A stretch of DNA of 64,000 bases. Origin: Ornithinimicrobium sp. F0845. Lineage in GTDB: Bacteria > Actinomycetota > Actinomycetes > Actinomycetales > Dermatophilaceae. The stretch is taken from assembly GCF_023015765.1 (NCBI RefSeq), contig NZ_JALKAL010000004.1, positions 248,001 through 312,000 of the forward strand, written 5' to 3'. The notes below the pieces were generated by a model that was not told where the DNA came from, made no database searches, and saw only the letters and a list, made by a program, of their open reading frames with translations. Positions 1-64,000 of this stretch are shown here, one piece after another (position 1 is the first letter of the stretch; every line of letters begins with the position of its first letter). Position numbers and translations under genes: made by a program.

Positions 1-738
1 TGGCCAGAGCTCATCAACGCCGACGAAGTGAGCGCCCGCCGTTGGCTGCGCGACTACCTCACCAACATCGTCGAGGTGGACATCCAGAAACTCGGCTCGC
101 GACGTGACCCGGACAACCTGCGGAGGCTTCTGGAGTCCCTGGCTCGATCGGTTGGGCAAGCAACGCGAGGAGCTGAACTTGCCAGGGACGTCGGCGGGGC
201 GGACGGGCCGATCGCTACGGAGACACTGGCGGCATACCTGGCGGCGCTCGATCGGCTGCACCTTCTCGACAACTCTGAAGCATGGATCCCCCACATCCGA
301 TCCCGCGCGCGCCTCCGCTCGTCCCCCGTGCGCTACTTCGTCGATCCGTCCCTCGGGACCGCCGCGCTTGGCGTCGGCACCAAGGAGTTGTCTGCCGACC
401 TCAACGCTCTTGGACTGCACTACGAGGCACTCGTGCTCAGAGACCTGCGCGTCTATGCCCAACTGCTCGATGGTCGAGTCGACTCGTGGCGCGACTCCAA
501 CGGCAACGAGGTCGACGCCGTCGTCACCATCGGACCTGGCCGATGGGCAGCGTTCGAGGTGAAACTTAGCCCGGGAGCTGTGGACAAGGCTGCGGCGGAT
601 TTGCAGCGGTTCAGGGCGACAGTGGACACCTCACGTCACGGCGAGCCGTCCTGCCTCGGGGTGATCACGAGCACCGGTGCTGGCGGTCGGCGCGCTGACG
701 GCGTCCACGTCATCCCGATTGGGTGTCTTGGGCCGTGA
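1..738 (+). CDS. DUF4143-family ATPase, C-terminal part (5' truncated by window)
   Basis: The reading frame is open from base 1, so only the last 245 residues are visible and the P-loop half lies outside. The visible part begins WPELINADEV and continues with a helical stretch ending in DYLTNIVEVDI, the usual entry into the DUF4143 domain of AAA/DUF4143 proteins. The C-terminal half carries NEVDAVV followed by AAFEVK, which matches the PD-(D/E)XK nuclease-like core seen in this family. The biological role of the family is poorly defined; many members lie in accessory regions. Here the gene abuts decayed Fic and HsdR fragments. Family assignment is fairly sure; function is not. Confidence 0.8.
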   Translation, partial: WPELINADEVSARRWLRDYLTNIVEVDIQKLGSRRDPDNLRRLLESLARSVGQATRGAELARDVGGADGPIATETLAAYLAALDRLHLLDNSEAWIPHIRSRARLRSSPVRYFVDPSLGTAALGVGTKELSADLNALGLHYEALVLRDLRVYAQLLDGRVDSWRDSNGNEVDAVVTIGPGRWAAFEVKLSPGAVDKAAADLQRFRATVDTSRHGEPSCLGVITSTGAGGRRADGVHVIPIGCLGP

Positions 739-870
739 CTCCGGGCCGGTCTGGCAGACGGCCCTACCTACTGCCGCAGCGTCGAAGTTGATTCGATCCA
801 TTGGGTTGCCAGATGGGTGATCAACGTCCGCAACGAGACTCACGTGTAAAGAACTGACCCAATCCTTTGG

Positions 871-1360
871 ATGTCGTCTGACATGTGCACGTTTTCGTAC
901 ATGACCACCTGGCGACCTGACCGGCCGTACAACGACCTGCCCACGCCCCCTGGTCCCGAGGCCCTCGAGACCCACCGCGTATTTGAAGGCTGTGATCGCG
1001 GCAAACACCGCGCTGGGGCACTTGGATCAGGCCAGTCAGAGCATCCCCAACCCCACGGTCCTGACCAACACGATCCCACTGCTCGAGGCACACGCAAGCT
1101 CCGAGATCGAGAACATCGTGACCACGACGGATGACCTCTTCCGGCACATGGACGAGGAGGACGGGGCGCACGACGCTGCCACAAGGGAGACGCGCCGCTA
1201 CCGGACTGCGCTGCATACGGGCTTTCCGGAGCGTCATCGACCGCGGACTCACCGTCGGGACCGCCGAGCAGGTCTGCACGACCATCAAGGTCGAGAAATG
1301 CAGGTGCGTGCGCTGCCGTGCACGCGGATCGCCAACCCTGCGACACCGCGACCGGGGTGA
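871..1360 (+). pseudogene. Fic family protein remnant (frameshifted)
   Basis: Three frames must be joined to read a Fic-type N-terminal domain. Frame one gives TWRPDRPYNDLP then ALETHRV (about 898-980). Frame two gives YLKAVIAANTALG, then LLEAHASSEIENIVTTTDD (about 981-1140). A third frame gives FRSVIDRGLTVGTAEQVC (about 1220-1285), and a last jump returns to TRIANPAT. SSEIENI is the autoinhibition-like motif of class II Fic proteins. The catalytic HPFxxGNGR region is absent, so no AMP-transferase activity is expected. The fragments are ordered as in the intact protein, so this is a gene decayed by indels and truncation. No intact gene is seen between 739 and 1539. Confidence 0.75.
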
Positions 1361-1506
1361 TGGAACCGGGGCGTCTGTTCGAGTCGCCCTACACCGACCG
1401 CGCTCCGACGGGCCCGGACATGGTCTTCGCCGAGAGCGACGTCGAGGTCATCGTGGAGATCCTGCGTGCCGTGCGCCGGACCGCGGAGACCACCGAGACA
1501 TCGTGA
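1345..1506 (+). pseudogene. Possible HsdR (type I restriction R subunit) C-terminal remnant
   Basis: An in-frame tail reads GRLFESPYTD, then GPDMVFAESDVEVIVEIL, and ends at a stop at 1504-1506. This resembles the extreme C-terminus of type I restriction R subunits, which typically read LYE(S/P)PFTD, then GP..LF and a final helix. Nothing of the helicase or nuclease domains is present. It is fused in space to the Fic debris, which suggests deletion of an island that once carried a restriction system. The assignment rests on motif memory over about 45 residues, so it is tentative. Confidence 0.45.
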
Positions 1507-1539
1507 CGCCGACGCGCTGACGCGTCGAACGGAACCGAC

Positions 1540-2508
1540 TCAGGCGGTGTCCTCGACAACCTCGCGGCGGGCAAAGATCCGCCGATACCGCTGCGGGCTG
1601 ACGCCGCGCGACCGGGTGAAGTGCTGCCGCAGCGTGGCGGCGTTGCCGAACCCGACCTCCTGGGCGATCCATTCCACCGGCTGGTCAGTCGACTCAAGCA
1701 GCTCCTCGGCGGCCGCGACCCGGTGCGCGGTGACCCACGCGTGGGGCGTGGTGCCGGTCTCCTCACGGAACCGCCGGGCGAACGTGCGCGATGACATGAG
1801 CTGTCGGCGGGCCAGCGCCTCGACGCTGAGGTCCTCGGCAAGGTTCTCGACCACCCAGCTCAGGAGCGGACCCAGCGTGTCGGCCTGCAGGTCCGGGACG
1901 GCGCGGGCGATGAACTGCGCCTGCCCGCCCTCGCGGTGAGCCGGCACGACCATCCTCCGCGCCGCCCTGGCCGCCACGGTGGCCCCGAACTCCTGGCGCA
2001 TGAGGTGCAGGGCCGCGTCCATGCCGGCCGCGGAGCCCGCTCCGGTGATCACGCGGCCGTCCTGCACGTAGAGCACGTTGCAGTCCACCCGGGCACCCGG
2101 GAAGGCTTCCTCCAGCTCCCCGCTGTGCCGCCAGTGGGTCGTGCACCGTCGGCCGTCGAGCAGCCCGGCCTCCCCGAGGGTGAAGGCGGCGGTGCAGTGG
2201 GCGAACACCCAGGCGCCCCGCTCGTGGGCCGCAGCAGCCACCGCGGCGACCTCGGGCGAGGGCTCCCGGAAGTTCCGCTTGGGCACGATGATGACCAGGT
2301 CGGCGTCGGCAGCCTCGTCCAGCCCGTGATCGACGTGAATGTCGAACCCGGAGACGGAGCGGACCCTCCCCGGGCGGGGCGTGCAGACGACGAACTCGAA
2401 GACCGGATTGTCGTCCTCGGGGTGGTAGGGCTCGGCCCACACCTCGCACATCGCACCGAGCCCGAAGGGCTCCACCCCGTCCTGGACCACCACGGCAACC
2501 TTGTGCAT
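1540..2508 (-). CDS. GlxA-type transcriptional regulator (DJ-1/PfpI + AraC HTH)
   Basis: A 322-residue protein when started at the ATG at 2508 (MHKVAVVVQDGVEPF). An upstream in-frame ATG at 2556 would overlap the palindrome described at 2556-2577 and is less likely. Residues 1 to about 165 form a DJ-1/PfpI glutamine-amidotransferase-like domain with the nucleophile-elbow Cys in FAHCTAAF. The last 100 residues form an AraC-type double HTH ending GVSPQRYRRIF. Members of this family sense small nitrogenous metabolites and activate or repress neighbouring genes. It diverges from a 55-residue membrane protein gene, the obvious candidate target. Confidence 0.9.
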   Translation of the reverse strand: MHKVAVVVQDGVEPFGLGAMCEVWAEPYHPEDDNPVFEFVVCTPRPGRVRSVSGFDIHVDHGLDEAADADLVIIVPKRNFREPSPEVAAVAAAAHERGAWVFAHCTAAFTLGEAGLLDGRRCTTHWRHSGELEEAFPGARVDCNVLYVQDGRVITGAGSAAGMDAALHLMRQEFGATVAARAARRMVVPAHREGGQAQFIARAVPDLQADTLGPLLSWVVENLAEDLSVEALARRQLMSSRTFARRFREETGTTPHAWVTAHRVAAAEELLESTDQPVEWIAQEVGFGNAATLRQHFTRSRGVSPQRYRRIFARREVVEDTA

Positions 2509-2555
2509 CACCCCATCATGCGCCGTGATTGGCAGGAAATCAACGGTAGTTGTCA

Positions 2556-2577
2556 TTCCTGCCACTCGTGGCAGGAA
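2556..2577. promoter_or_regulatory. Perfect inverted repeat operator between glxA-type gene and membrane peptide gene
   Basis: The arms TTCCTGCCAC and GTGGCAGGAA are perfect 10-base inverted repeats around a 2-base centre. A further half-site, GGCAGGAA, lies at 2531-2538. The palindrome sits 48 bases upstream of the regulator start (2508) and 13 bases upstream of the divergent ATG at 2590. That placement suits autoregulation by the AraC-type protein. It is inferred from symmetry and position only. Confidence 0.6.
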
Positions 2578-2589
2578 AGTCAGGGGAGC

Positions 2590-2757
2590 ATGATTACTGC
2601 CATGACTACCGCAATCATCCTCCTCGTCATCGGTCTGATCGCCGTGCAAGGTCTCGAGCGGTTGGTCGCCATGATCGCGGCCGACGGTCTCGGCTACCGC
2701 AAGGACTCAGAGCTCCCGCGCAGCCACCCCTACGACACAGTCAACCCGCTGGCCTGA
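2590..2757 (+). CDS. Small predicted membrane protein (55 aa)
   Basis: The ORF begins [22 protein letters not shown], one transmembrane helix, followed by a short polar tail ending in NPLA. AGGGGAG lies 3-9 bases before the ATG at 2590, rather close; an internal ATG at 2602 (MTTAI) has better spacing. Only one helix and a tail of about 25 residues are visible and I recognise no family. Its divergent position opposite a GlxA-type regulator and the shared palindrome suggest that it is a regulated target. It may be part of a membrane complex or simply a membrane peptide. Confidence 0.55.
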
Positions 2758-2812
2758 ACCCGCCTGGCCGCCGCCCACCCGCGGTGAGCATCCTGGGGTC
2801 CCGAACCACTCC

Positions 2813-4309
2813 TCAGCGCTCCGCGCCGTCGGCCGCCAGCTCCTCGCGTCGCAGCCGCAACGCCCGCCGCGCCTCCGACATCTCGTCCCACGGGATCGTC
2901 TCAGTGTCCCGCTCGAGTGTCTCCTCCGGCCCCTTGCCGGCCAGCACGATCGTGTCGGACGGGCTGGCTGCCCCGACGACATACTCAATCGCCTCGCGCC
3001 GGTTGCCGATCGAGACGAAGTTGTCCCGCCCGGCCTCGCGCGCCCCGCGCTCCATCTCCTCCAGGATGTCCTGCAGCGGCGTGTCCCGGTGGTCCTCCTC
3101 GGTGAAGACCACGAGGTCGGCCATCCGGGTCGCGGCCTCCCCCAGCGGCGCGCGCTTGGAGGGGTCACGCGGACCGCCGGCCGAGCCGAGCAGCACCCAC
3201 AGCCGTCCCTCGGTGGTGACCCGCACGGTCGCCAGGGCCTTCTCAAGACTCGGGGCGGTGTGCGCGAAGTCGACGATCACCCGCGGCTCCCCCTGCTCAC
3301 GCTCGACCATCTCCATCCGGCCGGGCACCCCACCGAAGGTCGCGAGCCCGGCGACCAGCGTCTCGACGTCGACGCCGAGCGCGTGCACCCCAGCCACCGC
3401 GGCGAGCGCATTGGCGACGTTGAACCGGCCGATCATCGGCAGGACCGCGTCGAACCTCCCCTCCGGAGTGAGCAGGGTGAAGCGCAGGTCGTCGGGGCCC
3501 TCCAGGACGTCCGCCGCCGTCCAGTCCGCGTCCGTCCCCTCGCCCGAGTATGTCGTGTGGCTGGCTGCCATCGGCAGCAGCGGCTCGGTCCACGGATCGT
3601 CCGCGTTGAGCACGGCGAACGGCGCGCGCTGGACGAGCTTGGCCTTGTCGGCGAAGTAGCCCTCCATCGAGCCGTGGAAGTCCAGGTGCTCCCCGGTCAG
3701 GTTCGTCCAGACCGCCACGTCGAAGTCGACCGCGCGGACCCGGTCGAGGGCCAGCGCGTGGCTGGAGGACTCCACGACGACGGACTCGGCGCCCGCGGCG
3801 ACCTCGTCGGCAAGGATCTGCTGCACCTGGGGCGCCTCGGGGGTCGTGAAGTGGGTGGGCGGCTGGCGAAGCACGCCGTCGGGCAGCTCGTAGCCGATCG
3901 TCGACAGCAGGCCCGCCTGGCGACCCGCGTGCCGCAGTAGGTGGCGTGCCAGGCAGGAGGTGGTGGTCTTCCCATCGGTCCCGGTCACCCCGAGGACCTG
4001 CAGGTCACGGCTGGGGTGACCTGCCAGCTCAGCCGCCGCGTCGGCGAGCGCGGCGCGGGCACCCGGCACCACGACATACGGCACGGGGCAGTCCATGCCG
4101 TCGGGGAGACCCTCGCCGAGCACCGCCACGGCGCCCCGCTCGACCGCCTGCCCGATGAAGGTGTGCCCGTCCACGCGAGCTCCCCGGATGGCGACGAAGG
4201 CGTCGCCAGGGCGGGCCCAGTCCGCCTGGTGGGTGACACCGGTGACTTCCACCGAGGGGTCGCCGTCGAGGGAACTGTCCAGCGCGGCAGCGAGGTCACC
4301 GAGTCTCAT
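2813..4309 (-). CDS. MurE-like Mur ligase, stand-alone paralogue
   Basis: A 498-residue protein started at [10 protein letters not shown] (4309). The three Mur ligase domains are recognisable: an N-terminal UDP-binding domain, the central ATPase with the P-loop TGTDGKTTT at about residues 109-117 and a second motif in [10 protein letters not shown], and a C-terminal domain beginning near GVPGRMEM. MurE enzymes add the third amino acid to UDP-MurNAc-L-Ala-D-Glu in the cytoplasm. The diaminopimelate-selecting motif DNPR is not present; the equivalent position reads TEEDHRDTP. The gene lies far from any dcw cluster visible here. It may use another amino acid, or act on a different cell-wall or polymer substrate. 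Confidence 0.85.
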
Positions 4310-4466
4310 GGGCGACAGACTAAGTCGTGGGCGGCGCCATCCGGTGCCTTGCGGTCGGCCGTGCCGATGGTCGGAGTTCGGCATCGACGAAAGTCGGGGC
4401 CGCACGGCGAGATTTCAGCCGGAGTGCGGATGTCGCGGCACCCCTTGCCCCCGCAGACTCGACACC

Positions 4467-5192
4467 ATGACGTTTGCTCTGGCGGGTGGGCTGCTGGCGC
4501 TGGCCCTGATCGACTCCACCAGCTTCGGCACGCTGCTGATCCCGATCTGGTTCCTGCTGGCCCCTGGTCGGCCGGCGGCTGGACGGATGCTGATCTTCCT
4601 CGGGACGGTGGCCGCGTTCTACTTCGGGGTGGGCGTGGCGCTGCTGCTGGGGCTGGACGCCGTCCTTGGGCAGGTCAACGGATGGCTAGACAACCCGGCG
4701 CTGCTCGGCGGTCAGCTGGCGCTGGGCGTCGCACTCCTTGTGTGGAGCTTCTTCATCGGCCGGAAGCGGAAGGAGGGCTCGGGCAGCGGTCGGCTCACCC
4801 GGTGGCGCGAGCGGGCCCTGGGGCAGCACGGGACCGGCGGAACGATCGGACTGGTCAGTCTCGCTCTGGGTGCTGCGCTGCTCGAGGTGGCGACGATGCT
4901 GCCCTACCTCGGGGCCATCGGACTGCTCACCACGTCGGATCTGACGCTTCCGGTCCAGCTCGGCACGCTCGCGGTCTACTGCCTCGTCATGATCCTGCCC
5001 GCCCTGGTGCTGCTGGGTGCCCGCTTCATCGCTCACCGTCAGGTTGAGCCGCTGCTGCGGCGGATCGCGCGCTGGATGGAGAGGTCCGCGGGCGAGATGA
5101 CGGCGTGGATCGTCGGCATCGTCGGGTTCCTTCTCGCCCGTGACGCGCTAGCCCGGATGCCGGGCCTGGTCGAGTTCCTCGACCGGCTGTGA
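4467..5192 (+). CDS. GAP family integral membrane protein
   Basis: A 241-residue protein with about six hydrophobic helices, beginning MTFALAGGLLALALIDSTSFGTLLIP. The pattern of an ALIDS motif in helix 1, a charged central loop (FFIGRKRKEG, then RLTRWRERALG) and an LEVATMLPYLGAI segment in helix 4 matches the GAP/Sap group of LysE-superfamily-like membrane proteins. In mycobacteria, members address sulfolipid or glycopeptidolipid to the cell surface. Here the substrate is unknown. It diverges from the MurE-like gene with 157 bases between starts. Confidence 0.75.
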   Translation: MTFALAGGLLALALIDSTSFGTLLIPIWFLLAPGRPAAGRMLIFLGTVAAFYFGVGVALLLGLDAVLGQVNGWLDNPALLGGQLALGVALLVWSFFIGRKRKEGSGSGRLTRWRERALGQHGTGGTIGLVSLALGAALLEVATMLPYLGAIGLLTTSDLTLPVQLGTLAVYCLVMILPALVLLGARFIAHRQVEPLLRRIARWMERSAGEMTAWIVGIVGFLLARDALARMPGLVEFLDRL

Positions 5193-5322
5193 GGGACCAA
5201 GGCTGCGGGCTCTCTGAAGTCAACAAGTGGCCTCCCCTGTGGATAAGCGGGGCAGGGTGTCGTATCGCAGCCCTAGCGTCCTTGTCCGAGGCGCACGCCC
5301 GGTGCGCCCGGGGAGGACCACC

Positions 5323-5895
5323 ATGGACAACTCGGCCGCACTGCGCGCCTTCGAGGACCGCGAGCGCAGCATGATCACCGACCACATCCGCACCCACGGG
5401 GTGCACCTGACCTACATCTCGACTGACGGCGGGTGCGACTGTTGCCGGGAGCTGGGCGAGGCAGCGCCTGGGAGCAGCGACACGCTCGCCGAGCTGGTCG
5501 GCGGGGCGGAGCACCTGCCGGCTCGCCTCAGTCAGCCGTTCTGCTACACCACCGGTCTGTATGGCGTCGGCCATCCCGAGCTCGTGGTGCTGGGCCTGCC
5601 GCAGGACGTGTCAATGGCGCTGCTCAACGCCGTTGCCCACCAGGTCACCGGCCACCGCCAGGACCTCGTGCCTGGTCAGCTGGTGCCCCACCTGCAACCT
5701 CAGATCCTCGTTGAGGAGATCCCCAACCCAGGGATGGTGGTCTTCCAGGCCAACGACTACTACCACCGGCCCTTCTTCGCCTCGGTGCCCGCCTATCAGC
5801 TCACCTGGTCCGACCCGGCCGGGCGGTTCCCCTGGGACGAGGGTCACGACGGCGGGCCGTGGGAGCAGCCACGGCCCGGGACCTACCGTGCGTGA
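5323..5895 (+). CDS. DUF4262 domain protein
   Basis: A 190-residue cytoplasmic protein. The start MDNSAALRAF at 5323 is preceded by GGGGAGG at good spacing, so longer in-frame starts are rejected. Central segments SQPFCYTTGLYGVGHPELVVLGLP and the tail with NDYYHRPFFASVPAYQLTWSD match DUF4262. A CDCC cluster sits near residue 37. The molecular function of DUF4262 is not known to me. It appears monocistronic. Confidence 0.8.
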   Translation: MDNSAALRAFEDRERSMITDHIRTHGVHLTYISTDGGCDCCRELGEAAPGSSDTLAELVGGAEHLPARLSQPFCYTTGLYGVGHPELVVLGLPQDVSMALLNAVAHQVTGHRQDLVPGQLVPHLQPQILVEEIPNPGMVVFQANDYYHRPFFASVPAYQLTWSDPAGRFPWDEGHDGGPWEQPRPGTYRA

Positions 5896-5964
5896 GAGAC
5901 GGTTACATCGCGTCATTACCGGGCCGCGAACACGCGAGCTGCCAAGAACGAGCGCACCCGACCT

Positions 5965-6261
5965 GGCTGGACCGCATGCTCACGGAGGCCCAGGTGCTGG
6001 GCCTGCCATGGGTCGTGGCACTCGGCGTTATCCGGATCACGACCAACCCGCACGTCTTCGCTGACCCGCTCACACCGGACGAGGCGTTGACAGCGGTCCA
6101 GTCGTGGCACACGCACCGTCTGTCACCGTGCCAGCCGGCACCGCGGGCAACCTCACGACCGACGCCCACATCCGGCTCTGGCCATCGAGCACGGGGCATC
6201 CGTGGCGAGCTTCGACCGCGATCTCGCACGGTTCGGCGTCACCGTCGTCGTGCCGGGGTGA
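5965..6261 (+). pseudogene. VapC-type PIN toxin remnant
   Basis: Translating three frames in order gives a PIN-domain toxin missing its N-terminus. The pieces are WLDRMLTEAQVLGLPWVVAL then RITTNPHVFADPLTPDEAL (frame of 5965), GNLTTDAHI (about 6146-6172), and LAIEHGASVASFDRDLARFGV ending at the stop 6259-6261. These match the middle and C-terminus of VapC proteins that read GFLRITTNP, NLTTDAHLAALAIEHG and SFDRDFARF. The N-terminal Asp-containing strand is missing and at least two frameshifts separate the parts. No cognate VapB is visible. The stretch 5896-6276 holds nothing else. Confidence 0.75.
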
Positions 6262-6276
6262 CCGGCACGAGCACCG

Positions 6277-7041
6277 TCACGCAAGGGGGCTGACCGGATC
6301 GCTCGCACGACGGCGCCCCGCCACCGTCAGGCGGACCACGAGCCAGCCGCCGCCCACGACGGCCAGCAGGAGGGCTGCCACGGAGCTGATGTTGAGCCCA
6401 CGCTCACCGGCGAGGAGCCACCCGAGGTCCGAGGCCAGGCCGACCACCAGGCAGGTGGCCGGCAGGAGCAGGAGGTGCACCACCTTCTGCCGCGCGGTCC
6501 ACAGCCGGGAGTTGCCAACCAGCAGGGCCACCCCGATCCACAGCGGGAGGACCAGCACGGCACTGGCGATCGTCGCCATCAGCGTCGAGCCGAGGTGATA
6601 GTCCACGGTGCGCACCGTCTCCCCGTCGCTGCCCGAGACCTCGGTCGTCATATAGACGCCAGCACCGGCCACCGAGAGGAGGACACCGAGCAGGGCGAGC
6701 ACCTGCAGGAGGGCGACCACGACGGGCACCCACGCACGGTCACTGATCGGAACCCGGGCTGGCGCAGGCTGAGGGGAGTGCCCGGCATACGGGTTGGCCT
6801 GCTGCGCAGAACCCCAACCTTCCTCGTAGGCCTCTCGGGCGACGGCCTCGGGCGGACCCAGCTCCGCGAGCACCTGCGAGACGTCCGAATCGGTCGCCCC
6901 CGGACGCTCGGCCAGGCCCGCCTCGATGTGCTCCCGCACACCGGCCAGCAGCTCCGCCCGGTCGCCCGGCGGGAGATGGTCGAGCATGCGGGCCAGGTCG
7001 TCGAGGTACTGGTTGACGAACGGGTGCTGAGTGGTGTTCAT
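6277..7041 (-). CDS. HAAS-domain membrane protein, PadR partner
   Basis: A 254-residue protein. Residues 1-75 (NQYLDDLARMLDHLPPGDRAELL, then REHIEAGL) are the HAAS/DUF1700-type helical domain that typically accompanies PadR regulators. About four hydrophobic helices follow from residue 105 to the end. Its start overlaps the PadR stop in an ATGA arrangement (7038-7041), so the two are translationally coupled. Such proteins are thought to transmit a membrane signal linked to the PadR repressor; the ligand is unknown. Confidence 0.85.
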   Translation of the reverse strand: MNTTQHPFVNQYLDDLARMLDHLPPGDRAELLAGVREHIEAGLAERPGATDSDVSQVLAELGPPEAVAREAYEEGWGSAQQANPYAGHSPQPAPARVPISDRAWVPVVVALLQVLALLGVLLSVAGAGVYMTTEVSGSDGETVRTVDYHLGSTLMATIASAVLVLPLWIGVALLVGNSRLWTARQKVVHLLLLPATCLVVGLASDLGWLLAGERGLNISSVAALLLAVVGGGWLVVRLTVAGRRRASDPVSPLA

Positions 7042-7385
7042 GGTGCTGCCCCTTCGCTGAGTGCGGTGTCGACCGCGTCACGGAACGGTTGCCAGGTGCG
7101 GGTGAAGTCCTCGAGCGCGCGGGCGCCCGCGTTGGTGAGCTGGTAGTAGCGACGGGGCGGCCCGCTGGTCGACTCCTGCCAGCTGGTGTCGACGAGGCCG
7201 GCCTTGCGGAGCCGGGAGAGCAGCGGATAGAGCGTGCCCTCGCTGGCCATGAGGACCCCGTCGTAGGTCAGGCGGCGGGCGATCTCCAAGCCATACGTCG
7301 GCCCACTGCGGAGCATGGCCAGCACGCAGTACTCCAACGCACCCCGTCTGAGGTGGGTCAGGATCGCACTGTCACCAGGTACCAT
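7038..7385 (-). CDS. PadR family transcriptional regulator
   Basis: A 115-residue winged-helix protein started at MVPGDSAILTHLRRGALEYC (7385). The core LAMLRSGPTYGLEIARRL, then SEGTLYPLLSRLRKAGLV and RRYYQLTNAG, is the classic PadR winged helix, in the short subfamily lacking the long C-terminal helices. It probably represses itself and its partner at 6277-7041. A -10-like TACTAT lies 11 bases upstream of the ATG, which would leave a leader of only a few bases. Confidence 0.9.
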   Translation of the reverse strand: MVPGDSAILTHLRRGALEYCVLAMLRSGPTYGLEIARRLTYDGVLMASEGTLYPLLSRLRKAGLVDTSWQESTSGPPRRYYQLTNAGARALEDFTRTWQPFRDAVDTALSEGAAP

Positions 7386-7395
7386 GCAACACAAG

Positions 7396-7417
7396 ATAGT
7401 AGGCCGGGCACCCGGTG
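7396..7417 (-). promoter_or_regulatory. Putative promoter/operator of the padR operon
   Basis: On the minus strand, TACTAT (7401-7396) fits an actinobacterial -10 box. Its spacing to the ATG at 7385 implies an almost leaderless transcript. Immediately upstream lies the palindrome CCGGGTGCCCGG, a candidate operator. No convincing -35 box at 17-18 bases was found. Confidence 0.4.
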
Positions 7418-7443
7418 GCAAGGGTCACTTTGAGACCGCTCGG

Positions 7444-7550
7444 GCCAGGGTGTCGAGACTCAGGCCAGGGTGTCGAGACTCGGGCACGCTGTCGAGACGG
7501 CGTCGACGCAGGCTCGCGCGATCCGGTCTCAGGGCACGGTGTCGAGACAG
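7444..7550. repeat. Short direct repeats resembling the 3' end of the adjacent gene
   Basis: GCCAGGGTGTCGAGACTC occurs at 7444-7461 and again at 7464-7481. Shorter copies of the core TGTCGAGAC follow at about 7490-7498 and 7540-7548. The last copy lies inside the end of the STAND/WD40 gene, where it encodes the terminal residues LDTVP and the stop. The repeats therefore look like serial duplications of the gene tail, or a small REP-like family. Period of the first two copies is 20 bases. Confidence 0.6.
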
Positions 7551-10500
7551 GGCGGCGCGTAGTCGATGCCCGGCAGGTGGGTGCTCCACTCACGCTCGGT
7601 GGCCGGTGTGCCCGTCGTCTCGCAGACGAAGGCCTCCGCGGCTGGCGCGTCGACCAGCCAGGTGTAGGCACGACCCTGCTGGCCGCCGGCGAGGAGGTGG
7701 TCGTCATCCACCCAGCCCACCGCGGTCAGGGGCGCCAGCGCCGAGCGGAGGACGAGCTCGGAGACGTAGGCGTCGCCCTGCTTGTGCCACACCCACACGG
7801 TCTCGTCCAGGACTGCCGCGGCGACCCGGTTGCCGTCGGGCGAGAAGGCCACCGAGTAGACCGTCGCCGCAGGACCCGTGAGCGTTGGACCGACCGGCAC
7901 CGGCGCGGACGGGTCGCTCACGTCATACAGCTCCAGCTGACTGTTGGCGCCGCCTACCGCCAGGAGGTTGCCGTCGCTGGTGAAGTCCAGGGCAAAAACG
8001 GACAGCTCGACGTCGATGGTGCCCACCGGTCCGGCCTCCAGGTCGGTCCCGTCCCAGAGGTGGACGCCACCGAGGACGCCACCGGTCGCGATGACCGCCC
8101 TACGTGAGCCGGCGACTGTCACCACCGGGTCCTCCGGCACGATCTGCGCGGCCACCTGTCCCGGGGCGTTCAGGTCGACGACCGACAGGAGCCCGTCGTT
8201 GGTCGCCGCCACCACGTGGCTGTCACCGGCGAAGAAGGCCGAGTGCTCGACATACTTCTCACCGATCTGCAGCCCGAGCACCTGCTCGGGGTCGGCCGGG
8301 TCGCTGACGTCCCAGGCCAGGAGATGCCCGGTCGACGTGCCGCTGACCGCCAGGCCGCCGCCCGTGCTGATCGCCGCGGCGCCGTCGAGGATCCCCTGGC
8401 TCTCGGCTGCCTCGAGCGCCGCCAGCAGGCGCGGGGTCCGCGGCGCGGCGGTGTCCCACAGATAGAGGCGCCCGTCCGCGGTGCCCGAGGAGGTCAGGGC
8501 ACGGCTGCCGTCCTCGGCGGCGGCGGTGATGAAGACGGTGTCGCCCGACAGGGGCAGGACCCCCTCGGTCAGGTGCCAGAGGTAGGCCGAGGTGTCGGTC
8601 GTGGTGATGACCATCCGGTCCTCGTCGACGACGTCCACGGAGGTGACTGCTGCACTCACGGGGAGCACGCCGCGCACCTGCGCCGGCTCCCCCTCCTCCG
8701 GCACCTCCCACATCCGCAGCGTGCTGTCCGAGCTGCCGGCCACGACGAACTCCCCGTCGGTGGTGAAGGACACCGCGTTGACCCAGCTCTCGAAGTCCGC
8801 CAGCTCGGCCTCCGGCTCGAGGCCGTCGGCGGTGACGCCGAACAGGCGCAGCGTCTTGTCGCTGCCGACCGCCGCGAGACGTGAGCCGTCCGGGGAGAGG
8901 TCGACGTCGAACTGCCGGGTCGCGTCGTCGCCCACGTGCACCCGGTCGGTCTCCGCCAGGTCGTTGCCCTCCCACGACCACAGGTAGATGTGGCCGCCCA
9001 TCGTCGCCCCGGCCACCCGCTCGCCGGAACCATCGACGCTGATGCCGCGGATCGACCCAGCCACGTCCGTGACCGGCGTGCGTTCGACCCAGTCGGCACC
9101 CACCCGCTCCCAGCGCAGCACCCTGGCCTGCCCGGAGGCATCCTCGTCCCCGGCGCCCACGAGCCAGCGCCCGTCGGGGGAGAACACGAGGTCGAAGACG
9201 GTCCGGTCGGTCGCGAGCTCCGCACTGAGCTCGGGCTGCTCCGGGTCGCTGACGTCGAACAGCCGGACGGCCTCCGCGCCGCCGCCGACGGCCAGCACAG
9301 CACCGGCCTCGTCGAGCGCGACGGTCTGGACGGTCGTGCCCGCGTCATCGAGGGTCACCGTCGCCAGGTCGGTCATGAGCGCACCGTCGACACGCACCAG
9401 GTCGACGCTGCCGTCCGTGCCGCCGAAGGCCATCAGGTCACCGGCCGCGTTTGCGGCCGCGGCGAGCGGGGCCCCGGGGTCGACCCGCCGGGTCATCACC
9501 GGCAGGGAGGTCGCGTCGATCAGCGCGGAGCGCGACTCTCTGGTGTCCGAGATCTGGTAGCCGCCGAGCGCGACCTGGTTGGCCAGCGGGACGTTCGACT
9601 CGCGGAGGTTGGCAGCAACCCTGGCCATCTGACGGGAGCGGGCCTCGTCACGTTGGTCTGCCACCGCGGAGCGGCTCTGGAATGCTGCCGCTCCGGCCAG
9701 CGCGGCCACCAGCGCCAGGCTCACGGCGACCGCGAGGAGTTGCCGGGTCCGCCGGTGATTTCGGTCCTTGTCCCTGGTCTGCTGCTCAGCCTGCTCCTCG
9801 CTGGCGTGCAAGAAGGTGCGCTCGGCCTGGTTCAGCTCTCCGTCGTGCGAGAGGGTCCAGGTCCGGACCGCCTCGAGCAGGCTGCCGCGGAGCAGCAGCT
9901 CGGGATCCCGGTCGTGCTCCACCCAGGTGCGCTCGTGGCGGCCGAACTGCTCCCGCAGCAGGAGGTCGGCCCGGTCCTCGTCCAACCACCTCTGCAGCCG
10001 CGGCCAGGTGCTGATCAGCGCCTCGTGACTCAGCGTGATGTCGACCTCCGACACCGTCAGCAACCGGTGGGCGATCAGATGGTCCAGCACCTGACCGGCC
10101 GCCGGGTGCAGCCGGGTCAGCTCCTCGCGACGCCGGGTCCGGCGACTGGGCCTGGCGTCCGGGTGCGGCACGATCAGCCGGAGCACGATCGCGCGGGCCA
10201 CCTGCTGGCCCTCTGCGTCCAGGTCGGCGAAGGCCCGCTCGGCGCTGCGCCGGACGGCGCCGACCACACCGTCCACCGCCTTGTAGTCGCGGATGCGGAG
10301 CTGACGTCGGTCGCTGTGCTCCCACGCGGCCTGGAGCGTGTGGGACAGGTGCGGGAGCACGTGCGTCAGGTCGCTGGCCTGGAGGTCGGAGACGATGACG
10401 TCGACCAGGCCCCACTCGAGTTTGAGACCGACCCTGCCCGCGGGTCCCTCGATCACCGACCGCAGCTCGTCCTCGGTCATCGGTGGCACGAGCACCTGGC

Positions 10501-11281
10501 GGTCGCGCAACGCGGCCAGCAACCCGGGGTGTGCGGCCGCCTCGCCGTACCGGTCCGCCCGCAACCCGATCACCAGGACCCGGGATCGCTCCGGGGTCGT
10601 CCCCTGTGCCCAGGAGACCAGCCGGTTCAGGGTGGCGGAACGCTCGTCGTCGTCCGGAGTGAGGGTGAACAGCTCCTCGAACTGGTCGACGACCAGCAGC
10701 GCCCGCGGCAGGTCCTCGAGGGTGTCGAGCGCGGTCTCCACCACCTCCGCCGGATCCGTCCCGGGGGTGATGAGCTCGCAGTGCCACGCCTGGTCGGCTG
10801 ACTGCAGGGCGGGAATGAGGCCGGCCCGCAGCAGTGAGGACTTGCCGGTGCCGGAGGCTCCGACGACAGTGACGATCCCGCCCGCCGACCGGGCGCGTTC
10901 GACATGGTCGACGAGGTCGTCGATGAGGGCGGTCCGGCCGAAGAAGATGTCTCCGTCATCGGTGCCGAACCCCGCCAGGCCCCGGTACGGCGCCCGCATC
11001 ACCAGCGGCACACGCCGCCCCTGGTGCAGGTCCACGAGACGCTCGTGCCAGAGGCGTGCCTCCTCCGGGGTGGCCCCGCAGGCGGTGACCACCGACTCCA
11101 GCACCTCCGGTCGGTTGGCGGGGGGCAGGTGCCGTCCGCTGAAGTAGCCACCCAGGGTGCCCGAGGGGACGCCCGTCTGCCGGGACAGCTCGCGCACCGA
11201 CAGCCCCGCCCGCAGGCGCAGCGTGGTCAGTGCCTCACCGAACACGGCAGCAGGCGCCTGATCACTCTCGGTCGTCACCAT
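7529..11281 (-). CDS. HTH-XRE / nSTAND ATPase / WD40-repeat protein
   Basis: A 1250-residue protein if started at MVTTESDQAP (11281); an ATG three codons upstream (11290) lies inside an inverted repeat. Residues about 13-65 form an XRE-like HTH (LSVRELSRQTGVPSGTLGGY). A STAND NTPase follows: FFGR, P-loop GASGTGKSS near residue 143, Walker B ALLVVDQFEEL. A single transmembrane helix (LLAVAVSLALVAALAGAAAF) lies near residue 525. The remainder is a WD40 propeller with many SPDG, VAFSPDG and GSSDSTLRMWE blades. Actinobacterial proteins of this build are presumed conformational switches or sensors, some linked to defence; the output here is unknown. It diverges from the gene at 11428. Confidence 0.88.
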   Translation of the reverse strand: MVTTESDQAPAAVFGEALTTLRLRAGLSVRELSRQTGVPSGTLGGYFSGRHLPPANRPEVLESVVTACGATPEEARLWHERLVDLHQGRRVPLVMRAPYRGLAGFGTDDGDIFFGRTALIDDLVDHVERARSAGGIVTVVGASGTGKSSLLRAGLIPALQSADQAWHCELITPGTDPAEVVETALDTLEDLPRALLVVDQFEELFTLTPDDDERSATLNRLVSWAQGTTPERSRVLVIGLRADRYGEAAAHPGLLAALRDRQVLVPPMTEDELRSVIEGPAGRVGLKLEWGLVDVIVSDLQASDLTHVLPHLSHTLQAAWEHSDRRQLRIRDYKAVDGVVGAVRRSAERAFADLDAEGQQVARAIVLRLIVPHPDARPSRRTRRREELTRLHPAAGQVLDHLIAHRLLTVSEVDITLSHEALISTWPRLQRWLDEDRADLLLREQFGRHERTWVEHDRDPELLLRGSLLEAVRTWTLSHDGELNQAERTFLHASEEQAEQQTRDKDRNHRRTRQLLAVAVSLALVAALAGAAAFQSRSAVADQRDEARSRQMARVAANLRESNVPLANQVALGGYQISDTRESRSALIDATSLPVMTRRVDPGAPLAAAANAAGDLMAFGGTDGSVDLVRVDGALMTDLATVTLDDAGTTVQTVALDEAGAVLAVGGGAEAVRLFDVSDPEQPELSAELATDRTVFDLVFSPDGRWLVGAGDEDASGQARVLRWERVGADWVERTPVTDVAGSIRGISVDGSGERVAGATMGGHIYLWSWEGNDLAETDRVHVGDDATRQFDVDLSPDGSRLAAVGSDKTLRLFGVTADGLEPEAELADFESWVNAVSFTTDGEFVVAGSSDSTLRMWEVPEEGEPAQVRGVLPVSAAVTSVDVVDEDRMVITTTDTSAYLWHLTEGVLPLSGDTVFITAAAEDGSRALTSSGTADGRLYLWDTAAPRTPRLLAALEAAESQGILDGAAAISTGGGLAVSGTSTGHLLAWDVSDPADPEQVLGLQIGEKYVEHSAFFAGDSHVVAATNDGLLSVVDLNAPGQVAAQIVPEDPVVTVAGSRRAVIATGGVLGGVHLWDGTDLEAGPVGTIDVELSVFALDFTSDGNLLAVGGANSQLELYDVSDPSAPVPVGPTLTGPAATVYSVAFSPDGNRVAAAVLDETVWVWHKQGDAYVSELVLRSALAPLTAVGWVDDDHLLAGGQQGRAYTWLVDAPAAEAFVCETTGTPATEREWSTHLPGIDYAPPCLDTVP

Positions 11282-11282
11282 G

Positions 11283-11332
11283 CGCCACATTGTGGCGGGT
11301 GTGCGGTGACCTGTGTGTATGAGGGGTGTATG
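11283..11332. promoter_or_regulatory. Operator-like repeats upstream of the nSTAND gene
   Basis: CGCCACA and TGTGGCG (11283-11289 and 11291-11297) are perfect 7-base inverted repeats around one base and overlap the start of the STAND gene. GTGTATG is repeated at 11315-11321 and 11326-11332, exactly 11 bases apart. Both elements lie between divergent genes, one of which encodes its own HTH domain, so autoregulation is a reasonable inference. No direct evidence. Confidence 0.4.
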
Positions 11333-11427
11333 GGGTTGTATTGACCTGGACCCAGGGGCTGGTCAAGAGTGCGTCAAGAGGCCACACTGCTGCCACAGGC
11401 AACGTGACACCCTCGGGGAGAGAAACC

Positions 11428-11793
11428 GTGACGGCTGAGCCCTTCATCGCACCGACCGCAGCAGACCTGCTGCGCCACCACCTACTCACCGACGTGAGCT
11501 GTCGTCGCAAGTGGCAGACCAGGGCGACGCGCAACCGTCGCGGCACGCTGAACCAGGCCGCGGTGGCCCAGGTGCTGGCCGAGTGGTTGTGGGACCAGGG
11601 CGAGGAGCACGAGGACGACGTGTTGCTGCCCCGCCGGCTGAAGGACCGGGTCAGCCGGGCGCTGTCCCCCGCCGAGGGTCCGTCACCCAAGAGTCTGAGC
11701 CTGTTCATCGACGCCTTCGGGATCCCGCCCGCAGTCGCCGACGAACTCTGGGAGGCACACCTGCACGGTCACCCGGTGGACGCGACGCGCTAG
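11428..11793 (+). CDS. Hypothetical protein (121 aa), possibly HTH-like
   Basis: Started at the GTG at 11428 (VTAEPFIAPTAADL), which has GGGGAGAG six bases upstream; the longer in-frame ATG at 11326 has no ribosome binding site and overlaps regulatory repeats. The protein is helical and charged. A segment LNQAAVAQVLAEWLWDQGEEHEDDVLLPRRLKDRVSRAL is followed by SPKSLSLFIDAFGI, resembling the HTH-associated segments of some actinobacterial regulatory proteins, but I cannot place it in a family. It diverges from the STAND/WD40 gene and may be functionally linked to it. Confidence 0.6.
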   Translation: MTAEPFIAPTAADLLRHHLLTDVSCRRKWQTRATRNRRGTLNQAAVAQVLAEWLWDQGEEHEDDVLLPRRLKDRVSRALSPAEGPSPKSLSLFIDAFGIPPAVADELWEAHLHGHPVDATR

Positions 11794-11801
11794 ACCCGCG
11801 G

Positions 11802-13028
11802 TCAGACCGCCCGCTCCAGGGCGTCGCTGAGCAGGTCTGCCTGCCGCGCGACCTGGCGGGCGTACACGCCCTCCCGCTTGTGCCCTGCCAGCTCGGCCAT
11901 CCGCACCGGAGCACGGGAGAGGAAGCGGGCGTGCACGATGACCAGCTCCTCTGCAGCGGAGTAACCGCCCGAGGCCTCGGGTTGTCCCCACTCCTCCAGG
12001 AGCAGGTCGAGCAGCGGGTCCTTCTCGGCCGCGAACAGGTGCAGCTTCGCGGCGTCGTGCATGACCGGGCGTTCCATCGCATGCTCCCAGTCGATGATGA
12101 CCACCCCGTCGTCGGTGCCGAGCACGTTCGAGGCCACCAGGTCGCCGTGTGACCACGAGAGTCGCAGCCTCTTGTCGGCCGCGATCAGCTCGGCTACCCG
12201 TGCGCCCTGCTCCGCCGGGACCAGCTCGGCGTCCCGGACGTCCTGCCACTGCTCCCGGAACCCCCGGTGCCAGATCTCGCTCACTCGGCGGGTGTGCACG
12301 CCGTAGCCCAGGTGGACCCGGCTGAGCCCCTCGATGATCTGCGGGAGGTGCGCGGCCATGCGCAGACGCGTGGTCAGCGGGTCACCGTCGACCCACCTCT
12401 CGACCAGGTAGCGCAGACCGCCCCCCAGCTCGCCGTGCCCCAGCAGCTTCGGCATGAGCCCGGGGGCGTACCGGTCGACGATCTCGTGGGTCGCCACGGC
12501 ATTGGTGATGCCACAGGACCCGTTGGGGCGCACCGGCTGCACCGCGACGGTGCGCCGATCACCGCTGTAGGCGGCCCGCAGCTTGACCTGGGAGCTGAGG
12601 TCGAACTTGGCCAGCACCACAACGTCCGCCGTGACCGCCGCGCTCAGGGTGCCCACGGTCGCCCGCTCCGGGTCCCAGTGGCCGCGCAACGGCGCGGGCA
12701 GCATCGACTGGAGCGAAGGGTCGCCGTTCGGCCGGCGCACCGCACGATCCAGCGTCAGGAACTCCTGGGGCGTGTGGGTGCTCGCCAGGCTGGGTTCCAG
12801 GGCCTCGACCTGCCGGACGACGTCCAGGGCCTGCACCAGCCGATCGATCCGACGCTGCTGCGCGTCGCTCGGCTCGGGTCTGCTGCTCGGCGGTCTCGGG
12901 GACGGGCTGCCGAGCAGCCTGCCCGTGATGGGCCGCAGCCCCCGTCGGATCCCGTCCCTCGCCCGCGCCCCCAGGGTCGCCGCGCTCCTGCGCACCACCG
13001 CGCCCGCCTCCTTCGACTCTGGGCCCAC
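11802..13028 (-). CDS. Aminoglycoside phosphotransferase-like kinase
   Basis: A 408-residue protein with a GTG start at 13028. The C-terminal half has the APH/choline-kinase catalytic signature LSWSHGDLVASNVLG (catalytic Asp in HGD, Asn five residues later) and the metal-binding Asp in VIIDWEHA. The N-terminal 90 residues are basic and Pro/Ser-rich, then helical. A glycine-rich ATP loop is not obvious. Substrate cannot be told from sequence; similar proteins occur in teichoic-acid and other polysaccharide clusters as well as resistance loci. It ends nine bases from the convergent gene at 11793. Confidence 0.75.
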   Translation of the reverse strand: MGPESKEAGAVVRRSAATLGARARDGIRRGLRPITGRLLGSPSPRPPSSRPEPSDAQQRRIDRLVQALDVVRQVEALEPSLASTHTPQEFLTLDRAVRRPNGDPSLQSMLPAPLRGHWDPERATVGTLSAAVTADVVVLAKFDLSSQVKLRAAYSGDRRTVAVQPVRPNGSCGITNAVATHEIVDRYAPGLMPKLLGHGELGGGLRYLVERWVDGDPLTTRLRMAAHLPQIIEGLSRVHLGYGVHTRRVSEIWHRGFREQWQDVRDAELVPAEQGARVAELIAADKRLRLSWSHGDLVASNVLGTDDGVVIIDWEHAMERPVMHDAAKLHLFAAEKDPLLDLLLEEWGQPEASGGYSAAEELVIVHARFLSRAPVRMAELAGHKREGVYARQVARQADLLSDALERAV

Positions 13029-13154
13029 TCAACAGGCCCTGGATGAGAGCTTGATGAGACGGTCCGGCGAGGCTGCCGACGTGCGCGGCGGAACTCAAGG
13101 GACGACAGGTGAACAACTGGTGTCGTCAGTATGTCGTGGCGCCGGGCGATGAGG

Positions 13155-13331
13155 TCAGGCGTCGGGCCGTTCGTCCTTGCCCAGCACGCCGACGCTGACC
13201 CAGGCGATCCCCACCACGATGCCGCCGATGGCGGCGTAGCCGGTGCGCGCGTCCTCCCCGATGACCGCGAAGAGTCCGCCGTAGATGATGCTCAGGACCA
13301 GTGCGATGTATGCCAGATACTTTCTGTCCAT
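13155..13331 (-). CDS. Small two-helix membrane protein (58 aa)
   Basis: The ORF reads MDRKYLAYIALVLSIIYGG, then GYAAIGGIVVGIAWVSVGVL, ending in DERPDA. Two hydrophobic helices are separated by a short acidic loop. Base composition and third-position GC fit coding. No family recognised. Confidence 0.6.
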   Translation of the reverse strand: MDRKYLAYIALVLSIIYGGLFAVIGEDARTGYAAIGGIVVGIAWVSVGVLGKDERPDA

Positions 13332-13451
13332 GCCCGCAGCCTCTCGCGGAACCGGCGGCGGGCACCAGTGACACGCGGGGGTCGTCCTGCGGGACAGATG
13401 TCACCTCCACGGCCCGTCCGAGGGCTCGGATCCCGTGACTACGCTGGCCGG

Positions 13452-13907
13452 GTGAAGCTCGACGCCGCCAGCCTGCTGCAGAACCGCCGATTCGTGCGAG
13501 CGCCGATCCCGTTGTTCCGGGCCGGCCTGGGGTTCCTGCTCACCCGACGGATCCTGATGCTCGAGCACGTGGGCCGCACGAGCGGCCTCGCCCGCTACGT
13601 CGTGCTCGAGGTGGTGCTGCGCGAGTCGGACACCTCGCTGGTGGTCGCCTCCGGCTTCGGCAGACGCGCCCAGTGGTTCCGCAACCTGCTGGCCGAGCCG
13701 CGGTGCCACGTCAGCACCGGCTTCACGCGCCGGCGACCCGCCGTGGCGACCGTGCTGACCGACGCGGAGGGTGCTGCCGTCCTGGCCCGATACCAGCAGG
13801 AGCACCCCGGTGCCTGGGAGAGGCTCTCGGCGATCATCGTCGAGGCGACCGGTGACCCCGAGCCGGACATCCCCCTGGTCCGGCTCGCGCTGGCGGAGGG
13901 GAGCTAA
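13452..13907 (+). CDS. Nitroreductase-family deazaflavin (F420)-type oxidoreductase
   Basis: A 151-residue protein with a GTG start at 13452. The strand pattern LMLEHVGRTSGLARYVVLEVV, then LVVASGFGRRAQWFRNLLAEP and VSTGFTRRRPAVATVL, is that of the Ddn/DUF385 split beta-barrel family, which binds F420H2 or flavin and reduces diverse substrates. Its substrate is unknown. The stop lies just before the methyltransferase start at 13918, with GGAGGGGAGC serving as that gene's ribosome binding site, so the two are probably cotranscribed. Confidence 0.85.
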   Translation: MKLDAASLLQNRRFVRAPIPLFRAGLGFLLTRRILMLEHVGRTSGLARYVVLEVVLRESDTSLVVASGFGRRAQWFRNLLAEPRCHVSTGFTRRRPAVATVLTDAEGAAVLARYQQEHPGAWERLSAIIVEATGDPEPDIPLVRLALAEGS

Positions 13908-13917
13908 CGTGCCGGGC

Positions 13918-14706
13918 ATGCCTTCCCATGAAGACGTCGTGTCCTGGTACGAGCACAGCGATGACGAGGCCGCCCGCCTGGCCGGCAACCCGCACTCCCG
14001 CCTGGAGGGGATGCGCACCCGCGAGCTGATCTCCCGGCACCTGCCCCAGGGACCGCTCGACGTGCTCGACGTGGGAGGGGCTGCGGGGGCGTATGCCGGG
14101 TGGCTGGCCGGTCTCGGCCACCGGGTCCATCTCGTCGACCCGGTGCCCCGGCACGTCGCCGGGGCATCGCGGGTGGCCGGGGTGACGGCCGCGGTCGGGG
14201 ATGCGCGCTCGCTCGTCGAGGCCGACGGCAGCCAGGACGCGGTCCTGCTGCTCGGCCCGCTCTACCACCTCCCAGACCCGGCCGATCGGCATACTGCCCT
14301 GGCGGAGGCACGCCGGGTGACCCGGCCCGGCGGGCGGATCTTTGCCGCTGCCATCAGCCGCTACAACGTCATCGGTGAGTTCGCGCTCAACGGTCAGCTC
14401 ACCGAGAGGTACCAGGAGATCTTCGCCCACCTGGTGCGGACCGGGGAGAACAGCGACACCGTCGGCTTCCCGCTGGGCCACGCGCACACGGCCGACGAGC
14501 TGGCCCGGGAGGCGACGGCCGCCGGGTGGACGGAGGTCGAGGCGTTCGGCGTCGAGGGACCGATGGGCTACGCCTTCGACCTCGTGGCCCCCGACCGGAT
14601 CGAGGAGGTGCTGCCGCAGGCGCACGCCGCCGCGCGCCTGCTCGAGAAGGACCCGCGGGCGATGGACCTGTGCCCGCACCTGCTGGTCACCGCGGTCAAC
14701 CGCTGA
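13918..14706 (+). CDS. Class I SAM-dependent methyltransferase
   Basis: A 262-residue protein; an alternative GTG lies at 13909. The Rossmann motif I VLDVGGAAGAYAGWLAGLGH sits near residue 45, with VHLVDPVPRHV as motif II and LLLGPLYHLPDPADRHTAL carrying the LYHL signature typical of this small-molecule methyltransferase group. RRVTRPGGRIFAA is post-motif III. It probably forms an operon with the F420-type flavin protein. Substrate unknown. Confidence 0.88.
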   Translation: MPSHEDVVSWYEHSDDEAARLAGNPHSRLEGMRTRELISRHLPQGPLDVLDVGGAAGAYAGWLAGLGHRVHLVDPVPRHVAGASRVAGVTAAVGDARSLVEADGSQDAVLLLGPLYHLPDPADRHTALAEARRVTRPGGRIFAAAISRYNVIGEFALNGQLTERYQEIFAHLVRTGENSDTVGFPLGHAHTADELAREATAAGWTEVEAFGVEGPMGYAFDLVAPDRIEEVLPQAHAAARLLEKDPRAMDLCPHLLVTAVNR

Positions 14707-14718
14707 CCGAGGTGGCGC

Positions 14719-15132
14719 TCACCCGGTGGCCGGGAGCGCGAACCTGTCGACCCGCGCCTGCGAGATCGGCACGACCTGCTGACCGAGCGGCAACAGCGCC
14801 AGCGGCACCATCTTCCAGCAGGCGATGCCGAACGGGATGCCGATGATCGTGATGCACAGCAGGAGTCCGGCAACCAGGTGCGCGATGGCCAGCTCCCACC
14901 CGAGCAGCACGATCCAGAGGATGTTGCCGATGATCGCCCAGGCGCCGGCATCCCGCCGGAAGACCGTGGTGCGCCCGAACGGCCACAGCACGAAGTTGGC
15001 GAGCCGAAAGGCGGCGATGCCGAACGGGATGGTGATGATCAGGATGCAGGCCAGGATCCCGGCGAGGACGTAGGCCAGCGCCAGCCACCAGCCCGCCAGG
15101 ACGAGCCAGAGAATGTTCCCGATGGTGCGCAT
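14719..15132 (-). CDS. YccF domain membrane protein
   Basis: A 137-residue integral membrane protein made of two similar halves, MRTIGNILWLVLAGWWLAL and AIIGNILWIVLLGWELAI, each followed by an IPFGIA motif (IITIPFGIAAF and IIGIPFGIACW). That internal duplication defines YccF. Function is not established. It is convergent with the methyltransferase gene, 12 bases apart. Confidence 0.9.
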   Translation of the reverse strand: MRTIGNILWLVLAGWWLALAYVLAGILACILIITIPFGIAAFRLANFVLWPFGRTTVFRRDAGAWAIIGNILWIVLLGWELAIAHLVAGLLLCITIIGIPFGIACWKMVPLALLPLGQQVVPISQARVDRFALPATG

Positions 15133-15200
15133 AGCGGGCAGCCTACCGGCGAGCCGCGGGACCGTCCCGGCACAGCTCAGCGGGACCGTCCCGGCCCGGC

Positions 15201-15776
15201 TCAGTCGTGGCTGGGCGGCTCCTCCACCTCGCCGGCGGCGTGCCGGCCGAGGACGAACAACAGGTCGCTGAGCCGGTTGAGGTAGACCACGACCTGGTCG
15301 GAGACCTCCGCGCCAGCCCGCGCCGCGCTGATCGTGTGCCGCTCGGCACGCCGCACCACGGTGCGCGCGACGTCCAGCGCAGCCGAGGCGCGCGTGGCGC
15401 CCGGGACGATGAACACGGGCCGGAGGGGCCGCCGGGCCACCAGGTCGTCGATCGTGCGCTCCAGCACGTCGACCATCTCCGGGCTCACCTGGGACTGCCC
15501 CGGGGTGCCCCGGTCCCGGGCGCGGGGGTTGGTCATCAGGTCGGCACCCACGACGAAGAGCTCACGCTGCAGCCGCAGCACCAGGTCCGCGAGCTCGGCG
15601 TCCCCGTCCTCGTCCCGCAGCGCCTGCCGGGCTGTGCCCAGGACCGCGACCGCCTCGTCGGTGTCGCCGCACGCCTCGACCAGCGCGTCGTCCTTGCCCA
15701 GCCGTCCGCCGAACAACCGCCCGGTCGTGCCGTCGTCGCCGGTCTTGGTGTAGATCGCGGACGCCTCGCCACTCAT
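15201..15776 (-). CDS. PduO-type cob(I)alamin adenosyltransferase
   Basis: A 191-residue protein started at MSGEASAIYTKTGDDGTTG (15776). The N-terminal ATP motif YTKTGDDGTTGRLFGG and the later RASAALDVARTVVRRAER, then VVYLNRLSDLLFVLGR, are diagnostic of the PduO/EutT-like corrinoid adenosyltransferase that transfers the 5'-deoxyadenosyl group of ATP to cob(I)alamin. The start overlaps the stop of the upstream flavin reductase-like gene by four bases (ATGA). The reductase could deliver the electron that makes Co(I), an inference from the pairing. Confidence 0.92.
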   Translation of the reverse strand: MSGEASAIYTKTGDDGTTGRLFGGRLGKDDALVEACGDTDEAVAVLGTARQALRDEDGDAELADLVLRLQRELFVVGADLMTNPRARDRGTPGQSQVSPEMVDVLERTIDDLVARRPLRPVFIVPGATRASAALDVARTVVRRAERHTISAARAGAEVSDQVVVYLNRLSDLLFVLGRHAAGEVEEPPSHD

Positions 15777-16531
15777 CTGCTTCCTCCTGCTTCCTCGCTG
15801 CCCCACGGCTGGGGCTCGGCATAGAACTCCTCGGTGTGCAGCCGTCCCGCCCGGCAGCCGAGGTCGCGCACGGCCCGGACGCACGCGGCCACGAAGCCCG
15901 GTGCACCCGCGATGAAGACCTCGTGCTCCGACAGGTCGGGCACCAGGTCCGGCAGCACCTCGGGGACACGACCGACCGGTGGTGGCCCCGACGCCCGGGT
16001 GAGGGTGCGGTGATACCGGAACCGCGGGTGCTGCGCCTCCCAGCCGCGGAACACGTCCTGGTCGATCAGGTCCTCCTCCGTGCGCCCGGAGAAGACGACC
16101 GTGAACGGGTCGGGCACCCCACGGCATACTGCGTCCTGCGCCAGCGACCGGACCGGCGCCAGCCCGGACCCGCCCGCCAGACAGAGCACCGGGTGGCCGG
16201 CCCCCGGGTCGGCCACGAAGGTGCCGTAGGGACCGGAGACCAGCACCGCGTCACCGACGGACACCTCGCGCGTGAGCCAGCGACTGGTCGCCCCGCCGGC
16301 CACCTCGGTGACCAGCAGGGTGAGTCGTCCGGTGGGGTCGGGGGCGTTGGCCACCGAGTAGGACCTCACCGGGATCAGGTAGTCCTCGTCACAGACCAGG
16401 ACGTACTGCCCCGGCAGGTAGGACATCGCCGAGCCCCCCGGCTCCAGCGTCAGCTCAGCGATGACCGGGGTGACCTGCGCCCGGGACACCACGACGTGGG
16501 GCAGCTCCTCCGGAGCGGCGGCCAGTGGCAT
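15773..16531 (-). CDS. Ferredoxin reductase-like FAD/NAD(P)H oxidoreductase
   Basis: A 252-residue protein started at MPLAAAPEELPHV (16531). It has the FNR-family FAD motif RSYSVAN near residue 70, the glycine-rich pyridine-nucleotide motif LCLAGGSGLAPVRSL near residue 120, and the C-terminal FIAGAPGFV. No iron-sulfur domain is attached. Translational coupling to the cobalamin adenosyltransferase suggests it reduces corrinoid; a general flavin reductase acting with an oxygenase is the alternative. Confidence 0.8.
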   Translation of the reverse strand: MPLAAAPEELPHVVVSRAQVTPVIAELTLEPGGSAMSYLPGQYVLVCDEDYLIPVRSYSVANAPDPTGRLTLLVTEVAGGATSRWLTREVSVGDAVLVSGPYGTFVADPGAGHPVLCLAGGSGLAPVRSLAQDAVCRGVPDPFTVVFSGRTEEDLIDQDVFRGWEAQHPRFRYHRTLTRASGPPPVGRVPEVLPDLVPDLSEHEVFIAGAPGFVAACVRAVRDLGCRAGRLHTEEFYAEPQPWGSEEAGGSR

Positions 16532-16568
16532 CGGTCCTCCCAGGTCGTCCGGCTGACCCCAGTGTCCC

Positions 16569-17357
16569 TCACCCGGACGCAGCCGCCTGCTCGAGGGCGT
16601 CCAGGTCACGCACGGCGTAGCGGTGGTGCTCCCACTCCTCCTCGAGGATCGTGTGCAGGCAGGAGCGGACGGTCTCCGGATACTGGGGTGCCCAGGGGTT
16701 GGCGCGGGCCTCCTGCAGTATGTCGGGAGTCACCTGGTCGATGAAGTCCGCCACCATGGTGGTCCGGTCCTGCCGGGCCGCGAGCACCTCGGCATAGGTC
16801 GGGCTCCCGGTGGTGAACAGCGACATGTCGAGCCCGTCCTCCGCGGCGCCCTCGTTGGCCAGCCCGAGCGGGTGGTAGGGCTGCTCGAGCCGCAGGACCG
16901 CCCTGCCCAGCCAGGTATCGGTGGCCATCACCAGGTGACGCAGGGTCTGGGCGAGGGACCACTCCCCGTCCACGGACGCATCGACGGTGCCCTCCGGCAT
17001 ACTGTCGGCGCGGTGGAGCGTGACCGCCCAGGTCTGCTGCAGCGCGGCCCAGGCCGACCGCAGCCCCTGCGGATCCTCCGCGCGACGCAGCCCCCGCCCG
17101 GGGAAGCGCCGGTCCAGCTCGGCCTCGACGAGCGGGACCACGTTGACGCCGTTGACCCGGAAGAAGTCGCCGTCGGCCAGCCACGGGGAGTCGATCTCGA
17201 CGTTCTGGACGTCGCTGCCGCGCACCACGAGGCCGGACAGGTCGCTGGCGACGACCCGGGCGTCGCGCAGGCTGCTGCGCGAGAAGCTGGCTCCGGTCAG
17301 GTTCACGCGGACGAACGTGGCTCCCTGCAGGTCGTCGTCCCGGCCGAACTCGGTCAT
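16569..17357 (-). CDS. Pentapeptide/DinB-family protein
   Basis: A 262-residue protein started at MTEFGRDDDLQGATF (17357). Residues 8-60 are pentapeptide-like (LQGATF, then LTGASF, SSLRDARV and SDLSGLVV). The rest is a DinB_2 four-helix domain with WSLAQTLRHLVMATDTWLGR and the His-rich EEEWEHHRYAVRDL. Metal-dependent DinB proteins include thiol-transferases, but many are uncharacterised. The start overlaps the stop of the upstream small membrane protein by four bases. Confidence 0.8.
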   Translation of the reverse strand: MTEFGRDDDLQGATFVRVNLTGASFSRSSLRDARVVASDLSGLVVRGSDVQNVEIDSPWLADGDFFRVNGVNVVPLVEAELDRRFPGRGLRRAEDPQGLRSAWAALQQTWAVTLHRADSMPEGTVDASVDGEWSLAQTLRHLVMATDTWLGRAVLRLEQPYHPLGLANEGAAEDGLDMSLFTTGSPTYAEVLAARQDRTTMVADFIDQVTPDILQEARANPWAPQYPETVRSCLHTILEEEWEHHRYAVRDLDALEQAAASG

Positions 17358-17590
17358 GGTCTTCTCCTTGCTTCCTTCCCCTGGCGCAGGCGGACGATCC
17401 CGCCCGATGACGTGGACCTGCGAGGCGGCCCGAGGACCAGGATGACGAAACCGGCGATGACCGAGGTCGGGATGAGCAGCGCCGCGAAGGGGGGAACGTA
17501 TCGGCGGACCAGCCAGGCGAGCGCGAGCACGAGCCCCAGAACGACGAATGCGACCCCGACCCATTGAGCCTCTGTGTAGTCGACTCGCAT
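17354..17590 (-). CDS. Small two-helix membrane protein (78 aa)
   Basis: Starts MRVDYTEAQWVGVAFVVLGLV at 17590 and ends in a basic tail, RQGKEARRRP. Two hydrophobic segments are visible, the second being LLIPTSVIAGFVILVL. The stop overlaps the ATG of the DinB gene (17354-17357), so the two genes are an operon. No family recognised. Confidence 0.65.
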   Translation of the reverse strand: MRVDYTEAQWVGVAFVVLGLVLALAWLVRRYVPPFAALLIPTSVIAGFVILVLGPPRRSTSSGGIVRLRQGKEARRRP

Positions 17591-17761
17591 CGGCACAGTG
17601 TAGGGGCGGACCACCCCCGCCGCAGGTTGTCGCTCGGCGGGTCAGGGGCCTCCCCGTCCTCCCGGAAACGGGGCGCCGCACGGAAACGGGATCCGCGGGA
17701 ACGGAGGGCGCCACGCGGAAACGGGGTGCGTCGCGGTGCGGTGCTCACTACCGTCGTGGCC

Positions 17762-18220
17762 ATGGCCACCTCAGCGTTCGTCCCGGACAGCTTCGACCCG
17801 CCCACGTCCTTGGTCACCGACCGGTTCCGGCTCGAACCGCTCGGTCCGCAGCACAACGAGGCGGACCGTGCGGCCTGGATGTCCAGCATCGAGCACATCC
17901 GCGCCACCCCGGGCTATCCGGACGGCACCTGGCCACCCCCCGAGGGACTGTCGCCCGAGCGGAACCTCGCGGACCTGCAGCGCCACGCGGACCACTTCGC
18001 GGCGCGCAAGGGGTTCACCTTCACCGTCCTGGACCCGGCTCACGGCGACGTCATCGGCTGCGTCTACCTCTATCCCGCGAGCTCGCAGGAGTATGACGTG
18101 AGCGTCCAGTCCTGGGTCCGGGCCGACCGCGCCCACCTGGACACCCCGCTCGCCGAGGCGCTCGTGGACTGGATCGCGACCGACTGGCCGTGGGAGCGCC
18201 TGGACCGCTACGGGCGGTGA
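17762..18220 (+). CDS. GNAT-like N-acetyltransferase family protein
   Basis: A 152-residue protein, MATSAFVPDSFDPP onward. The core with FRLEPLGPQHNEADRAAWMSS, then FTFTVLDPAHGDVIGCVYLYP and VQSWVRADRA, is a compact GNAT-related family common in Actinobacteria. The classical RxxGxG/A acetyl-CoA loop is not evident, so activity is uncertain. Monocistronic. Confidence 0.7.
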   Translation: MATSAFVPDSFDPPTSLVTDRFRLEPLGPQHNEADRAAWMSSIEHIRATPGYPDGTWPPPEGLSPERNLADLQRHADHFAARKGFTFTVLDPAHGDVIGCVYLYPASSQEYDVSVQSWVRADRAHLDTPLAEALVDWIATDWPWERLDRYGR

Positions 18221-18229
18221 ACCGGTCGA

Positions 18230-18499
18230 CTACGCGTCAGGGCCCTGGCCGCGGGCGCGCCACCACTGCCAGCCGAGGGTGACGATGACCGCACCGACCA
18301 CTGAGCCGATGACGCCGCTGGGACGCAGCTCGAGGCCGTCGCCACTGAGGAGGCTGACGAGCAGGCCTCCCACGAAGGACCCGACGAGCCCGGAGGCGAA
18401 GGCCATCGGCCAGTCGATGCCCCGGCTGCTCCGACCGATGATGAGCTGGGCTGCCGCGCCGACCAGCATGCCGAACAGGATGATCCCGATGATGAGCAC
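18230..18499 (-). CDS. GlsB/YeaQ/YmgE family stress membrane protein
   Basis: An 89-residue protein with three short glycine-rich helices. GMLVGAAAQLIIGR, then GLVGSFVGGLL and GVIGSVVGAVIVTLGW, are characteristic of the transglycosylase-associated family (GlsB). Proteins of this family are stress-inducible membrane proteins of unclear mechanism. Confidence 0.88.
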   Translation of the reverse strand: MLIIGIILFGMLVGAAAQLIIGRSSRGIDWPMAFASGLVGSFVGGLLVSLLSGDGLELRPSGVIGSVVGAVIVTLGWQWWRARGQGPDA

Positions 18500-18584
18500 A
18501 CGCAGAGACTAGCGGCCGCGCTCCCGGAGGACACCGTGCCACGCCGCCGGGGCCGGTCAGCGGCACCACGTCACAGCCGGCGCG

Positions 18585-19232
18585 TCACCGGGTGAGGTGG
18601 TGCAGGACGGCCAGCACCCGACGGTGGTCGTCGTCGCGCGGGGGCAGGCCCAGCGCGCTGTAGATGTGCGAGGTGTGCTGCACGACGGCCTTCTCGGTGA
18701 GGGTGAGGTGCCGGGCGATCCAGGAGTTGCTGCGCCCCTGCGCCATCAGGGCGAGCACCTCCTCCTGCCGGGGCGTGAGGTGCTGGCCACCCGTGTCGTC
18801 GCGCCGTGCCCGCGCGACCAGGAGGGCGACCACCTCCGGGTCGAGCACCGTGCCCCCGGCGCGCACCCGCTCCAGGTCGGCGCTGAAGGTGTCGATGTCG
18901 GCGATGCGCTGCTTGAGGAGGTAGCCGATCCCGGCGGGCCGCTCGGCGAGCAGCTCGGTGACATACCGTCGCTGCACGTGCTGGGACAGCACCACGATCG
19001 CGGTGTCCGCGTGCTCGCGGCTGATGGTCAGGGCGGCGACCAGGCCCTCGTCGGTGAATCCTGGGGGCATCCGGATGTCGGTCACCACCAGATCCGGTCG
19101 GTGCTCCTCGGTCAGGGCGACCACGCTCGGCGCATCCTCGGCGGCGGCGACGACCTCGTGTCCCGCGTGCTCGAGGACGAGCTGCAGACCCTGCCGCAGC
19201 AGGGCCTCGTCCTCACCGATCACGACGCGCAC
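18585..19232 (-). CDS. NarL/LuxR-family response regulator
   Basis: A 215-residue protein with a GTG start. The receiver domain has the phospho-acceptor Asp in LVVTDIRMPP, the acidic pair in IGEDEALLRQ, and the conserved Lys in YLLKQRI. The C-terminal LuxR HTH is LTPRQEEVLALMAQGRSNSWIARHL. The gene start lies inside the 3' end of the histidine kinase gene, a 13-base overlap, so the two are cotranscribed. The likely target is the divergent pair at 21139 and 21461, across the palindrome at 21017-21049. Confidence 0.93.
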   Translation of the reverse strand: MRVVIGEDEALLRQGLQLVLEHAGHEVVAAAEDAPSVVALTEEHRPDLVVTDIRMPPGFTDEGLVAALTISREHADTAIVVLSQHVQRRYVTELLAERPAGIGYLLKQRIADIDTFSADLERVRAGGTVLDPEVVALLVARARRDDTGGQHLTPRQEEVLALMAQGRSNSWIARHLTLTEKAVVQHTSHIYSALGLPPRDDDHRRVLAVLHHLTR

Positions 19233-20980
19233 GGCAGCTCCGCGGTCAGGCGGGTGCCCCCGCCGGCAGGGCTGTCCAGGCGGAGCCGCCCGCCCAGCAC
19301 GTCGACCCGGTCGGCCAGGCTGCGCAGCCCCAGGCCGCTGTTCAGGTGCGCACCGCCGACGCCGTCATCGCCCACCTCGACCAGGAGGGTGCCGTCGCTG
19401 GCCGCGAGACGCACCGCCAGCTCCCGTGCCTGCGCGTGCCGGACCGCGTTGGTCAGGCCCTCGGCGAGGACGAAGTATGCCGTGCTCTCCACGGCGGAGG
19501 ACAGGTGCTGTCCGTCGACGCTCACCTCGAGCCGGGTGCGCAGCGGCAGGTGGTCGACCAGGTCCTCGGCGGCGGCCGCCAGACCGCGCTCGAGCAACGG
19601 CGCCGGCATCACCCCGTAGACGAAGCGGCGCAGCTCACCGGCCGTCACGTCGATCCCGGCCCGCAGGGCGGTGGCCGCCTGGACCGTCGCTGGGGTCGCG
19701 GCCGGGTCGGCGGCGATGCGTTGCGCATCCAGGCCCAGCACGACCAGCTCGGCCTGCACGCCGTCGTGCAGGTTCTGCGCGATCCGGCGACGCTCCAGGT
19801 CGCCGGCCTCGACCAGCCGCTCCCTGGACAGTCGCAGCGCCTGCTCGCCCGCGCGCAGCTGCGCCGTGAGCCGCTCCCGGTCGACGGCCAGCGCGATCAC
19901 CCGCCCTGCCGCACGGACCGGCTCGGGGTCGCCGAGCAGCGTGGCGTCATAGACGATCGCGCCCACGCGGCGGCCGTCGAGGTCGACGGTGACCACGTCC
20001 CGGTCACCATCCACGGACGGGAGGTCGACCGGCTGACCGGACGCATCGACATACTCCCGGGTGTCGGGGACCCAGAAGACCAGCTGCAGCGTCGGGTCGC
20101 CGAGGGTGCGGGACAGCGCCTCGACGAGCGTGGTGCGTGCGGTGCCGGTGCCCCCGAGCCAGGCGCCGAGCTCCTCCACCTCACCGGTGCGCGCGAAGCC
20201 GCCACGGAGCAGGCCGAGGCAGAAGGCCAGGGGCACGCCGCCGATGACGGCCAGCTGTGCCGTGCCGATCGTCTCGGGGGGAACGTCGAGCAGGGGCCGG
20301 ATGACGTTGGCGCTGACGGGGATGAACAGCACGGCGACGACGCCGTAGGAGTAGAGCGGTGCCAGCACCCGCCTCCGCGGTGGGTCCGCGGCCCTCAGCC
20401 TGCGGACGAGGAGCACGGTGGTCACCACCATGACGACCGCCCCGGCCGCGGCCTGCACGAACAGCCCGGTCGTGACCAGAGCGGGTCGGTCCGCGACTCC
20501 GAGCAGATGGTAGGGCGGCGGGGCCGGTGCGAACAGGTACTGCGGCGCCTGCAGCACCAGGGAGACGGCGTAGCCCCCGAGCACGGTCCAGCGCGAGAGT
20601 CTGCCCCGGAGCCGGCCGGAGGGGAAGGCGTGCAGGAGATGCACCATCACGGCCAGGATCATGGTGGCGCCCACCGTGGACACGGCGATCAGCACCGGGA
20701 CCGTGGTGAACCCCAGGGCGCCCAGCAGCAGGGCCCCGCACCCGACCACCATGATGAGGCCGAGCCGGTTGCTCGGGCGCCACCACCAGGCCAGGACACC
20801 GGCTCCCAGGTAGACGGCGGCGACCAGCTGGAACAGCACCGGGTGCCAGGGTTCGGTGGCGCCGTCGAGTCCCAGGACCAGCTCCAGGACGGCGATCATC
20901 GCGACCGCGACCACGAGCAGCACCAGCGCCAGGTGCGTCGAGCGGGTCGCGGGCGACGGCGTCACCCTCGAACGGGTCAT
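19220..20980 (-). CDS. NarL-type sensor histidine kinase
   Basis: A 586-residue protein started at MTRSRVTPSPATRS (20980). About eight transmembrane helices occupy residues 15-275, followed by a small GAF-like region, the HisKA_3 segment ERRRIAQNLHDGVQAELVVLGL with the phospho-acceptor His, and a HATPase with NAVRHAQ and GDDGVGG. The membrane part resembles the multi-helix sensors of bacterial LiaS/ComP-type kinases. The signal is unknown. It diverges from the 86-residue peptide gene, which might be a signal or a target. Confidence 0.92.
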   Translation of the reverse strand: MTRSRVTPSPATRSTHLALVLLVVAVAMIAVLELVLGLDGATEPWHPVLFQLVAAVYLGAGVLAWWWRPSNRLGLIMVVGCGALLLGALGFTTVPVLIAVSTVGATMILAVMVHLLHAFPSGRLRGRLSRWTVLGGYAVSLVLQAPQYLFAPAPPPYHLLGVADRPALVTTGLFVQAAAGAVVMVVTTVLLVRRLRAADPPRRRVLAPLYSYGVVAVLFIPVSANVIRPLLDVPPETIGTAQLAVIGGVPLAFCLGLLRGGFARTGEVEELGAWLGGTGTARTTLVEALSRTLGDPTLQLVFWVPDTREYVDASGQPVDLPSVDGDRDVVTVDLDGRRVGAIVYDATLLGDPEPVRAAGRVIALAVDRERLTAQLRAGEQALRLSRERLVEAGDLERRRIAQNLHDGVQAELVVLGLDAQRIAADPAATPATVQAATALRAGIDVTAGELRRFVYGVMPAPLLERGLAAAAEDLVDHLPLRTRLEVSVDGQHLSSAVESTAYFVLAEGLTNAVRHAQARELAVRLAASDGTLLVEVGDDGVGGAHLNSGLGLRSLADRVDVLGGRLRLDSPAGGGTRLTAELPCAS

Positions 20981-21016
20981 GTCTGAGGGTGGCACGCCCG
21001 GGCGCTTCATGCACGT

Positions 21017-21049
21017 GACCCAGATCCTGTGCAGGACAGGACCTGGGTC
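21017..21049. promoter_or_regulatory. Long near-perfect palindrome, putative response-regulator operator
   Basis: Arms GACCCAG (21017-21023) and CTGGGTC (21043-21049) enclose a second inverted repeat TCCTGT (21025-21030) and ACAGGA (21036-21041). One mismatch separates the two levels, giving a dyad of 33 bases. It lies 37 bases upstream of the kinase start and 90 bases upstream of the peptide gene, placed to control both. Confidence 0.6.
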
Positions 21050-21095
21050 TCTTCCGCTGGTCACTGTCGGCCCTGGAGACTTGAGAGGTGATCCA

Positions 21096-21116
21096 GCCCG
21101 GGCCGTGAACCCGGGC
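21096..21116 (+). promoter_or_regulatory. Leader hairpin before the 86-aa gene
   Basis: GCCCGGG (21096-21102) and CCCGGGC (21110-21116) form a perfect seven-base-pair stem with a seven-base loop. It ends eight bases before the strong ribosome binding site AAGGAGG at 21125-21131. It may stabilise the leader or modulate translation; no T-tract follows, so it is not a terminator. Confidence 0.45.
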
Positions 21117-21138
21117 GAACACCCAAGGAGGGATCACC

Positions 21139-21399
21139 ATGAGCACGTCCTCCGCCGCCATCAGCGTCACCAGCACCGGATCTGCAACCGTTGCACCCCG
21201 CAGTCTTGGCACGAGTGCACCACCCGCCACGAGTGCACCACCCGCCCAGCGCGCCCATCCTCTGGCCCGGCTGTGGCGGGCGATGCACCGCCCGCCCCGG
21301 CCGCCGCGCCCGGAGGGCGTCCCCCTCATCCACAACAGACCGGAGCAGTTCGGCCAGAGCTGCCGCTATCCGGACGGCACCTGGTTCCACGGCTGCTGA
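21139..21399 (+). CDS. Small protein with Cys-bounded C-terminal tail (86 aa)
   Basis: MSTSSAAISVTSTGSATVAP begins a Ser/Thr/Ala/Pro-rich, disordered-looking N-terminal half. A basic RLWRAMHRPPRPPRPE segment follows. The tail ends SCRYPDGTWFHGC with a C-terminal Cys and one other Cys 12 residues earlier. The ribosome binding site AAGGAGG is near ideal, so high expression is likely. No signal peptide is visible. An 18-base in-frame tandem duplication (ACGAGTGCACCACCCGCC) encodes repeated TSAPPA. The disulfide- or thioether-capable tail, small size and position opposite a two-component system suggest a peptide precursor or small regulatory protein, but I recognise no family. Confidence 0.65.
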   Translation: MSTSSAAISVTSTGSATVAPRSLGTSAPPATSAPPAQRAHPLARLWRAMHRPPRPPRPEGVPLIHNRPEQFGQSCRYPDGTWFHGC

Positions 21400-21460
21400 G
21401 CGCCGCGGCGCCGGGTGGCCGCTCCTTCCCGAGCCGCCCGGCGCCGACGACGAGCCGCAC

Positions 21461-22168
21461 ATGAGCGATGCGCGCGCAGAGTTCCGTGGCGGCCGCCCGG
21501 CGCGGCGGACCGTGGTCAGGGGCGCCGCCTGGGCCGTCCCGGCCATCGTCGTCGCCTCGGCCTCGCCCGTGTTCGCCGCGTCCGGGGAGTGCCTCATCAG
21601 CAGTGTCACCCCGGAGGCCGTCGACCAGTTGACGGACACCCAGGTGCTGGTCGGGTTCGAGCCGGCGGCACCAGCCGGGATGACCGCCTCCGTCTCTTTG
21701 GAGCGCGAGGGCGTCGTCCACCGGTATACGCCGATCGCAGGCACCGCCGATAGCGTGACGATCAACGTCCTGCAGGGCACGCTGGACACCGGCGTCTACG
21801 ACGTCCGCCTGGAGTTCACCGACGGCACGACCACGATCTCGTGCACGCGCGTCGGGGTCGTCACGGTGACCTCCACGTTCAAGATCCGCACCATGTCGCC
21901 GACGTTGATCCCCAACGACATCACGATCGCGATCACCATCGTCACTACAGACATCGCGGCGACGCAGACCGTTACCGCGGTGCTCTTCACCCTGGACGGC
22001 ACCGTCGTCTCCCTCCCGCCGGATCCCTCGCCGATCAGCGACAGGATCCCGGTCACGATCCACCGCCATCAACTGGCGCCCGGTGTCCACGACGTCAGCG
22101 TGGTGACGGTCAACGGGGCGCTGACCACGACCGCCGTGTTCGTCGATGGTCTGACCGTCGTTGCCTAG
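21461..22168 (+). CDS. Tat-exported hypothetical protein
   Basis: A 235-residue protein with an N-terminal twin-arginine signal, ARRTVVRGAAWAVPAIVVASASPVFA, and a probable signal-peptidase site after VFA. The mature part is rich in beta strands with alternating Val/Thr (VYDVRLEFTDGTTTISC, then ITIAITIVTTDIAATQTVTAVLF), like two immunoglobulin-like folds, with two Cys. Exported folded by the Tat system. It lies 61 bases after the Cys-tail gene on the same strand and is probably cotranscribed with it. No family recognised. Confidence 0.75.
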   Translation: MSDARAEFRGGRPARRTVVRGAAWAVPAIVVASASPVFAASGECLISSVTPEAVDQLTDTQVLVGFEPAAPAGMTASVSLEREGVVHRYTPIAGTADSVTINVLQGTLDTGVYDVRLEFTDGTTTISCTRVGVVTVTSTFKIRTMSPTLIPNDITIAITIVTTDIAATQTVTAVLFTLDGTVVSLPPDPSPISDRIPVTIHRHQLAPGVHDVSVVTVNGALTTTAVFVDGLTVVA

Positions 22169-22178
22169 CGCGCACCCC

Positions 22179-22523
22179 TCAAGCGAGGTCCACCTGCACG
22201 AACGTCGGCGGGTGCTGCCGCCAGGCGGAGATGACGGTCGGATGGCGGGCGTACTTCTCAGCGAAGGCCTCGACCACGGCCGGGGCGTCGTCGGGCCGGA
22301 CCAACGAAACGGGTCCCCGCCACGACCGTCGGGCGGCCCTCACCTCCAGCGAGCCCTCGTGCAGCGCGTTCTGCAGCCAGTCGCCGGCCAGGCCGTGGCG
22401 CGAGGCGGCGTAGAAGCGTGTGCCGATGATCACGAACCAGACCGGGACGACGTGCTCGGCGCCTGTCCGCCTCCCGCGGGTGACGATCCGGCACGTCTGT
22501 GCCTGCACCTGGTCAAACGTCAT
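22179..22523 (-). CDS. DUF2255-like split beta-barrel protein
   Basis: A 114-residue protein: CRIVTRGRRTGAEHVVPVWFVIIGTRFYAAS, then GDWLQNALHEGSLEVRAARRSW. This order of strand, basic GRRTG turn and PVWFV strand fits the PNPOx/F420-binding-like DUF2255 or DUF385 barrel. It may bind flavin or F420. It is convergent with the Tat protein gene, 10 bases apart. Confidence 0.7.
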   Translation of the reverse strand: MTFDQVQAQTCRIVTRGRRTGAEHVVPVWFVIIGTRFYAASRHGLAGDWLQNALHEGSLEVRAARRSWRGPVSLVRPDDAPAVVEAFAEKYARHPTVISAWRQHPPTFVQVDLA

Positions 22524-22532
22524 CGCACCAGG

Positions 22533-22676
22533 ATGTCAAAGCACCAGAACAACGCCGTCACCTGCGCCAAGACGGGTGATCCCAAGTTGATCGCTGCTCT
22601 GCGCGAGGAGTCCGAGCGCACCAAGGTCGATCCCTACCCAGCCGGCACCCGGGTCCGGCGGCCGAGCAGTCCGTAA
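22533..22676 (+). CDS. Questionable small ORF (47 aa)
   Basis: MSKHQNNAVTCAKTGDPK begins a 47-residue polar ORF. Its ATG lies only nine bases from the divergent start at 22523, leaving little room for two promoters, and it has no clear ribosome binding site. It could be a remnant of a longer gene. Listed with low confidence. The following 22677-22771 holds nothing I can support. Confidence 0.2.
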   Translation: MSKHQNNAVTCAKTGDPKLIAALREESERTKVDPYPAGTRVRRPSSP

Positions 22677-22771
22677 GGGACCACAGGGGTCTTCCCCCGG
22701 GGATAAGAGAAGGGCTGCAAATAGAGACCCGGTGGTGCGCCGTCACGAGCACGCTCGTGCCGCATGGAGTG

Positions 22772-23029
22772 TCAGCGGTAGACGTCCGCACGATGCTCGA
22801 CTGCGATGATGGTCACGCGATGGTCGATCCGGTAGATGATCCGGTAGTCGCCGCGGCGTGCGCTGTGCAGCCCTTCAAGGTCGAAGCGCAGGGCCTTGCC
22901 GACGCGCTGCGGATTGTTCGCGAGTGGGCCATAGATGAACTCGATGGCCGCCGTGGCCACTTTCTCCGGCAGTCTCTGTAGCGCCCGTTTGGCTGTTGGC
23001 GTCCACGCGACCTCGTACTGCTTCGCCAT
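22772..23029 (-). CDS. RelE/ParE-family toxin
   Basis: An 85-residue basic protein: YEVAWTPTAKRALQRLPEKVATAAIEFI, then GKALRFDLEGLHSARRGDYRIIYRID. The GLHSARRGDYRIIY segment is the RelE catalytic strand pattern (Arg and Tyr residues that act on ribosome-bound mRNA). The start overlaps the antitoxin stop by one base (TGATG), the usual translational coupling of such modules. Confidence 0.92.
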   Translation of the reverse strand: MAKQYEVAWTPTAKRALQRLPEKVATAAIEFIYGPLANNPQRVGKALRFDLEGLHSARRGDYRIIYRIDHRVTIIAVEHRADVYR

Positions 23030-23310
23030 CAGGGGTGCAGCGTGGCAAGGATCTCTTCCTTGCTGAGGGTCTCGGTCTCGCCGGCGACGAGCTCAGCAAG
23101 GCTGTCTCGAACCTGGGCGATGAGCTTGGGTCGGCTCACGACCTCCAGCGTCTCCTCCAGCGATTCCAGGTCGTCGGTGCTCATGACCACCGCGGCTGCC
23201 TTGCCGTGACGAGTGATGACGATCCGGTCATGCTCTCGCTGGACCTGATCCACCACCTCGGACAGGCGATTCTTCACGTCCCTCAAGGCCATCGAAGCAT
23301 CCACACTCAT
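23029..23310 (-). CDS. Phd/YefM-family antitoxin
   Basis: A 93-residue protein started at MSVDASMALRDVKNRLSEVVDQV (23310); an ATG six codons upstream (23328) is possible. The N-terminal part with HDRIVITRHGKAAAVVMSTDDLESLEETL is the Phd/YefM DNA-binding fold; the acidic C-terminus neutralises the toxin. TACACT (23322-23317) seven bases before the ATG would give a leaderless message. TGGCTA is directly repeated 12 bases apart there and may be part of the operator. Confidence 0.9.
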   Translation of the reverse strand: MSVDASMALRDVKNRLSEVVDQVQREHDRIVITRHGKAAAVVMSTDDLESLEETLEVVSRPKLIAQVRDSLAELVAGETETLSKEEILATLHP

Positions 23311-23356
23311 AGCCACAAGTGTAGCCATATCAGACTGCGGGTGACGATCCCCCTCT

Positions 23357-23584
23357 GATGAAGGGCACGCCCTTGTCAGGGCGCTCACCGAGCGGGAACG
23401 TGAGGTGCTGGTGCTCATGGCACGAGGACTATCCAACGACCAGATCGCGGCCGGGCTGGTGATCTCACCGGCCACGGTGAAGACGCACATCAACCGGGTG
23501 CTTGCCAAGCTGGGCGCGACCTCGCGCGTGCAAGCGGTAGTCCTGGCGTATGAGGCCGGACTCGTCCAGCCGGGCGGCCGCTGA
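23357..23584 (+). pseudogene. LuxR/NarL response-regulator C-terminal remnant
   Basis: An open frame without its own start encodes [45 protein letters not shown] and ends in LVQPGGR. This is a complete LuxR-type HTH with the usual actinobacterial tail, but the receiver domain is absent. The break lies next to the toxin-antitoxin module, suggesting that insertion of that module or a deletion removed the 5' part. Expression of the stand-alone HTH cannot be excluded, because ATG codons exist nearby. Confidence 0.75.
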
Positions 23585-23617
23585 CGGCCGGGCCTGCGGC
23601 CACATGGTGCATGAAGC

Positions 23618-24829
23618 TCAGGCCTGCGCGCGCAGGTACCTGCCGAAGTGCGGCACGGTGAACGCGATGCGTCCGCGCTCACCGGAGTAGATCAGGCCCT
23701 TCTTCAGCAGCGCGTCGCGCGCCGGGGACAGTGACTGCGGCTTGCGCTCCAGGTGGGCGGCGACGTCCGCGGTCGGCACCGACTCGATGGCATCCACGGC
23801 CTCGGGGTCCGCGGCGAGGGCCTGCGCACCGAGGTCGGCCATCGCCCGCAGATACTCCCGCTCCCCCGGCGTGGCCCGCTCGTAGCGGGACCCGAAGAAG
23901 CCGACGGCGAGCTCCTCCTCGGCCTCGGGCGAGGCGACCCGGACGTCCTCCGCGGTGATGGGGGTGGTCGGCGCGTGGTCCCAGACCGCCTTGCCGTAGG
24001 CCTGGATGAAGTAGGGGTAGCCACCGGTCGCCGCATACAGCGCGTCCAGCGCCTCCGGCGTGAAGTCGGCGTCCTCGTCCTGGGCCGGCATGCGCAGCGC
24101 CTGGTCGGCGTTGGCCCGGTCCAGCCGGTCGATCCGGGTGTAGCGGAAGAGCCGCTCGGAGTAGGACTTGCTGGCCGACAGCACGGCCGGCAGGTGCGGC
24201 AGCCCCGCGCCGACGACGATCACCGGCAGCGCCGACTGGGACAGCTCGTGGCAGGCGGCACAGATCGCCGAGACGTCCTCGTCCGCCAGGTCCTGCATCT
24301 CGTCGATGAAGATGGCCACACCCTTGCCGACGTCCGCGGCCAGCCCGCCGACGTCGGTGAACAGCTCGACCAGGTCGATCTCCATGTCACCGGAGTCGGC
24401 GCGCCCCGTGACGGCCGGCGCGTCGATGCCCGGGTTCCACCGGTCACGCAGCTTCGCGCCGGGCTGGTCCTTCTGCGCGAAGGCCTTGATCACGCCGAGC
24501 ACGTGGTCGACCTCGTCGCCCTGCGGGTGCCCCAGCTCGCGGACCGCGACGTGCAGCGCCGCTGCCATGGGGCGCCGCATCCCCTGGTCGGGCCGCGCCT
24601 CGTACTTGCCGGTCCCCCACCGTGCCCGCACCGCGGTCGAGCGCAGCGCGTTGAGCAGCACCGTCTTTCCCACGCCGCGTAGGCCGGTCAGGATCATCGA
24701 GCGCTCGGGTCGACCGCGCCGGATCCGCTCGAGCACGACCTGGAAGCGCTCCAGCTGCTCGTCGCGACCGGCGAGCTCGGGCGGGCGCTGGCCCGCGCCG
24801 GGGGCATAGGGGTTACGGATCGGGTCCAC
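23618..24829 (-). CDS. AAA+ ATPase with winged-helix C-terminus
   Basis: A 403-residue protein with a GTG start (VDPIRNPYAPGAGQRPPELAGRD). Walker A is GLRGVGKT near residue 48, Walker B is VAIFIDEMQD near residue 175, and the later VVGAGLPHLP provides sensor 1. The C-terminal 90 residues form a winged-helix-like domain (SLSPARDALLKKGLIYSGERGRIAFTVP). This Orc1/STAND-like family is widespread in Actinobacteria, but its partner and role are unknown. Monocistronic. Confidence 0.85.
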   Translation of the reverse strand: MDPIRNPYAPGAGQRPPELAGRDEQLERFQVVLERIRRGRPERSMILTGLRGVGKTVLLNALRSTAVRARWGTGKYEARPDQGMRRPMAAALHVAVRELGHPQGDEVDHVLGVIKAFAQKDQPGAKLRDRWNPGIDAPAVTGRADSGDMEIDLVELFTDVGGLAADVGKGVAIFIDEMQDLADEDVSAICAACHELSQSALPVIVVGAGLPHLPAVLSASKSYSERLFRYTRIDRLDRANADQALRMPAQDEDADFTPEALDALYAATGGYPYFIQAYGKAVWDHAPTTPITAEDVRVASPEAEEELAVGFFGSRYERATPGEREYLRAMADLGAQALAADPEAVDAIESVPTADVAAHLERKPQSLSPARDALLKKGLIYSGERGRIAFTVPHFGRYLRAQA

Positions 24830-24870
24830 GATCGGAGCGTATCCGGACCTCTATCGCAGAACTGAGATTT

Positions 24871-24912
24871 CGGCATACTTCACCATCGTGTTGTTGATCA
24901 GGCAGTATGCCG
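24871..24912. repeat. Inverted pair of AGTATGCC octamers
   Basis: CGGCATACT (24871-24879) and AGTATGCCG (24904-24912) are perfect nine-base inverted repeats separated by 24 bases. They lie in the 122-base gap upstream of the AAA ATPase gene. Both arms are copies of an octamer that recurs across the window. Confidence 0.6.
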
Positions 24913-24951
24913 GACTCTCACCTCAGCGCTAGACAGCCAGATATCTTCCGA

Positions 24952-25749
24952 TCACCGAGCGGGGAGCTGGTCGGCCAGGAAGGCCATCCCCCGCTGCCAG
25001 TGCGCCTCGAGATAGGTCTGGTCGTGGCCACCGGCGTCGAACTCGGTGACCGCGTCGGGCAGCCGCTGCGCGAGCGCGCGGTTGGTGACGGCGAAGGTGT
25101 CGTCGCCCCCACAGGCCAGCCAGACGGGCAGCTCACGCAACGCCTCGACGCGATCGAAGATGTCGTGCCGGGCGAAGTCGTCGGCGCCGTCGAAGGCGCC
25201 GACCGCGGCCTCCTCCTCGGTGAAGAACAGCGCTGCGCTCACCGCGGCGACGCCCAGGACCCGCTCCGGGGGCAGGCGGGTGGCCAGCAGCAGCGCGCCG
25301 TAGCCACCCATCGAGAAGCCGGTCAGCCCGACCTGGTCCACGGGCGCCCCCTCGCGCTCCAGCGTGGGCAGCAGGTCCTCGAGCACCATCGTGCCGGTGT
25401 CGCTGCCGTCGGCCCTGGCGTGCCAGTAGCTGTGGCCGCCGTCGACCGCGGCCACGGCGATCCCGAGCTGCTGGGCAACGGCCTGCGCGCGCGGTGGCTC
25501 GAACCACGACCCCGCATCACCGCCCGCCCCGTGCAGGGCGACCACCGTCGCCGTCGCCCCCTCCGGCCGCACGAGCAACCACCGCGGCTGGTATCCCGAC
25601 CAGTACTTCGTCGTGAGACGCCCCTCCTGGACGGGTGCCCGGCCGCCCTCGGCCGGCGCCTGGCAGGCGGACAGGCCCGACGCGCCGGCGAGCACGGCGA
25701 GACCCCCGGCGAGCACCGCCCGGCGGGAGAGGAGGCTGTCGTCGACCAC
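24952..25749 (-). CDS. Tat-type lipoprotein alpha/beta-hydrolase (esterase)
   Basis: A 265-residue protein with a GTG start at 25749 (VVDDSLLSRRAVLAGG); starting further upstream would overlap the neighbouring gene. The N-terminus combines a twin-arginine motif (SRRAVLAGGLAVL) with a lipobox (LSAC), so it is probably exported folded and lipid-anchored. The hydrolase has the nucleophile elbow GFSMGGYG, an oxyanion-type LHGAGGD, and a late catalytic His in DAGGHDQTY. It resembles the esterase D/PHB-depolymerase group. Substrate unknown. Confidence 0.85.
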   Translation of the reverse strand: MVDDSLLSRRAVLAGGLAVLAGASGLSACQAPAEGGRAPVQEGRLTTKYWSGYQPRWLLVRPEGATATVVALHGAGGDAGSWFEPPRAQAVAQQLGIAVAAVDGGHSYWHARADGSDTGTMVLEDLLPTLEREGAPVDQVGLTGFSMGGYGALLLATRLPPERVLGVAAVSAALFFTEEEAAVGAFDGADDFARHDIFDRVEALRELPVWLACGGDDTFAVTNRALAQRLPDAVTEFDAGGHDQTYLEAHWQRGMAFLADQLPAR

Positions 25750-25753
25750 GGCC

Positions 25754-26749
25754 TTATCCTCGCCCAGCCGGCTGAGGTGTGCCTGGACGCGCGGGAGCGG
25801 GTGAGCCCTCGGCATACTCAGCGACCAGCTCGGCGCCGATCCGGGCCAGGTGGTCGCGGACCTCCGGCGGGTCGAGCACCCTCACCAGGGCGCCCCACCC
25901 GGCGAGGTGGCGCGCCAGGTCGAGCGCGGTGGGTGCCCCGAGACGCAGGCAGGACCGGCCGTCATCGGCGTCCTCCATCCGCCTGACGTGCCGCCCGAAC
26001 TGGTGGGCCAGGATGGCGGCGAACCGCGACTCCACGAGCACCGTCGTCCACGTCCGCGAGCGCCGTGCCTCGACCTCGCGCACGACCTCGGCCCAGGCGG
26101 TCTGCAGGGTGAGGTCGTCCGGGCGCTCGAACGACTCGTCGGTGAGCTCGGCCGAGAGCACGCGCTCCACGCGGAAGGTGCGCTGCCCTCGGGGGGTGCC
26201 GGCCAGGAGATACCAGGTCTCGTCCTTGTCGACGACACCCCACGGGTCGACCCGACGGCTGGTCACCTCCCCCCGCGCGTTGCGGTAGTCCAGGTCCACC
26301 CGTCGGGACCGGATCACTGCCCGGCGCAGTGTCTCGAGCACCTCGGGCGGCGTGCGTTCGCTCTCGCCCCACCTCGTCGGATCGACGAGGGTGGCGCTCG
26401 CCGCCGCTCGCGCGTGCGTGCGGAAGGTGTGGGGGAGCGCCTGGACCAGTTTGCGCAGCGCCGCCTTCGCCTCCTCGGAGACCCCGGCTGCCGGGCCGAT
26501 GAGCAGGAAGAGGGCCTCGGCCTCGTCGGCGGTCAGGCCGCTCAGGTCGGTCCGCGCGCCGCCGACCAGGGCCCAGCCACCGCCACGGCCGGGCTGGGGA
26601 TAGACCGGTATGCCGGCACTCGCCATCGCCTCGAGGTCACGCCGGGCGGTGGCCAGGGAGACCTCGAGCTCGGTGGCCAGCTGGGCAGCCGTGACCCGGC
26701 CGCGCTGCTGGAGCACCAGCAGCGCCGCGACGAGCCGGTCTGCGCGCAT
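25754..26749 (-). CDS. DeoR-HTH/WYL-domain transcriptional regulator
   Basis: A 331-residue protein. The N-terminal HTH is RVTAAQLATELEVSLATARRDLEAM; the central WYL domain contains VDPWGVVDKDETWYLLAG and RTFRVERVLS; a WCX-like C-terminal region follows. WYL regulators bind nucleotide or nucleic-acid ligands. It diverges from a VOC-family gene across a matching inverted repeat at 26767-26793 and probably regulates that gene and itself. Confidence 0.92.
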   Translation of the reverse strand: MRADRLVAALLVLQQRGRVTAAQLATELEVSLATARRDLEAMASAGIPVYPQPGRGGGWALVGGARTDLSGLTADEAEALFLLIGPAAGVSEEAKAALRKLVQALPHTFRTHARAAASATLVDPTRWGESERTPPEVLETLRRAVIRSRRVDLDYRNARGEVTSRRVDPWGVVDKDETWYLLAGTPRGQRTFRVERVLSAELTDESFERPDDLTLQTAWAEVVREVEARRSRTWTTVLVESRFAAILAHQFGRHVRRMEDADDGRSCLRLGAPTALDLARHLAGWGALVRVLDPPEVRDHLARIGAELVAEYAEGSPAPARPGTPQPAGRG

Positions 26750-26766
26750 CTGGTGATCGTGTCACA

Positions 26767-26793
26767 CAAAGTGATCAGAGGGTGAGCACTTTG
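26767..26793. promoter_or_regulatory. Inverted repeat in the WYL regulator/VOC intergenic region
   Basis: CAAAGTG (26767-26773) and CACTTTG (26787-26793) are perfect inverted repeats 13 bases apart. They lie 18 bases upstream of the regulator start and 51 bases upstream of the VOC gene start, a typical operator position. Confidence 0.6.
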
Positions 26794-26843
26794 ACATCAA
26801 GACTGGGAGTCATCACGACCCATCGAGAGCAGGAGAAGAACTG

Positions 26844-27266
26844 ATGTTGCGAGGACTGAGCACGATCGTCTACACCGCCGAGGACGTGGCTCGCGCGGCC
26901 GACTGGTATGCCGAGGCGCTCGGCGCCACGCCCTACTTCCGGCGTCCGGAGCAGGGGCCGCCGGCCTACGTCGAGTTCCGACTCGGTGACTACCGGCACG
27001 AGCTCGGGATCATGGACCGGAGGTTCTGGCCCGGAGGCGCCGCGTCGGGTGGGACCAGCGTGGCCTACTGGGCGGTCGACGACGTCCGTGCCGCTCATCA
27101 ACGGTTGCTCGACCTGGGAGCGAGCCCGCACGAGGAGGTCACCGAGCGAGGACCGGGGTTCGTGACGGCGGCGGTGCGCGATCCGTTCGGCAACGTCCTC
27201 GGGGTGATGGAGAACCAGCACTACCTCGACGTCCTCGCCAGCCGGTCGAGCGTTGACGATGCGTGA
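26844..27266 (+). CDS. VOC (glyoxalase/dioxygenase fold) family protein
   Basis: A 140-residue protein with ribosome binding site AGGAGAAG upstream. Strand and helix order STIVYTAEDVARAADWYAEALG, then FRLGDYRHELGIMD and FVTAAVRDPFGNVLGVMEN, is one paired beta-alpha-beta-beta-beta vicinal-oxygen-chelate module. Possible metal ligands are a His in YRHELG and a terminal Glu in VMEN. Activity cannot be assigned. Probably regulated by the divergent WYL protein. Confidence 0.88.
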   Translation: MLRGLSTIVYTAEDVARAADWYAEALGATPYFRRPEQGPPAYVEFRLGDYRHELGIMDRRFWPGGAASGGTSVAYWAVDDVRAAHQRLLDLGASPHEEVTERGPGFVTAAVRDPFGNVLGVMENQHYLDVLASRSSVDDA

Positions 27267-27277
27267 GTATCAGGCTC

Positions 27278-27295
27278 TCTAGAGGATGCTCTAGA
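27278..27295. terminator. Possible hairpin after the VOC gene
   Basis: TCTAGAG and CTCTAGA form a perfect seven-base-pair stem around GATG, 12 bases after the VOC stop codon. There is no T-tract, so termination is only one reading; an operator for a downstream gene is another. The rest of 27267-27460 shows nothing recognisable. Confidence 0.35.
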
Positions 27296-27460
27296 TCACG
27301 GCATACTGTCGAATCGGCGGGGGACCCGGCCGTTTCCCCCAACATGCGATCCCGGCCACTCATCGGCCGATGCTCGGGCTGTGTTCACGTCGCATGTTCA
27401 GAGGGACGCCGGCGCTCGGGCGGGCGCGTTGCGGGCTGCCGGCTGTGAAACAGTGGCCGG

Positions 27461-27700
27461 GTGACCCTCCAGCGGCTGCGCACCCTGCCCCTCGGGACCC
27501 GGGTCGTGGTGCGCTATCTCATCGAGGACGGCGAGCGGGCCACCGACGCCCTGGGCGAGCTCGTCGAGCGCACCGAGGAGCAGGTGGTCATCCAGACCCG
27601 GCGCGGCCCGGAGCGGGTCCCGCTGGCCCAGGTGCTGCTGGCCAAACCCGTGCCGCCACCCCCGCCGCGTCGCCCCCGCGGGCCGCGCCGCTCCGCCTGA
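27461..27700 (+). CDS. Stand-alone SH3-like domain of the GNAT-associated family
   Basis: A 79-residue protein with a GTG start. LPLGTRVVVRYLIEDGERATDALGELVER, then QVVIQTRRGPERVPLAQVLLAKPVP, is the small beta-barrel that in many Actinobacteria forms the N-terminus of a histone-acetyltransferase-like GNAT protein. Here a Pro/Arg tail and a stop follow and no acetyltransferase domain is encoded downstream. It could be a natural single-domain form or a truncated gene. Confidence 0.7.
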   Translation: MTLQRLRTLPLGTRVVVRYLIEDGERATDALGELVERTEEQVVIQTRRGPERVPLAQVLLAKPVPPPPPRRPRGPRRSA

Positions 27701-27732
27701 GGTGCCTGCGGAGACTGAGGAGCACCCCGAGC

Positions 27733-28062
27733 TCAGATGACGGTCGGTTCGCTGCCGTCCTCACTCTGCATCTCCTTGCCCGCAGCGGCCCAGGCGCGCA
27801 TGCCCCCGTCGACGTTGACCACGTCGAAGCCCTGCTGGACGAGCCACTGGACCACCCGGTCCGAGCGGCCGCCGCTGCGACATATCACCGGGATGGTCTC
27901 GTCGGTGTCGGGCAGCGCGTCCAGGCTCTCCGGCACCGAGCCCATCGGGACGTGGATTGCGTTCGGCGCGTGCCCGGCGTGCCACTCGTTGTCCTCGCGG
28001 ACGTCGACGACCACGGCATCGTCGGACAGGTCGGACACGGAGATCAGCGGTGTCTGGCTCAT
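27733..28062 (-). CDS. Rhodanese-like sulfurtransferase
   Basis: A 109-residue single rhodanese domain: VVVDVREDNEWHAGHAPNAIHVP, the active-site loop VICRSGGRS with the catalytic Cys, and VVNVDGGMRAWAAAG. Transfers or carries sulfane sulfur in the cytoplasm. Partner unknown. Confidence 0.93.
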   Translation of the reverse strand: MSQTPLISVSDLSDDAVVVDVREDNEWHAGHAPNAIHVPMGSVPESLDALPDTDETIPVICRSGGRSDRVVQWLVQQGFDVVNVDGGMRAWAAAGKEMQSEDGSEPTVI

Positions 28063-28132
28063 GGGTCCATGGTCACACGGCGCGCCCGGTCACCAGAATC
28101 ACCACCGTCCCACGCGCTCGGGGGCGGGGCCG

Positions 28133-28993
28133 CTACTTCAGCAGACGGCTCATACGGCGGTCGGCCAGCGGCTTGCCGCCGGTCTGGCAGGTGGGGCAGT
28201 ACTGCAGCGCCGAGTCGGCGAAGCTCACCTCATGGACCGTGTCCCCGCAGACCGGGCACTGCTCACCGGTGCGTCCGTGCACGGCCATTCCCTTGCGCTT
28301 GGCGTCCTTGAGCTCGGCGGCCGGCTTGCCCGAGCTGTGCTCGACGGCACCCTGCAGGACCTCTCGCAACGCGGCATACAGCGTGTCGACCTGCTCCTGG
28401 GTGAGCTTGTCCGCGATCGCGAACGGCGACAGCCTGGCCGCGTGCAGGATCTCGTCGGAGTAGGCGTTGCCGACCCCCGCGATGGTCCCCTGACTGCGTA
28501 GCAGCCCCTTGATCTGGGTGCGCCGGCCCGCCAGGATCTCCCCGAACACCTCGCGGGTGAAGTCATCGCTGAGGGGGTCGGGGCCGAGGGACGCGATCGC
28601 CGGCACCTCCTGGGGGTCGCTCACGACGTAGGCCGCCAGGCCCTTCTTCGTCCCGGCCTCGGTCAGGTCGAAGCCGGACTCGTCGTCGAGGCGCACCCGG
28701 AGGGCGATCGGGGACTTGCCGGGCCGGACCGGCGTGGCGGGCAGTTTCTCGGAGAAGCGCAGCCACCCCGCACGCGCCAGATGGAAGACCAGGTGCGTGC
28801 CGTCGACGTCGAGGTCGATGAACTTGCCGTGCCGTGCCGCTGCGTCGACCGGCCGTCCGACCAGCGAGTCGGGGGGCGGGTCGAAGGTCTTGAGCACCGC
28901 GATGGAGCCGAGCTCGACGTCGGTCACCACCCTGCCGACGACCCGGTCGCCGAGGAAGCCGACCAGCGCCTGGACCTCCGGGAGCTCAGGCAC
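28133..28993 (-). CDS. Fpg/Nei family DNA glycosylase
   Basis: A 286-residue protein with a GTG start so that the mature N-terminus is PELPEVQ, with the catalytic Pro and Glu of the family. RHGKFIDL supplies the conserved Lys. GVGNAYSDEIL is the helix-two-turn-helix. CPVCGDTVHEVSF, then YCPTCQTGG, form the C-terminal zinc finger. It excises oxidised bases and nicks the strand by beta,delta-elimination. The start overlaps the end of the App1 phosphatase gene by eight bases. Whether it prefers 8-oxoguanine or pyrimidine lesions is not clear. Confidence 0.93.
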   Translation of the reverse strand: MPELPEVQALVGFLGDRVVGRVVTDVELGSIAVLKTFDPPPDSLVGRPVDAAARHGKFIDLDVDGTHLVFHLARAGWLRFSEKLPATPVRPGKSPIALRVRLDDESGFDLTEAGTKKGLAAYVVSDPQEVPAIASLGPDPLSDDFTREVFGEILAGRRTQIKGLLRSQGTIAGVGNAYSDEILHAARLSPFAIADKLTQEQVDTLYAALREVLQGAVEHSSGKPAAELKDAKRKGMAVHGRTGEQCPVCGDTVHEVSFADSALQYCPTCQTGGKPLADRRMSRLLK

Positions 28994-30101
28994 GGTCTGC
29001 CGCCTTCGAGCGCAGCCGCTCGAACTCGGCCCGGCTCCACGCCAGGAACCGGTGCAGGGCGTAGCCGTCCGGGCCCCGCAGCATCGGGACCCCGGCATAG
29101 TGCTTGCCCAGCAGCTCGTCGTTGGCGATCGGCAGGCCGTGGCTCAGCACCTGCTCGGTGGTGGTCAGCTGACGGATCAGGACCACCTCGACGGCCTCGG
29201 GATGCTGCTTGGCGAACTCGCCGTAGATGTCGGGGTCGTGCTGCCCGTCGTCACCGACCAGGATCCACCGCATGCCGGGGAAGTCGCGGAGCAGACGGTG
29301 CAGCTCGTCGGCCTTGTGCTGGCGCCCGCTGCGGAACCAGCCGTAGTGGGTCGGGCCCCAGTCGGTGAGCAGCAGCGGCCCGTCCGGGTAGCGGTGGCGC
29401 TGCAGGAACCGGCGCAGCGTCGGCGCCGTGTTCCACGCCCCGGTGGAGAGGTAGAAGACCGGCATCCCGGGGTGCTCAGCCACGAGCGAGCGCAGCAGCG
29501 GCGCCATCCCCGCGACGGCCTTGCGGGCCAGCTCGTCGAGGAAGAAGGTGTTGCGCATCGCGATGAGCAGCCGCGGCAGGTGCGTCACCATGACGGTGTC
29601 GTCAATGTCGCTGACCACCCCGACCCCCACCGCCGGGTCCATGATCCAGACCGGCACGTGCACCGTGTCGCCGTTGGCGCTGCGGATGGTCGCCTCGTGC
29701 CACCCGGGGGGCAGACCGTGACCGGTCACGTCCAGGTCCAGGTAGCCGCTCCGGTCCACCTGCACCTCCAGGTGGACGGCACCCAGGGTCACGGTGACCG
29801 GGGCGTTGACGGCCGCCGCCGTCACGAAGTTGTGCCAGCCGCGCACGGCGCGCTGGAGCGCCTCGGCCGCCTCCTCGACGGTGCTGCCCGTCTCCACACC
29901 GGGGGCGTCGTCGTCAAGGGTGCCGGCCTCGCGGGGAGCCTTGCGGCTGAGCAGGACACGGGCGAGCAGCCGCGCCCGGTCGGCGTTGCCGTAGCCGGTG
30001 TAGCCGATGACGCGTTCGTGCCACCCGCGCCGACGGAGCACCCGCTCCACCCGGGCGGAGACCCGGTCCTCGATCACCGACGCAATGTGCGGTCTCGCCA
30101 T
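28986..30101 (-). CDS. App1-family (DUF2183) phosphatase
   Basis: A 371-residue protein. The catalytic HAD-like motif GVVSDIDDTVMVT sits near residue 163, preceded by a beta-rich domain (VTLGAVHLEVQVDRSGYLDLDV). Later motifs are VFYLSTGAWNTAP and the acidic WILVGDDGQHDPDIY. Yeast App1 is a Mg-dependent phosphatidate phosphatase; bacterial members are presumed phospholipid-directed. It is cotranscribed with the glycosylase gene downstream. Confidence 0.9.
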   Translation of the reverse strand: MARPHIASVIEDRVSARVERVLRRRGWHERVIGYTGYGNADRARLLARVLLSRKAPREAGTLDDDAPGVETGSTVEEAAEALQRAVRGWHNFVTAAAVNAPVTVTLGAVHLEVQVDRSGYLDLDVTGHGLPPGWHEATIRSANGDTVHVPVWIMDPAVGVGVVSDIDDTVMVTHLPRLLIAMRNTFFLDELARKAVAGMAPLLRSLVAEHPGMPVFYLSTGAWNTAPTLRRFLQRHRYPDGPLLLTDWGPTHYGWFRSGRQHKADELHRLLRDFPGMRWILVGDDGQHDPDIYGEFAKQHPEAVEVVLIRQLTTTEQVLSHGLPIANDELLGKHYAGVPMLRGPDGYALHRFLAWSRAEFERLRSKAADRA

Positions 30102-30176
30102 ACCGGTCAGCCTAGTGGTCCCGGGTGACCTGATCCCCAGTGATGACCGGCGCGCACATGGCTCTCCGGTGACGTC

Positions 30177-30521
30177 TCAGCGGTGGATCCAGTCCCGCCA
30201 GTCCGACGGCACCGCACCCGAGGGACCCGGTGCGGGTTGGTCATCCGGGCGGGACGTCGGGTCGGCGAGCGCGGGTCCGTGCGCGTAGTCCTGCGTCGAG
30301 TAGTTCCAGAACCAGTCCTCGCCGGGCTCGTAGCTCTGCACGACCGGATGACCGGTCTGGGTGAAGTGGGCCGTGGCGTGCTGCCCCGGGGAGCTGTCGC
30401 AGCATCCGACGTGACCGCAGGCGGCGCAGCGGCGCAGGTGCACCCACCACCCACCGTCTGCCAGGCACTCCACGCACCCGGGGCCGCTGGGCGGGACGTC
30501 GGGGTTGATGGTCTGTGTCAT
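30177..30521 (-). CDS. UBP-type zinc finger protein
   Basis: A 114-residue protein with a ZnF-UBP domain: CVECLADGGWWVHLRRCAACGHVGCCDSS, then GQHATAHFTQTGHPV and a conserved EPGEDWFWNY. Cys and His ligand spacing is as in the family. Bacterial members have no ubiquitin to bind; the role is unknown. A disordered tail ends in WRDWIHR. Confidence 0.92.
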   Translation of the reverse strand: MTQTINPDVPPSGPGCVECLADGGWWVHLRRCAACGHVGCCDSSPGQHATAHFTQTGHPVVQSYEPGEDWFWNYSTQDYAHGPALADPTSRPDDQPAPGPSGAVPSDWRDWIHR

Positions 30522-30601
30522 CGCCTCACGGTACGCCCATACGCCGTGCTGCGCCCGGCACGACCACCAACCCGGGGCCGGGCCGCTAGCGTGGAGGCAC
30601 T

Positions 30602-30655
30602 GTGTCCGAGATGCCCGCTGTGTCCGAGATGCCCGCCGTGTCTGAGATGCCCGCT
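30602..30655 (+). repeat. 18-base tandem repeat, three copies, at a gene start
   Basis: The unit GTGTCCGAGATGCCCGCT is repeated three times in frame with two base changes. Each copy provides both a GTG and an ATG, so copy-number change would alter the N-terminus and the number of possible starts without breaking the frame. Confidence 0.8.
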
Positions 30656-31762
30656 CCCACCGCCCGCGCCGTCGACGTGCTGGTCATCGGCGCGGGCCAG
30701 GCCGGGTTGTCGGCCGCCTATCACCTGCAGCGCCGGGGTCTGCGGCCTCCGGGGCAGGGCGGTGCCCCGACCTACCAGGTGCTCGACGCCGAGGAGGGGC
30801 CGGGCGGGGCCTGGCGGCACCGGTGGAGGTCCCTGCGGATGGCGACCGTCAACGGCATCAGCGAGCTGCCCGGCCAGCCGGTCCCCGAGGTGGACCCGGA
30901 GGCGCCGAGCTCGGAGTTCATCACGCGGTACTTCGACGACTACGAGCAGCAGCTGGAGTTGGCGATCGTCCGCCCGGTGCGGGTCAGCGCAGTCACCCGC
31001 CAGGACGACGACCCGCACGGCCGACTCCGCGTCGACACCTCGGCGGGCACCTGGACCGCCCGGGCCCTCATCAACGCGACCGGCACCTGGACCAAGCCGT
31101 TCTGGCCGATCTATCCCGGCCAGGAGACGTTCGCCGGTCGCCAGCTGCACGTGGCGGACTACGTCGCGGCCGAGGAGTTCCGGGACCGGCACGTCGCGGT
31201 GGTCGGCGGCGGGATCTCCGCCGTCCAGCTGCTCGATGAGATCTCGCGCGTGACGTCGACCAGCTGGTTCACCCGCCGGGAGCCGGTCTGGCGGGACACG
31301 CCGTTCGACGCCCGGGCGGGACACGATGCCGTGGCCATGGTCGAGGAACGGGTGGCCAAGGGGCTGCCGCCGCTCAGCGTCGTCTCCGTCACCGGGCTGC
31401 TGTGGACACCGTCGCTGCGCGAGGCCGAGGCCCGGGGGGCGCTGGACCGGCGGCCGATGTTCACCCAGATCCTGCCGGAGGGCGTGCGGCTGGTGGAGGG
31501 CAACGTGCTGCCCGTCGACGTGATCCTGTGGGCGACCGGCTTCCGCGCCGCGCTCGACCACCTGGCACCGCTGAAGGTGCGCGGGCACGGGGGCGGGATC
31601 ACCATGGAGGGCACCCGGGTCGCGGGCGAGCCGCGGCTGCACCTCGTCGGCTACGGCCCCTCCTCCTCCACGATCGGCGCCAACCGTGCGGGCCGGGCTG
31701 CCGTGAACGACCTGCTGGAGCTCCTCAGTCGAACGGGTGCAGCCGCACCGACAGGCAGGTGA
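30602..31762 (+). CDS. FAD-dependent flavin monooxygenase-like oxidoreductase
   Basis: A 386-residue protein with a GTG start at 30602. The first Rossmann motif VLVIGAGQAGLSAAYHL binds FAD and the second, VAVVGGGISAVQLL, binds NADPH; LWATGF is the conserved ATG motif. It is close to CzcO/YpcP-like putative flavoprotein monooxygenases. The first 18 residues are three copies of VSEMPA, an in-frame 18-base tandem repeat, so GTG starts at 30602, 30620 and 30638 are all usable. Its last 38 bases overlap the convergent DDAH gene. Confidence 0.88.
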   Translation: MSEMPAVSEMPAVSEMPAPTARAVDVLVIGAGQAGLSAAYHLQRRGLRPPGQGGAPTYQVLDAEEGPGGAWRHRWRSLRMATVNGISELPGQPVPEVDPEAPSSEFITRYFDDYEQQLELAIVRPVRVSAVTRQDDDPHGRLRVDTSAGTWTARALINATGTWTKPFWPIYPGQETFAGRQLHVADYVAAEEFRDRHVAVVGGGISAVQLLDEISRVTSTSWFTRREPVWRDTPFDARAGHDAVAMVEERVAKGLPPLSVVSVTGLLWTPSLREAEARGALDRRPMFTQILPEGVRLVEGNVLPVDVILWATGFRAALDHLAPLKVRGHGGGITMEGTRVAGEPRLHLVGYGPSSSTIGANRAGRAAVNDLLELLSRTGAAAPTGR

Positions 31763-32519
31763 CACAGCCCTCGAGCTTGACGAACTCGCTCACGTCCACG
31801 ACGACCACCTCCAGTCCCCGCCGCGCGAACAGGTCGGCCGTGCGGGGGGCCGCATCGGACATCAGCACCGTCTGCTCGTCGAGGACGACGACGTGCGCTC
31901 CCTCCGGCTCGGGCACCTCGAGGAACGGAGCCCACCGGGTCGTGTCGTCCACCAGCGGGGGATAGCCGACGATCGTGCCGTCGGGAAGCGCGGTGACCTG
32001 GCTCTTCAGGTGCAGGGTCCTGCTGACCGGCACGGACTGCACCGAGCGCCCGAGGTCGGAGACCAGCCGCCCCAGCGCCCGCGCCCCGGACAGGGTGGTC
32101 CGACCGCCCACCCCGACATAGAGGGTGCGACCGACCGCCAGCACATCGCCCCCGTCGAGGCGTGGCGGCTCGTCCTGCTCGCCACGGTGCCCCTCAGCCA
32201 GCTCGACCGTCTCCAGCCCGAGGGCACGGGCCGCAACCCGGGCGTCGTCGACCTCGGGCCGACGCTCCCTCGCCCCGGGTGCCGTGACCACCACTAGGTC
32301 ATCGACGGCGACGAGGACGTCCTCGACAAAGACACTGTCGGGGTGCTCGGGCGAGGGCGCGACCTCGGTCAGCGCGAAGCCGGCGTGCTCCAGCACGGCG
32401 CGGTAGGCCAGCCACTGCGCGACGGCCCGCTCCGCGTCCACGGAGTCGCTCCGGGCGATGTGGGTCACCAGGCCCTCGGCCAGGCGCGGACCGGGTGCCC
32501 GGACCAGCGCCCGCCGCAC
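31725..32519 (-). CDS. Dimethylarginine dimethylaminohydrolase-like amidinohydrolase
   Basis: A 264-residue protein with a GTG start. The pentein-fold landmarks are SVFVEDVLV, LDGGDVLAVG, the catalytic His in TLHLKSQVTAL, and the C-terminal nucleophile Cys in LEGCVTCLSVRL. These match DDAH, which hydrolyses methylated arginines to citrulline; arginine deiminase-like activity is possible. It starts seven bases after the stop of the secreted protein gene at 32527 and may be cotranscribed with it. Confidence 0.88.
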   Translation of the reverse strand: MRRALVRAPGPRLAEGLVTHIARSDSVDAERAVAQWLAYRAVLEHAGFALTEVAPSPEHPDSVFVEDVLVAVDDLVVVTAPGARERRPEVDDARVAARALGLETVELAEGHRGEQDEPPRLDGGDVLAVGRTLYVGVGGRTTLSGARALGRLVSDLGRSVQSVPVSRTLHLKSQVTALPDGTIVGYPPLVDDTTRWAPFLEVPEPEGAHVVVLDEQTVLMSDAAPRTADLFARRGLEVVVVDVSEFVKLEGCVTCLSVRLHPFD

Positions 32520-32526
32520 CCGTGCC

Positions 32527-34260
32527 TCAGCGACCGATAGTGTCGCGTGTCAGCTCGGGCCGCTCGAGGTCGGCGATGCGCGCCGCCTCGGCCTTGGCCT
32601 TCTCCTCAGCCTCGGCCTTGGCCTTCTTCTCAGCCTCCGCCTTGGCCTTGGCGTCTGCCTCGGCCTTGGCCTTCTCCTCAGCCTTCGCCTTGGCCTCCGC
32701 CTCGGTCCGGGCCAGGGCCGCGTCGTCGATGGCCTTCCAGGTGGCGCCGTCGACGATGCCGGTCGGCTCGAGCTCGGCCGCGACCTGCGCGTCGAGCACG
32801 GCCTGCTGGGTGATCGGTCCGAAGATGCCGTCGTCCTCGACGTCCAGCAGACGCTGCAGCAGCGCGACCGGCAGGCCGGTGTCCTCTATCTCCAGCTCGA
32901 CCGTGAAGTAGGCCAGGTGCGGGTGCTCACGCTGCTCCAGCAGGTGCCACACCAGGGTGTCCGTCGCGGTCAGGTCGTCCTGCAGCAGTGGCTGCTCCTC
33001 GGCGAACTCGGTCAGCGCGGCAGCCGTCTTCGGCCCGAACACGCCGTCGTCCTCCACGCCCAGCGCCTTCTGGAGGGTCTTGACGGCCTCGCCGCGGTCA
33101 CCCTCGGTGACCACGGTGCGGGAGTATGGCGTGAACTCGGTGAGCAGGTAGTCCGGGATCTCCGGCGCGAGCGCGCCCTCGGGCAGCTCGGGGATCTCCG
33201 ACCCCAGCGCCGCGGCATACGTCAGCTGGTCGAGCACGCCGGTCTGCGGCACACCCTGCTCGCCCTGCCAGGCCATCAGCGCCTCGCGGGTCTCGGGGTC
33301 CAGGACCCCGGTCTGCTCGACCTCCAGCAGCGGTTGCACCAGGTCGACACCGCCACCCTGACCGCCGGGCCGCACCGTGCTGTAGCCGGTGACGTCGGGC
33401 CAGAACTCCGCCGGGGCACACTCCTGCGTGCGCGGGGCCTGGGGCACGGCGGCATAGGCGCCGCCGATGACCGCGCACGGCCCCTGATCCATCTCCTCGG
33501 CAGTCAGGGCGATGCCGGTCCACCACGAGGTGCGCATGTAGGCACCGTCCCAGGTGAAGGAGAGGTGGACGTGGTCGGTGTGCGGGCTCTGCCCGACATA
33601 GCCCTTCCAGATCCCGTCGTAGGAGTGCCAGGCGTGGCGGTTCCAGATGATCGACTGGATGCCGAGCCGGCGGGCGACCTCGCCGTCGTTGTCGGTCAAC
33701 CAGGTGACGGCGGCGTCGCCGATGCGGCGGTCCATCGGGTCGTAGGCGTCGAGCTGCCAGTCGACCGCTCGACCGTCGTAGTGCTCCGAGCGCAGGTCGA
33801 TGCAGGACCGGTCCAGGGTGTAGCCCGGACGGTCGTAGTGCTGACCCAGCAGGTTGGCCACGGCGATGACACCCGGCTTGGTGACCGGGTCGCAGACCAC
33901 GTTGCGCTGGAAGACGTCGACCTCGTCGACCTCCTCGGGCAGCTCCATCTCCTCGGGCAGCACCTCGTTGGTCGGCGGCTCCGGCACCGGATAGTTGGGG
34001 TCGTCCGGCAGGGTCACCAGGGGTGAGGGACCGGTCGACCGGCCCCCGTAGCTGGTGCCGCTGCTGCCCGACGCCGACGACGTCTCCGAGCCGGTGTCCG
34101 CGTCCGAGTCCCCGGTGGCCCACACAGGCAGCTGTGTCATCGAGATGGCCAGCGCCAGCCCCAGCACCGCCACCCCGGCGCGGTTGACCTCCCGGTGCCG
34201 CCCTCGGGCGACCGGTTGTCGGCCACCGGCACCGCCGGCGGGTCCCCCTAAACGTGCCAC
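32527..34260 (-). CDS. Secreted peptidoglycan-binding protein with ARB_07466-like domain
   Basis: A 577-residue protein if started at the GTG at 34260, which has AGGGAG eight bases upstream; a GTG nine codons upstream (34287) lacks one. A basic N-terminus and one hydrophobic helix (VAVLGLALAISMTQLPVWA) form a signal or anchor. A low-complexity linker is followed by the ARB_07466-like domain (CIDLRSEHYDGRAVDWQLD, then HTDHVHLSF, with His ligands reminiscent of D,D-peptidases). Several peptidoglycan-binding-like modules follow (VEDDGVFGPKTAAAL, then VEDDGIFGPITQQAV). The end is a Lys/Ala/Glu-rich coiled coil of about 50 residues. Probably cell-wall attached. Confidence 0.85.
   Translation of the reverse strand: MARLGGPAGGAGGRQPVARGRHREVNRAGVAVLGLALAISMTQLPVWATGDSDADTGSETSSASGSSGTSYGGRSTGPSPLVTLPDDPNYPVPEPPTNEVLPEEMELPEEVDEVDVFQRNVVCDPVTKPGVIAVANLLGQHYDRPGYTLDRSCIDLRSEHYDGRAVDWQLDAYDPMDRRIGDAAVTWLTDNDGEVARRLGIQSIIWNRHAWHSYDGIWKGYVGQSPHTDHVHLSFTWDGAYMRTSWWTGIALTAEEMDQGPCAVIGGAYAAVPQAPRTQECAPAEFWPDVTGYSTVRPGGQGGGVDLVQPLLEVEQTGVLDPETREALMAWQGEQGVPQTGVLDQLTYAAALGSEIPELPEGALAPEIPDYLLTEFTPYSRTVVTEGDRGEAVKTLQKALGVEDDGVFGPKTAAALTEFAEEQPLLQDDLTATDTLVWHLLEQREHPHLAYFTVELEIEDTGLPVALLQRLLDVEDDGIFGPITQQAVLDAQVAAELEPTGIVDGATWKAIDDAALARTEAEAKAKAEEKAKAEADAKAKAEAEKKAKAEAEEKAKAEAARIADLERPELTRDTIGR
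32580..32705 (-). repeat. Lys-Ala-Glu repeat tract in the secreted protein
   Basis: About 42 codons of imperfect tandem repeats encode EAEAKAKAEEKAKAEADAKA-like sequence, built on the unit GCC AAG GCC GAG. It predicts a long single helix or coiled coil. The repeats make this tract prone to length variation. Confidence 0.7.
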
Positions 34261-34340
34261 GTCGATAACTCCCTGCGTCTCTGTCACGGGTCGAGCGAAG
34301 TTCTGCCAAGCGACTCTATGCCGCGAAGGGGCCTCCTGAC

Positions 34341-34386
34341 TACACCTCTGGGAAACCTCTTGCGCCTTGTGGCCAATTCTTGACCC
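34341..34386 (-). promoter_or_regulatory. Motif pair shared with the CWB2 deacetylase leader
   Basis: On the minus strand this leader contains GGGTCAAGAA (34386-34377) and CCAGAGGTGTA (34351-34341). The leader of the other secreted wall protein, at 62280-62305, has GGGTCAAGAA and CCAGAGGTATA in the opposite order. Shared regulation is a possible reading. Confidence 0.35.
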
Positions 34387-34444
34387 ATCCTTGCCCCCAT
34401 GGCGGGACGGATGGTGCTGGTGTGACTGGTGTGACGCCAGAGGT

Positions 34445-35113
34445 CTAAAGGTTCGCGACCTTCTCGTCCTGGGCGTCCAGCACCGAGATGAGCTCCTCGG
34501 CCGAGAGACCCACCGCGGTCACCACGGTGTAGTTGCCGCCGTCCTCGCGTCCCGCCACCGTCACCTCGAGGGTCTGCCCCAGGAGGCCCATGGAGATCGT
34601 GGTCCCCTGCGCGTCGCCCTCGACCTCGTTGAAGCCCATCGTCATCGACATCCCCTCCTCCTCGACCGTGATGTCGTCGCACGCGGAGTTGAGCGACTCG
34701 ATCAGCTCGAGCGGGTTGTCGCCCTCCTCCATGGAGGCCACGATGACCTGCACCGTGGGGGGACCCAGCAGGCTTGCGCCGGTGTCCTCACCGGTGAACT
34801 CGACCATCGACTGGGCCGTGAAGTCCGCGTCCAGGCTCTCCAGCGTGCCCAGCGCATCGAGGCACTCGTCGCTGAACTGGTCCGCGCCAGGGACGTCCTC
34901 GAGCAGCTCGCCCGCGGCGGCATCCTCCTCGGCGGCGCCCTCCTGCACCTCGCCGGCGGTGAAGCCCTCCAGCGGGAAGTCCTCCTCGGTGAGCAGCGCC
35001 TGGCTGGCCTGCTCCTGGGTCAGCGGGTCATCACCCCCGCCGCAGGCGGAGAGGCCGAGGCAGGCCACCGCCGACAGGACGAGGCCGCTCGTGGTCGTGG
35101 TCCTGCGGTGCAT
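34445..35113 (-). CDS. Putative lipoprotein (222 aa)
   Basis: Begins MHRRTTTTSGLVLSAVACLGLSACGGGDD, a lipoprotein signal with the lipobox LSAC. The mature part is acidic and Gly/Glu-rich, with two later Cys (DECLDAL and NSACDDI) that could pair. Strand-rich segments at the end (TVQVIVASMEEG, then LEVTVAGRED) recall mycobacterial DUF5642-like lipoproteins. Function unknown. Monocistronic. Confidence 0.8.
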   Translation of the reverse strand: MHRRTTTTSGLVLSAVACLGLSACGGGDDPLTQEQASQALLTEEDFPLEGFTAGEVQEGAAEEDAAAGELLEDVPGADQFSDECLDALGTLESLDADFTAQSMVEFTGEDTGASLLGPPTVQVIVASMEEGDNPLELIESLNSACDDITVEEEGMSMTMGFNEVEGDAQGTTISMGLLGQTLEVTVAGREDGGNYTVVTAVGLSAEELISVLDAQDEKVANL

Positions 35114-35136
35114 CCGAACTCCCGTGGTCGGTGGTG

Positions 35137-35182
35137 GGTCTCGCGTGCTACGTGAAGGCGGTCTCGCGCGCTAGGTGAAGGC
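35137..35182. repeat. 23-base tandem duplication upstream of the lipoprotein gene
   Basis: GGTCTCGCGTGCTACGTGAA plus GGC occurs at 35137-35159 and again at 35160-35182 with two mismatches. It lies just upstream of the lipoprotein start (35113), where promoter elements would be expected. Confidence 0.75.
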
Positions 35183-35218
35183 TACCGCCGGTCGCGACGG
35201 TGAGGAGGAACCGCCGGG

Positions 35219-37734
<2,516 letters not shown>

Positions 37735-37749
37735 CTACGATGCATGGGC

Positions 37750-38613
37750 ATGCGAGGAATCCTGCTGGCCGGCGGCACCGGGTCACGGTTGCACCCGATC
37801 ACTCTCGGCGTGAGCAAGCAACTGGTTCCGGTCTACGACAAGCCGATGGTCTACTACCCGCTGGCCACCCTCATGATGGCCGGGATCCGGGACGTGTTGA
37901 TCATCACCACCCCGCACGACGCCGAGGCCTTCGAACGGCTGCTCGGCGACGGCTCCCGCTTCGGCATCTCGATCACCTACGCCCAGCAGGCCAGTCCCGA
38001 CGGGATCGCCCAGGCGTTCCTCATCGGCGCCGACCACGTCGCCGGTGACACCAGCGCACTCGTGCTGGGCGACAACATCTTCTACGGGGCCGGCCTGGGC
38101 ACCCAGCTGCGCCGCTTCGACCAGCTGACCGGAGCGGCCGTGTTCGCCTACCGGGTCGCCGACCCCACGGCATACGGCGTGGTGGAGTTCGACGAGTCCG
38201 GCCGGGCCCTGTCCCTGGAGGAGAAGCCGCACCACCCCCGGAGCTCGTACGCCGTGCCCGGGCTCTACTTCTACGACCAGACCGTGGTCGAGCGCACCCG
38301 GACCCTGACACCCAGCGCACGGGGGGAGCTGGAGATCACCGACCTGAACCGCGGCTACCTTCAGGAGGGGGCCCTGCAGGTGGGGGTGCTGCCGAGGGGA
38401 ACCGCCTGGCTCGACACCGGGACCTTCGACGCGCTCAACGACGCCGGCAACTACGTGCGGACCCTCGAGGGTCGCCAGGGGCTGAAGATCGGCTGTCCCG
38501 AGGAGGTCGCCTGGCGGATGGGCTTCCTCACCGACGACGAGCTGGCCGAGCGCGCCGGACCGCTCCTGAAGTCCGGCTACGGCAGTTATCTGCTCGCTCT
38601 GCTGGACGGGTAA
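37750..38613 (+). CDS. rmlA: Glucose-1-phosphate thymidylyltransferase
   Basis: A 287-residue nucleotidyltransferase started at [18 protein letters not shown] (an ATG two codons earlier is possible). The signature [30 protein letters not shown] and the C-terminal [13 protein letters not shown] are all intact. It forms dTDP-glucose from glucose-1-phosphate and dTTP, the first step of the pathway completed by the divergent rmlB operon. Confidence 0.95.
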
Positions 38614-38693
38614 AGTTCTGGCAAAGTCGATCGTCGCAGCAGCGAGTACGATGGGTGGGTCGACTTTGTGACCACGACGGGGAGAGAGCGCCG

Positions 38694-40121
38694 GTGCAGA
38701 TCCACGAACTGCTCGCGATCCTGCGGACGAGGTGGCGCATCATCCTGGCGACCATCCTCGTCGTCGTGAGCGTCGCCGCGGTCATCACGCTGCGCACTCC
38801 GCCGACCTACGAGGCCTACACCCGCGTCTACCTCTCCGCCCAGGGCGACCAGGGCTCGGTCAACATGTACCAGATGCCGTCGGCCGAGCTCGAGACCATC
38901 CTCGAGGTCGCCCAGTCGCCGGTCGTCCTCACCCCCGTCCGGGAGGAGCTCGGCCTCGAGCCGGGGCAGATCCTGGGCGTCCGGGCCGCCGCCGAGACCG
39001 GCACGCCCCTGATCGACATCAACGTCAGCGCCCGTTCGCCGCAGGCTGCCGCCGACGTGGCGACCGCGGTCGCCCACAAGCTGGCCGAGGTCTCTCCCGA
39101 GTTCTCCCAGATGCTGGCCGCGTCCGGCGGGGAGGTGCAGGCGCAGACGATCGTGGCCGCCTCCCCGCCCGGCGCACCGGTCAGCCCCGACGTGCAGCGC
39201 AACCTCGCGCTGGCTCTGCTGGCGGGTCTGTTCCTGGGCATCGGCTTCGCGCTGCTGCGCCACAACCTGGACACCCGGGTGCGCTCCGCCAAGGACCTGG
39301 CCGAGATGTCCGGTCGACCCGTCCTGGCCACGATCCCGCAACGCAAGGGCAGCGAGACCCACCGGGTCTTCATGGAGTCCGACCCGTTCAGCCCGCACGC
39401 CGAGGCGATCCGCCGGCTGCGCACCAACCTGATGTTCGTCGACGTGACGACCCGCAAGCACTCCTTCCTGATCACCTCGCCGATGCCGAGCGAGGGCAAG
39501 ACCACCACGGCCGTCAACCTGGCGATCGCGATGGCCGATGCCGGCACCCGCGTGCTCCTGGTCGACGCCGACCTGCGCAACCCCTCGATCGCCACCACCA
39601 TGGGCCTGGAGGGCAGCGTCGGCCTGACGACCGTGCTCCTCGGCCGGGCCTCCCTGGACGACATGCTCGTGCAGTGGAACGGCAGTGACCTGTTCATCCT
39701 GCCCGCCGGTGAGATCCCCCCGAACCCCAGCGAGCTGCTCGGCTCGGAGGCGATGCGCGACCTGTTCTCCGAGCTCACCCGCCGCTTCGACTTCGTGCTG
39801 GTCGACACCCCGCCGGTCCTCCCGGTCACCGACGCGACCGTGGTCGACACCCTCACCGGTGGCTCGCTCATGGTCGTCGCAGCCAACCGCACCAAGAAGC
39901 GCCACGTCTCCGAGGCCATCAAGTCCTTCGAGACCGCCGGCGCCAAGCTCGCCGGCATGGCCCTGAACCTGGCGCCGATGGAGAGCGTGGCCTACTACGG
40001 CTACTACCGCCAGGAGGGCAGCACCTCCCGCCGTGGCTCCGAGGCTGATGAGGAGCAGAGCCAGTTGATGTTGGAGGCCACCCGCCCCCGCGCGGCTGCC
40101 CGCTCCCGCTCCCGCCGCTGA
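38694..40121 (+). CDS. Wzz/BY-kinase polysaccharide copolymerase
   Basis: A 475-residue protein with a GTG start and GGGAGAGAG upstream. Two transmembrane helices (IILATILVVVSVAAVITL and NLALALLAGLFLGIGFALL) flank a Wzz chain-length domain. The cytoplasmic kinase has Walker A PMPSEGKTTTA near residue 265, Walker A' VLLVDADLRNP and Walker B FVLVDTPP. A short C-terminal Tyr cluster (AYYGYYRQ) and a Ser/Arg tail follow. Such proteins control export and length of surface polysaccharide through autophosphorylation. Its position after rmlA ties rhamnose synthesis to that polymer. Confidence 0.92.
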   Translation: MQIHELLAILRTRWRIILATILVVVSVAAVITLRTPPTYEAYTRVYLSAQGDQGSVNMYQMPSAELETILEVAQSPVVLTPVREELGLEPGQILGVRAAAETGTPLIDINVSARSPQAAADVATAVAHKLAEVSPEFSQMLAASGGEVQAQTIVAASPPGAPVSPDVQRNLALALLAGLFLGIGFALLRHNLDTRVRSAKDLAEMSGRPVLATIPQRKGSETHRVFMESDPFSPHAEAIRRLRTNLMFVDVTTRKHSFLITSPMPSEGKTTTAVNLAIAMADAGTRVLLVDADLRNPSIATTMGLEGSVGLTTVLLGRASLDDMLVQWNGSDLFILPAGEIPPNPSELLGSEAMRDLFSELTRRFDFVLVDTPPVLPVTDATVVDTLTGGSLMVVAANRTKKRHVSEAIKSFETAGAKLAGMALNLAPMESVAYYGYYRQEGSTSRRGSEADEEQSQLMLEATRPRAAARSRSRR

Positions 40122-40122
40122 C

Positions 40123-40175
40123 CATTTTTGGGGACGTTTTGCAGGCCTCCCACGCATTCTTGGGGAGGTTTTGCA
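40123..40175. terminator. Two-copy 21-base repeat with terminator-like hairpin after the BY-kinase gene
   Basis: CATTTTTGGGGACGTTTTGC (40123-40142) and CATTCTTGGGGAGGTTTTGC (40155-40174) are two copies, each followed by A, at a 32-base step. CCTCCC (40146-40151) and GGGAGG (40163-40168) form a stem followed by TTTT, a plausible intrinsic terminator for the BY-kinase transcript. Confidence 0.5.
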
Positions 40176-40207
40176 CGCCGCGCATCGAGCGGCCACCACA
40201 GCACCCG

Positions 40208-40279
40208 CGTCTTCGAGCGCCTCCCTCATCTTCGGGCCGACTGCAACCGGCTCGATGAGACAGAGGGCGCTCGAAGACG
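40208..40279. repeat. Large inverted repeat between convergent genes
   Basis: CGTCTTCGAGCGCC (40208-40221) and GGCGCTCGAAGACG (40266-40279) are perfect 14-base arms. Inside them CTCATC (40225-40230) pairs with GATGAG (40254-40259). It lies between the convergent BY-kinase and PqqD-like genes. It may be a bidirectional terminator or the remains of a small mobile element. Confidence 0.55.
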
Positions 40280-40353
40280 AGGCGAGGTCGGGGTCTGACG
40301 CTGGACGACGAGGGGCGCGCCACCAGATCGAGGAGGCGAGGGGCTGGGGCTCG

Positions 40354-40758
40354 TCAGCCCGCTGAGGGGTCGGGCGCGCGCGGGATGATGAATCCGCCCT
40401 CGCGCAGCTCCTCGGCGAACTCCTGGATCGCCTCGGGGTCGACCTCCTCGACCGGCACGCCGAGGTCGCGCGCGACCCGGGCGACGGGATCCTCACCCCC
40501 GGTGGCGACGAGCGCGCGGTAGAGCACCGCCGAGGCACCGGCCAGCACCGCCACGGGGCCGTCCGGCAGGGGCGCGAGATAGACCACACCACCGATCTCC
40601 CGTGTCGCCCCACCGTCCACCGGCTGGTCCCGGTCCGGAGCGGGCGCCCCGTCCACCGGTTGGTCCTGTTCCGCCACGTCCGGCACGTCCACCACGGCGA
40701 CCCCCACCGCACGAGACCAGCGGGAGGAGGTGGCGCCCGGCATACTGCCGCTGGTCAT
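40354..40758 (-). CDS. PqqD-like small protein
   Basis: A 134-residue protein started at MTSGSMPGATSSRW (40758). The C-terminal 80 residues (GGVVYLAPLPDGPVAVLAGASAVLYRALV, then VARDLGVPVEEVDPEAIQEFAEELREGGFI) have the winged-helix pattern of PqqD/RRE-like proteins. The N-terminal part contains a short repeated DQPVDG. It is translationally coupled to the nucleotidyltransferase upstream (four-base overlap). PqqD-like domains bind peptide substrates in RiPP pathways, but similar proteins also occur in polysaccharide clusters. Confidence 0.65.
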   Translation of the reverse strand: MTSGSMPGATSSRWSRAVGVAVVDVPDVAEQDQPVDGAPAPDRDQPVDGGATREIGGVVYLAPLPDGPVAVLAGASAVLYRALVATGGEDPVARVARDLGVPVEEVDPEAIQEFAEELREGGFIIPRAPDPSAG

Positions 40759-41627
40759 GGAGACCCCCGACGGATCCGCCGCACGAGCACCGCCCGGAGC
40801 TCCCCGACACCACGGACGCCGCGGTGCACGAACTCGCGCGCCACCTCCGCACGCGTCGGCGGGCGCCCCAGCTGGTGCCCCAGGACCTCCGTGTTGACCA
40901 GCGGCACCCGCACCAGGAGGCCGGCCCTGCCCCGCAGCGTCGGCTCCGCGCGCACCCGCGCCAGCCACTCGGCCGACCGGCTGCCACCCTCGGTGGTGAC
41001 CTTCCACATCCAGTACTCCCGCTCGCCGCGGTGCTCCTCGAGCCGCCCCAGTGCGGCGTCGAAGGCCACCTCGGCATGCACCCGATGGACGAGTGCCTCG
41101 ACCTGCTGCCACGCCGCGGGATCCGCACGCACCTGCGCGACCCGGGGGTCCTCCACGACGGTGCGCCGGTTGCGCAGGTTGTTCAGCACGAGCACGAGGA
41201 CCTGGCCCGCGGCGGACGGCACGGGACAGGGCATGCCGCCGATCTCCGCGACCTGTCGCCCGGCCCACAGCTCCTCGAAGGTCGCGACAGGGTCCTGGTG
41301 CATCCCCGGGAAGAAGCGGTGCAGGTCCGCGTAGCCCCAGTGCGGGTGGTGCACGGTGGCCGCGTGCCCGAACGGCGAGCCGGTCACGAAGTCGCTGTAG
41401 CGGTCCCAGCCCAGCGCGGTCAGCTCGGCGAGGAGGAGTCCGACCTCGGACGGATCCACGAGGATGTCGGCGTCGGTGGCGCCACCGGAGGAGCGCAGGT
41501 CGTCGTCGACGGCCACGCCCTTGATGTGCAGGACCCGCACCCCGATGCGGGTGGCCGCCTGCTGCACCGCGGCGTGCGCGAACGCAGCACGGACCCGGCG
41601 CGGCACCAGGTCGGGGGCAGCAGGCAC
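40755..41627 (-). CDS. Nucleotidyltransferase-family protein (NTP_transf_5-like)
   Basis: A 290-residue protein. VRVLHIKGVAVDDDL, then GGATDADILVDP with the metal-binding Asp pair DAD, is the minimal nucleotidyltransferase signature, and HWGYADLHRFFPG gives a further conserved segment. The family is found in exopolysaccharide and some RiPP loci; its substrate is unknown. It forms a two-gene operon with the PqqD-like gene, next to the BY-kinase. Confidence 0.8.
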   Translation of the reverse strand: MPAAPDLVPRRVRAAFAHAAVQQAATRIGVRVLHIKGVAVDDDLRSSGGATDADILVDPSEVGLLLAELTALGWDRYSDFVTGSPFGHAATVHHPHWGYADLHRFFPGMHQDPVATFEELWAGRQVAEIGGMPCPVPSAAGQVLVLVLNNLRNRRTVVEDPRVAQVRADPAAWQQVEALVHRVHAEVAFDAALGRLEEHRGEREYWMWKVTTEGGSRSAEWLARVRAEPTLRGRAGLLVRVPLVNTEVLGHQLGRPPTRAEVAREFVHRGVRGVGELRAVLVRRIRRGSP

Positions 41628-41724
41628 GACTCGATGCTAGCCGCGGCCGGAGATGACGCCTGTCACCTGACCTGGATGACTGGCGGGCCTTGGCGGGTCG
41701 GTCGCGATGGGGCAGGCTCGGAGT

Positions 41725-42822
41725 ATGTCGTCCGCCCCCACCCCTGCCGCCACGGCGGACCCGTGGGAGCGGTTCGGCTGGCTGATGGGCGCGATCTGGC
41801 TGGTCTTCCTCGCCTTCCCGATCGTCGCCATCGCCACCTCCGACGAGCAGCCAGTATGGCGTGTGCTCGGGATCTGCGGGATCCTCGCCTTCGGCGCGAG
41901 CTACCTCCGGGGGTTTTTTCAGATCAGCAGCCAGGACACCTGGGACCTGGTGGTGCGCACCGGCGTGCGCTATCTCGTGCTGCTGGCCCTGATCACCCTC
42001 GCGCTGACCCCGCTGGTCGGGCTGGGGGCCCTGGCCCACCTGCCCTACATCGTGGCCCTGGGGATGTTCAGTCTGCCGCTGGCCTGGGCCTTCGGCCTGG
42101 CAGGCGCGGCGATCCTGACGGCCATCCTCGTGCCTCTGGTGGTGGGCGCGCTCCCCGAGACCTGGTACTTCATCCTCATCATCACCCTGGTCGCCATCTC
42201 GACCGGACTGGTCCGGGTGTTCGAGGAACGCGGCCATGCGCACCGGGCGGCTCAGGCCGATCTGGCCCTGGCCGCCGAGCGCGACCGGGTGGCCCGCGAC
42301 GTCCATGACGTCCTGGGGCACAGCCTGACGGTGGTCACCGTGAAGGCCGAGCTGGCCCAGCGGCTCATCGACACCGACCCGGCGCGGGCGCACGAGGAGC
42401 TCGAGCAGATCCAGGCCCTGTCCCGCGTCGCCCTCGCCGAGATCCGGGCCACCGTCTCCGGCCTCCGCGTGGCCAGCCTGGCCGACGAGCTCGCCGCCGC
42501 CGACTCCGCCCTCGCCGACGCGGGAGTGCAGGCCGAGCTGCCGGAGAACCTCGACGTCGTCGACCCCCGGCACCGGGTGCTGTTGGCGTGGGTGCTGCGC
42601 GAGGCCGTCACGAACGTCGTCCGACACAGTGGCGCCAGCCTGTGCACCGTCGAGCTGGGCAGCGACCTGCTGCGTGTCACCGACGACGGGAAGGGCACCG
42701 GCGGCCGCAGGGAGGGCAACGGACTGCGTGGCATCCGCGAGCGGGTCTGCGCCGCCGGCGGGACCCTCACCCTTGCTCCCGGACCCGCCGGGGGCACCGT
42801 CCTGGAGGTCACCCTTGACTAG
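41725..42822 (+). CDS. DesK/NarL-type sensor histidine kinase
   Basis: A 365-residue protein from MSSAPTPAATADPW (41725), or 371 from the ATG at 41707. About five to six transmembrane helices precede the HisKA_3 motif ERDRVARDVHDVLGHSLTVVTVKAEL with the phospho-acceptor His. The HATPase has REAVTNVVRHSGAS and a reduced N/G box region DDGKGTGGRREGNGLRGI. DesK relatives sense membrane state. The response regulator gene overlaps its end. Confidence 0.92.
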   Translation: MSSAPTPAATADPWERFGWLMGAIWLVFLAFPIVAIATSDEQPVWRVLGICGILAFGASYLRGFFQISSQDTWDLVVRTGVRYLVLLALITLALTPLVGLGALAHLPYIVALGMFSLPLAWAFGLAGAAILTAILVPLVVGALPETWYFILIITLVAISTGLVRVFEERGHAHRAAQADLALAAERDRVARDVHDVLGHSLTVVTVKAELAQRLIDTDPARAHEELEQIQALSRVALAEIRATVSGLRVASLADELAAADSALADAGVQAELPENLDVVDPRHRVLLAWVLREAVTNVVRHSGASLCTVELGSDLLRVTDDGKGTGGRREGNGLRGIRERVCAAGGTLTLAPGPAGGTVLEVTLD

Positions 42823-43462
42823 CGCCACCGACCCCGTCCCCGGCACCAGCGGGCACCCGATCAGGGTGCTCCTCGCCGACGACCAGGCCCTGGTCCGTGG
42901 CGCACTCGCCGCCCTCCTCAACCTGGAGCCCGACCTCACCGTCGTCGCCGAGGTGGGGCGCGGTGACGAGGTCGTCGCTGCGGCGCTGGACTCACAGGCG
43001 GACGTCTGCCTGGTCGACATCGAGATGCCCGGAGCGGACGGCATCGAGGCCACCGCGCAGTTGCGCCAGCAGGTCCCGGGGTGCCGGTCGCTCATCGTCA
43101 CGACCTTCGGACGGCCGGGCTATCTGCGTCGGGCGATGGATGCCGGCGCCAGCGGTTTCGTGGTCAAGGACACTCCTGCGCGGGAGTTGGCAGAGGCGGT
43201 CCGCCGCGTGCACGCGGGCCTGCGGGTCGTGGACCCGGGGCTGGCCACCGAGTCGCTGTTGGGCGGCCCCAACCCGCTCACCGACCGCGAGCGCCAGGTC
43301 CTCCGTGAGGCGATCGCCGGGGGGACCGTGTCGGCGATCGCCGGCCGCGTGCACCTGTCCCAGGGCACGGTTCGCAACTATCTGTCGTCGGCGATCGGCA
43401 AGACCGGCACCTCGACCCGGGTCGAGGCCGCCCAGGTCGCCCGCGAACGAGGCTGGCTCTAG
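42815..43462 (+). CDS. NarL/DesR-type response regulator
   Basis: A 215-residue protein. The only sensible start is the TTG at 42815, which overlaps the kinase stop and is preceded by GGAGG (42804-42808) at good spacing. The receiver has IRVLLADDQALVRG, the phospho-acceptor Asp in CLVDIEMPGADG and the Lys in VVKDTPA. The LuxR HTH is LTDRERQVLREAIAGGTVSAIAGRVHLSQGTVRNYLSSA. DesR relatives control membrane-lipid or transport genes; targets here are unknown. Its end overlaps the convergent SARP gene by four bases. Confidence 0.93.
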   Translation: MTSATDPVPGTSGHPIRVLLADDQALVRGALAALLNLEPDLTVVAEVGRGDEVVAAALDSQADVCLVDIEMPGADGIEATAQLRQQVPGCRSLIVTTFGRPGYLRRAMDAGASGFVVKDTPARELAEAVRRVHAGLRVVDPGLATESLLGGPNPLTDRERQVLREAIAGGTVSAIAGRVHLSQGTVRNYLSSAIGKTGTSTRVEAAQVARERGWL

Positions 43463-46257
43463 CGCTCGCGGGTGTCCTGGCCTCGCTCCCCGACGGTCCC
43501 CGGAAGGCTCGCGAGGAGTTGCTCGGCGGCAGCACGCTCCGTGGACGCGCCGCCCGAGCTCTCGATCTCGTCGATGAGCCGCAGGCAGCGAGTCACCGTG
43601 TGACGCGCCGCAGCGGGCCGCCCCGCCCGGAGCTCGGCCTCGGCGAGCTCCCGGAGGTCTCGCGCCTCGAATCCGGCGTTGCCGATGGCCTGGTCCACCT
43701 CCACCGCCAGACCGAAGGCGGTGCAGGCCGCCTCCGCATCGCCGAGCGCCAGTTGTGCGCTGCCGATGCTGCTCAGCGCCGTCGCCTCCATGTCGGTCGC
43801 CCCCACCCGGCGGCTGAGGTCATGGCACTCGCGGGCACGGCGGAGCGCTTCCTCGGGCCGCCCGGCGTGCAGGTGCGCGTTGGCCAGGTTGTTCAGCAGC
43901 ATGGGGAGCTCCCGAGGGTCCTCGCCGCGCTGTGACAGGTCCGCCAGCTGGCGGGTGATCTCCTCGACCGCCAGGTCGTGCTGCCCGGTGATGTCATGGA
44001 GCAGCGCGATGTTGCTCCGGGCGCGCTCCGCGGCCAGTCGGTGTCCAGCCGCCTCGGCGTGGCGCACGGAGAGCTCGAAGTAGTGCATGGCCTCGTCGGT
44101 CCGTCGGGCCCGGCCGTGCACGATGCCGAGGTTGTTCGCCGCACCGCAGATCGCCTCGTCGTTGCCCAGCGCCTGCGCGCTGGCCAACGCGGTCCGCGCC
44201 AGCGCCAGCTGCTCGGCTCCGGCGCTGAGCAGGACCAGGTAGTGCAGCAGCCGCGGCGCCATCCGGCACACCACCTGGTGGTCAGCGTCCTGCACCGCGC
44301 GGCTGATGGACTCGCTCAAGGCCCGTCGGTGCCCGACGAACCAGGCCAGGGCGTGTCGCGGCCCGGGAAACGGCTCCGGCGTGGTGTGCGGTGTCAGCGG
44401 GCCCGTCTCGATGAGGGGCGGGTAGCGACCCAGCGCCATGCAGGCGGCCTCTGCCGAGTGGATCAGCCAGCTGTGCAGCCTGCTCAGGGCCGCGGACTCC
44501 TGGTCGGCGTCGTCGGCCTCACGCAAGAGCTCGGTGGCGTAGTCGCGGGCGAGGTCGTGGAGGTCGAACCACCCGGGTCGCAGCTGCTGGAGCAGGTGTC
44601 GGTCCACGAGGTCGTCCAGGGCACGCTCGGCCGGCCCGCTCGCCAGGCCGGTGATCGCCGCCGCCGACCCCGTGCTGAACGGCCCACCGGGGTGCAGGGC
44701 GAGGAGCCGGAAGGTCCTGGCCGCGACGGGGTCGAGCGACTCGACCGTCGTGGCGAAGACACCGCGCACATCCGTCAGTGGATCACCGCCGGCGCTCAGC
44801 TCACCCAGCCGGCTCCGCTCGTCCCGGAGCCGTTCGATGAGATCGCCGATCGACCCCCGACCCTGTCTCCCCGCCCGCTCGGCGGCGACGACCAACGCGA
44901 TCGGCAGGTGTCCACACGCCAGCACCAGCTCCTCGAGCTGGGCATCGGGCGCCTCCGTGCCCCGCAGTCGGCGGCGCACGAGGTCGACTGCCTCGGCGGG
45001 CTCCATCGGCCCCAGGGGCAGGGGGACGGCGCCATCGATCGCGGTCAGACCGCGGAGCTGACGGCGACTGGTGACCAGCACGGCGCTGCGGCCACCCGAC
45101 ACCAGGGGACGCACCTGCTCGGGGTCGCTGGCGTTGTCGAGCACCACCAGGACCCGGCGGTCGGCCAGGGCGCTGCGCAGCAGGGGAGCGCGCGCCTCCA
45201 GGCTCTCCGGGATCTGGTCGCCCGGGACACCGGCGGCGCGCAGCAGGAGGTCCAGCGCCAGACGGGGGGTCATGGCGGGGCCACGACCGAAACCGCGCAG
45301 GTCGAGATAGAGCTGACCGTCCGGGAACTGGTGGGCGGCACGGTGGGCCCAGTGCACCGCCAGGCTCGTCTTGCCACTGCCCCCGGGGCCGTGGACGACG
45401 GCCAGCCGGGTGTCGGGGTCCCCGAGGATGGCGTCGAGCTGACCCAGCTCGGCCGAGCGGCCGGTGAACCACGCCACGTCCGCCGGCAGCTGACGGGGCA
45501 CCGGCCGCGACGGCGCCGACGGTGGCGCACCGTCGTGCAGCAGCCGCTGGTGCTCGTCCTGGAGGCCCGGGGCGGGATCGGTGCCGAGCTCCTCGGCCAA
45601 CCGGGTCCTGATCTGCTCGTAGGCCCCGAGCGCCTCGGCCACATGGCCCTCTGCTCGGAGCACCCGCAGGAGTCGCACCCACAGCGTCTCCCGGAGCGGG
45701 TGCTCGGCGATCAGCACACGCAGCTCCTCCGCGCACCCCGTGGTGTCCCCGGCCTCCAGGTCCAGGTCCACCCGTCGCTCCACGGCACGCAGGTGCACCG
45801 CTGTGAGCCGGGGCACCTCGTAGCGCCCGAGCCAGGTCGACAGCTCCTCCCCGAACAGCGGCCCCTCCCATCGGTCCAGTGCCGCGAGCAGCAGATGACG
45901 CTCCTCGTCGGGGGAGGTCGCGCCCGCCGCACGCGCGAGAGCATCGGTGAACGCCAGGACGTCGACGCGCTCGCGTGGCAGGTCCAGGCGGTAGCCGGCC
46001 TCGCCGGTCACCACCACGCCGCTCCCCAGCGCGGCCCGCAACCGGGAGACCAGCGTCTGCACGCCGGCCCGGGGCCGGGCGGGCAGCTCGGCCGCGTCCC
46101 AGATGCGCTCCGCCAGCAGATCTGCCGGCAGCGTGCGCCCCGCGGACACGGACAGCACCGCCAGCAGCGCCCGCACCCGTCGCCCGCCGACCGGCACCGG
46201 GTGGCCTCCTCGCACGGCGCGGACCCCACCGAGCAGCCGAATGACCAGGTCGTCCAT
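43459..46257 (-). CDS. AfsR/SARP-family regulator (BTAD, NB-ARC, TPR)
   Basis: A 932-residue protein started at MDDLVIRLLGGVRAV (46257). Residues 1-95 form the OmpR-like winged-helix DNA-binding domain, 98-245 the bacterial transcriptional activation domain, and the NB-ARC ATPase has P-loop GPGGSGKTS near residue 291 and VLVVLDNASD. TPR repeats fill the last 300 residues (YFELSVRHAEAAGHRLAAERARS and similar). AfsR integrates signals and activates secondary-metabolism or export genes. Three direct repeats at 11-base steps lie upstream, and a LysE exporter gene diverges from it. Confidence 0.93.
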   Translation of the reverse strand: MDDLVIRLLGGVRAVRGGHPVPVGGRRVRALLAVLSVSAGRTLPADLLAERIWDAAELPARPRAGVQTLVSRLRAALGSGVVVTGEAGYRLDLPRERVDVLAFTDALARAAGATSPDEERHLLLAALDRWEGPLFGEELSTWLGRYEVPRLTAVHLRAVERRVDLDLEAGDTTGCAEELRVLIAEHPLRETLWVRLLRVLRAEGHVAEALGAYEQIRTRLAEELGTDPAPGLQDEHQRLLHDGAPPSAPSRPVPRQLPADVAWFTGRSAELGQLDAILGDPDTRLAVVHGPGGSGKTSLAVHWAHRAAHQFPDGQLYLDLRGFGRGPAMTPRLALDLLLRAAGVPGDQIPESLEARAPLLRSALADRRVLVVLDNASDPEQVRPLVSGGRSAVLVTSRRQLRGLTAIDGAVPLPLGPMEPAEAVDLVRRRLRGTEAPDAQLEELVLACGHLPIALVVAAERAGRQGRGSIGDLIERLRDERSRLGELSAGGDPLTDVRGVFATTVESLDPVAARTFRLLALHPGGPFSTGSAAAITGLASGPAERALDDLVDRHLLQQLRPGWFDLHDLARDYATELLREADDADQESAALSRLHSWLIHSAEAACMALGRYPPLIETGPLTPHTTPEPFPGPRHALAWFVGHRRALSESISRAVQDADHQVVCRMAPRLLHYLVLLSAGAEQLALARTALASAQALGNDEAICGAANNLGIVHGRARRTDEAMHYFELSVRHAEAAGHRLAAERARSNIALLHDITGQHDLAVEEITRQLADLSQRGEDPRELPMLLNNLANAHLHAGRPEEALRRARECHDLSRRVGATDMEATALSSIGSAQLALGDAEAACTAFGLAVEVDQAIGNAGFEARDLRELAEAELRAGRPAAARHTVTRCLRLIDEIESSGGASTERAAAEQLLASLPGTVGERGQDTRER

Positions 46258-46330
46258 CGCACCCCCTGCGTCGCTGTGCCGGATCGTCTGCTCGCCCCTC
46301 ACCCGAGCATGCCACGGGTGGCACGGGCGG

Positions 46331-46358
46331 TGACAGCGATTTGACAGGGCTCTGGCAG
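46331..46358. promoter_or_regulatory. 11-base-period direct repeats, putative SARP site
   Basis: TGACAG at 46331-46336 and 46342-46347 and TGGCAG at 46353-46358 step by exactly 11 bases. SARP proteins are known to bind short direct repeats spaced by one helical turn. The repeats lie 74 bases upstream of the SARP start and 61 bases upstream of the LysE-family gene, overlapping the only TTGACA (46341-46346) in that promoter region. Confidence 0.6.
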
Positions 46359-46418
46359 CGGCCGGCCCTAGCGTCCCGGGGATCCGTGACCGAGGTGACA
46401 TCTCCGGGGGGAGACCCA

Positions 46419-47051
46419 ATGCCAAGCACCGCCACCCTGTTGACCTTCACGCTGGCCGCCGCCGCGCTGGTCGTCGTTCCTGGACCCTCGGTGGTCTATG
46501 TCGTCGCCCGCGGCGTCGAGTTCGGCCGACGCGCGGGCATGGTGTCCGTCGCCGGCCTCGAGGTCGGCTCGCTCCTGCACCTGGTGGCCACCATGGCCGG
46601 GTTGGCGACGCTGCTGGCCGCGTGGCCCGCGGGGTTCCGGGTCCTGCAGTGGGCCGGCGCCGCCTATCTGTTCTGTCTCGCGCTCGGGCAGTTCCGCGCC
46701 CTGCGCGGCGTCACCGCGGTCGACCCCGTGTCCACGGTGGGCTCGCGTCCCACCAGGCTGCAGCTGTTCCGGGACGGCCTGCTGATCGACCTGCTCAACC
46801 CGGGCACGGCACTGTTCTTCCTGGCGTTCCTGCCGCAGTTCGTCGACCCGTCACGCGGCCCGGTGGCAGCACAGATCCTGGTGCTCGGGACCTGCTATCT
46901 GGTGCTGGCCGTGATCAACGACAGCGTCTACGCCCTCGCCGCCGGCGGTCTGGCCAGGCGGTTGACCGGCTCGCCGCGGGCCCGGGGCCGCACCATGCTC
47001 GTCACCGGCGTGATCTACCTCGGCCTGGCGGCGGTCGCCCTCCTGGCCTGA
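46419..47051 (+). CDS. LysE/RhtB-family exporter
   Basis: A 210-residue protein with six hydrophobic helices. Its start MPSTATLLTFTLAAAALVVVPGPSVVYVVARG contains the PGP motif, and LLNPGTALFFLAFLPQFV is the family hallmark. Exports an amino acid or small metabolite. It diverges from the SARP gene and is the likely target of that regulator. Confidence 0.9.
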   Translation: MPSTATLLTFTLAAAALVVVPGPSVVYVVARGVEFGRRAGMVSVAGLEVGSLLHLVATMAGLATLLAAWPAGFRVLQWAGAAYLFCLALGQFRALRGVTAVDPVSTVGSRPTRLQLFRDGLLIDLLNPGTALFFLAFLPQFVDPSRGPVAAQILVLGTCYLVLAVINDSVYALAAGGLARRLTGSPRARGRTMLVTGVIYLGLAAVALLA

Positions 47052-47126
47052 CGGGCTCGGGTCGACCCACGCGTGCTACGGCCTCCCGAAACGCTCTCGC
47101 AACGTGGCGCCGGTAGATTCGCTGCC

Positions 47127-47951
47127 ATGAGTGGCACGCAGCAGGAGATCATCGACGAGATCGGTGTCCGCGCCGAGTTCGACGCCGCGGCCGAGGCCGA
47201 ACGACGCATCGCCTTCCTGGCCGACTACCTCCGCGACTCCGGGACCAGGGGATACGTCCTGGGCCTCAGCGGTGGGGTCGACTCGACCACGTGCGGTCGG
47301 TTGGCGCAGCTGGCCTGCGAGCGGGTGCGCGAGTCCGGGGGCGAGGCGAGCTTCCTGGCGATGCGACTGCCCTACGGGGCGCAGGCCGACGAGGCCGACG
47401 CCGCCGCAGCCGTCGAGTTCGTCGACGCCGACGAGACGATCACGGTCAACATCAAGGCGGCCACGGACGCGATATTCGCCGAGGTCGACGCCGCCGGCGT
47501 CGACTTCACCAGCATCGACCACGCCGACTTCGTCAAGGGCAACGTCAAGGCACGGCAGCGCATGGTCGCCCAGTACCTCGCCGCGGGCGCCCGGTCGATG
47601 CTCGTGCTCGGCACCGACCAGGCGGCGGAGGCCACGGTCGGCTTCTACACCAAGTTTGGCGACGGGGCGGCCGACCTGCTCCCGCTCGCCGGTCTGACCA
47701 AGCGCCGGGTCCGCGCGGTCGCCGCCCACCTCGGGGCACCGGACCACCTGGTCCACAAGATCGCGACCGCCGACCTCGAGGACGGCAAGCCGCTGAACCC
47801 GGACGAGGCCGCCCTCGGGGTGAGCTATGAGGTGATCGACGACTACCTCGAGGGCAAGACCGTCTCCGACGCCGACCGGGAGACGATCGAGGGCTGGCAC
47901 GCCCGCACCGCACACAAGCGTGCGATGCCGATCACCCCGGACGACGTCTGA
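47127..47951 (+). CDS. nadE: Ammonia-dependent NAD synthetase
   Basis: A 274-residue protein started at MSGTQQEIIDEIG (47127). The PP-loop ATP motif GLSGGVDSTT is present, with MRLPYGAQADEADA, NIKAATDAI, GNVKARQRM and GTDQAAEATVGFYTKFGDG marking the NadE family. It amidates nicotinic acid adenine dinucleotide to NAD using ammonia; no glutaminase domain is fused. Confidence 0.95.
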   Translation: MSGTQQEIIDEIGVRAEFDAAAEAERRIAFLADYLRDSGTRGYVLGLSGGVDSTTCGRLAQLACERVRESGGEASFLAMRLPYGAQADEADAAAAVEFVDADETITVNIKAATDAIFAEVDAAGVDFTSIDHADFVKGNVKARQRMVAQYLAAGARSMLVLGTDQAAEATVGFYTKFGDGAADLLPLAGLTKRRVRAVAAHLGAPDHLVHKIATADLEDGKPLNPDEAALGVSYEVIDDYLEGKTVSDADRETIEGWHARTAHKRAMPITPDDV

Positions 47952-48073
47952 ACCGGCCCGGCCGCCAGACCCACACCGCACCCGGAGGCGCCTCAAGTCC
48001 CCGCACACGATCGGCGGTCTGGGCCGGGCTGACGGTCACCGTCCTGGCCACGGCCCTGCTCCTGGGCGCGTCG

Positions 48074-49666
48074 GTGACGGCCGGGCCGTGGGACGGGGCG
48101 TTCCTGTTCCGAGACTTCGTCACCGTCCCCGACCCCGTCCTGGGCGCCAACACCCTCGGCGGTGACGGCGCCCCGCGGGCCGTCCCGCTCGACGCCGTGG
48201 TCGCCGCGCTCAGCAGCGTCCTGTCCGCCGGTCTGGTGGCGCGGCTGCTATTGGTCGCCCCGCTGCTGCTGGTCGGGGCGGGGATGACGGTCCTGCTGCG
48301 CCACCACGGACCGGTCGCGACGGCCGTCGGCGCGGGGTTGGCGATCGCCAACCCGGCCGTCGCGGAGCGGCTGCTGCTCGGGCAGGCGCCCTCGCTCCTG
48401 GGCTACGCGATGATCCCGTGGCTGGTGGTGGCGGTGCGCTCGCGTGGCCCGCTGGAGTGGCGGGTGCTGCTGGTGCTGGCGGCCGCGGTGCCCGCGGCGC
48501 TGACGCCGGTGGGCGCCGTCATGGCCGGCGTGACGGTGGTCGTGACGGTCCTGTGGTTCCGCCCGCCCGCCCTGGGCCGGCGGGTGTTGGAGGCGACCGC
48601 GCTGCTCGCCCCCGTGGCCCTCCTCTCACTGCCCTGGCTGGTCCTCGGCCTGGCGGATCCGACAGCGGGCGCGGTGCCCGAGGGGGCCGACGCGTTCGCC
48701 GTCCGGTCCGACGGCTGGTTCGGCACGATCGGCTCGGTCATCACCCTGGGCGGGATCTGGGCGGAGGGCGCCTGGCCGGACTCACGCACCAACCTGCTGG
48801 TCGTCGGGGCACAGCTGGTCCTGGTGCTCGCAGCGATCACCGCCTGGGTGCTGCTACACACCCTGCCGATCATCCGCGGGACGGCCGACGACCCCAGGTG
48901 GCCCGACCGGCGGGCCCTGGACCTGGCGGCCGCGGGCTACGCCGCCGTGGTGGTGACCGTGCTGCTCCTCGCCGGTCCACTCCTGCCAGTATGGCGGGTG
49001 CTCCAGCAGGTGCCCGGGGTCGCGCTGGCGCGCGACACACACCGGTGGCTGGGGTGGTCGGCCCTGGCGGTCGCGGCTCTCGTGGCGCTCGGCACCGCCC
49101 ACCTGGTGCGCGTCATCGGCACTCGCATCCGCGACGGGGCAGTGCACAACCGCGTGGGTCGCGCAGCCTACGTGGGGATCGCGACCGGGGCCTGCCTCGC
49201 GGTGCTCTCCCTCGGAGTGCTGACCGTCCCGGACGTGCCGGGCCGGCTGGCCAAGGACCTGCGGCCGGTCGCCATGCCCCCGGAGTGGGACATCGTCGTC
49301 GACCAGCTGAACACCCGTGACGGACGCGTCCTGGTGGTCCCCTGGCAGCCGTTCCGGCAGGTCGACTGGGTCGGACCGGTGCAGTTCCTCGATCCGTTCC
49401 CCCGGGCGCTGGTGCACGAGGTCGTGCACGCACGCGACCTCACGGTGCGGCGGGACGACACGGAGTGGCGCGTCGGCGGCGAGGACCCGGCGATCCCGGG
49501 CCTGGCAGAGGGGGTCCTCGACCCGGACGCGCTGCGCGAGGCAGAGATCACCCGGGTGGTGATCTGGCGTGGATCGCCCGGGGCGGTGACGGTGCTGGAC
49601 GAGCTGGAGGTCGTCCATGAGGGGGAGGAGTGGATCGTGCTGGCGGTCAGCGCGACTGCAGGGTGA
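48074..49666 (+). CDS. Large membrane protein, GT-C glycosyltransferase-like
   Basis: A protein of at least 530 residues with about ten to twelve transmembrane helices in the first 400 and an extracytoplasmic C-terminal part. A luminal loop after helix 1 (GPWDGAFLFRDFVTVPDPV) with acidic residues is reminiscent of GT-C enzymes. Tracing the frame upstream from the GTG at 48074 gives WAGLTVTVLATALLLGAS, a complete extra helix, with no ATG, GTG or TTG back to the nadE stop. The real start may be a rare codon. It lies in an envelope-glycan region and may be a polyprenyl-linked glycosyltransferase. Confidence 0.7.
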   Translation: MTAGPWDGAFLFRDFVTVPDPVLGANTLGGDGAPRAVPLDAVVAALSSVLSAGLVARLLLVAPLLLVGAGMTVLLRHHGPVATAVGAGLAIANPAVAERLLLGQAPSLLGYAMIPWLVVAVRSRGPLEWRVLLVLAAAVPAALTPVGAVMAGVTVVVTVLWFRPPALGRRVLEATALLAPVALLSLPWLVLGLADPTAGAVPEGADAFAVRSDGWFGTIGSVITLGGIWAEGAWPDSRTNLLVVGAQLVLVLAAITAWVLLHTLPIIRGTADDPRWPDRRALDLAAAGYAAVVVTVLLLAGPLLPVWRVLQQVPGVALARDTHRWLGWSALAVAALVALGTAHLVRVIGTRIRDGAVHNRVGRAAYVGIATGACLAVLSLGVLTVPDVPGRLAKDLRPVAMPPEWDIVVDQLNTRDGRVLVVPWQPFRQVDWVGPVQFLDPFPRALVHEVVHARDLTVRRDDTEWRVGGEDPAIPGLAEGVLDPDALREAEITRVVIWRGSPGAVTVLDELEVVHEGEEWIVLAVSATAG

Positions 49667-49675
49667 CTGGCGAGG

Positions 49676-49873
49676 TCAGTCGCCGTAGCCGAGGAGCTGG
49701 CCCGGGGACACGGGCTCGGTGGGGCCGGTGTTGCGCGCGGCGGAGTCGTCGGGGCTGAAGCTGTCCACCACCGCTGCCGTCGCGGCACCCGCGGCGCCGA
49801 GGCCGACGACGAGCGCGATCACGGTGTAGAGGACACGGCGACCGGTGCCGGGCGCCTGTGTGGACTGACTCAT
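49676..49873 (-). CDS. Small membrane protein (65 aa)
   Basis: MSQSTQAPGTGRRVLYTVIALVVGLGAAGAATAAVV contains one helix, followed by a polar tail of about 28 residues ending in LLGYGD. It may be membrane-anchored or cleaved. A TACC-N4-GGTA palindrome lies 34 bases upstream of its start, as for two other envelope genes. No family recognised. Confidence 0.6.
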   Translation of the reverse strand: MSQSTQAPGTGRRVLYTVIALVVGLGAAGAATAAVVDSFSPDDSAARNTGPTEPVSPGQLLGYGD

Positions 49874-49907
49874 CTGGACCTCCGTGAGACACGTATCGGG
49901 GAGAGGT

Positions 49908-49919
49908 TACCGCAAGGTA
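49908..49919. promoter_or_regulatory. TACC-N4-GGTA palindrome, copy 1
   Basis: TACC and GGTA around GCAA, within TTACCGCAAGGTAG. It lies 34 bases upstream of the start at 49873 on the minus strand. TAACCT on that strand could serve as a -10 box. Confidence 0.5.
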
Positions 49920-49946
49920 GGAGCGGAGGACAGCCGCCTCGCAGCA

Positions 49947-51131
49947 TCATGCCGAGCCCCGACCGACCCGGCGACGACGGCGCACCGGCGGCACCGGGTG
50001 GGCGTGATCACCGGCGGCGCTCGGCCCGTGACCCCAGGTGGCGCGCAGCAGGAGCTGCTCCCAGGCCCGGACCGTCTCGTCCCACGTGAACCGTGCCGAG
50101 TGGGCCAGCGCGTTGTCGCCGAGCTCGGTCAGCCGGCCGCGGTCACCCAGCAGGTCGTCGACGGCGGCGGTCATCGTGTCGAGGTCGCGCACGAGCAGGC
50201 CGGTGGCACCGTCCTCGATCGACTCCGAGACGCCACCAGCGTCGCGGTAGCCGATGGCGGGCACGCCGTGGCTGGCTGCCTCGACCACCGAGAGCCCCCA
50301 GCCCTCCTTGACGCTCGGCACCAGCAGCAGGTCGGCCGAGGCCAGTTCCTCGTGCTTGGTCTGCTCGTCCACGAAACCCAGCAAATCGACATACTCCTGC
50401 GCCCCCTGCGCGAGGACATAGTCCTGCAGCTCCCGGCGCCACCACCCGTCGCCGACCACGCGCAGCCGCAGCCCCGGGTGCCGGTCACGCAGCCGGGTGA
50501 CCACGTCGACCGCGTGCTCGATGCGCTTGTGCTTGACGACCCGTCCGAGGACCAGCAGACGTGGACCGGCGACGTCCTCGACCGACACGGGCGGGGGAGG
50601 CTGGGTGCCGTTGTGGATGATCGCGACGTGGTCGCGGTCCACGCCCATCGCGACGAGCTCGTCCTTGGTGGAGCGGGAGACCGCGACATACTGCCGTCCG
50701 CGGTAGACCCGCGGGGAGACCCGGGACTCCACGCCCCAGCCCACGGCGGCCACGGGCGGGCTGAAGACCACCGGCCACTGCTCCCGGTGCACGTGGTGGA
50801 CCAGCACGACGACCGGTGACCGGGTCGCCCACCCGACGAAGAAGGGGAGCCCGTTCTGCACGTCGACGACCACGTCGAAGGGTCCGTCGGCGGCCTCGAG
50901 GCGGCGGATCGCCCGGCGGGCGGCGCCGTAGACACCGGTGCGCGAACCGGCCCGCAGGTAGCGCACCCCGTGGATCATCTCCTCCGGCGGCGCGTTGTCG
51001 TGCGCCGCGCACAGGAAGGTCACCTCGTGCCCGCGTGCGACCAGGCCCTCGGCGACCATCCGTGCATAGAGCTCGGCGCCGCCACCCTCGGGGTGGGCCA
51101 GGTCGCGCCAGTTGCAGAGGGCGATCCGCAT
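49947..51131 (-). CDS. Family 4 glycosyltransferase
   Basis: A 394-residue GT-B protein started at MRIALCNWRDLAHPEGGGAELYA (51131). The GGGAE motif near the start and the C-terminal EX7E-like segment VPSVKEGWGLSVVEAASHGVPAIG are typical of GT4 glycosyltransferases. A linker of VVKHKRIEHAVD introduces the donor-binding half. It acts at the cytoplasmic face, adding a sugar (perhaps rhamnose or mannose) to a lipid-linked glycan; the donor is not evident. Confidence 0.9.
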   Translation of the reverse strand: MRIALCNWRDLAHPEGGGAELYARMVAEGLVARGHEVTFLCAAHDNAPPEEMIHGVRYLRAGSRTGVYGAARRAIRRLEAADGPFDVVVDVQNGLPFFVGWATRSPVVVLVHHVHREQWPVVFSPPVAAVGWGVESRVSPRVYRGRQYVAVSRSTKDELVAMGVDRDHVAIIHNGTQPPPPVSVEDVAGPRLLVLGRVVKHKRIEHAVDVVTRLRDRHPGLRLRVVGDGWWRRELQDYVLAQGAQEYVDLLGFVDEQTKHEELASADLLLVPSVKEGWGLSVVEAASHGVPAIGYRDAGGVSESIEDGATGLLVRDLDTMTAAVDDLLGDRGRLTELGDNALAHSARFTWDETVRAWEQLLLRATWGHGPSAAGDHAHPVPPVRRRRRVGRGSA

Positions 51132-51169
51132 CGAGTGAGACTCCGTCGTCGTCCGGGCGGGCAAATAGT

Positions 51170-51181
51170 TACCGCATAGTA
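51170..51181. promoter_or_regulatory. TACC-N4-RGTA palindrome, copy 2
   Basis: TACC and AGTA around GCAT, one base off a perfect palindrome. It lies between the divergent GT4 gene (start 51131, 38 bases away) and methyltransferase gene (start 51201, 19 bases away), so one factor could control both. Confidence 0.5.
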
Positions 51182-51200
51182 GCCGGATTATGGTTCTCGC

Positions 51201-51950
51201 GTGGACGACGCGACGATGCCGGGCTCGGGGACCCTCGCGCGCTCCGTCCATCTGTTCCGCGCGTTCCTGGTCGAGCAGAGCGACCCGGACCGCTTCTACC
51301 GCGTGCTCGCCGCCGACTCGGTCCGCGAGGTCGCCCGTTTCACGGACCTGACCGACGCCGACGTGGTGGACGTCGGGGGCGGCCCGGGCTACTTCGCCGA
51401 CGCCTTCCTCGCGGCCGGCGCCCGCTATCTCGGGATCGAGCCGGACGCGGGCGAGCTCACCGCACGGGGCCACGCCGCCGCCAACACCCTGCGCGCCTCG
51501 GGGCTGGCACTGCCTCTCGCCGAGGCCGGCGTCGACCTCTGCTACTCCTCCAACGTGCTGGAGCACGTGCCGGACCCGGAGCGGATGGCCGAGGAGATGG
51601 TGCGCGTCACCCGCCCCGGCGGCACGGTCTATCTCTCCTGGACGCCCTGGTTGTCCCCGCACGGTGGCCACGAGACCGGGATGTGGCACTACCTCGGGGG
51701 TCGCCGGGCGGCCGACCGCTACGCCCGGCGGCACGGCCACCGGCCGAAGAACGACTTCGGCACCTCGCTGTTCGTCTGCCCGGTCGGCCGGATGCTGCGC
51801 TGGGCCAGGGCTGCGCAGGCCTCCGGCCGGGTCCGGATCGTGGCCGTCGAGCCCCGCTACCACCCGGCCTGGGCGCGCTGGATGATCCGCGTCCCCGGCG
51901 TCCGCGAGGTGGTCAGCTGGAACGCCGTGATCGTCCTGGAACGCACGTGA
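51201..51950 (+). CDS. SAM-dependent methyltransferase of the envelope cluster
   Basis: A 249-residue protein with a GTG start. Motif I is VVDVGGGPGYFADAFLAAGA and later motifs are LCYSSNVLEHVPDPERMAEEM and VTRPGGTVYLSW, the Methyltransf_11 pattern. The stop overlaps the GTG start of the giant DUF3367 gene by four bases, so they are cotranscribed. It may methylate a sugar or lipid of the same glycan. Confidence 0.9.
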   Translation: MDDATMPGSGTLARSVHLFRAFLVEQSDPDRFYRVLAADSVREVARFTDLTDADVVDVGGGPGYFADAFLAAGARYLGIEPDAGELTARGHAAANTLRASGLALPLAEAGVDLCYSSNVLEHVPDPERMAEEMVRVTRPGGTVYLSWTPWLSPHGGHETGMWHYLGGRRAADRYARRHGHRPKNDFGTSLFVCPVGRMLRWARAAQASGRVRIVAVEPRYHPAWARWMIRVPGVREVVSWNAVIVLERT

Positions 51951-54900
51951 GGACCATTCCCGCCGAGGCGACCGACCAGCCCGCGGACACCGCCCAGCCC
52001 GCCGGCACCGACCAGCCCGCCGGCACCGACCAGGCCGGCCCCACGACATACTCCCCCTGGGGTGCCCGGCTCCTGCTGGGCTGCCTGGCGCTAACCGCCC
52101 TGATGTTCCGCCAGGACCAGGGCCTCGTGGTGCCGGACACCAAGCTCGACCTGACCGCCGACCCGCTCGGCTTCCTCGGCCGCGCCCTGCACCTGTGGGA
52201 CCCGCACGGCTTCCTCGGGCAGCTGCAGAACCAGGCCTACGGCTACCTGCTCCCCGTCGGGCCCTTCCACGCCGTGCTCGTCGAGCTGGGCCTGCCCGGG
52301 TGGGTGGTGCAACGGCTGTGGTGGTCGGTGGTCCTCTGCGTGGCCTTCCTGGGCGTCTGGCGCCTGGCCCGCGCCCTGGGCATGGGCTCTCCGTGGGCGG
52401 CCTACGTCGCGGCCTTCGCCTACGCCCTGACCCCGCGGATGCTCAGCGAGGTGACCATCACCTCGGTCGAGGTGTGGCCGATGGCGATGGCGCCGTGGGT
52501 GCTGCTGCCGCTGGTCAGCCGGGCGCCGCTGAGCTGGTGGGGTCGCATCTGGCGGTCTGCGCTGGCGGTGGCCCTGGTCGGCGGCGTCAACGCGGTCGCG
52601 ACCGGTGCGGTCCTGGTGCTGCCGACCCTGTGGTTCCTGACGCGGCGGTGGACCCGCGAGACCGTCGTGGCGGGCCTCGGCTGGCTCGCAGCGGTCGTGG
52701 TGGCGATGGGCTGGTGGCTGGTCCCGCTGCTCGTCATGGGCCGGCACAGCCCGCCGTTCCTGGACTGGATCGAGTCCGCCGCCGTCACCACCATGGTGGC
52801 CGCGCCGAGCGAGGCGCTGCGGGGCACCAGCCACTGGCTGATGTACCTGGTCACCGCGAGCGGCGCCACGTGGCCCGGCGGACGGCAGTATGTCGAGGCG
52901 AGCCTCCTCGTCGCCGGCACCGTGCTCATCGCCCTGCTCGGGCTGGTCGCGCTCACCCGGGCGCGCACGCCGCACCGGCTGTTCCTGGCGGTGGGCCTGG
53001 GCACCGGGCTGGTGCTGGTGGGCGCCGGGCACACCGGTCCGCTCGCGGGCGTGCTGGCCGAGCCGGTGCAGGCCCTGCTCGACGGACCGCTGGCCGCGCT
53101 GCGCAACACGCACAAGTTCGAGCTCGTGGTCCGGCTGCCCCTGGTGCTCCTCCTGGCCAGCGCCCTGACCGAGCTGGCCCGGTGGGGGCGCGAGCGCGGG
53201 GTCCACCGGCACCTGGTCCCGTTCGTCTCCGCCTGCCTGGTCGTCGTCGTGGCCGCGCCGGCGCTGGCCGCCACCCTCCCGCGGGCGGGGGGCTACCAGG
53301 AGATCGCGCCCCACTGGGTCGAGGCCGCCGACTGGCTGGACGGCCAGCCCGGTGCCGGCACGGTGCTGGTCGTCCCGGCGGCACCCTTCGCCGAGCACAC
53401 CTGGGGCGCCACCCGCGACGAGCCGCTGCGGGCGCTGATGGACCGGCCGTTCGCGGTCCGCGACGCGGTGCCCCTCGGCGGTGCCGGGTCCACCCGCTGG
53501 CTCGATGAGATCCAGCGGCGGATCGGCTCCGGAGACGGGGGCGTGGACCTGGCGGCCTCCCTGGCCCGGGGCGGGGTCGGCTGGGTCGTGGTCCGGAACG
53601 ACCTCGCGCTCACGGCCCACGAGACCCCGCAGGTCGCCGCGCACCAGGCCCTGGCCGGCTCTGGCCTGGAGCGGGTCGCCGAGTTCGGGCCGCCGGTCGG
53701 CCCGGTCGGGGAGTCCGACAGCCACACGGTGCGCCAGCGCACCGTCGTGCCGACGCCGTCCGTCCAGGTGTACGCCGTGCCGGACCCGACCGTCGCCCGG
53801 CTGGCCCCGCTCTCGGAGACGATGCTGCTGACCGGTGGCCCGGAGGACGTCCCGGGCCTGGTCCGGTTCGCCCCGGCATACCTCCTCGCGGACGCGGCGA
53901 GCCACCTGGCCGACGCGCTCCCGGACGCGGTGACCGGCGGCACGGTCGTCAGCGACGGCTATCGCCGGCGGGCGGTCAGCTTCGGGCAGGCCGCGGACAA
54001 TCTCTCCGGCATGATGACCGCGACCGCCGAGCCGCCCGCGCGGCGGGTCAACGACTACCTGCTGCCGGGGATCGGCGACCCTGCCGTGCTGACCTGGCCG
54101 GACCCGGTCGCCGGGGTCACGGCCTCCTCCTCCGCCTCGGACGCGGACGCGGTGGCCCGCCGGGGCGCCGGCTACGACCCGTGGCGCGCGATCGACGGCG
54201 ACGACTCGACGACCTGGCTCACCGGCGCTCTCGGCTCGCCGGAGGACCAGTGGTGGCAGATCGACTTCACCCGGCCGCAGGACCTGGGCCGGACCCTGTC
54301 CATCCGGGTGGGAGCCTCGGCCTTCTTTGCTCCCGTCCAGTCGTGGCGGGTGGTGACCGACGCCGGCAGCGAGACGACCGTGGTCGACCCCGACGTCCTG
54401 GACCAGGAGCTGCTGCTGCCGGAGGGGCCCACCCGGAGCCTGCGACTGGAGGTCGCCTCGGTGCCCGACGACACGCTCGCCGGCGCTGCCCTCGCCGAGG
54501 TGTCGCTGCCGGGCCTCACGCCGGTCGCGCCGGATCTCGCGGTGCGCCCTGTCGAGGGGACCGTCGACGTGGTGTCGCTCCGCACGCAGCAGGTCGGTCG
54601 CTCGGCGTGTCTGATGCTGGGCCAGCGGCCGCTGTGCGCGGGCCTCCAGGCGGCACCGATGGAAGAGCCTGCGGGCCTGCACCGCACCCTCGCGCTCGAC
54701 GTCGGCGGCCCGTATGCCGTGAGCGGCCAGGTGATGCCGGTCGACGGCGAGGCCCTCGAGGAGCTGCTCCGCGTGCCCGGGCAGGTCACGGTCCAGGCGT
54801 CCTCCCGGGACGTGTTCGCGGCCTACGGGCGGCCGGACACCGTGGTCGACGGTGACGAGGGGACCGGCTGGGTGGCCGGGCCGCTGGACCAGGAGCCGAC

Positions 54901-56221
54901 GCTGACCCTGGAGCTCCCGCAGGAGCGCGCGCTGACCGGCCTGCGGCTGACCAGCGACTACTTCCTGCCCGCCAGCCGCCCCTCGGAGATCAGCGTCAGC
55001 CTGGATGGCGCGGAGCCGCTGGACCTGGTGCTCGACGGCGCGGGAGAGGTCTCCTGGCCGGAGACGTCGGCCCGCGAGGTCGAGGTCACCTTCGGTGCCT
55101 CGTTCACGGTGACCACCTCCGACCCGTCCCTGCCCGGCGTGGTGCGGGGCCTCCCGGTGGGCGTCAGCGAGCTGACCCTGCTCGGGGCCGAGGATCTGCC
55201 GGTGCCGGACCCCGACCGGGTGCCGGACCCCGACCGCGCGCTGGACCCCGACCGGGTGCCGGACCCCGACCGAGTGCTGGACCTGCCGTGCGGCTCCGGG
55301 CCGGAGGTCGTCGTCGACGGCATCGCGGTGCAGACCCGGGTCAGCGGGACGGCCCGCCAGGTGCTAGAGCGGGACCGGCTCGACTGGGTGCCCTGCGACG
55401 GTGAGGACACTGTGGCGCTGACCGCGGGCACGCAGCGGATCAGTGCGTCGACGACCGAGCACTGGGTGCCGGTCGACCTGACCCTGGTGCGCGATGACAG
55501 TCCCCTCACGCGCGATGGCGGTCCCCCCACGCGCGATGGCGGTCCCCGCGCGCGCGATGACAGTCCTGCCGCGGCGGGCGGGACGGGCGCCGCGCTCGAG
55601 CTGACCCGCCCCTCGCCCGCGTCGCTGGAGGTCACCGTCCCGGCCCGCGCGGAGGACTCCCTGGTCGTCATCGCCCAGAACGCCGGTGCCGGCTGGTCGG
55701 CCGACCTGATCACCGACGGAGGGACCCGCACCCCGCTGGAGCCGCTCGTCATCGACGGCTGGCAGCAGGGTTTCGTCGTCCCGGCCGGTGAGGCCGGCGT
55801 GCTGGAGGCCGCGTTCGGACCGGACCGTCCCTACCGGCTGGGCCTCGGCCTGGGTCTGCTCGCACTGGGCGGCCTGCTCGCGGCCGGGCTGTGGTGGCGA
55901 CCCGGACGGTCGGTGCACCCGGCCCTGGCGGCCCGGCCGAACCGCGCGGAGCGGTGGGGTCTGGTCGGTCTCCTCGCGGTGCTCTTCGCCGGTCTCTGGG
56001 GGCTGGGTCTGGCCGTCGTCGCCGCGGCAGCGGTCCGGCTCGCCGGCCGCCGGGCGACCACCGGCGTGACGATGCTGCTGGGCGTGGCGGGAGCCGCCCT
56101 GCTCGCGTGGTCCGGCCCGGAGCCGCAGGGGAGCGGCGTCGCGGACGTGCTGCCCCAGATGCTGATCCTGCTGACGGTCCTCATGGCGCTCGGCGCCGCC
56201 GCGGATCAGCGCCGACCGTAG
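51947..56221 (+). CDS. DUF3367 arabinofuranosyltransferase-like giant membrane protein
   Basis: A 1424-residue protein with a GTG start overlapping the methyltransferase stop. The first loop VPDTKLDLTADPLGFLGRALHLWDPHGFLG with QNQAYGYLLPVGPF is the signature of AftD-like GT-C proteins, which add arabinofuranose residues from a polyprenyl donor outside the membrane. About twelve transmembrane helices are followed by long extracytoplasmic domains with discoidin-like segments (YDPWRAIDGDDSTTWLTG) and, at the end, several helices. Two in-frame minisatellites lie near the C-terminal third. A true arabinan is not implied; other pentoses or hexoses are possible. Confidence 0.88.
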   Translation: MRTIPAEATDQPADTAQPAGTDQPAGTDQAGPTTYSPWGARLLLGCLALTALMFRQDQGLVVPDTKLDLTADPLGFLGRALHLWDPHGFLGQLQNQAYGYLLPVGPFHAVLVELGLPGWVVQRLWWSVVLCVAFLGVWRLARALGMGSPWAAYVAAFAYALTPRMLSEVTITSVEVWPMAMAPWVLLPLVSRAPLSWWGRIWRSALAVALVGGVNAVATGAVLVLPTLWFLTRRWTRETVVAGLGWLAAVVVAMGWWLVPLLVMGRHSPPFLDWIESAAVTTMVAAPSEALRGTSHWLMYLVTASGATWPGGRQYVEASLLVAGTVLIALLGLVALTRARTPHRLFLAVGLGTGLVLVGAGHTGPLAGVLAEPVQALLDGPLAALRNTHKFELVVRLPLVLLLASALTELARWGRERGVHRHLVPFVSACLVVVVAAPALAATLPRAGGYQEIAPHWVEAADWLDGQPGAGTVLVVPAAPFAEHTWGATRDEPLRALMDRPFAVRDAVPLGGAGSTRWLDEIQRRIGSGDGGVDLAASLARGGVGWVVVRNDLALTAHETPQVAAHQALAGSGLERVAEFGPPVGPVGESDSHTVRQRTVVPTPSVQVYAVPDPTVARLAPLSETMLLTGGPEDVPGLVRFAPAYLLADAASHLADALPDAVTGGTVVSDGYRRRAVSFGQAADNLSGMMTATAEPPARRVNDYLLPGIGDPAVLTWPDPVAGVTASSSASDADAVARRGAGYDPWRAIDGDDSTTWLTGALGSPEDQWWQIDFTRPQDLGRTLSIRVGASAFFAPVQSWRVVTDAGSETTVVDPDVLDQELLLPEGPTRSLRLEVASVPDDTLAGAALAEVSLPGLTPVAPDLAVRPVEGTVDVVSLRTQQVGRSACLMLGQRPLCAGLQAAPMEEPAGLHRTLALDVGGPYAVSGQVMPVDGEALEELLRVPGQVTVQASSRDVFAAYGRPDTVVDGDEGTGWVAGPLDQEPTLTLELPQERALTGLRLTSDYFLPASRPSEISVSLDGAEPLDLVLDGAGEVSWPETSAREVEVTFGASFTVTTSDPSLPGVVRGLPVGVSELTLLGAEDLPVPDPDRVPDPDRALDPDRVPDPDRVLDLPCGSGPEVVVDGIAVQTRVSGTARQVLERDRLDWVPCDGEDTVALTAGTQRISASTTEHWVPVDLTLVRDDSPLTRDGGPPTRDGGPRARDDSPAAAGGTGAALELTRPSPASLEVTVPARAEDSLVVIAQNAGAGWSADLITDGGTRTPLEPLVIDGWQQGFVVPAGEAGVLEAAFGPDRPYRLGLGLGLLALGGLLAAGLWWRPGRSVHPALAARPNRAERWGLVGLLAVLFAGLWGLGLAVVAAAAVRLAGRRATTGVTMLLGVAGAALLAWSGPEPQGSGVADVLPQMLILLTVLMALGAAADQRRP
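55202..55285 (+). repeat. 18-base coding minisatellite in the DUF3367 gene
   Basis: About four and a half copies of GTGCCGGACCCCGACCGG encode repeated VPDPDR. Copies differ at only a few third positions and the first codon, so the array is recent or homogenised. Confidence 0.85.
55490..55573 (+). repeat. 21-base coding minisatellite in the DUF3367 gene
   Basis: Four copies of CGCGATGACAGTCCCCTCAC plus G, with variants, encode RDDSPLT, RDGGPPT, RDGGPRA and RDDSPAA. It forms a flexible linker before the last folded segment. Confidence 0.85.
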
Positions 56222-57432
56222 ACGGTCCGGCCCCACTCCATGATCGGCCGCTCGATCCACCGGTAGCTCAGGGCCGCGACCGGGATCGTGACGACCAGCG
56301 TCGGCACCAACAGCCGCCAGAACCCGCCGGTGAAGTTCTCGTGACCCACCACGGGGCCCACCAGCTCCAGGATCAGCAGGTGGTAGGCGAAGATCCCGTA
56401 GGAGATGTCCCCGAACCACCGACCGACCCGTCCCCCGAGTGCCCGCGCGGCCGGTGCGTCCTCCCCGTCGCGCAGCGCCGCCACACACGGCAGCACCATG
56501 AGCAGCGCGAACACGGCATACGCGAGGTTCTTGAACGCGGCCTCCCCGGGGACCGCCGCCTCCAGCCCCCGGGACCCAGCGATCGGGGTCGAGGCGATGA
56601 CCAGGACCGCGAGCGCGCAGAGCCAGAGCGTGCCGGGGTGCCTGGCCAGGAAGTCGATCCGGCCGGTGGGGAGTATGCCGAGGCACCGGGCCTGCTGCCA
56701 GGTCACCAGCGCCATCCCGATGGCGAACCACCCGAGGTAGGCGGGGAGCCACTGGGGGGCCGTCGCGTGCCCGAGGGCGGTCACGACGCCGACCCAGACC
56801 GGGCTCAGCACCACCAGCAGGCCTAGGGCCACCAGGCTGCGTCGCACGAACGACAGCGGGTCGCGGGCGGTGCGGACGAGCAGCCACGCCAGCAGGGGCA
56901 GCGCCACGTAGAACGCGCCCTCGACGGCCAGGCTCCACATCTGGGTCAGCCCGAGCACCCAGCTGTCCGGCCAGTAGATGTGGATCAGCAGCATGTGCCG
57001 CAGGTAGACGCCGGTCGGGGTGCCGTGGTCGAACAGGACCCAGACCGCGGCGACGGCCAGCCAGAGCACCGGCAGGATGCGCAGCGCCCGCCGCCAGAGG
57101 TACCCACGCAGGTCGGGCACGGGCGCGCCGGTGAGCCGTGCCACGGCATACGGCCGGTAGAGCAGGAAGCCGGAGATCACGAAGAACAGCGCCACACCCG
57201 CGTCGAACCGGGCGAGCAGCCCGCCGAACGGCTCGGTGAAGCTCGTCGCCGTGTGGGCCGAGACATGGGTGATGACCACCATGAGGGCGCCGACGGCGCG
57301 CAGTCCGTCCAGCGGGCTGAACCTGCGACGCAGGAGAGCCCGGGTGCCGTATGCCGAGGTGCTGGCGCCCGCCGACCCGTCGGCGGAGTCCGGGGCGCCG
57401 ACGGTGTCTGGTTCACGGGCGGGTGCGGTCAT
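56206..57432 (-). CDS. Acyltransferase 3 (OafA/YrhL-like)
   Basis: A 408-residue protein with ten to eleven transmembrane helices. The family hallmarks are LDGLRAVGALMVVITHVSAH, which includes the catalytic His, the RRALRILPVLWLA loop, and MWSLAVEGAFYVALPL. It acetylates or acylates sugar residues of surface glycans. Its 3' end overlaps the DUF3367 gene by 16 bases, convergently, and it diverges from the DUF3068 gene. Confidence 0.93.
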   Translation of the reverse strand: MTAPAREPDTVGAPDSADGSAGASTSAYGTRALLRRRFSPLDGLRAVGALMVVITHVSAHTATSFTEPFGGLLARFDAGVALFFVISGFLLYRPYAVARLTGAPVPDLRGYLWRRALRILPVLWLAVAAVWVLFDHGTPTGVYLRHMLLIHIYWPDSWVLGLTQMWSLAVEGAFYVALPLLAWLLVRTARDPLSFVRRSLVALGLLVVLSPVWVGVVTALGHATAPQWLPAYLGWFAIGMALVTWQQARCLGILPTGRIDFLARHPGTLWLCALAVLVIASTPIAGSRGLEAAVPGEAAFKNLAYAVFALLMVLPCVAALRDGEDAPAARALGGRVGRWFGDISYGIFAYHLLILELVGPVVGHENFTGGFWRLLVPTLVVTIPVAALSYRWIERPIMEWGRTVYGRR

Positions 57433-57490
57433 GTCGCGCCGACTCTACGACACCCCGACGTCGCTGTCGCCGATATCTGTCCCGCGAGAT

Positions 57491-57502
57491 TACCCGCTGG
57501 TA
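57491..57502. promoter_or_regulatory. TACC-N4-GGTA palindrome, copy 3
   Basis: TACC and GGTA around CGCT, within ATTACCCGCTGGTAGG. It ends 35 bases before the start of the DUF3068 gene at 57538. TAGGCT just after it could be a -10 box. Confidence 0.5.
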
Positions 57503-57537
57503 GGCTCCGCGTCAGTCCTGTCGGCAAAGGAGCCCCG

Positions 57538-58680
57538 ATGCGCCGCACCCTCGGTATTGTCAGCCTGATCCTCGGCGCGTTCGCGCTGCTGCTCGGCCTG
57601 CTGGCCAAGCCCGTGATCTATCCCAGCCTGACCAAGGTGGCCCTGGACCAGGATTCCACCTCGATCTCGCGCGGCGAGAACATGCAGGCCCTGAAGGTCT
57701 CGGCCGAGGGCGTGGAGAAGCTGGACGGGGTCACCCTGCTGTCGACCCGGCGGGTCGTGGGCATCCCGGGCCTGGCCGAGGGCAACAACGCCTTCTGGCA
57801 GACGACCGTCCGGTCCGAGGTCGAGGACGGCCCGCTGCTGACCCTCTCGGACGAGGGCGTCTCGTTCGACCGGACCACGGCCCTGGCCACCAACTGCTGC
57901 GGTGACTACATCGCGGTCGGCGACGCGGAGGCCCCGGAGGAGGAGGCGGAGCGCGAGGCCATCCAGCACGACGGGCTCTTCTTCAAGTTCCCGTTCGACA
58001 CCCAGCAGGAGGACTACCCCTACTGGGACGGGTCGCTCGGCCGGGCCGTGACCGCCGAGTTCCAGGGCGAGGAGACGATCGAGGGCGTCAGCGCCTACAA
58101 GTTCGTCATGATGATGGGTCCGGAGGAGGTGTCCGAGAGCCAGGGGCTGCCGGGCGCCCTGTTCGGCACCGACGAGCCGGTGGAGGCCGCCCGCATCTAC
58201 GAGAACACCCGCACCGTCTGGGTCGAGCCGAACACCGGGGTGATCCTCAAGGGCCTGGAGGAGCAGAACGTCCACTTCGCCCCGCGCGACACGAGCCTGC
58301 CGACCGTCCCGATCACGGTCGGCACCATCGGCTACACCGATGAGACGGTCGCGGCGAACGCCGACGAGTTCGGGTCCTCCGGCTCGATGCTGGCGCTCAT
58401 CCGTGACCGGCTGACCTGGATCGGGCTCGTGGCCGGCCTGGCGCTCCTGGCGCTCGGCGCCTTCCTCACCCTCGGCGGCTCCCGCTCGCCCCGTGCGGCC
58501 GGTGGCTACGAGGACGGTTATGAGGACGGCTACGGCGAGGTTGATGACGACGAGGCTGGCTACAGCGAGGCTGGCTACGACCGGGAGGACGACAGCGGCT
58601 ACGACACCGCGGCGCACGATGGCGAGGGTGACAGCGAGCTGCTCACCCGTCGGATGCACCGCGAGCGCGACTCCCGCTGA
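57538..58680 (+). CDS. DUF3068 (PorA-like) membrane protein
   Basis: A 380-residue protein with AAAGGAG upstream of the ATG. One helix at each end (IVSLILGAFALLLGLLA and WIGLVAGLALLALGAFLTL) flanks a large extracytoplasmic domain with NCCGDY and WVEPNTGVILKG, the DUF3068 pattern. The cytoplasmic tail is acidic and contains repeated YEDGYEDGYGE-type segments. Members occur next to envelope-glycan genes in Actinobacteria. Function unknown. Confidence 0.88.
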   Translation: MRRTLGIVSLILGAFALLLGLLAKPVIYPSLTKVALDQDSTSISRGENMQALKVSAEGVEKLDGVTLLSTRRVVGIPGLAEGNNAFWQTTVRSEVEDGPLLTLSDEGVSFDRTTALATNCCGDYIAVGDAEAPEEEAEREAIQHDGLFFKFPFDTQQEDYPYWDGSLGRAVTAEFQGEETIEGVSAYKFVMMMGPEEVSESQGLPGALFGTDEPVEAARIYENTRTVWVEPNTGVILKGLEEQNVHFAPRDTSLPTVPITVGTIGYTDETVAANADEFGSSGSMLALIRDRLTWIGLVAGLALLALGAFLTLGGSRSPRAAGGYEDGYEDGYGEVDDDEAGYSEAGYDREDDSGYDTAAHDGEGDSELLTRRMHRERDSR

Positions 58681-58683
58681 GGC

Positions 58684-60216
58684 TCAGCCGAGGAAGGCCC
58701 TGACCGTCTCGATCGTGTCGATCTCGGTGACCGGCTTGTCATCCCGGTAGCGCAGGACCCGGGCGAAGCGCAGGGCGACCCCACCGGGGTAGCGGGTCGA
58801 CCGCTGCACCCCGTCGTAGGCGATCTCGACGACCTGCTCCGGCCGGACGTGGACGACGTGGCCCTCGCGGTGGGTCTCCAGCCCCAGGAACCGCTGGGTC
58901 TGCCACTCCAGCATCTGGTCGGTCATGCCCTTGAACGTCTTGCCGAGCATCACCAGGTCACCGGTCTCGGCGTCGCGTGCCCCCAGGTGGATGTTGGACA
59001 GCCAGCCGCGGCGCCGACCGCTGCCCCACTCCACGCCCAGCACCACCAGGTCGAGGGTGTGCCGCGGCTTGACCTTGACCCAGCCCGCGCCGCGTCGCCC
59101 CGCGGCATACGGGGTGTCCAGCGCCTTGACGACCACGCCCTCGTGCCCCGCCGCGACCTGCTCTGCGAAGAAGGACCGCGCCACGTCGGGATCGTCGGTG
59201 ACGACCCGTGGCACCAGCAGGTGCGGCGCGAGGTCCGTCAGGACGGACCAGCGCTCCCGGGCCGGCTCGTCCACGAGGTCACGTCCGTCCACGTGCAGCA
59301 GGTCGAACAGGAAGGTCGTGAGGGGGACTCGGGTGCGCAGCGCCGCCGGGTCGGCGGTGCTGGCGGTGCGGGCGCCGGTGACCTGGAACGGCTGCGGCCG
59401 GCCGTCAGTGGCGAGGGCGATGACCTCGCCGTCGAGCGCGGCCCGCCGGGCCGGCAGGGCCCGGATCACCTCGACGACCTCGGGCATCCGGTCGCTGACC
59501 TCCTCCAGCGTCCGGGTGAACAGGCGCACGGTCCCCTCGTCGAGGTGCGCCTGCAGCCGGATGCCGTCGACCTTGGTCTCGACCGCGACGGGAACCGAAC
59601 CGTCCACGGCCTCGTCGATCTCGGGTGCCGACGCGGCGAGCATCGGTCGGAGCGGGCGACCGACCTCGAGCCCGATCCGCCGGAGGGCGGCGACCGCAGG
59701 GTCACCCGCGCCGGCGGACAGTGCGGCGTCCGCGACCGGTCCGGCGAAGCCGGCCAGCATCACCGCCCGACGCACCTCGGCCTCGGGCACCGCTGCCGCC
59801 TCCGCGATCGCCTTGAGCATGACGCCGTCACCGGCACCCTGGCGCAGCTCGCCGGTGATCAGCCCCACCAGCCAGCGCTGCTCCTCGGTCGTGGCCCGGC
59901 CGAACAGTGCGGCCAGCTCTGCGCCGCGGGTGGCCGCCGACCCGGTCCCGGCGATCGCGCTCAGCCTGCTCAGCCCCGCGTCGACCTCGAGCACGGTGAG
60001 GCTCGGTGTCTGCGCGGCAGCGGGGAGAGCCTGCAGACCGCGCCAGCCCACCCCGACCGTCCGCTGCGGCAGTCGCCCGGCGAGGTAGTCGGTGACCACC
60101 CCGACCTCATCGGGCGAGGCCTCCCGCAGCGTCTCCGCGAGCGCGGCCACCTTGGCCGTCCGGGACCTGGTCCCAGCGACCGCTGCCGATGTCTCGATCA
60201 CCCGCGCGAGCTGCAT
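58684..60216 (-). CDS. ligB: ATP-dependent DNA ligase (LigB-like)
   Basis: A 510-residue protein started at MQLARVIETSAAVAG (60216). The nucleotidylation motif ETKVDGIR carries the reactive Lys at about residue 215, DGEVIAL and VVVKALDTPYAAG are later nucleotidyltransferase motifs, and GWVKVKPRH closes the catalytic core. The C-terminal OB domain follows and the N-terminal DNA-binding domain has RQGAGDGVMLKAIAEA. A second, non-replicative ligase typical of Actinobacteria, probably for repair. Confidence 0.93.
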   Translation of the reverse strand: MQLARVIETSAAVAGTRSRTAKVAALAETLREASPDEVGVVTDYLAGRLPQRTVGVGWRGLQALPAAAQTPSLTVLEVDAGLSRLSAIAGTGSAATRGAELAALFGRATTEEQRWLVGLITGELRQGAGDGVMLKAIAEAAAVPEAEVRRAVMLAGFAGPVADAALSAGAGDPAVAALRRIGLEVGRPLRPMLAASAPEIDEAVDGSVPVAVETKVDGIRLQAHLDEGTVRLFTRTLEEVSDRMPEVVEVIRALPARRAALDGEVIALATDGRPQPFQVTGARTASTADPAALRTRVPLTTFLFDLLHVDGRDLVDEPARERWSVLTDLAPHLLVPRVVTDDPDVARSFFAEQVAAGHEGVVVKALDTPYAAGRRGAGWVKVKPRHTLDLVVLGVEWGSGRRRGWLSNIHLGARDAETGDLVMLGKTFKGMTDQMLEWQTQRFLGLETHREGHVVHVRPEQVVEIAYDGVQRSTRYPGGVALRFARVLRYRDDKPVTEIDTIETVRAFLG

Positions 60217-60280
60217 ACTGACAGCATCCACCCGGCCACCGACAGACGGCACCTCCGATGCACCCCGACCTAGCCCGGAG

Positions 60281-62260
60281 TCACTCCTGGGGCAGCTCCG
60301 CGGCGTCGAGAGGTGGCACGTAGTCGGCGCCGTCGAATACCTGGGGCTCGGCCTCGACGGAGGCGTCGATCACGTTGCCGCGGGAGTACACCAGGTCACC
60401 GGGGCCGGCCCACGGGACGAGGTCCTCCACGGTCACGAAGTGGTAGCCGCGGGCACGCAGGTCGGCGACGATGCCGGGGACCGCCGCGACCGACTGGGAG
60501 ATCGTGTCGTGCTGCAGCACGATCGCCCCGTTGTGGATGTTGTTGCGGACGTTGGCCCGGATCTGTGTGGTGTTCCGGTTCTCCCAGTCGCGGGTGTCGA
60601 TGCTCCACAGGATGAGCGGGACACCCAGGTTGCGGGTGTTGGAGTTCCACGCACCGTAGGGCGGGCGCAGCATGTCCGTCGGCGCGATCCCCAGGCTCGT
60701 GAGGAGATCCCGGGTCGAGGTGTACTGCGCGCGCTGCTGGGACAGGGACAGCGTGTTCATCTCCGGGTGGTTCCAGGTGTGGTTCTCGACCTGGTATCCG
60801 TGGTCGTAGGTGCGTTTGACGGTGTTCGGTCGGGCGTCGGACTGCTGGCCGACGACGAAGAACGTCGCGGGGACGTCCAGGTCGTCCAGCGTGTCCACCA
60901 GCTGGCTGGTGTAGGCGGACGGTCCGTCGTCGAAGGTCAGCGCCACGCACTTGACCGCGTCGCAGTCCGGGCCGGGCGGGGGTGGTGTGGCGGCCGCCGC
61001 GGCGTCGTCAAGCAGCTGCGCGCACACCGCACCCTGGCCGCCGAGGGCGACCACGGTGCTGGGCTGCACGTCGGCAAGGTACTTCTGGATGATGTCGGGC
61101 ACCTTGATGCACGGGCCGTTCACCAGCAGGACCGGCCCGTCGGTCAGCACCCCGGAGGCGACGGCGTCGGTCAGGTTGGCCCCGTCGCCCCGTGCGATGT
61201 AGACCCGGTCGCTGCCGGAGGGGAAGGCCCGTTGGGCGACCGCGACCGAGGTCGCGTAGCGGGTCGTGCCCGCGAGGCGGCCGGTCTGGCGCCCGTCGGC
61301 GGCCTGGTTCAGCAGGGTGGTGCTGACCGAAGCCGTGCCACCGAGCGCGATCACGCGGACCGGGTCGAGCGCCGCGATCGCCTCACGCGTCACCAGCGGC
61401 AGGTGGGTGCCCCCGGGGTTTGTCAGCAGGATCGGGCCGTCGGTCAGCGTGCCACCGACCATCGCGTCCGGGGAGCTGTTGCCCCGCGCGAGGTAGACGG
61501 TCGGGGCGCCGCCGGCAAACTCGTAGAGCCCGACAGCGGCTGCGGTCGCGGCCCGGTTCTCGCCGCTCAGCCGGTCGGTCGGGCGGCCGTTGGCGGCCGC
61601 CTCGAGCTGGGCGTCGCAGACGGCCAGGTCTCCGCCCAGAGCCACCACCGTCTGTGGGTCGAGCCGCTCGATCTCTACCGTGACGACATTGCGCGGAGAG
61701 GCGCAGTCGGCGGGGACGAGCAGGACGGGTCCGTCCGTGAGGACGCCAGCGGTCAGCGCGTCGGCGAACACGTCGGCCCGCGCGAGGTACACGCGCTCCG
61801 CGTCACCAGGGTTGGGGAACGCCCACTTCGAGATCGCGGCCGAGGTGCCGTAGCGGTCCGCGCCCGCCAGGCGTGCCTTCGTGGCGGCGGGGCCGACCGT
61901 CGTGGCCGGAGTGCTGGCGGCGGGGCCAACCGTCGTGGCCGGGCTGCTGGCGTCAGCCGCCATGCCGTCGGCCTCCGCGCCGTCGGCCTCCGCGCCATCG
62001 GCCTCCGCGCCGTAGGCCTCCGTCGCGGTGCCGGTGCGGGCGAGGCCGGTGTAGGCCAGACCGTGCACCGAGATCCCGAGGTTGCCCGCGACGGACTCGG
62101 TAGCGAGCGCGACCGCTGGCGCCGCGAGGTATGACGCCGCTGCAGTTGGAGCAGTCGGTGCAGCATGACCACTCGCCGAGCTGCCGAGCGCGGCAGCAGC
62201 GGGAGCGAGCGCGACGGCGGCCGCAGCCAGTCCCGTCAGAAAAACCCCCTTGGTCTTCAC
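60281..62260 (-). CDS. Secreted CWB2 / NodB polysaccharide deacetylase
   Basis: A 659-residue protein with a GTG start at 62260 (VKTKGVFLTGLAAAAVALAP, a signal peptide). After a low-complexity linker, three cell-wall-binding repeat 2 modules follow (RLAGADRYGTSAAISKWAF, then ADALTAGVLTDGPVLLV and VVALGGDLAVCDAQL and their repeats). The C-terminal NodB domain is complete: TFDDGPSAYT with the metal Asp pair, NHTWNHPEM with the His-x3-His pair, and RPPYGAWN. It is predicted to deacetylate a wall glycan outside the cell while bound to the envelope. Confidence 0.93.
   Translation of the reverse strand: MKTKGVFLTGLAAAAVALAPAAAALGSSASGHAAPTAPTAAASYLAAPAVALATESVAGNLGISVHGLAYTGLARTGTATEAYGAEADGAEADGAEADGMAADASSPATTVGPAASTPATTVGPAATKARLAGADRYGTSAAISKWAFPNPGDAERVYLARADVFADALTAGVLTDGPVLLVPADCASPRNVVTVEIERLDPQTVVALGGDLAVCDAQLEAAANGRPTDRLSGENRAATAAAVGLYEFAGGAPTVYLARGNSSPDAMVGGTLTDGPILLTNPGGTHLPLVTREAIAALDPVRVIALGGTASVSTTLLNQAADGRQTGRLAGTTRYATSVAVAQRAFPSGSDRVYIARGDGANLTDAVASGVLTDGPVLLVNGPCIKVPDIIQKYLADVQPSTVVALGGQGAVCAQLLDDAAAAATPPPPGPDCDAVKCVALTFDDGPSAYTSQLVDTLDDLDVPATFFVVGQQSDARPNTVKRTYDHGYQVENHTWNHPEMNTLSLSQQRAQYTSTRDLLTSLGIAPTDMLRPPYGAWNSNTRNLGVPLILWSIDTRDWENRNTTQIRANVRNNIHNGAIVLQHDTISQSVAAVPGIVADLRARGYHFVTVEDLVPWAGPGDLVYSRGNVIDASVEAEPQVFDGADYVPPLDAAELPQE
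61964..62023 (-). repeat. 15-base coding repeats in the CWB2 deacetylase linker
   Basis: Four copies of GCCGTCGGCCTCCGC (plus-strand reading) encode AEADG or AEAYG units in the linker after the signal peptide. Nearby, a 33-base duplication at about 61885-61950 encodes two PATTVGPAA units. Confidence 0.8.
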
Positions 62261-62279
62261 TTGACTCAGACTAGACCGG

Positions 62280-62305
62280 TTCTTGACCCCTGCATATACC
62301 TCTGG
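62280..62305 (-). promoter_or_regulatory. Motif pair in the CWB2 deacetylase leader
   Basis: On the minus strand CCAGAGGTATA (62305-62295) and GGGTCAAGAA (62289-62280) lie 20-45 bases before the start at 62260. Both occur, in reverse order, in the leader of the other secreted wall protein (34341-34386). Confidence 0.35.
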
Positions 62306-62384
62306 AGAAGGAACTTTCACGTCGGCTCGGTGGGGGGCGGTCCCGGCACTCCGCACCCCACCGGGCCGGGCGGTCACATCGCTG

Positions 62385-63170
62385 CTACATCGGGGGGGGC
62401 TCCGCCGGCGGCTCGATGACACCGAACATCTCACCGTCGGGTCCGGTGATGACCGCGACGCGGCCGAACTCGAAGGCGTAGGGCTCCATCACCACCTGAG
62501 ATCCGGCCGCTCGCGCACGTTCCAGGGTCTCGTCCAGACTCGCGACGTTGAAGGTCACGGACCAGTAGGGCGACTGGCCCTCGTCGACCACCCCGATCCC
62601 ACCGGCGGGACGCTCACCGCCGGGGACACTGAACATGGCATACGACATACCGTCGCTCGACATGTCCTCGTAGGTGAAGCCGAAGACGCTGGCGTAGAAC
62701 TCCTTGCCCTTCTCGAAGTCATCCACCATCGCCTCGCACCAGGACACCGAGCCCTGGGTGTCGTAGACGTTGAAACCGGTGTGCTCGCCATACTGCCAGG
62801 CACCGAAGACAGCGCCCGTGGGGTCGGTGAACAGGCCCATCGACCCGAGCGCCTCGAGCTGCATCGGCGGGAAGATCGACGACCCTCCGTGCTCGGCGAC
62901 CGACTGCGCCACCGACTCGATGTCCTGCGTGCCCAGATAGGTGGTCCAGTAGTGACCCGGGTCGTCCATGCCCGGCATCGGCGGGGCCAGCCCGGCCGCC
63001 GGCTGACCGTCGACCAGCGCCATGAAGTAGCCACCGAACTCCTCGGTGGACTCGGTGAACTCCCAGCCCAGCACGTCGGCGTAGAACGCGCGTGATGCGT
63101 CCGGGTCACTGACCGACAGGTCGACCCAGCAGGGGGTGCCCGCCGGCCAACTCTCCAGGTGAATCGCCAT
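62385..63170 (-). CDS. Two-domain VOC family protein
   Basis: A 261-residue protein with GGAG before the ATG at 63170. Two tandem glyoxalase-like modules are visible. The first runs CWVDLSVSDPDASRAFYADVLGWEF to FTDPTGAVFGAWQ and the second runs SWCEAMVDDFEKGKEFYASVFGF to ITGPDGEMFGVIE. The family includes hydroxylases of actinorhodin-type pathways and many uncharacterised proteins. Substrate unknown. Confidence 0.9.
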   Translation of the reverse strand: MAIHLESWPAGTPCWVDLSVSDPDASRAFYADVLGWEFTESTEEFGGYFMALVDGQPAAGLAPPMPGMDDPGHYWTTYLGTQDIESVAQSVAEHGGSSIFPPMQLEALGSMGLFTDPTGAVFGAWQYGEHTGFNVYDTQGSVSWCEAMVDDFEKGKEFYASVFGFTYEDMSSDGMSYAMFSVPGGERPAGGIGVVDEGQSPYWSVTFNVASLDETLERARAAGSQVVMEPYAFEFGRVAVITGPDGEMFGVIEPPAEPPPM

Positions 63171-63299
63171 GGTCGCTCCTTTGTGGTGGCGGCGGACCTG
63201 TGCAAGTCCGTCGGCGAGGGTCGGGCCGGGCGGTGACCCCGCGGCGGCTCCGGTGTCCTGACTCTAGGACTGACCACCGACAGTGATAAGACTCATCGG

Positions 63300-64000
63300 G
63301 TGAACACACCGGAACGTCTCCGTGACCTGCTGCGCCACCACCCGCTCGTGGACGGGCACAACGACCTGCCGTGGCGGGCTCGTGCCCTGGTGGGCTACGA
63401 CTGGGACGCGCTCGACATCGCGGGCGCCACTCCCAACCACACCGACCTGCCGCGGCTGGATGTCGGTGGGGTCGGGGCGCAGTTCTGGTCGGTCTTCGTG
63501 CCCTCCACCCTGCCCCCGGACCAGGCCGTGATCCAGACGCTCGAGCAGGTCGACGCGGTCTACGGCATGGTGGATCGCTACTCCGACCGGCTCGGGCTGG
63601 CCACGACGGCGGACGAGGTGGACGCCGTCTTCGCCTCGGGACGGATCGCGTCCCTGATGGGCGCCGAGGGCGGGCACTCGATCGGCTGCTCGCTGGGCGC
63701 CCTGCGCGTCCTCCACCGCCTGGGGGTGCGCTACCTGACCCTGACCCACAACGACAACGTGCCGTGGGCCGACTCCGCGACCGACGAGCCGGTCCTCGGA
63801 GGGCTGTCCGACTTCGGCCGAGAGGTCGTGCGGGAGATGAACCGGGTCGGCATGCTCGTCGACCTGTCCCACGTCTCCGCGGACACCATGCGCGACGCCC
63901 TCGCCGTCACACAGGCGCCGGTCATCTTCTCGCACAGCTCGGCGCGGGCCATCTGCCCGACCCCGCGCAACGTTCCCGACGACGTCCTGGAGATCCTCGC
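63300..64000 (+). CDS. Membrane-type dipeptidase, peptidase M19 (3' truncated by window)
   Basis: The GTG at 63300 opens a frame that continues past the window end; 233 codons are visible. The renal-dipeptidase zinc motif [12 protein letters not shown] is at residues 17-28, the bridging Glu is in [12 protein letters not shown], and later metal-site regions are [12 protein letters not shown] and [15 protein letters not shown], then [10 protein letters not shown]. It cleaves dipeptides, probably of wall or nutrient origin. An actinobacterial M19 protein is expected to be about 350-400 residues. Confidence 0.93.

Follow-up and report, generated by a model that had tools for sequence, protein, structure and literature searches.

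Organization of the locus

The window, by which we mean the whole 64,000-nucleotide stretch analysed, belongs to a genome of 4.2 Mb. Its NarL-type response regulator gene (18585..19232, minus strand) encodes a receiver and a LuxR/GerE DNA-binding domain, both of which scored above the Pfam cut-off (Response_reg 1.7e-15, GerE 4.1e-10). The gene of a multi-helix sensor kinase (19220..20980, minus strand) overlaps it, and in the kinase HATPase_c (9.9e-9) and HisKA_3 (1.7e-7) passed the Pfam cut-off while no other domain did. These assignments confirmed the divergent kinase/regulator pair reported in the first-pass annotation. Facing the pair are a 33-base inverted repeat (21017..21049), a small gene called ORF86 (21139..21399, plus strand), a strong hairpin (21404..21449, plus strand) and an ORF for a predicted Tat-exported protein (21461..22168, plus strand).

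The pair resembles NarL/FixJ-type systems with HisKA_3 kinases in its domain make-up, its overlapping genes and the dyad-type site nearby. The nearest NCBIfam models were those of MctS/MctR, MadS/MadR, UhpB and LiaS, all far below their cut-offs (for MctS, 87 bits against 700). The pair therefore differs from the named MctSR, MadSR and LiaS systems in failing the equivalog cut-offs, and the targets differ as well. Orthologues of the kinase were found in six other genomes among the 184 of the family set. In the larger species collection, 56 of the best 78 loci listed were more than C-terminal matches. Regulator orthologues in six genomes were 50-66% identical to the window protein, and adjoined the kinase gene in five of them, lying about 1.8 kb away in the sixth (L063). 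Georgenia subflava (L087) showed 86.5% identity in the regulator and 76% in the kinase; the Geodermatophilus kinase was 59% identical.

A conserved candidate operator

The near-perfect palindrome noted in the first pass has 13-base arms with one mismatch and a 7-base loop. Inverted repeats passing the same criterion began at 10 positions in this G+C-rich window, corresponding to 9 distinct places. A palindrome this good is thus not rare here, and it is its conservation that counts. The 33 bases resolve into two tandem dyads, GACCCAGATC (21017..21026) and GACCTGGGTC (21040..21049), with a spacing of 23 bases. The dyad can be written GACCYRGGTC, with a fuller consensus of roughly CGGAANGGACCYRGGTCCNTTCCG.

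We ranked all 4-base palindromic half-sites with gaps of 0-4 in the 350 bases upstream of 54 of the best 78 kinase loci listed, with the motif already known beforehand. The loci dropped were 22 with a C-terminal match only and two (L114 and L137) in which the match begins near a contig end. GACC-N2-GGTC ranked first, occurring at 18 of these 54 loci against 1.15 expected from dinucleotide shuffles. The set was then enlarged to 60 loci by the window and five family loci, with L064 omitted because it shares a contig with L091. A matrix seeded with the dyad and applied at a loose threshold found sites in 45 of the 60 listed loci (mononucleotide shuffles: mean 5.2, maximum 10). A leave-one-out profile, originally seeded with the window dyad, placed sites of 11 bits upstream of 32 of the 60 listed loci, against 1.1 expected from dinucleotide shuffles. 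Background windows of 380 bases, from which L062 is probably absent, contained a site in 8 of 432 and 24 of 701 cases. The remaining 28 of the 60 listed kinase loci had no site above the threshold, in some of them probably because the kinase start was misplaced.

Tandem arrangement also recurred. Among the 35 loci having a site of at least 11 bits, 9 carried a second site 22-25 bases away: the window, L087, L088, L062, L101, L103, L112, L122 and L218, the last being an unlinked locus described below. In L088 and L122 that second site is a weak one. Both the half-site ranking and the leave-one-out profile showed that the dyad is kept as a sequence and not merely as a stem. It was present upstream of kinase orthologues both with and without the small ORF, which marks it as the probable operator of the two-component system. 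The palindrome, found as an operator-like site at orthologous loci, is most likely the control switch of the pair itself, judging from this pattern of conservation.

For a genome-wide search of 18 genomes, we built a profile from the nine tandem pairs, so that the training pairs match by construction. Matches at E up to 1 turned up in all 18 genomes and were mostly weak. The window pair was the best in its own genome at E 1e-7, with a model that includes the window site, and the next other place had E 0.15. With this nine-pair profile, no significant operator pair besides the kinase-adjacent one was found in the window genome or in Georgenia.

A related kind of site has been described for CrbR, a LuxR-family response regulator of Pseudomonas, which activates transcription through an imperfect inverted repeat and no longer does so when the repeat is mutated (PMC5715377). 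As far as the available excerpt of that report goes, several CrbR sites contain GACC..GGTC, for example GACCAAGGTC, and one is GACCTAGGTC itself, although its prediction there is weak (q 0.717). The likeness between the two systems lies in the combination of such a regulator with an imperfect inverted repeat containing GACC..GGTC. This supports such a site for such a regulator, and also means that the half-site is not unique to the window system and is less novel. The differences are several. The ACTU motif of CrbS/CrbR is reported from Pseudomonas and other Gammaproteobacteria, and CrbS is a hybrid SLC5-type kinase (PMC5715377), whereas the window kinase passes the Pfam cut-off for HisKA_3 and HATPase_c only. 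The same excerpt describes control of acetate genes, with single dyads in its examples, and mentions neither a peptide nor a wall enzyme.

The small protein and its homologues

ORF86 has 86 codons and is preceded by AAGGAGG ahead of its ATG, as first reported. The sequence of its tail, SCRYPDGTWFHGC, also stood, but the spacing of the two cysteines is C-x10-C and not C-x11-C. Homologues stand in the corresponding place, divergent to the kinase gene, in Georgenia subflava (L087, 68 aa) and Geodermatophilus sp. TF02-6 (L088, 67 aa), and the gap between operator and start codon is similar in the window (89 bases), L087 (92) and L088 (100). Besides the window, these were the only two tail homologues in a scan of 65 kinase loci among the matches listed, a set that took in three distant loci and one duplicate. 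A tail profile of the three sequences, run on 47 kinase-bearing genomes, recovered all three and added a fourth copy (E 6e-9), so that every homologous ORF had an E-value of 6e-9 or better. Five further genomes matched at E 0.02-0.09.

The fourth copy (L218, 65 aa) lies on another contig of the Geodermatophilus genome. It is preceded by a tandem operator pair, GATCTGGGTC and GACCTGGGTC, 24 bases apart and 206 bases before the start codon. Scored with a matrix built before the locus was known, these two alone exceeded 11.5 bits in the surrounding 13 kb, and no kinase match was found in the 13 kb around this copy (L258). Peptide and operator thus also form a pair at a locus separate from the kinase, which is the best indication that the peptide is part of the regulon. 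The small protein had been predicted to be an output of the system, and this co-occurrence at an unlinked locus supports the prediction as far as sequence comparison can. Good ribosome sites precede all four peptide genes. With the ORF conserved as a protein in three genomes, its conservation indicates that it is a real, rare gene, represented by four genes in 3 genomes. The two findings that the first-pass annotation had named as contradicting it, decay of the ORF in relatives and a palindrome missing from orthologous loci, were thus not encountered.

The conserved part is the C-terminal tail, FGxSxx[YW]PDG[TS]WxHxx (21349..21396, plus strand), with 9 invariant residues among 24 aligned in the four sequences. 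Pairs of tails share 8 to 13 of 17 residues, the higher figure being reached by the Geodermatophilus paralogue. The N-terminal parts were more diverged than the tails in every pair, clearly in five and slightly between the window and L088 (9 of 17 tail residues identical vs 19 of 42). The tail codon changes over 17 codons in the six pairs (1-4 synonymous vs 4-9 nonsynonymous) are so few that constraint or selection cannot be judged from them. Joint conservation of the cysteine pair with the palindrome was not borne out: the palindrome is conserved, while the positions aligned to the two cysteines are occupied by F and E in Georgenia and by Y and G and Y and S in the two Geodermatophilus copies. 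L088 has two cysteines at other places, and L087 and the L218 copy have none. The pair was accordingly rejected as a conserved feature.

All four proteins are basic, with a net charge of +5 to +8, and ORF86 has no evident export signal. A structure model built from three sequences predicted a short helix at residues 41-49 and three short strands within residues 69-84. The mean pLDDT was 92 for residues 71-80 and 86 for 81-86, and lower over most of the chain. The Foldseek matches of this model all had E-values of at least 5 and were rejected. As aligned here, the four proteins form a new small-protein family in distant genomes with the same candidate switch in front.

Distribution and descent

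Searches with the full ORF86 protein in 186 family genomes gave matches in 18 genomes besides its own (E 7e-4 to 0.009), which, judged from the table, were weak and of a composition type. The 31-residue tail matched 21 of 396 order genomes besides its own, and none of the 19 loci inspected was convincing. A three-row alignment produced weak matches in 93 of 396 phylum genomes besides its own, two of which were inspected. Searches of plasmids and phages and of viral contigs returned weak matches or nothing, and the collection of 84,980 species yielded nothing convincing. This last search missed the Georgenia and Geodermatophilus homologues held in the same collection, so the negative results for the small ORF are not strong. 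Apart from the Geodermatophilus genome itself, the tail profile found no match in its family (112 genomes, 111 others) or its order (269 genomes, 268 others). In 200 genomes of the Georgenia family it gave nine weak matches besides Georgenia, all nine of which were inspected and rejected.

A tree built from 55 kinase rows made those of the window and Georgenia sisters (100/100) and paired the Geodermatophilus kinase with a Pseudonocardia kinase that has no adjoining peptide (89/86). The peptide-bearing kinases did not form one clade. Two changes of the peptide label were needed, and 13 of 500 shuffles gave a number as low. A single change sufficed in none of 200 bootstrap trees, though the strongly supported branches do not alone exclude it. 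No kinase was found at E up to 1e-60 in other genomes of the window's genus within the family set, and transfer between lineages is therefore likely, going by this distribution.

Genes facing the operator in other actinobacteria

At nine loci among the matches listed, the kinase gene and a wall-enzyme gene point away from each other across an operator site scoring 12.9-17.8 bits. The gene across the operator encodes a beta-lactamase-like PF00144 protein in L097, L113, L124 and L139, an M23 protein in L101, L103, L123 and L140, and an S13 protein in L062. Relatives of seven wall-enzyme queries occurred at 30 of the 61 orthologous loci among the matches listed, the query loci counted; by type, PF00144 was found at 23 of the listed loci, S13 at 12 and M23 at 5. 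None was found at 22 control loci with distant kinases, which belong largely to other phyla and are not matched to the test loci. By eye, other neighbours included an FG-GAP-like protein, an alkaline-phosphatase-like protein, transporters and oxidoreductases.

The nine-pair profile also found operator pairs elsewhere. At E of about 1e-4, the pair in L226 precedes the gene of an M23 protein and the one in L238 that of an alpha/beta hydrolase, each on a different contig from the kinase; the L227 pair is flanked by two PF00144 genes, about 5 kb from the kinase; and the L239 pair, far away from the kinase, has no clear target. Among the weaker pairs, that of L242 (E 0.002) is followed by a protein with no Pfam match and lies some 17 kb from the kinase, and that of L245 (E 0.005) has no clear target. 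The second Geodermatophilus peptide gene is followed by a gene for a CAP protein and then by one for a PF00144 protein.

The nine loci with wall enzymes across the operator suggest that the system probably manages the cell wall, with the state of the wall as its probable signal. No related wall enzyme was found within the 14 kb of the window searched. Since the window and Georgenia genomes have no further significant operator pair, the wall link is drawn for them by analogy with other species. A comparable arrangement is cwaRS-ldcA of Lactobacillus paracasei, in which, by the available part of its report, a gene predicted to encode a wall carboxypeptidase adjoins those of a two-component system (PMC7062640). 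It is similar in having a wall-enzyme neighbour, as do many of the orthologous loci, and differs in belonging to another phylum; that part of the report mentions no small peptide.

Proposed mechanism and alternatives

Taken together, we consider it likely that the locus encodes a NarL-type system which controls its own genes from an operator shared with the divergent small gene, responds to a signal related to the state of the wall, and has an unexported basic small protein as its local output. The circuit part of this proposal is well supported by the comparisons, which revealed the conservation of the genes, the conservation of the operator and the joint appearance of the two, peptide and operator, at a locus unlinked to the kinase. 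We infer that dimers of the phosphorylated regulator would occupy the two dyads, which lie about two helical turns apart. The bound regulator would control transcription in both directions, that is, of the kinase and regulator genes, giving autoregulation, and of the small gene opposite. The wall-related signal is suggested by the other actinobacteria with wall enzymes across the operator. In place of these enzymes, the window genome, Georgenia and Geodermatophilus would have the basic protein of 65-86 residues as the target next to the kinase gene. The variable N-terminal part of this protein is predicted to carry the short basic helix, and its last 16 residues to form most of a tiny three-stranded sheet, which may be the binding end. 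The protein presumably stays in the cytoplasm, perhaps on the inner side of the membrane. That it acts by docking its tail on a partner is quite possible, and we put this part forward tentatively.

The partner might be the system itself. The small protein, under control of the operator, would then bind the kinase or the regulator in the cell and tune the response, a feedback role that we regard as possible though rather unlikely. The divergent operator shared in three genomes fits this role, as does the modelled combination of a basic helix and a small folded tail, which would suit a docking protein, and the retention of the tail in the paralogue (13/17). However, almost none of the other orthologous systems was seen to have the peptide as a neighbour, and many of these retain the operator.

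The small protein could also be the precursor of a pheromone of the ComX-ComP-ComA type, the C-terminal end with its invariant Trp being processed, exported and sensed by the multi-helix kinase. ComX is a small precursor-sized protein with a Trp near its C-terminus. The ComQXPA system of Bacillus thus resembles the window in having a HisKA_3-type kinase, a NarL-type regulator and such a small protein; ORF86 moreover has a conserved C-terminal end, lacks an evident signal sequence and occurs sporadically in distant genomes. In the available parts of the sources, ComP senses a modified ComX peptide of 10 residues (PMC8895600) and the four comQXPA genes are adjacent on one strand (PMC4008528), whereas the window peptide gene and its kinase are divergent in all three loci. 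No isoprenyl transferase corresponding to ComQ, nor any modifying enzyme of that type, was found among the ten window genes and the nine genes of the other peptide loci scanned. The window aside, the peptide stands beside only two of the 65 scanned kinase loci among the matches listed, so that most orthologous kinases have no such adjoining peptide and dependence of the kinase on it is not the rule. The lack of a kinase match in the 13 kb around the second Geodermatophilus copy also argues against this role, which we consider doubtful.

A bolder version holds that regulator, kinase, tandem operator and peptide form a compact, horizontally transferred signalling cassette, of a type that is not known from actinobacteria. 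In this version, the 16-residue end would be a peptide signal, possibly closed into a ring between the invariant Gly and Asp, that the kinase senses and that feeds back through the operator on a wall-remodelling programme. The core of a lasso peptide has Gly at position 1 and Asp or Glu at positions 7-9, with Thr at leader position -2. All four tails are similar in having a Gly with an Asp seven residues on (positions 1 and 8, G-x-S-x-x-[YW]-P-D), but they differ in that the penultimate leader position is Q or R, and not Thr, in all four. No lasso cyclase or protease gene was present among the ten window genes and the nine genes of other peptide loci scanned. We give this version only a slim chance.

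To return to the autoregulated system that we favour, we found no published description of the two-component family, the peptide or its tail in the open-access literature searched. The comparison provides a defined candidate operator and a testable list of targets for a two-component family spread over many actinobacterial families. The wall link, if true, would open a route to how actinobacteria control DD-peptidase/beta-lactamase-like and M23 enzymes. If the peptide were a signal after all, actinobacteria would have here a peptide circuit with a NarL-type system at its core.

The downstream gene and the hairpins

The ORF downstream of ORF86 begins with a Tat-type sequence (RRTVVRG...) and has two cysteines beyond the signal region, in agreement with the earlier description. 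That description had also joined it to ORF86 as a two-gene unit and taken the peptide and the exported protein together as the output of the system. For the peptide, this agrees with the operator at the unlinked locus, but the Tat protein does not appear to be a partner. With tblastn at E up to 0.1, no match to it was found in L087, L088, L218, L258, L259 or L260, and its matches in 29 of 184 family genomes, its own included, fell mostly on the signal-peptide region. In the DNA examined around the other three peptide genes there is thus no match to it, and it was rejected as a conserved partner. Its membership in the module is not supported, and we place it outside.

The two genes might nevertheless form one operon whose products act extracellularly, with the peptide leaving the cell together with the Tat protein or by means of it. 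Only 61 bases separate the two ORFs, and the L218 peptide gene likewise precedes, by about 86 bases, the gene of a protein with a signal-like start, in this case with a CAP domain. However, the downstream proteins of the window and L218 are different, and no match to the Tat protein lies around the L087 or L088 peptides. In addition, the strong hairpin stands between the window genes (the fold of 21394-21460 had -45.1 kcal/mol and z -4.88, with 0 of 200 shuffles as good). The corresponding stretch 3' of the peptide gene was also structured in L088 (z -3.07) but weak in L087 (-1.64) and L218 (-1.15). We regard such an operon as very unlikely. Least tenable of all is the view that ORF86 is no gene and the repeat either just a terminator or a palindrome arisen by chance. 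In its favour one could cite that most small-ORF searches gave no convincing match, that similar inverted repeats are present at nine places in the window and that the codon-position G+C values give only a weak coding signal (0.64/0.71/0.79). Against it, homologous ORFs lie in the same place in two genomes and under the operator at a fourth locus, each with a good ribosome site, and the dyad is conserved in its letters.

The hairpin right after the ORF86 stop was absent from the first-pass annotation. It is a candidate terminator or attenuator without a T run, and a scan for consensus terminators found none. The hairpin that had been proposed ahead of the ribosome binding site did not stand out from shuffled sequence, with 60 of 200 shuffles folding as well (z -0.50), and was rejected as a regulatory element. 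The Tat protein, for whose mature part an immunoglobulin-like fold had been proposed, had no Pfam or NCBIfam match, and its low-confidence single-sequence model, with a mean pLDDT of 45.5, consisted mostly of strands over residues about 61-130.

The kinase C-terminus and divergent neighbors of the kinase

In the first alignment of the HisKA_3/HATPase sensor kinase (19220-20980, - strand), all seven sequences carried E-[LI]-P-C at the C-terminus. The Cys of this motif (19229-19231 in the window) was invariant and was followed by no more than two residues. In four loci from Pseudonocardia and Actinomycetospora (L101, L103, L123 and L140), the gene divergent to the kinase encoded an M23 peptidase, and these peptidases had a lipoprotein-like start. 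The divergent neighbors in two further loci are of another kind than the wall enzymes. The protein in L105 from Nakamurella (1677-3653 of that locus) contained an eCIS core domain together with a weak ADP-ribosyltransferase-like match, and that in L145 from a relative (2233-3723 of that locus) gave only an ADP-ribosyltransferase-like match, at the cut-off. In L063, a locus of genome G031, about 1.8 kb separated the regulator orthologue from the kinase, and the intervening region held an FAD-linked oxidoreductase-like ORF and an operator-like site.

The dyad of the putative operator, GACCYRGGTC, occurred 116 times in the whole genome holding the window, versus 45 times for the reversed control pattern. 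Many of the occurrences listed took the form GACCCGGGTC.

Genes beyond the Tat gene

Near the Tat-signal protein gene (21461-22168), Pfam matches identified a toxin-antitoxin pair on the - strand (22772-23316), comprising a ParE-type toxin (22772-23029) and, upstream of it, a Phd/YefM antitoxin gene. The domain scan also revealed a LuxR/GerE DNA-binding stretch on the + strand (23384-23584). No receiver domain was seen in the 66 residues scanned, and the stretch is perhaps the remnant of a second NarL-type regulator.
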